Below, one piece after another: positions 1-11,380 of a stretch of 11,380 nucleotides of DNA. A program made the position numbers and the translations under genes. Location of the stretch: the NCBI GenBank assembly GCA_948750805.1, contig CAPZYV010000021.1, forward strand, positions 1 through 11,380. Direction: 5' to 3'. A model generated the notes under the pieces. That model had not been told where the DNA came from. It did no database searches and was given only the letters and a program-made list of their open reading frames with translations. The number at the start of each line of letters is the position of its first letter. Positions within the stretch are counted from its first letter, which is position 1. Source of the DNA: an uncultured Bacilli bacterium. Its GTDB lineage: Bacteria > Bacillota_I > Bacilli_A > RF39 > UBA660.

Positions 1-160
1 ATTTTATCTATTCTAACAACTAATATTATAGAAATCTTGTGTAAACTTATAAGTGATATATTATTCTATCATTAGCCACTTCAATAGGTTTTAGATGGAT
101 TATTAATTTCTATATGAAACTATTTTGTAAATTTTAAATTATCATAAAATTTTTATTTAA
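1..160. other. AT-rich intergenic stretch, no gene seen
   Basis: No reading frame of convincing length or with a ribosome binding site is present on either strand. A perfect TATAAT on the minus strand (25-30) has no good -35 partner at the right distance, so I do not call a promoter. Any gene to the left must begin outside the window, which leaves at least 160 bases after the small-RNA terminator. Confidence 0.6.
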
Positions 161-162
161 AT

Positions 163-186
163 AAAAAAGTGGAGCCTTTCGGCTCC
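163..186 (-). terminator. Rho-independent terminator of the small RNA (and probably recG read-through)
   Basis: On the minus strand, GGAGCC (186-181), a GAAA tetraloop (180-177) and GGCTCC (176-171) form a perfect 6-bp GC-rich stem. It is followed by AC and six T (168-163). There is no U-tract on the plus-strand side, so it acts in the minus direction only. recG has no terminator of its own between its stop and this hairpin, so it likely stops recG transcripts too. Confidence 0.85.
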
Positions 187-258
187 TTCAGGGGGTTTTG
201 GTTGACTCACTTTCACATTAAGTCGTAAAAGTGACTCGGACATGACGTTTATCATGTC
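163..258 (-). ncRNA. Predicted small structured RNA, about 96 nt, family not recognised
   Basis: This is a free-standing transcription unit after recG. It is about 47% GC (41 of 88 bases at 171-258) inside flanks well below 25%, the usual signature of a structured RNA in an AT-rich genome. Reading 5' to 3' on the minus strand, the predicted start falls at GACATGA, which pairs with TCATGTC (258-239, 6-nt loop). A second hairpin pairs TCACTTTTAC (234-225) with GTGAAAGTGA (216-207): 10 bp with one G-U and an 8-nt loop. Next comes an unpaired segment, CAACCAAAACCCCCTGAAG (about 205-187). Last is a terminator hairpin GGAGCC-GAAA-GGCTCC with six U. No long reading frame lies within it. I do not recognise a known riboswitch, 6S, SRP or tmRNA pattern. 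The C-rich segment resembles seeds that Gram-positive small RNAs use against ribosome binding sites (inference). A cis-leader of a gene left of the window is possible but less likely, since no start codon with a ribosome binding site follows within 160 nt. Confidence 0.75.
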
Positions 259-264
259 ATAATA

Positions 265-293
265 ATCATATTATGTTTTTAGATTTTTGTCAA
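265..293 (-). promoter_or_regulatory. Consensus sigma-A promoter of the small RNA
   Basis: TTGACA (293-288), a 17-bp spacer and TATGAT (270-265) on the minus strand: a perfect -35, ideal spacing and a 5-of-6 -10. Initiation 6-8 bases downstream falls at about 257-259, exactly where the 5' hairpin of the RNA begins. It is the best -35 box of the promoters I can see in the window, implying strong expression. Confidence 0.8.
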
Positions 294-317
294 TTACATT
301 TATTAAACTTTTTACAT

Positions 318-2303
318 TTAATTTAATCTTTCTAATTCTTTAATTATTTTATAATATGACATATTGTTTTTATAAGCTCCAGAATTTAGATATTCTTCAC
401 TATCATTTTTAGCTTGCATCATTATTTTTAAATCAGTTTTTAGATTGGCAATTTTAAAATTTTTGACACCACTTTGACGTATACCAAATAAATCTCCTGC
501 ACCTCTTAGTTCTAAATCACGTTCAGCGATATAAAAGCCATCATTGCTTTCTTCTAAAACTTTTAGTCTTTCGATTTCATTATCACTTATTAAATAACAA
601 TAGCTATCAAAAGAGTTTCTGCCAACTCGTCCTCTTAATTGATGTAAAGTAGCAAGACCAAATCTTGAAGCATCAAATATAACCATAATAGTCGCATTTT
701 TAACATCTACGCCTACTTCAATAACAGTAGTAGATATTAATATTTTAGTTTCATTGTTTTTAAATCTTGTCATGATTTCATCTTTTTCTTTTTGTTTTAA
801 TTTACCATGTAATATTTCAATAGGAATAACATTTTTATAAGCTAAATTAAATTTTTCTTTTAATGTTTCAATACTTTTTAAATCTAACTCTTCATTGTCA
901 TCAATTAATGAAGCAACAACATATACTTGATGACCATTTTTTATTTCTTGTAAAATATGGGTTAGAACCTCTTTTAAATCACTATATTTTTTTATTTTAG
1001 TTATTATTTCTTTTCTTCCACTTGGTTTTTCTTTAATAAAAGAAACATCTAAATCACCATATAATGTTAAAGCATAGGTTCTTGGTATAGGAGTTGCACT
1101 CATGTAAAGAGCATCTGGTACTTCCCCTTTACTTTTTAAAATTTCTCTTTGTTTTACACCAAAACGATGTTGCTCATCGGTAATAACTAAGCCTAAACGG
1201 TAAAATATTACACTTTCTTCTATAATGGCATGCGTCCCAATTAATATATCTATATCTCCATTTATAAGTTTATTTTTTACATTATCTTTTTCTTTTTTGG
1301 TCATACTTCCTACTAATAAAGCAATATTTAAATTATTAGTTCGAAAATAATTCATGGCACTTTCAAAATGTTGTCTTGCTAAAACTTCTGTGGGAGCCAT
1401 TAAAACACTTTGGTAACCTGCTAATGAGTTAGCATACATAGCTATAAAACTTATAATGGTTTTGCCACTTCCAACATCTCCTAAAACTAAGCGATTCATT
1501 TTTTTAGTACTTTTTAAATCATTAATAATTAATTTTAAAGCTTCATTTTGACTATCGGTCAATATAAATGGTAAAGATTTTACAAATTTATCAATTTCGT
1601 TTTTATCAATTATTTTTTCTTCTTTTAAAAGATTTTTATTATCTTTTTTCATATAATTTATCTTAAACATAAATAAAAATAATTCTTCATATTTAAAATA
1701 AAGACTCGATTTTTTTATTTCTTCAAATGTTCGAGGCCTATGAATCATCCTTAATGCTTCTAACTTACTTACAAAGTTATATTTATCTATAAAACTGTCT
1801 GGAATATATTTAAAAACCTTTTTGGTATCCATTAAGGCATTATCTATTATTTTACGCATTTCACTGGCTTTTATATTTTTATTAGTATGATATATAGGGA
1901 CTATTTCTTTTTTACTCAATGCAGTTAATTTAATATCATCACAGATAAATGTATTTTTTTTCTTATCATATTTACCAACTAATGTTATAGTGTTTCCTAT
2001 TTTAATATGAGGACGTAAAAAAGCTCGATTAAAAATTACAGCATACATTGATTTATTATTATGAGTACAGCGAAATTGAAGTTTATTAAAGTTTCTTTTG
2101 ATATAAGCTGTTGTAGCAGCTGTTTCTGGAATTACATTGATGGCTATTCTTTCTCCATTATAATCATCATTTAAATTTATAGGTTCAAAAATATCATATC
2201 GATAAGGATAATTTTCTAATAAATCTTCCATGGTATTTATATTTAACTCTTTTAAATTCTCAAGCATTTTAGGACCTACGCCTTTAATATCACTTAATTC
2301 CAT
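318..2303 (-). CDS. recG: ATP-dependent DNA helicase RecG
   Basis: RecG is a superfamily 2 double-stranded DNA translocase that regresses stalled replication forks and processes branched recombination intermediates. The 661-residue product has the expected order. The N-terminal wedge opens with MELSDIKGVGPKM. Walker A GDVGSGKT is at about 275-282, DEQHRFG at 376, SATPIPRT at 402, TTVIEVGVDV at 525, QLRGRVGR at 555, and the RecG-specific LRGAGDLFGIRQSG at about 599. Length is normal for the family, and I see no missing motif. I chose the ATG at 2303-2301 rather than the in-frame ATG 33 bases upstream: it has a well-placed AGAGGT and starts like other RecG proteins, and the upstream ATG lies within or before the predicted -10. 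It is transcribed separately from the upstream wall operon. Downstream on the same strand lies the small-RNA gene, whose promoter starts 25 bases after the stop. Confidence 0.97.
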   Translation of the reverse strand: MELSDIKGVGPKMLENLKELNINTMEDLLENYPYRYDIFEPINLNDDYNGERIAINVIPETAATTAYIKRNFNKLQFRCTHNNKSMYAVIFNRAFLRPHIKIGNTITLVGKYDKKKNTFICDDIKLTALSKKEIVPIYHTNKNIKASEMRKIIDNALMDTKKVFKYIPDSFIDKYNFVSKLEALRMIHRPRTFEEIKKSSLYFKYEELFLFMFKINYMKKDNKNLLKEEKIIDKNEIDKFVKSLPFILTDSQNEALKLIINDLKSTKKMNRLVLGDVGSGKTIISFIAMYANSLAGYQSVLMAPTEVLARQHFESAMNYFRTNNLNIALLVGSMTKKEKDNVKNKLINGDIDILIGTHAIIEESVIFYRLGLVITDEQHRFGVKQREILKSKGEVPDALYMSATPIPRTYALTLYGDLDVSFIKEKPSGRKEIITKIKKYSDLKEVLTHILQEIKNGHQVYVVASLIDDNEELDLKSIETLKEKFNLAYKNVIPIEILHGKLKQKEKDEIMTRFKNNETKILISTTVIEVGVDVKNATIMVIFDASRFGLATLHQLRGRVGRNSFDSYCYLISDNEIERLKVLEESNDGFYIAERDLELRGAGDLFGIRQSGVKNFKIANLKTDLKIMMQAKNDSEEYLNSGAYKNNMSYYKIIKELERLN

Positions 2304-2322
2304 ATCGATTACCTCTTTAATA

Positions 2323-2351
2323 ATTATAACATGCAAAAAGAAGAATTTCTA
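2323..2351 (-). promoter_or_regulatory. Probable recG promoter (extended -10)
   Basis: TATAAT (2328-2323) is preceded by TGT, giving an extended -10 (TGNTATAAT). A weak -35 TAGAAA (2351-2346) lies 17 bases upstream. The predicted start at about 2316 gives a leader of about 13 bases that still contains the AGAGGT ribosome binding site of the 2303 start. It overlaps the terminator of the upstream gene, so one operon ends and recG begins within about 50 bases. Confidence 0.6.
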
Positions 2352-2365
2352 TTTTATTCTTCTTT
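2335..2365 (-). terminator. Terminator of the wall operon, overlapping the peptidase stop codon
   Basis: On the minus strand AAAGAAGAAT (2365-2356) pairs perfectly with ATTCTTCTTT (2346-2337) across a 9-base loop and continues into T residues (five in a row counting the end of the stem). The stop codon of the C39-like gene (2354-2356) sits at the stem-loop junction. The AT-rich stem makes it of moderate strength. Confidence 0.6.
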
Positions 2366-3241
2366 ATTGTTAACTATCTTTTTAAATAATACTTTAATGG
2401 AAACCGATTGTCTTCCTAAGGAATCATAACTTTTTTCCAAAACTTCTTTTTTCACTTTAATATTTTTTTCGTTTTTTAAAGGGTCATTTAGATAATAATA
2501 TTCTTCATCATATCCAGTTAGGACAACAACATGTTCATTTTTAGGATAAGTATAAGTTTCACTTTTATCGTAACTAGTCCAAGTAAATATTTCTTTAGCT
2601 TCATGATAATCTATGGTAATCCATATTAAAGATGGTCCGTTATATGCTAAATTTTCTAAAGGTTCTATATTAGTTTTTAAATTAGGAGCTAAATCAGGAT
2701 TTTTTTCAGCTAATATTTTATTAATAGTTTTTGCTATAACTATATCGAAACATCCCCATCCACCTGTTTCGCTTTTAGGGTCACCAGCGTAAAATAAAGC
2801 TGGATTAGGTCCATATCTAGTTCCATTTTCTATATATATTTTATCTTTTGGCAAGTAGTTAAAAAATTCTTCTAGTGTAATATCTATACCATAAAATTTA
2901 AGAAGCATAACAGCTGATGCTGCTTCACAACCATTAGGATAATCTGGCAATTGACTAATTAAAGGGACATCATAAATCTCTTTTTTATTTATATATTTAT
3001 CTTCTAAAAACTTATTTTCTGCTATATTAGGATATTCATATATATAGTTGTTTTTTTCATATCTTTTTATGCTGTTTGTAAGTATTAATTGATTGCTATA
3101 ATAGTCATTAGTAAGAGGTGGAATAAGCGAGTTTTTTACCCGCTTTATTTCTCTATTATATATTTTGTACCAGCAAAAATTAGTACCTAATATAATTAGC
3201 ACTAAGCTAATAAATATTATTTTATCTTTTTTTAATTTCAA
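2354..3241 (-). CDS. Membrane-anchored C39-like cysteine peptidase
   Basis: The 295-residue protein has a hydrophobic segment at about 8-25 after a lysine-rich start, with no clear signal-peptidase site, so it is probably a signal anchor with the catalytic part outside the cell. The papain-fold C39-like (Peptidase_C39_2) signature is visible: VPLISQLPDYPNGCEAAS (about 92-109) holds the oxyanion Gln97 and nucleophile Cys105, and HVVVLTGYD supplies His237. LNDP (251-254) supplies the third residue, Asn252 or Asp253. No ABC transporter domain is present, so it is not a bacteriocin exporter. It is the last gene of the operon, 20 bases after the cohesin-like gene. The start is TTG at 3241-3239; there is no ATG alternative near the N-terminus. 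The site upstream is GGGGG six bases before the TTG. The substrate is unknown; processing of a surface protein or peptide cross-links is inference from context. Confidence 0.85.
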   Translation of the reverse strand: MKLKKDKIIFISLVLIILGTNFCWYKIYNREIKRVKNSLIPPLTNDYYSNQLILTNSIKRYEKNNYIYEYPNIAENKFLEDKYINKKEIYDVPLISQLPDYPNGCEAASAVMLLKFYGIDITLEEFFNYLPKDKIYIENGTRYGPNPALFYAGDPKSETGGWGCFDIVIAKTINKILAEKNPDLAPNLKTNIEPLENLAYNGPSLIWITIDYHEAKEIFTWTSYDKSETYTYPKNEHVVVLTGYDEEYYYLNDPLKNEKNIKVKKEVLEKSYDSLGRQSVSIKVLFKKIVNNKEE

Positions 3242-3252
3242 TTTAATCCCCC
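3239..3252 (-). promoter_or_regulatory. Unusual translation start: GGGGG site with TTG start
   Basis: The peptidase gene starts at TTG (3241-3239), preceded at 6 bases by a run of five G (3252-3248) instead of the AGGA/GAGG type used by most other genes in this window. The upstream ATG overlapping the G run is followed by TAA after two codons, so it cannot be the start. A weak start codon plus a pure-G site suggests low or regulated translation. Confidence 0.6.
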
Positions 3253-3261
3253 ATTATTTTT

Positions 3262-4833
3262 TTATTTTTTCTTTTTCTTCTTTTTATCATCGGCAAATAA
3301 GTCATAAATTTCTTCAGTATCTTCTGTAACTTCAGTTATTTTATTATTTTTTACTTTTATTTCTTTTACATCAACATCTTTTTCCGCTTTTTTCTTTTCT
3401 TCTGCATTTTCATTTGATTTAGTATTATTTTGTTTCTTTTTATTTTTAACTTTATTTTCAGCTTCTGTAATCTTTTTAACTTCATCTACAACATCATTTA
3501 ATTTTCTCGTTGCTTCAATTTTAGCTTCTTGTTTTTGTAAAAATTTATTAAGTTTTTTTTGTTTTCTTTTTAAGCTATGAAGTAGACTAAAAATTATAAT
3601 TAACATTACTACTAAAGCACTAGCAAAAGTTATAATTATATATGTATAATTCTTAATAGTTTCTTTAGTATCATTAATATATGTTTCATCGAATTTTTGA
3701 GCAGTTTTATTAACAGTATCATATAAATATAAATCTGTTTTACCATCAGCAAGATTAATGGCATTAATTACAACAAATTTACTATCTTCGCTATATTTAT
3801 ATGCATCATATTTTTCATTGTTAATTGTAACTGTAGTTTTTATTAAATCAAGTTTTTTTGTAAAAGAGGTCGGAACTAGCATATTGCTATTTAAACTCAT
3901 TTCTTGATAAAATTCATATTTATCATTTTCATATTTAAACAAAGATATAGTGCCAAAAGAATCTTTTAAGCCAACTAAAGTTATTTTAGCTGCTTCATTA
4001 ACAAATCCTGGAATATCATATCCTTTAATTTTTACCGTTGTTTCTTTAAACGTTGTTGGAGTTGTTAATAATGAAGCATTTTTGATTACAGTATAGGTTT
4101 TATTATCAACGGTTACATTAATCGGATTTTGGTCTTCAACATTTATAATAACTTTATAAGTTCTTTCGCTTCCGTTTTGCGCTGTAACAATAATTGGTAC
4201 TGTATTTAATCCTTCTGATACTTCTATTTCGCCTGTACCACTAACTGATGATTTAGCATCATTAGCAACTGCTTTTATATTTACTTTTTCTGTACCAGTT
4301 GGTACATTAACTTTATATTCAAGAGTTTCTTTATTAAATTGAGGTTCTAAGTTATATCCTTCTATACTGATACTTTTTAAATAATTATCTTTACTAAAGG
4401 TAGCTTCTAACTCTTTTTGTGTCATTATTTTTATTGTTTTACTTGATGATGATAAGCTCATTTCATTAATATTGGCATAATCATATGCAAGGTAGCTTCC
4501 AACTGAGATAATAGTACTTCCTTTTTTCAATGCTTTAAAAGAAAAAGTATACGTTTTCTTTTTTGTCCCAGTTGGCGATGAATTAGCCATCATAGTACCA
4601 TTAGATTCTGCTGAACTACTTAATAATTTTAAATAATTTTTATCATAATTTAAATCCATTTGCCAGGAACCAATTGATGTTGAGCTTGATAAGGTAACTG
4701 TTACTGTTACTCTATTATTTTCAACAACAGTGGATGGACCACTAACAGTTATTTTTCCACTGGCAGCATTTGCTTTAATAGGTACTAAGAGTACTGCTAT
4801 TAAAAATACTAATACTAAGTTAATTTTTTTCAT
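3262..4833 (-). CDS. Membrane protein with cohesin-like and cadherin-like beta-sandwich domains
   Basis: The 523-residue protein starts with a signal peptide (cleavage near ANA-A, about 24). Residues about 27-136 look like a cohesin domain: ITVSGPSTVVENNRVTVTVT, then GSWQMDLNYDKNYLKL, then a TYTFSFKALKKGSTIISV strand pair. Residues about 144-233 are a cadherin-like beta-sandwich repeat, with LKSISIEGYNLEPQF at its start and ending GSERTYKVII. A further extracellular region I do not recognise follows (about 238-390), then one transmembrane helix (397-418) and a cytoplasmic tail of about 105 residues that is very Lys/Glu-rich and ends in seven Lys. There are no cysteines. It is the middle gene of the operon, 14 bases after the dockerin-bearing glucosaminidase, with AAAGGA upstream of its ATG. 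The most direct reading is a membrane receptor for that dockerin; this is inferred from domain pairing, and the cohesin call rests on pattern only. Confidence 0.8.
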   Translation of the reverse strand: MKKINLVLVFLIAVLLVPIKANAASGKITVSGPSTVVENNRVTVTVTLSSSTSIGSWQMDLNYDKNYLKLLSSSAESNGTMMANSSPTGTKKKTYTFSFKALKKGSTIISVGSYLAYDYANINEMSLSSSSKTIKIMTQKELEATFSKDNYLKSISIEGYNLEPQFNKETLEYKVNVPTGTEKVNIKAVANDAKSSVSGTGEIEVSEGLNTVPIIVTAQNGSERTYKVIINVEDQNPINVTVDNKTYTVIKNASLLTTPTTFKETTVKIKGYDIPGFVNEAAKITLVGLKDSFGTISLFKYENDKYEFYQEMSLNSNMLVPTSFTKKLDLIKTTVTINNEKYDAYKYSEDSKFVVINAINLADGKTDLYLYDTVNKTAQKFDETYINDTKETIKNYTYIIITFASALVVMLIIIFSLLHSLKRKQKKLNKFLQKQEAKIEATRKLNDVVDEVKKITEAENKVKNKKKQNNTKSNENAEEKKKAEKDVDVKEIKVKNNKITEVTEDTEEIYDLFADDKKKKKKK

Positions 4834-4847
4834 TTCTTTTTATCCTT

Positions 4848-6587
4848 TCATTGTTTTATAGTATAATTACCTAAAATTTGTCTTTGAATTTCGAGTAAAT
4901 CTTTAGCATTTATTATACCATCGCCAGAAGTATCCCCAGCTAATTTATATTCATTATTAAAATTGTATGTTCCTAAAATATTTCTTTGAACTTGAAGTAA
5001 ATCTTTGGCATTTATTATACCATCGCCAGAAGTGTCCCCATGAATAACTACTGTATAAGTTTTTTCTTCGCTGTTATTTTTGATAGTTACTTTGTAACCA
5101 GTACCGATAAGTCCACTACTTACGCTTTTATCATCGGCATTAGTTATTGTTATATGGCCATTGCCTGCTATAGATTCTAAATTATTTTTAATTGTCTTTA
5201 TTTCTGTATTTGGTTTTATACCTTTAATATAAGAGTTTGATACTTTATAACCTGCAGATGTTATTATAGTAGGAATTGACGTTTTACTTGGTGATGATGA
5301 TGAATTATTTTCATCGTCAACCGCACCATTTCCACTATTATCAATTGTTTTGTTCATATTTTTATAAACCGGGATATAGAAGGCAAAGGCACTATCAAGT
5401 AATCCCATATTCTTATATGTATTATATGTTGTACTTGATTCGCTTGAAGGTGCTGCTAAATTTGTCATATATTGGTTTAAATATAGATTATTTGGAGCCG
5501 TAGGTGCGACATTAAATTTCTGTAAATATGAAGTAAATTGACCTTTATTTAAATAATTATTTACAAGAAGTGATGCCCCTCCTTTTATAGCATTAAATGG
5601 AGTATTCCAGCCTCTATTTTTGGCATATCCTAAACCACACGAAACAATTGTATTAGAACATGAGCTAGTAACACCTATATTATAAAAATTATAATAGCCA
5701 TAGTATTTTTTGTCATTACCAGTATAAACACCACTATATAAACTATATAAAGAAGTACCTGTTCCAAGTTCTTGATACATTCTTGATGCTAATGAAATTG
5801 GATTTATATCTAATTCTTTTCCAGCTGTATTAGTTAAACCTGAGAAATCCACATTTTTACCGATATGATATTTATAAAAAGAGGCTTTTGATAACATTTT
5901 ATTTATTGCTGTTGTATAAGAAGAGGAAAGCGCTGCTTCATATTTTAAATATTCAAATTGAAAAATATAGTTTTCTGTTAAAAAGTTTCTTGGGTCCATA
6001 TAGAAAGCTACAGCTTTTTGAGAAGCTCCTTTAAATGGTCCTTCATCAACATGGCATGTAGGGTCAATAAATGAAGAATTAGATGTTGCAATTTTACTTT
6101 TTCCACAAGAACTTTCTTTTTCAACTGCTATACTCCACTCTAAATTAGTTGAAATAGCTTTAAATGTCCAATTAGGATGCTTATCTTTAAGTTCACATAA
6201 ACCTTTCCAATAACTAGATGGAAAACCTGCTTTTTCCATTTCTTTTTCGCATACACTATTTGCTGTAGAGTCATCAGTTTCATTTTTATCAACTCGTACA
6301 TAACTACTACAAACATATGCTTTTTCATTATTATATTCAATTTGATACCATCCAGCATCACAATTTCCATTTTGTTCTTCATCAGCAATTATTTCAGTAC
6401 TCATTAAATTATATGTACTTCCTACACTTCCCGTTTTTAAAGTAGAATATTTAGTAGATGGCCCTTTTCTAATATTTACATTATTTAATAAAACAACATA
6501 TTTAGTTTCAGCATTAGTTGGCATTATTAGACAAAAAAAGACAAAAATAAAGATTAAAAATAGTTTTAACTTATTATTATTCTTCAT
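4848..6587 (-). CDS. Secreted SH3 / endo-beta-N-acetylglucosaminidase with C-terminal dockerin
   Basis: This is a 579-residue exported wall hydrolase. Signal peptide: about 1-26 (NA-E site). SH3-type wall-binding domain: about 28-100 (NVNIRKGPSTKYSTL is typical). Catalytic part: about 130-410, of the clostridial beta-N-acetylglucosaminidase type (GH73-like). It shows YMDPRNFLTENYIFQFE, SLASRMYQELGTGTSLYS with probable catalytic Glu273, and YYNFYNIGV. After a Ser/Asn linker comes a small beta domain (about 438-515). The C-terminus is a textbook type I-like dockerin: two copies of GDTSGDGIINAKDLL (517 and 551) with calcium ligands at positions 1, 3, 5, 7 and 12. Expected activity is cleavage of GlcNAc-MurNAc bonds in peptidoglycan. 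Eight cysteines outside the signal peptide are unusual for a secreted Bacillota protein. It is first gene of the operon, with promoter at 6613-6641 and AGGTGA five bases before the ATG. Confidence 0.92.
   Translation of the reverse strand: MKNNNKLKLFLIFIFVFFCLIMPTNAETKYVVLLNNVNIRKGPSTKYSTLKTGSVGSTYNLMSTEIIADEEQNGNCDAGWYQIEYNNEKAYVCSSYVRVDKNETDDSTANSVCEKEMEKAGFPSSYWKGLCELKDKHPNWTFKAISTNLEWSIAVEKESSCGKSKIATSNSSFIDPTCHVDEGPFKGASQKAVAFYMDPRNFLTENYIFQFEYLKYEAALSSSYTTAINKMLSKASFYKYHIGKNVDFSGLTNTAGKELDINPISLASRMYQELGTGTSLYSLYSGVYTGNDKKYYGYYNFYNIGVTSSCSNTIVSCGLGYAKNRGWNTPFNAIKGGASLLVNNYLNKGQFTSYLQKFNVAPTAPNNLYLNQYMTNLAAPSSESSTTYNTYKNMGLLDSAFAFYIPVYKNMNKTIDNSGNGAVDDENNSSSSPSKTSIPTIITSAGYKVSNSYIKGIKPNTEIKTIKNNLESIAGNGHITITNADDKSVSSGLIGTGYKVTIKNNSEEKTYTVVIHGDTSGDGIINAKDLLQVQRNILGTYNFNNEYKLAGDTSGDGIINAKDLLEIQRQILGNYTIKQ
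4870..5040 (-). repeat. Two 69-bp direct repeats encoding the dockerin halves
   Basis: Segments 4870-4938 and 4972-5040 are direct copies 102 bases (34 codons) apart, with 62 of 69 bases identical by eye. Each encodes one calcium-binding F-hand half of the dockerin. Most differences cluster at one end. The 31-base stretch spanning the calcium loop differs in none of its bases between the two copies. Confidence 0.85.
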
Positions 6588-6612
6588 ATTATCACCTACT
6601 TATATTACTATA

Positions 6613-6641
6613 ATTATATAACATATATAGTAGTAGCTCAA
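6613..6641 (-). promoter_or_regulatory. Promoter of the glucosaminidase-cohesin-C39 operon
   Basis: On the minus strand, TTGAGC (6641-6636), a 17-bp spacer and TATAAT (6618-6613). The -10 is perfect and the -35 matches at four of six. The predicted start at about 6606 gives a leader of about 19 bases carrying the AGGTGA site. It diverges from the LCP promoter, with 47 bp between the two -35 boxes. Confidence 0.7.
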
Positions 6642-6700
6642 GAAAGTATAAGAAAGTATTAGTAAATATATTGTAAATACATTAATTGTTGAAAGTAAAC
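6641..6700. repeat. Helically phased 10-bp direct repeats between divergent promoters (candidate operator)
   Basis: AGAAAGTATA (6641-6650) and AGAAAGTATT (6651-6660) are near-perfect tandem 10-mers, followed in phase by weaker AGTAAATATA (6661-6670) and TTGTAAATAC (6671-6680). Another GAAAGTA occurs at 6691-6697, next to the plus-strand -35. A 10-bp period places all copies on one face of the helix, as for tandem sites of response regulators. The pattern does not fit the WalR consensus (TGTWAH-N5-TGTWAH). The regulator is unknown. Confidence 0.45.
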
Positions 6701-6717
6701 ACAATATATTATATAAT
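6689..6717 (+). promoter_or_regulatory. Promoter of the LCP gene
   Basis: TTGAAA (6689-6694), a 17-bp spacer and TATAAT (6712-6717) on the plus strand: five of six at the -35, perfect -10 and ideal spacing. The predicted start at about 6724 gives a leader of about 34 bases. AGGG lies seven bases before the ATG. Confidence 0.75.
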
Positions 6718-6757
6718 ATAATTATATATAAAATATAATAAAAGATAGGGTTGGAAT

Positions 6758-8749
6758 ATGAAAGTATTAATAAATAAATTAAAGAAAGCTAATAAATGCT
6801 TTTTAACAGTCTATATAATAACATTTATAGCATATATAATAAGCTATATACTACTTGTAAATAATTTAATAGGATTAACTGGAATAGAAACAGTAATTAG
6901 ATTTATTGTAATTGGCTTATTTGGAGGATGGTTAATCGCTTATTTAATATGGAATTTAATTAATCTAATACTTAAAAGACATATAACTATAGCGATTACT
7001 ACATCTTTAACTATTATCTTTGTAGTATTATTTAGTTTTATTAATTATTATATTAATGTAATTTATACTGGTATTGGTAATTTAACTGAATCAGAATATG
7101 TTACTTATACTTCTAATTTAATAGTTTTAAATAATACTAAGTTAAATAATAATAGTAAATTAGGTATGATTAATAGTACTGATGATATTGAAGGTAATGT
7201 ACTAGCTAAGGAATTAATTAAAAATGAAAATTTAGATGATTTAGAAATAGTATCTTACTCTAGCTATTATGAAATGGTATATGATTTATTAAATAAAGAA
7301 GTTGATGGAATATTTTTAAATTCAAATTATAAAACTATTTATGATAGTGATGATTTTGCTGGGTTAAATGATTCAACTATTTTATATACTTTTAGTAAAA
7401 AAATGAAAAATCAAGATACTAATATTACGAGTAACAAAAGTTTAAAAGAACCTTTTACTATTTTACTTTTAGGCGTTGATTCAACTAGTGGAAATATTGA
7501 TTCAAGTTCTTCATTTAATGGTGATACTTTAATGCTTATTACTTTTAATCCTAAGACATTAAATGCGACAATGTTTTCTATACCAAGAGATACTTATGTA
7601 CCAATTGCTTGTAATAATAATCGCTATGCTAAAATAAACTCAGCGGCAGCTTATGGGACAAATTGTGTTATTGATACAGTAAAACAGCTTACAGATGTTG
7701 ATATTGATTATTATGTTAAAGTTAATTTTAAAGCGGTTGTCGATTTAGTTGATGCTTTAGATGGTGTTGATGTTGATGTAGAACCTCCTACATATAAAGC
7801 TTTTTATAATGCTTATAATGGACGTGTTTGTGAGCAAAATTCGTTAAGACAAAAAGGTGAACATTTAGTTTGTATGGATACTGGTATGCAACACTTAAAT
7901 GGTGAACAAGCATTAGCTTATGCTAGATGTCGTCATGCTTATTTATTAAGTGATATAGCTAGAAATAAGCATCAACAACAATTGATAGAGGCGATTGCTA
8001 AAAGAATTGCTAATCCATCTAATATTAATAGAATTGAAGAGCTTTTGAATGCTGTTACTAACAATTTAGCAACAAATATGTCAAAAAATCAAATTTTATC
8101 TTTATATGACGTTTTAAAAAATATGGTATTAAAATCTTTTGGGGATGGAGACTTCTTATCAATCCAAAAAACATATTTAGAGTGGTATAATTTATCTGTT
8201 AAGTTAAGCAATAACGGTATTGCAACTTCGGCAGTTGGTTATTATCCTGATTCTTTAAAAGCAATAATTAATTTAATGAAAGCTAATTTAGAATTAGAAG
8301 AAAAACAAATTGTTAAAACTTTTAGTTTCGATGCTAATGAAAACTATAAAACAAAAGTTACAGGTCAAGGAATAACAACTGGTGGAAAACTTGAAGTTAT
8401 GCCAAACTTTATTGGTTCAAGCGTTAGTGAAGTAGAGGCATGGGCTAGTGAACGAGGTATTGTTTTACATAAAGAATTTGTAGATAGTAATAGTAAATAT
8501 TATAATCCTAATGTTAATGCTGGTTTAGTAGCAAATCAAAGTGTTAGTATGAAAGTATTAGTTTTAAATGTAAAAGAACTTACTATTTATATAAATGAAG
8601 CTTCTAATAATAATTTAGGTGGAAATACACCAAATACTGATAATCCAAACGATAATAAAAATGAAGATAATCAAGATAATAATCAGAATACTGATAATCC
8701 TTTAGATATAATTTTACCTAATGATGATGAACAAAATAAAGAAGACTAG
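6758..8749 (+). CDS. LytR-CpsA-Psr (LCP) family glycopolymer ligase with PASTA domain
   Basis: The 663-residue membrane protein belongs to the LCP family, whose members move lipid-linked teichoic acid or capsular glycopolymers onto peptidoglycan outside the cell. Three N-terminal transmembrane helices (about 14-35, 45-70, 76-100) replace the usual single one. Residues about 118-215 look like part of a solute-binding-protein fold (KLGMINSTDD at the start, YEMVYDLLNKEVDGIFLN later). The LCP domain spans about 230-456: LLLGVDS, GDTLMLITFNPKT (Asp256), SIPRDTYVP (Arg277, Asp278), KINSAAAYG, LNGEQALAYAR (Arg390) and ARNKHQQQLI (Arg402), with all the usual metal and pyrophosphate-binding residues. 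A PASTA-like domain (about 545-612, starting LEVMPNFIGSSVSEVEAWA) follows, then an Asn/Asp-rich tail. Extracellular cysteines fall in likely pairs (285/303, 358/372). It is monocistronic, divergent from the glucosaminidase operon, and its stop lies in a terminator stem. The exact polymer is unknown. Confidence 0.95.
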   Translation: MKVLINKLKKANKCFLTVYIITFIAYIISYILLVNNLIGLTGIETVIRFIVIGLFGGWLIAYLIWNLINLILKRHITIAITTSLTIIFVVLFSFINYYINVIYTGIGNLTESEYVTYTSNLIVLNNTKLNNNSKLGMINSTDDIEGNVLAKELIKNENLDDLEIVSYSSYYEMVYDLLNKEVDGIFLNSNYKTIYDSDDFAGLNDSTILYTFSKKMKNQDTNITSNKSLKEPFTILLLGVDSTSGNIDSSSSFNGDTLMLITFNPKTLNATMFSIPRDTYVPIACNNNRYAKINSAAAYGTNCVIDTVKQLTDVDIDYYVKVNFKAVVDLVDALDGVDVDVEPPTYKAFYNAYNGRVCEQNSLRQKGEHLVCMDTGMQHLNGEQALAYARCRHAYLLSDIARNKHQQQLIEAIAKRIANPSNINRIEELLNAVTNNLATNMSKNQILSLYDVLKNMVLKSFGDGDFLSIQKTYLEWYNLSVKLSNNGIATSAVGYYPDSLKAIINLMKANLELEEKQIVKTFSFDANENYKTKVTGQGITTGGKLEVMPNFIGSSVSEVEAWASERGIVLHKEFVDSNSKYYNPNVNAGLVANQSVSMKVLVLNVKELTIYINEASNNNLGGNTPNTDNPNDNKNEDNQDNNQNTDNPLDIILPNDDEQNKED

Positions 8750-8777
8750 TTATAAATCATAATTAGTCTTCTTTTTT
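8733..8777. terminator. Bidirectional terminator shared by LCP gene and trxB
   Basis: AAAGAAGACTA (8738-8748) pairs perfectly with TAGTCTTCTTT (8764-8774). The stem continues through one G-T and four A-T pairs to a 5-base loop (8754-8758), 16 pairs in all. On the plus strand it runs into six T (8772-8777); on the minus strand into TTTATTTT (8740-8733). The LCP stop (8747-8749) and the trxB stop (8765-8763) both lie in the stem, so both proteins end in the same residues, Lys-Glu-Asp. Confidence 0.9.
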
Positions 8778-9647
8778 GCTGATATTTATAGCGGCTGTTG
8801 CCCCTTCACTTGCAGCATTTATAATTTGATAAATACTCTTTTTTATGACATCCCCCGATGCATAAACACCTTTTATATTAGTTTCATTATTATCATCAAC
8901 GACAATATATCCATCTTCTATTTTTAATTCTGTATTTTTTAGGAAAGGCGTGTTAGGAATAAAGCCAATATATATAAACATACCACTAACTTTAATTTCT
9001 CTATCCTTTAATTTTAAGCCACAAAGTTTATTATCATTAGTAATAAGGTTAATAACATTGTTATTAGTTATAATCTCAATATTTTTAATATTTTTAATTT
9101 GTTCTTGTAAAGTACTTTCAGCTCTAAATTCTGCTCTTCTGTGGATAAGATATACTTTATTAACAATTTTAGATAAATATATAGCTTCAGATAAGGCACT
9201 TGAACCCCCACCTATAATTGCTACATCTTGATTTTTAAAGAACGCTCCATCACATAAAGCACATGTACTAATTCCATGACCAAGATATTTCTCTTCATCT
9301 TTGATTCCAAGTAATCTAGGCTTTCTTCCACTTGCAATTAATAAATATCTACTTTGATAAACATTATTTTTAGTTTTTACAGTTTTAATAGGTTCTAAAA
9401 TAACATCCGTTACTTCTTCTATTTTGTATTCTATTCCTAACTCTATTATCTCGTTATATAAGTTAAATGCTAAATCAGGTCCACTTATGCTTTTAATACC
9501 AGGATAATTCTCGATATTTGGAATAACATTTAAAGTACCCCCTGGAGCTCCCTTCTCTAACATTAATATATTTAAGCCTGCTCTTTTAGCGTATATAGCC
9601 GCACTTACTCCTGAAACTCCCATACCTATAATTATTAAGTCGTACAT
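8763..9647 (-). CDS. trxB: NADPH-dependent thioredoxin reductase
   Basis: This cytoplasmic flavoenzyme passes electrons from NADPH through FAD and a Cys pair to thioredoxin. The 294-residue length is slightly short for the family (usually about 305-320). FAD-binding GMGVSG is at 8-13 and ENYPG at 46-50. The redox motif CALCDG has Cys129 and Cys132. The pyridine-nucleotide loop is GGGSSA (146-151), with HRRAEFRA (169-176) for the NADPH phosphate. The C-terminal FAD motif is VYASGDVIKKSIYQIINAASEG. Deviations from the most common forms are Ser for Asp/Asn in GGG(D/N)SA and Tyr for Arg in the usual K-x-RQ stretch. A divergent paralogue (a different disulfide partner) therefore remains possible. 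The ATG at 9647 has the strongest ribosome binding site in the window, AAGGAGG. It lies 39 bases after lgt on the same strand, a pairing also found nearby in other Bacillota chromosomes. Confidence 0.92.
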   Translation of the reverse strand: MYDLIIIGMGVSGVSAAIYAKRAGLNILMLEKGAPGGTLNVIPNIENYPGIKSISGPDLAFNLYNEIIELGIEYKIEEVTDVILEPIKTVKTKNNVYQSRYLLIASGRKPRLLGIKDEEKYLGHGISTCALCDGAFFKNQDVAIIGGGSSALSEAIYLSKIVNKVYLIHRRAEFRAESTLQEQIKNIKNIEIITNNNVINLITNDNKLCGLKLKDREIKVSGMFIYIGFIPNTPFLKNTELKIEDGYIVVDDNNETNIKGVYASGDVIKKSIYQIINAASEGATAAINISKKED

Positions 9648-9686
9648 AAATTTCCTCCTTATTTGTAATATAAAATTTTTTAACAG

Positions 9687-10496
9687 CTAATTAATTCTGC
9701 CATTATTAATATCATTATATAAATTCACGTATTTACCTTTACTATTTATATATATTAAGTTTATTAAAGCAGATATGAATAATATTACTGATACTACTTG
9801 TGCTATTTTAAATCCTCCTAACATAAGAGAATCTGTGCGCCATGCTTCAATAAAGAATCTACCAAAACTATACCACATTAAATATATAGATGTAATAGTT
9901 CCAGTTTTGATATATTTAAACCTTCTAATAATTATAAAAATAAGAAAACCTAATATACACCATAAAAATTCAAAATAAAATGTTGGTAAATAATATGTGC
10001 CTCCAATATTCATACCATTTATGATAAATTTAGGTATATATAAATATTCAAGAAAGCTTAAAGATGTAGCAAACCCATGAGCTTCACTATTAAAAAAGTT
10101 TCCCCATCGGCCTATTCCTTGAGCTAAAATTACAGCAGGGACTATAATATCCGTTAGTCTTAAAAAGTTAAGATTTTTCTTTTTAGAATATAAATAAATT
10201 GTAAGAGCTCCAACTATTATGCCTCCATGAATTGCAAGACCTCCATTCCATATTTCAAACATTTCTAATAAATTATATCGATAATAAGATATATTAAATA
10301 AAACATAATATATTCTAGCACCAATAATTCCAAAGATTATGGCATAAAAACACATATCAAAAATATCATCTTTTGAAATATTAAATTTCTTTGCTTCTTT
10401 AATTACTAAAATAAGCCCTATTATAATTCCTATTAAAATTAAAAAAGAATACCATTTTATTTCAATGCCAAATATTGTAAATATTATAGGATTCAT
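9687..10496 (-). CDS. lgt: Phosphatidylglycerol-prolipoprotein diacylglyceryl transferase
   Basis: This integral membrane enzyme transfers diacylglycerol from phosphatidylglycerol to the lipobox cysteine of prolipoproteins, the first step of lipoprotein maturation. The 269-residue protein has about seven hydrophobic segments. It shows GARIYYV (59-65), WNGGLAIHGG (83-92, with the conserved His90-Gly-Gly), the family signature GRWGNFFNSEAHG (129-141) and FGRFFIEAWRTDSLMLG (211-227) with the C-terminal conserved Arg. The frequent HPT-x-LYE motif appears as LPTFYFE, so the His is replaced by Leu. The start ATG at 10496 is preceded by AGAGGA. It is the first gene of an lgt-trxB operon; no terminator separates it from trxB. 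An intact lgt implies that the organism makes lipoproteins. Confidence 0.97.
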   Translation of the reverse strand: MNPIIFTIFGIEIKWYSFLILIGIIIGLILVIKEAKKFNISKDDIFDMCFYAIIFGIIGARIYYVLFNISYYRYNLLEMFEIWNGGLAIHGGIIVGALTIYLYSKKKNLNFLRLTDIIVPAVILAQGIGRWGNFFNSEAHGFATSLSFLEYLYIPKFIINGMNIGGTYYLPTFYFEFLWCILGFLIFIIIRRFKYIKTGTITSIYLMWYSFGRFFIEAWRTDSLMLGGFKIAQVVSVILFISALINLIYINSKGKYVNLYNDINNGRIN

Positions 10497-10520
10497 ATAT
10501 TTCCTCTTTCTATTACAATA

Positions 10521-10549
10521 ATTATACTATAAATATCATGAAAAAAAAA
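10521..10549 (-). promoter_or_regulatory. Possible lgt-trxB promoter
   Basis: TATAAT (10526-10521) lies 24 bases before the lgt ATG. Seventeen bases upstream there is only a run of T, which is the U-tract of the preceding terminator, so the -35 is poor (TTTTTT). The perfect -10 and its place right after a terminator support it; the missing -35 weakens it. Confidence 0.4.
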
Positions 10550-10603
10550 GAAGCTAATATCTTTAAACAAATTAACTTACAATGTAAGGATTTGTTAAGC
10601 TTC
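10541..10603 (-). terminator. Terminator of the surface-protein gene
   Basis: On the minus strand, GAAGC (10603-10599) pairs with GCTTC (10554-10550). Between them TTAACAAAT pairs with ATTTGTTTAA (one bulge) and CTTAC-ATT-GTAAG caps the structure, followed by nine T (10549-10541). The stop codon of the gene (10574-10572) lies within the hairpin. The stem is long but has an unpaired bulge near its base. Confidence 0.7.
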
Positions 10604-11380
10604 CTTTTTCATCAGTTTCTTTTACTGTAAACTTTGTATCAGCTTTCAGATTTATTACGGGGCGTATTCCAAGTATAGTGTTCGCACGATGGTTAGTAAT
10701 ACGTCCATTAGGAGTAATATAAACCATAAAAGCAAGCACACCGCTAAAGAAAGATGGAGTTAAAGTCCAATAATCTTGTCCATTATATAAATAATATCCA
10801 AAATTATTAATTCCAAATAATCCTCCAGCCATTGAAGCTTCATCTTCAGTTATTAATCCTATGGGATAATTTAAACTTTTATTTCCTTTTGTAGATGAAC
10901 TAGTTGTATATAAGTCCCTTATATTTGCACAGGTTAGTATTGGTAATTTTGTACTATTTTCTAATCTAATATGGGCTCCATAATAAGTTATAGTGGTTCC
11001 TAACCCTCCTAAACTATTACTTGAATCTGAGCTCGTACTTGGTGTTCTATCTCCACAAAATCCGGCATTGGTATCTATCTTATTGGCAAAACTTGCAAGA
11101 TTATTTTGATACCATGTCTCTAACTCTGTTAAGACATTTGACTTTGCCTCAAGTCCGCGTACCTGTCCTGTGGTATATCTAAAACCTACATAGGCGTTAT
11201 CATCAGCATTTGCATTAAATCTTTTGCTTGCTGATGCTATACTATCTGTAGTTACTTCTCCATTTTGATGAGCACTTGTTCCATCATAGATTAGCCTTAT
11301 ACTTCCATCACCATTGATTCTGATGATTCGCCACCATTTATTTGCAAACTTTACATAGTTGTTTTCTACATCTCCTCGGT
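10572..11380 (-). CDS. C-terminal part of a surface-type protein (5' end outside window)
   Basis: The frame is open from the right edge to the stop and shows 268 residues; the last complete codon at the edge ends at 11378. An internal ATG at 10832 is not the start, since the frame and its homology-like motifs continue far upstream. Visible pieces: NNYVKFANKWWRIIRINGDG near the edge, SIRLIYDGTS, a GFRYTTGQVRG stretch, GFCGDRTP, PILTCANIRDLY, then YWTLTPSFFSG and LGIRPVINLKADTKF before the end. The final part resembles DUF6273-type and related domains, where a W/Y-rich strand pair is followed by G(I/V)RPV-x-L; such domains are common in surface and pilin-like proteins of uncultured gut Bacillota. 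Function is unknown and the fold is not certain. GC is about 35% (252 of 720 at 10621-11340) against about 24% in lgt, suggesting different constraint or recent transfer. No signal peptide can be seen because the N-terminus is missing. Confidence 0.75.
   Translation of the reverse strand, partial: RGDVENNYVKFANKWWRIIRINGDGSIRLIYDGTSAHQNGEVTTDSIASASKRFNANADDNAYVGFRYTTGQVRGLEAKSNVLTELETWYQNNLASFANKIDTNAGFCGDRTPSTSSDSSNSLGGLGTTITYYGAHIRLENSTKLPILTCANIRDLYTTSSSTKGNKSLNYPIGLITEDEASMAGGLFGINNFGYYLYNGQDYWTLTPSFFSGVLAFMVYITPNGRITNHRANTILGIRPVINLKADTKFTVKETDEKGSLTNPYIVS

Follow-up and report, generated by a model that had tools for sequence, protein, structure and literature searches.

Two adjacent genes of an uncultured Bacilli bacterium very probably (roughly 0.8) encode a one-to-one membrane tether, in which a cohesin on a membrane receptor would hold a cell wall hydrolase through the dockerin of that enzyme. 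The genes lie in a stretch of 11,380 nucleotides (contig CAPZYV010000021.1), hereafter the window. An initial annotation of this DNA had proposed such tethering, and the adjacency of the two genes, the co-divergence of the two domains and their joint presence or absence among genomes support it. From these sequence data we infer a putative cohesin-dockerin binding, its calcium dependence and the tethering of the hydrolase. Both genes are on the minus strand, with the glucosaminidase gene first and the receptor gene after it. Their features are:

4848..6587, minus strand: secreted SagB-like glucosaminidase with a C-terminal dockerin, 579 amino acids (open reading frame and domain matches)
6297..6482, minus strand: SH3_3 domain, residues 36-97 of the glucosaminidase (PF08239, E 2.6e-08)
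5349..6047, minus strand: catalytic region of the glucosaminidase, residues 181-413 (NF052642 and PDB matches)
4872..5042, minus strand: duplicated dockerin, residues 516-572 (PF00404, 39.3 bits, profile positions 1-57 complete)
4834..4847, minus strand: intergenic spacer of 14 bases, including AAGGA (read directly from the sequence)
3262..4833, minus strand: membrane receptor, 523 amino acids (open reading frame, domain matches, alignment and hydropathy)
4399..4767, minus strand: cohesin domain, residues 23-145 (PF00963 on the isolated domain; predicted fold)
4141..4380, minus strand: cadherin-like beta-sandwich, residues 152-231 (PF12733, E 7e-09)
3565..3651, minus strand: transmembrane helix, residues about 395-423 (hydropathy; inside a long predicted helix, 383-459)
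3262..3564, minus strand: cytoplasmic tail with a conserved helix KQEAKIEATRKLNDVV and the C-terminal EEIYDLFADDKKKKKKK (alignment)

Judged by its matches, the window enzyme is a relative of SagB and is not classed as SagB itself: the NCBIfam model NF052642 (SagB) matches residues 181-413 with an E-value of 9.5e-17, at 61.1 bits, which does not reach the curated cut-off of 425 bits. A search of PDB sequences paired the enzyme with 6u0o_B (E 6.3e-12), listed as an LYZ2 domain-containing protein and which we take to be SagB, and phmmer matched it to the solved autolysin glucosaminidases 6u0o, 6fxo and 4pi7 (E 6e-12 to 3e-09); a Pfam scan of the enzyme gave no match to PF01832 (Glucosaminidase) at E <= 1. 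Glu273, invariant across 32 aligned enzymes, is the putative catalytic residue by analogy with the family, and peptidoglycan is the putative substrate. The complete duplicated dockerin that had been annotated at the end of the protein was recovered, with PF00404 matched over its whole length at 39.3 bits (cut-off 22.9) and two calcium-loop repeats beginning at D518 and D552. In window numbering, loop positions 10/11 are residues 527/528 and 561/562, and loop positions 17/18 are residues 534/535 and 568/569. The receptor gene does follow 14 bases after the hydrolase gene, as first read, and the AAGGA within this spacer resembles a ribosome-binding site. Rfam gave no match anywhere in the window at gathering scores.

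The receptor is composed of a signal peptide, a cohesin, a cadherin-like domain, an unnamed beta domain, a transmembrane helix and a basic cytoplasmic tail; domain scanning and hydropathy agree with the initial annotation on the signal peptide, the cadherin-like domain and the transmembrane helix. PF00963 was not listed when the full-length receptor was scanned with Pfam, and searches of PDB sequences with the full receptor and with the receptor alignment A1 were both empty. Once isolated, the N-terminal domain scored 34.4 bits against PF00963 (cut-off 24.1), a cohesin-only profile (A5) matched 13 solved cohesin sequences of the PDB, and structure prediction returned a cohesin beta-sandwich fold. 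By sequence model and predicted fold the domain is thus a cohesin, and the non-cohesin fold that would have spoken against the annotation did not appear. Pfam scans of the receptor found a single cohesin and no carbohydrate-binding family, which sets it apart from scaffoldins; they also found no catalytic domain. Hydropathy gave one helix beyond the signal peptide and Pfam no match to a CAAX-protease family, which sets the receptor apart from SpdC-type proteins. An N-terminal hydrophobic stretch and a transmembrane segment in the C-terminal half are present in 126/126 complete receptors. The tail is strongly conserved in 28 aligned sequences including the window and is variable further out, the tyrosine motif being kept in 49/126 and the basic end in 71/126.

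Relatives were collected by receptor similarity alone, blind to the upstream gene. Scanning genome contigs with the receptor gave 40 loci, labelled Bacilli, Bacillota, Mycoplasma, Mycoplasmatota, Tenericutes, Candidatus Caccenecus and, once, Ruminococcus. Judged by these labels, the gut origin and the genome sizes, the group is probably the GTDB order RF39; NCBI puts Caccenecus in Bacilli incertae sedis, and a literature search brought up no paper that connects the two names. In the order to which locus L001 belongs, 255 of the 288 sampled genomes carry a match to the receptor profile at E <= 0.001; by our count 39 of these are weaker than 1e-40 and may represent the cadherin-like domain alone. 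From this order-wide search 80 further places were added, being the next by score that had no locus yet rather than all matches. The resulting 151 entries (150 loci and the window) included 145 with upstream DNA, and removal of 13 that repeated another entry over the first 300 residues of the receptor left 132 distinct loci. The dockerin profile matches the end of the adjacent upstream reading frame in all 132, and the gap between the two genes has a median of 11 bases (range -28 to 25). The upstream gene also encodes a glucosaminidase, by our own profile, at 129 loci; of the three misses, L019 and L028 are truncated where their contigs end, and the L150 enzyme has a PF01832 match. Regular expressions for the catalytic motif and for a strict pair of calcium loops matched too few loci of the wider set (89/132 and 86/132, respectively), and profile matches were used instead. 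Viral contigs searched for relatives yielded none among 84 candidate stretches.

The two domains also go together at the level of whole genomes. All 21 tested relative genomes have a dockerin match (a single one in 13) and a PF00963 match at E <= 1 (above the cut-off in 17), while 18 of 20 tested receptor-less genomes, drawn from 33, have no dockerin match. The system of one enzyme and one receptor envisaged at first, and the genome-wide search for other dockerins and cohesins suggested with it, can be assessed in these 21 relatives: in 12 a single dockerin match and a single PF00963 match are present, next to each other, so the description is literally true of them, and it does not fit the other nine, in which further dockerin or cohesin matches occur or the receptor domain lies outside PF00963. 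PF00905 transpeptidases occur in 21/21 relatives, so a cell wall is expected, and PMC10868615 predicts that most RF39 species have a wall of peptidoglycan. Sortases, reported there as lacking only in the related orders RFN20 and ML615J-28, were likewise matched in 21/21 relatives, which rules out the tether as a substitute for a missing sortase.

At E <= 1e-40, a search at class level found the receptor in 53 of 395 genomes. Twenty more regions were taken, 15 of them from 12 genomes that the order sample did not include, of which ten measure 2.1 to 3.2 Mb, and five from weaker places of the same order. All 20 contain a partner that ends in a dockerin by our own profile; among 15 distant partners put through Pfam, 13 pass the PF00404 cut-off and those of L151 and L163 fall below it. 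The partners comprise 17 glucosaminidases (11 recognised by PF01832 and six by our own profile), a GH25 muramidase (L151), an Amidase_2 protein (L163) and a metallo-beta-lactamase-fold protein (L161). This list suggests a receptor associated with wall hydrolases in general, the one exception being the L161 partner, which is no evident wall enzyme. Three genomes (G366, G575 and G627) have two such pairs each, with different enzymes.

Co-divergence was measured on 117 loci, that is, the 132 without L019, L028, L097 and L150 (short domains) and without 11 redundant ones. Pairwise distances were compared for five domains by partial Mantel tests with 2000 permutations. Cohesin and dockerin distances are correlated at 0.78, and the partial r is still 0.68 after removal of the cadherin-like, third and catalytic domains, a value reached in 0/2000 permutations. 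The partial r with the dockerin is 0.07 for the cadherin-like domain, 0.01 for the third domain and 0.05 for the catalytic domain, and the cohesin follows the cadherin-like domain of its own protein at 0.08. When the linker and the signal peptide were added, cohesin-dockerin stood at 0.67, linker-dockerin at 0.15, linker-cohesin at 0.14 and cohesin-cadherin at 0.04; the signal peptide, a short and noisy segment lying between cohesin and dockerin, gave 0.09 and -0.07. The cohesin-dockerin value is 0.44 for the 97 loci whose enzymes are unpermuted, 0.43 without the clade of the window (n = 70) and 0.37 inside that clade (n = 27), each with 0/2000 permutations reaching it. The cohesin also tracks the catalytic domain, with a partial r of 0.23 to 0.50 across sets, which indicates that the enzyme gene and the cohesin have some history in common apart from the contact; inside the clade of the window the cohesin-catalytic value (0.50) exceeds that of cohesin-dockerin (0.37), which the linker equals (0.37).

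At the level of single sites the signal is present yet modest. With all receptor types included, dockerin residues 568, 534, 569 and 535 (loop positions 17 and 18) are the commonest in the top 2% of pairs, a signal that contrasts canonical with short receptor types. Restricted to canonical cohesins (97 loci, effective number 70.7), the analysis gives top pairs that involve residues 561, 527, 562, 532, 531 and 565, that is, loop positions 10, 11, 15 and 14, and sites 541, 548 and 574 likewise rank high. The specificity positions named in PMC4728124 are 11, 12, 18, 19, 22 and 23 in its numbering, which by our reading of that source correspond to positions 10, 11, 17, 18, 21 and 22 here. Among the 10, 50 and 100 strongest cohesin-dockerin pairs, 5, 16 and 24 respectively fall at these positions, against 18% expected and at most 3, 11 and 20 in 40 shuffled pairings. 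The same positions appear 0, 6 and 14 times for cadherin-dockerin, 4, 9 and 20 times for third domain-dockerin and 4, 10 and 13 times for linker-dockerin pairs. The known specificity positions are thus moderately enriched among covarying sites, to a degree that is real against the shuffles and not unique to the cohesin, and the proposal that covariation sits at these positions is weakened by the two other domains that show some of it.

Docking was approached in silico with AlphaFold2 by modelling dockerin, signal peptide and cohesin as one read-through chain. The input consisted of L001 and 11 relatives whose spacer is divisible by three, the natural stop being read as Gln; L001 was used in place of the window because the 14 bases put the window genes out of frame. 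The model reached a pTM of 0.53, with a confident cohesin and a dockerin pLDDT of about 40-65, and showed no confidently docked arrangement of the two.

Three other explanations were weighed against the tether. The pair could belong to a larger complex like a cellulosome or mucinolysome, with the receptor as one scaffold part and the enzyme as one of many clients; the 10 dockerin matches of G020, the 6 cohesin matches of G014 (E <= 1) and the dockerin-bearing wall hydrolases described in Ruminococcus cellulosomes (PMC6403190, PMC3573020) point that way. In the Pfam scan, however, the window receptor showed a single cohesin and no carbohydrate-binding module, and 12 of 21 genomes have just one adjacent match of each kind; we rejected membership of a cellulosome on these two grounds and regard it as the least probable of the three, very improbable indeed. 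Only slightly less improbable is that the co-divergence arose from physical neighbourhood and joint exchange by recombination, with binding unnecessary. Cohesin and dockerin do lie within about 0.7 kb of each other, and in the clade of the window the catalytic domain outdoes the dockerin in tracking the cohesin. Against this, segments just as close (linker, signal peptide and cadherin-like domain) show little tracking in the full set, known contact positions are over-represented among covarying sites, and an intact cassette would itself point to matching. Linkage between neighbours was therefore rejected as the sole explanation on the segment controls and kept as a possible contribution.

An explanation compatible with tethering, unlikely as the chief role though clearly less so than the former two, makes the receptor a transmembrane activator or sensor that switches the enzyme on, or that signals through its tail when the dockerin binds. 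FtsEX, like SpdC, acts on its hydrolase in this manner. Close relatives strongly conserve both the helix next to the membrane and the YDLF..KKKK tail, and SpdC is described as orienting SagB (PMC10581084); on the other hand, the tail motifs are not kept widely and the Pfam scan gave the receptor no catalytic domain.

The tether remains the preferred reading, and the pairing of cohesin with dockerin on which it depends draws support from adjacency (132/132), from co-divergence and from the lack of a dockerin match in 18/20 receptor-less genomes. The glucosaminidase would be exported, its dockerin would fold with calcium and would then plug into the lone cohesin at the tip of the receptor, whose cadherin-like and unnamed beta domains would form a stalk. 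The wall-cutting enzyme would thereby be kept at the outer surface of the membrane, the site at which new glycan strands appear, and would not diffuse through the wall or away; the basic tail under the membrane could link the receptor to cytoplasmic partners. There the enzyme might trim new strands, a job like that of SagB-SpdC with a different attachment. SagB is not known to carry a dockerin. In Staphylococcus aureus the membrane protein SpdC, according to PMC10581084, scaffolds SagB, which cleaves nascent strands to physiological length. The two systems share a SagB-like glucosaminidase with a membrane partner, but SpdC is a CAAX-protease homologue in the same account, whereas the partner here is a cohesin-bearing receptor with a single membrane helix; that the window enzyme trims strands as SagB-SpdC does is, by this analogy, a tentative suggestion.

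The main known role of cohesin-dockerin pairs is that of an assembly code for polysaccharide-digesting enzyme complexes. The type I pair of the cellulosomes of Clostridium thermocellum and C. cellulolyticum resembles the present one in the cohesin fold, the duplicated calcium-loop dockerin and the enrichment of specificity positions; it differs in that here one cohesin of a membrane protein faces one neighbouring enzyme with no scaffoldin array, and that the enzyme is a wall hydrolase instead of a plant polysaccharide enzyme. The cohesins of Clostridium perfringens glycoside hydrolases (2jh2, 2vo8 and 2w1n) are carried by secreted enzymes acting on host glycans and, unlike the window pair, are not known to involve a membrane receptor. 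In Ruminococcus cellulosomes, a dockerin on a wall hydrolase or an NlpC/P60 protein has already been published (PMC6403190, PMC3573020), and R. flavefaciens is credited with over 220 dockerin proteins (PMC3573020); those hydrolases are clients of a large scaffold system and not members of a dedicated neighbouring pair. The mucin-degrading cohesin-dockerin system described for Limousia concerns host glycans (PMC12997984). No description of a dedicated cohesin receptor for a wall hydrolase was found in the open-access literature.

With about equal weight for and against, these tethers may be an ancient system in part of the Bacilli, in which private receptor-hydrolase pairs diversify in step, some genomes hold two pairs, and the dockerin has partly moved to a shortened Ig-like receptor domain outside the cohesin family; they would then form a wall-remodelling branch independent of polysaccharide digestion. 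Here the assembly code would be turned to the wall of the cell itself, each receptor matched to a single hydrolase. Moreover, the over one hundred neighbouring, diverged natural cohesin-dockerin pairs are a ready set for learning specificity rules. Finally, the pair is largely kept in genomes near 1 Mb, which suggests a means of autolysin control in small-genome, mostly uncultured gut Bacilli.

Examination of the glucosaminidase domains encoded at the related loci, which were chosen by receptor similarity, revealed a circular permutation in 23 of the 129 enzymes with a catalytic match. In these proteins the C-terminal part of the domain (W-x-TP-x-AI-x-GG ... IP-x-Y-x-NM) stands ahead of the N-terminal part (FP-x-SY ... 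YNFYNIG), each of the two being present in a single copy. Sixteen of the permuted enzymes were flagged by a script and seven were recognised by eye from the table that it produced. The enzyme of L170, one of the further regions outside this count, is likewise permuted. A literature search yielded no account of circular permutation in such glucosaminidases.

Where the enzyme is permuted, at the loci of groups A6 and A7, the first domain of the receptor is a shorter Ig-like domain of about 100-110 residues.

Loci with permuted enzymes and with short-type receptor domains
Permuted enzymes (23): L031, L034-L038, L105, L112-L117, L121, L127, L129, L130, L133, L137, L139, L142, L143, L145
Receptor group A6 (7): L031, L034, L036, L112, L115, L129, L137
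Receptor group A7 (13): L038, L105, L113, L114, L116, L117, L121, L127, L130, L139, L142, L143, L145

Pfam returned a cohesin match for none of the seven A6 short domains and for one of the thirteen from A7 (E 0.14). Profile comparison with cohesins gave probabilities of 84 for A6 and 93 for A7, and of 41 for the two groups against each other. The dockerins partnering short-type receptors also differ in their residues, reading GATDYVKIKN or NSADLLKMRQ.

In close relatives of the window receptor, the cytoplasmic tail (3262-3564) keeps a strongly conserved helix, KQEAK-x-EATRKLNDVV, as well as the C-terminal motif YDLF..DDKKKK. Other reading frames of the window include the following:

2354-3241, minus strand: gene that follows the pair, encoding a protein of the C39-like peptidase family (PF13529, 1.6e-18)
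6758-8749, plus strand: divergent neighbour, encoding a glycopolymer transferase of the LCP family that matches PASTA weakly
10572-11378, minus strand: open-ended frame of 268 residues that neither Pfam nor NCBIfam matches at E <= 1

The transferase is another wall gene. For the peptidase, L001 is the only one of the first 40 loci in which a relative adjoins the pair, although some contigs end too soon for this to be judged.

At L161 (1336-2556) the dockerin beside the receptor is borne by a metallo-beta-lactamase-fold protein, which is no evident wall hydrolase. Two pairs of receptor and dockerin-bearing enzyme per genome were found in G366 (L151, L152), G575 (L157, L161) and G627 (L156, L163), and within each of these genomes both the enzymes and the dockerin residues differ between the two pairs.
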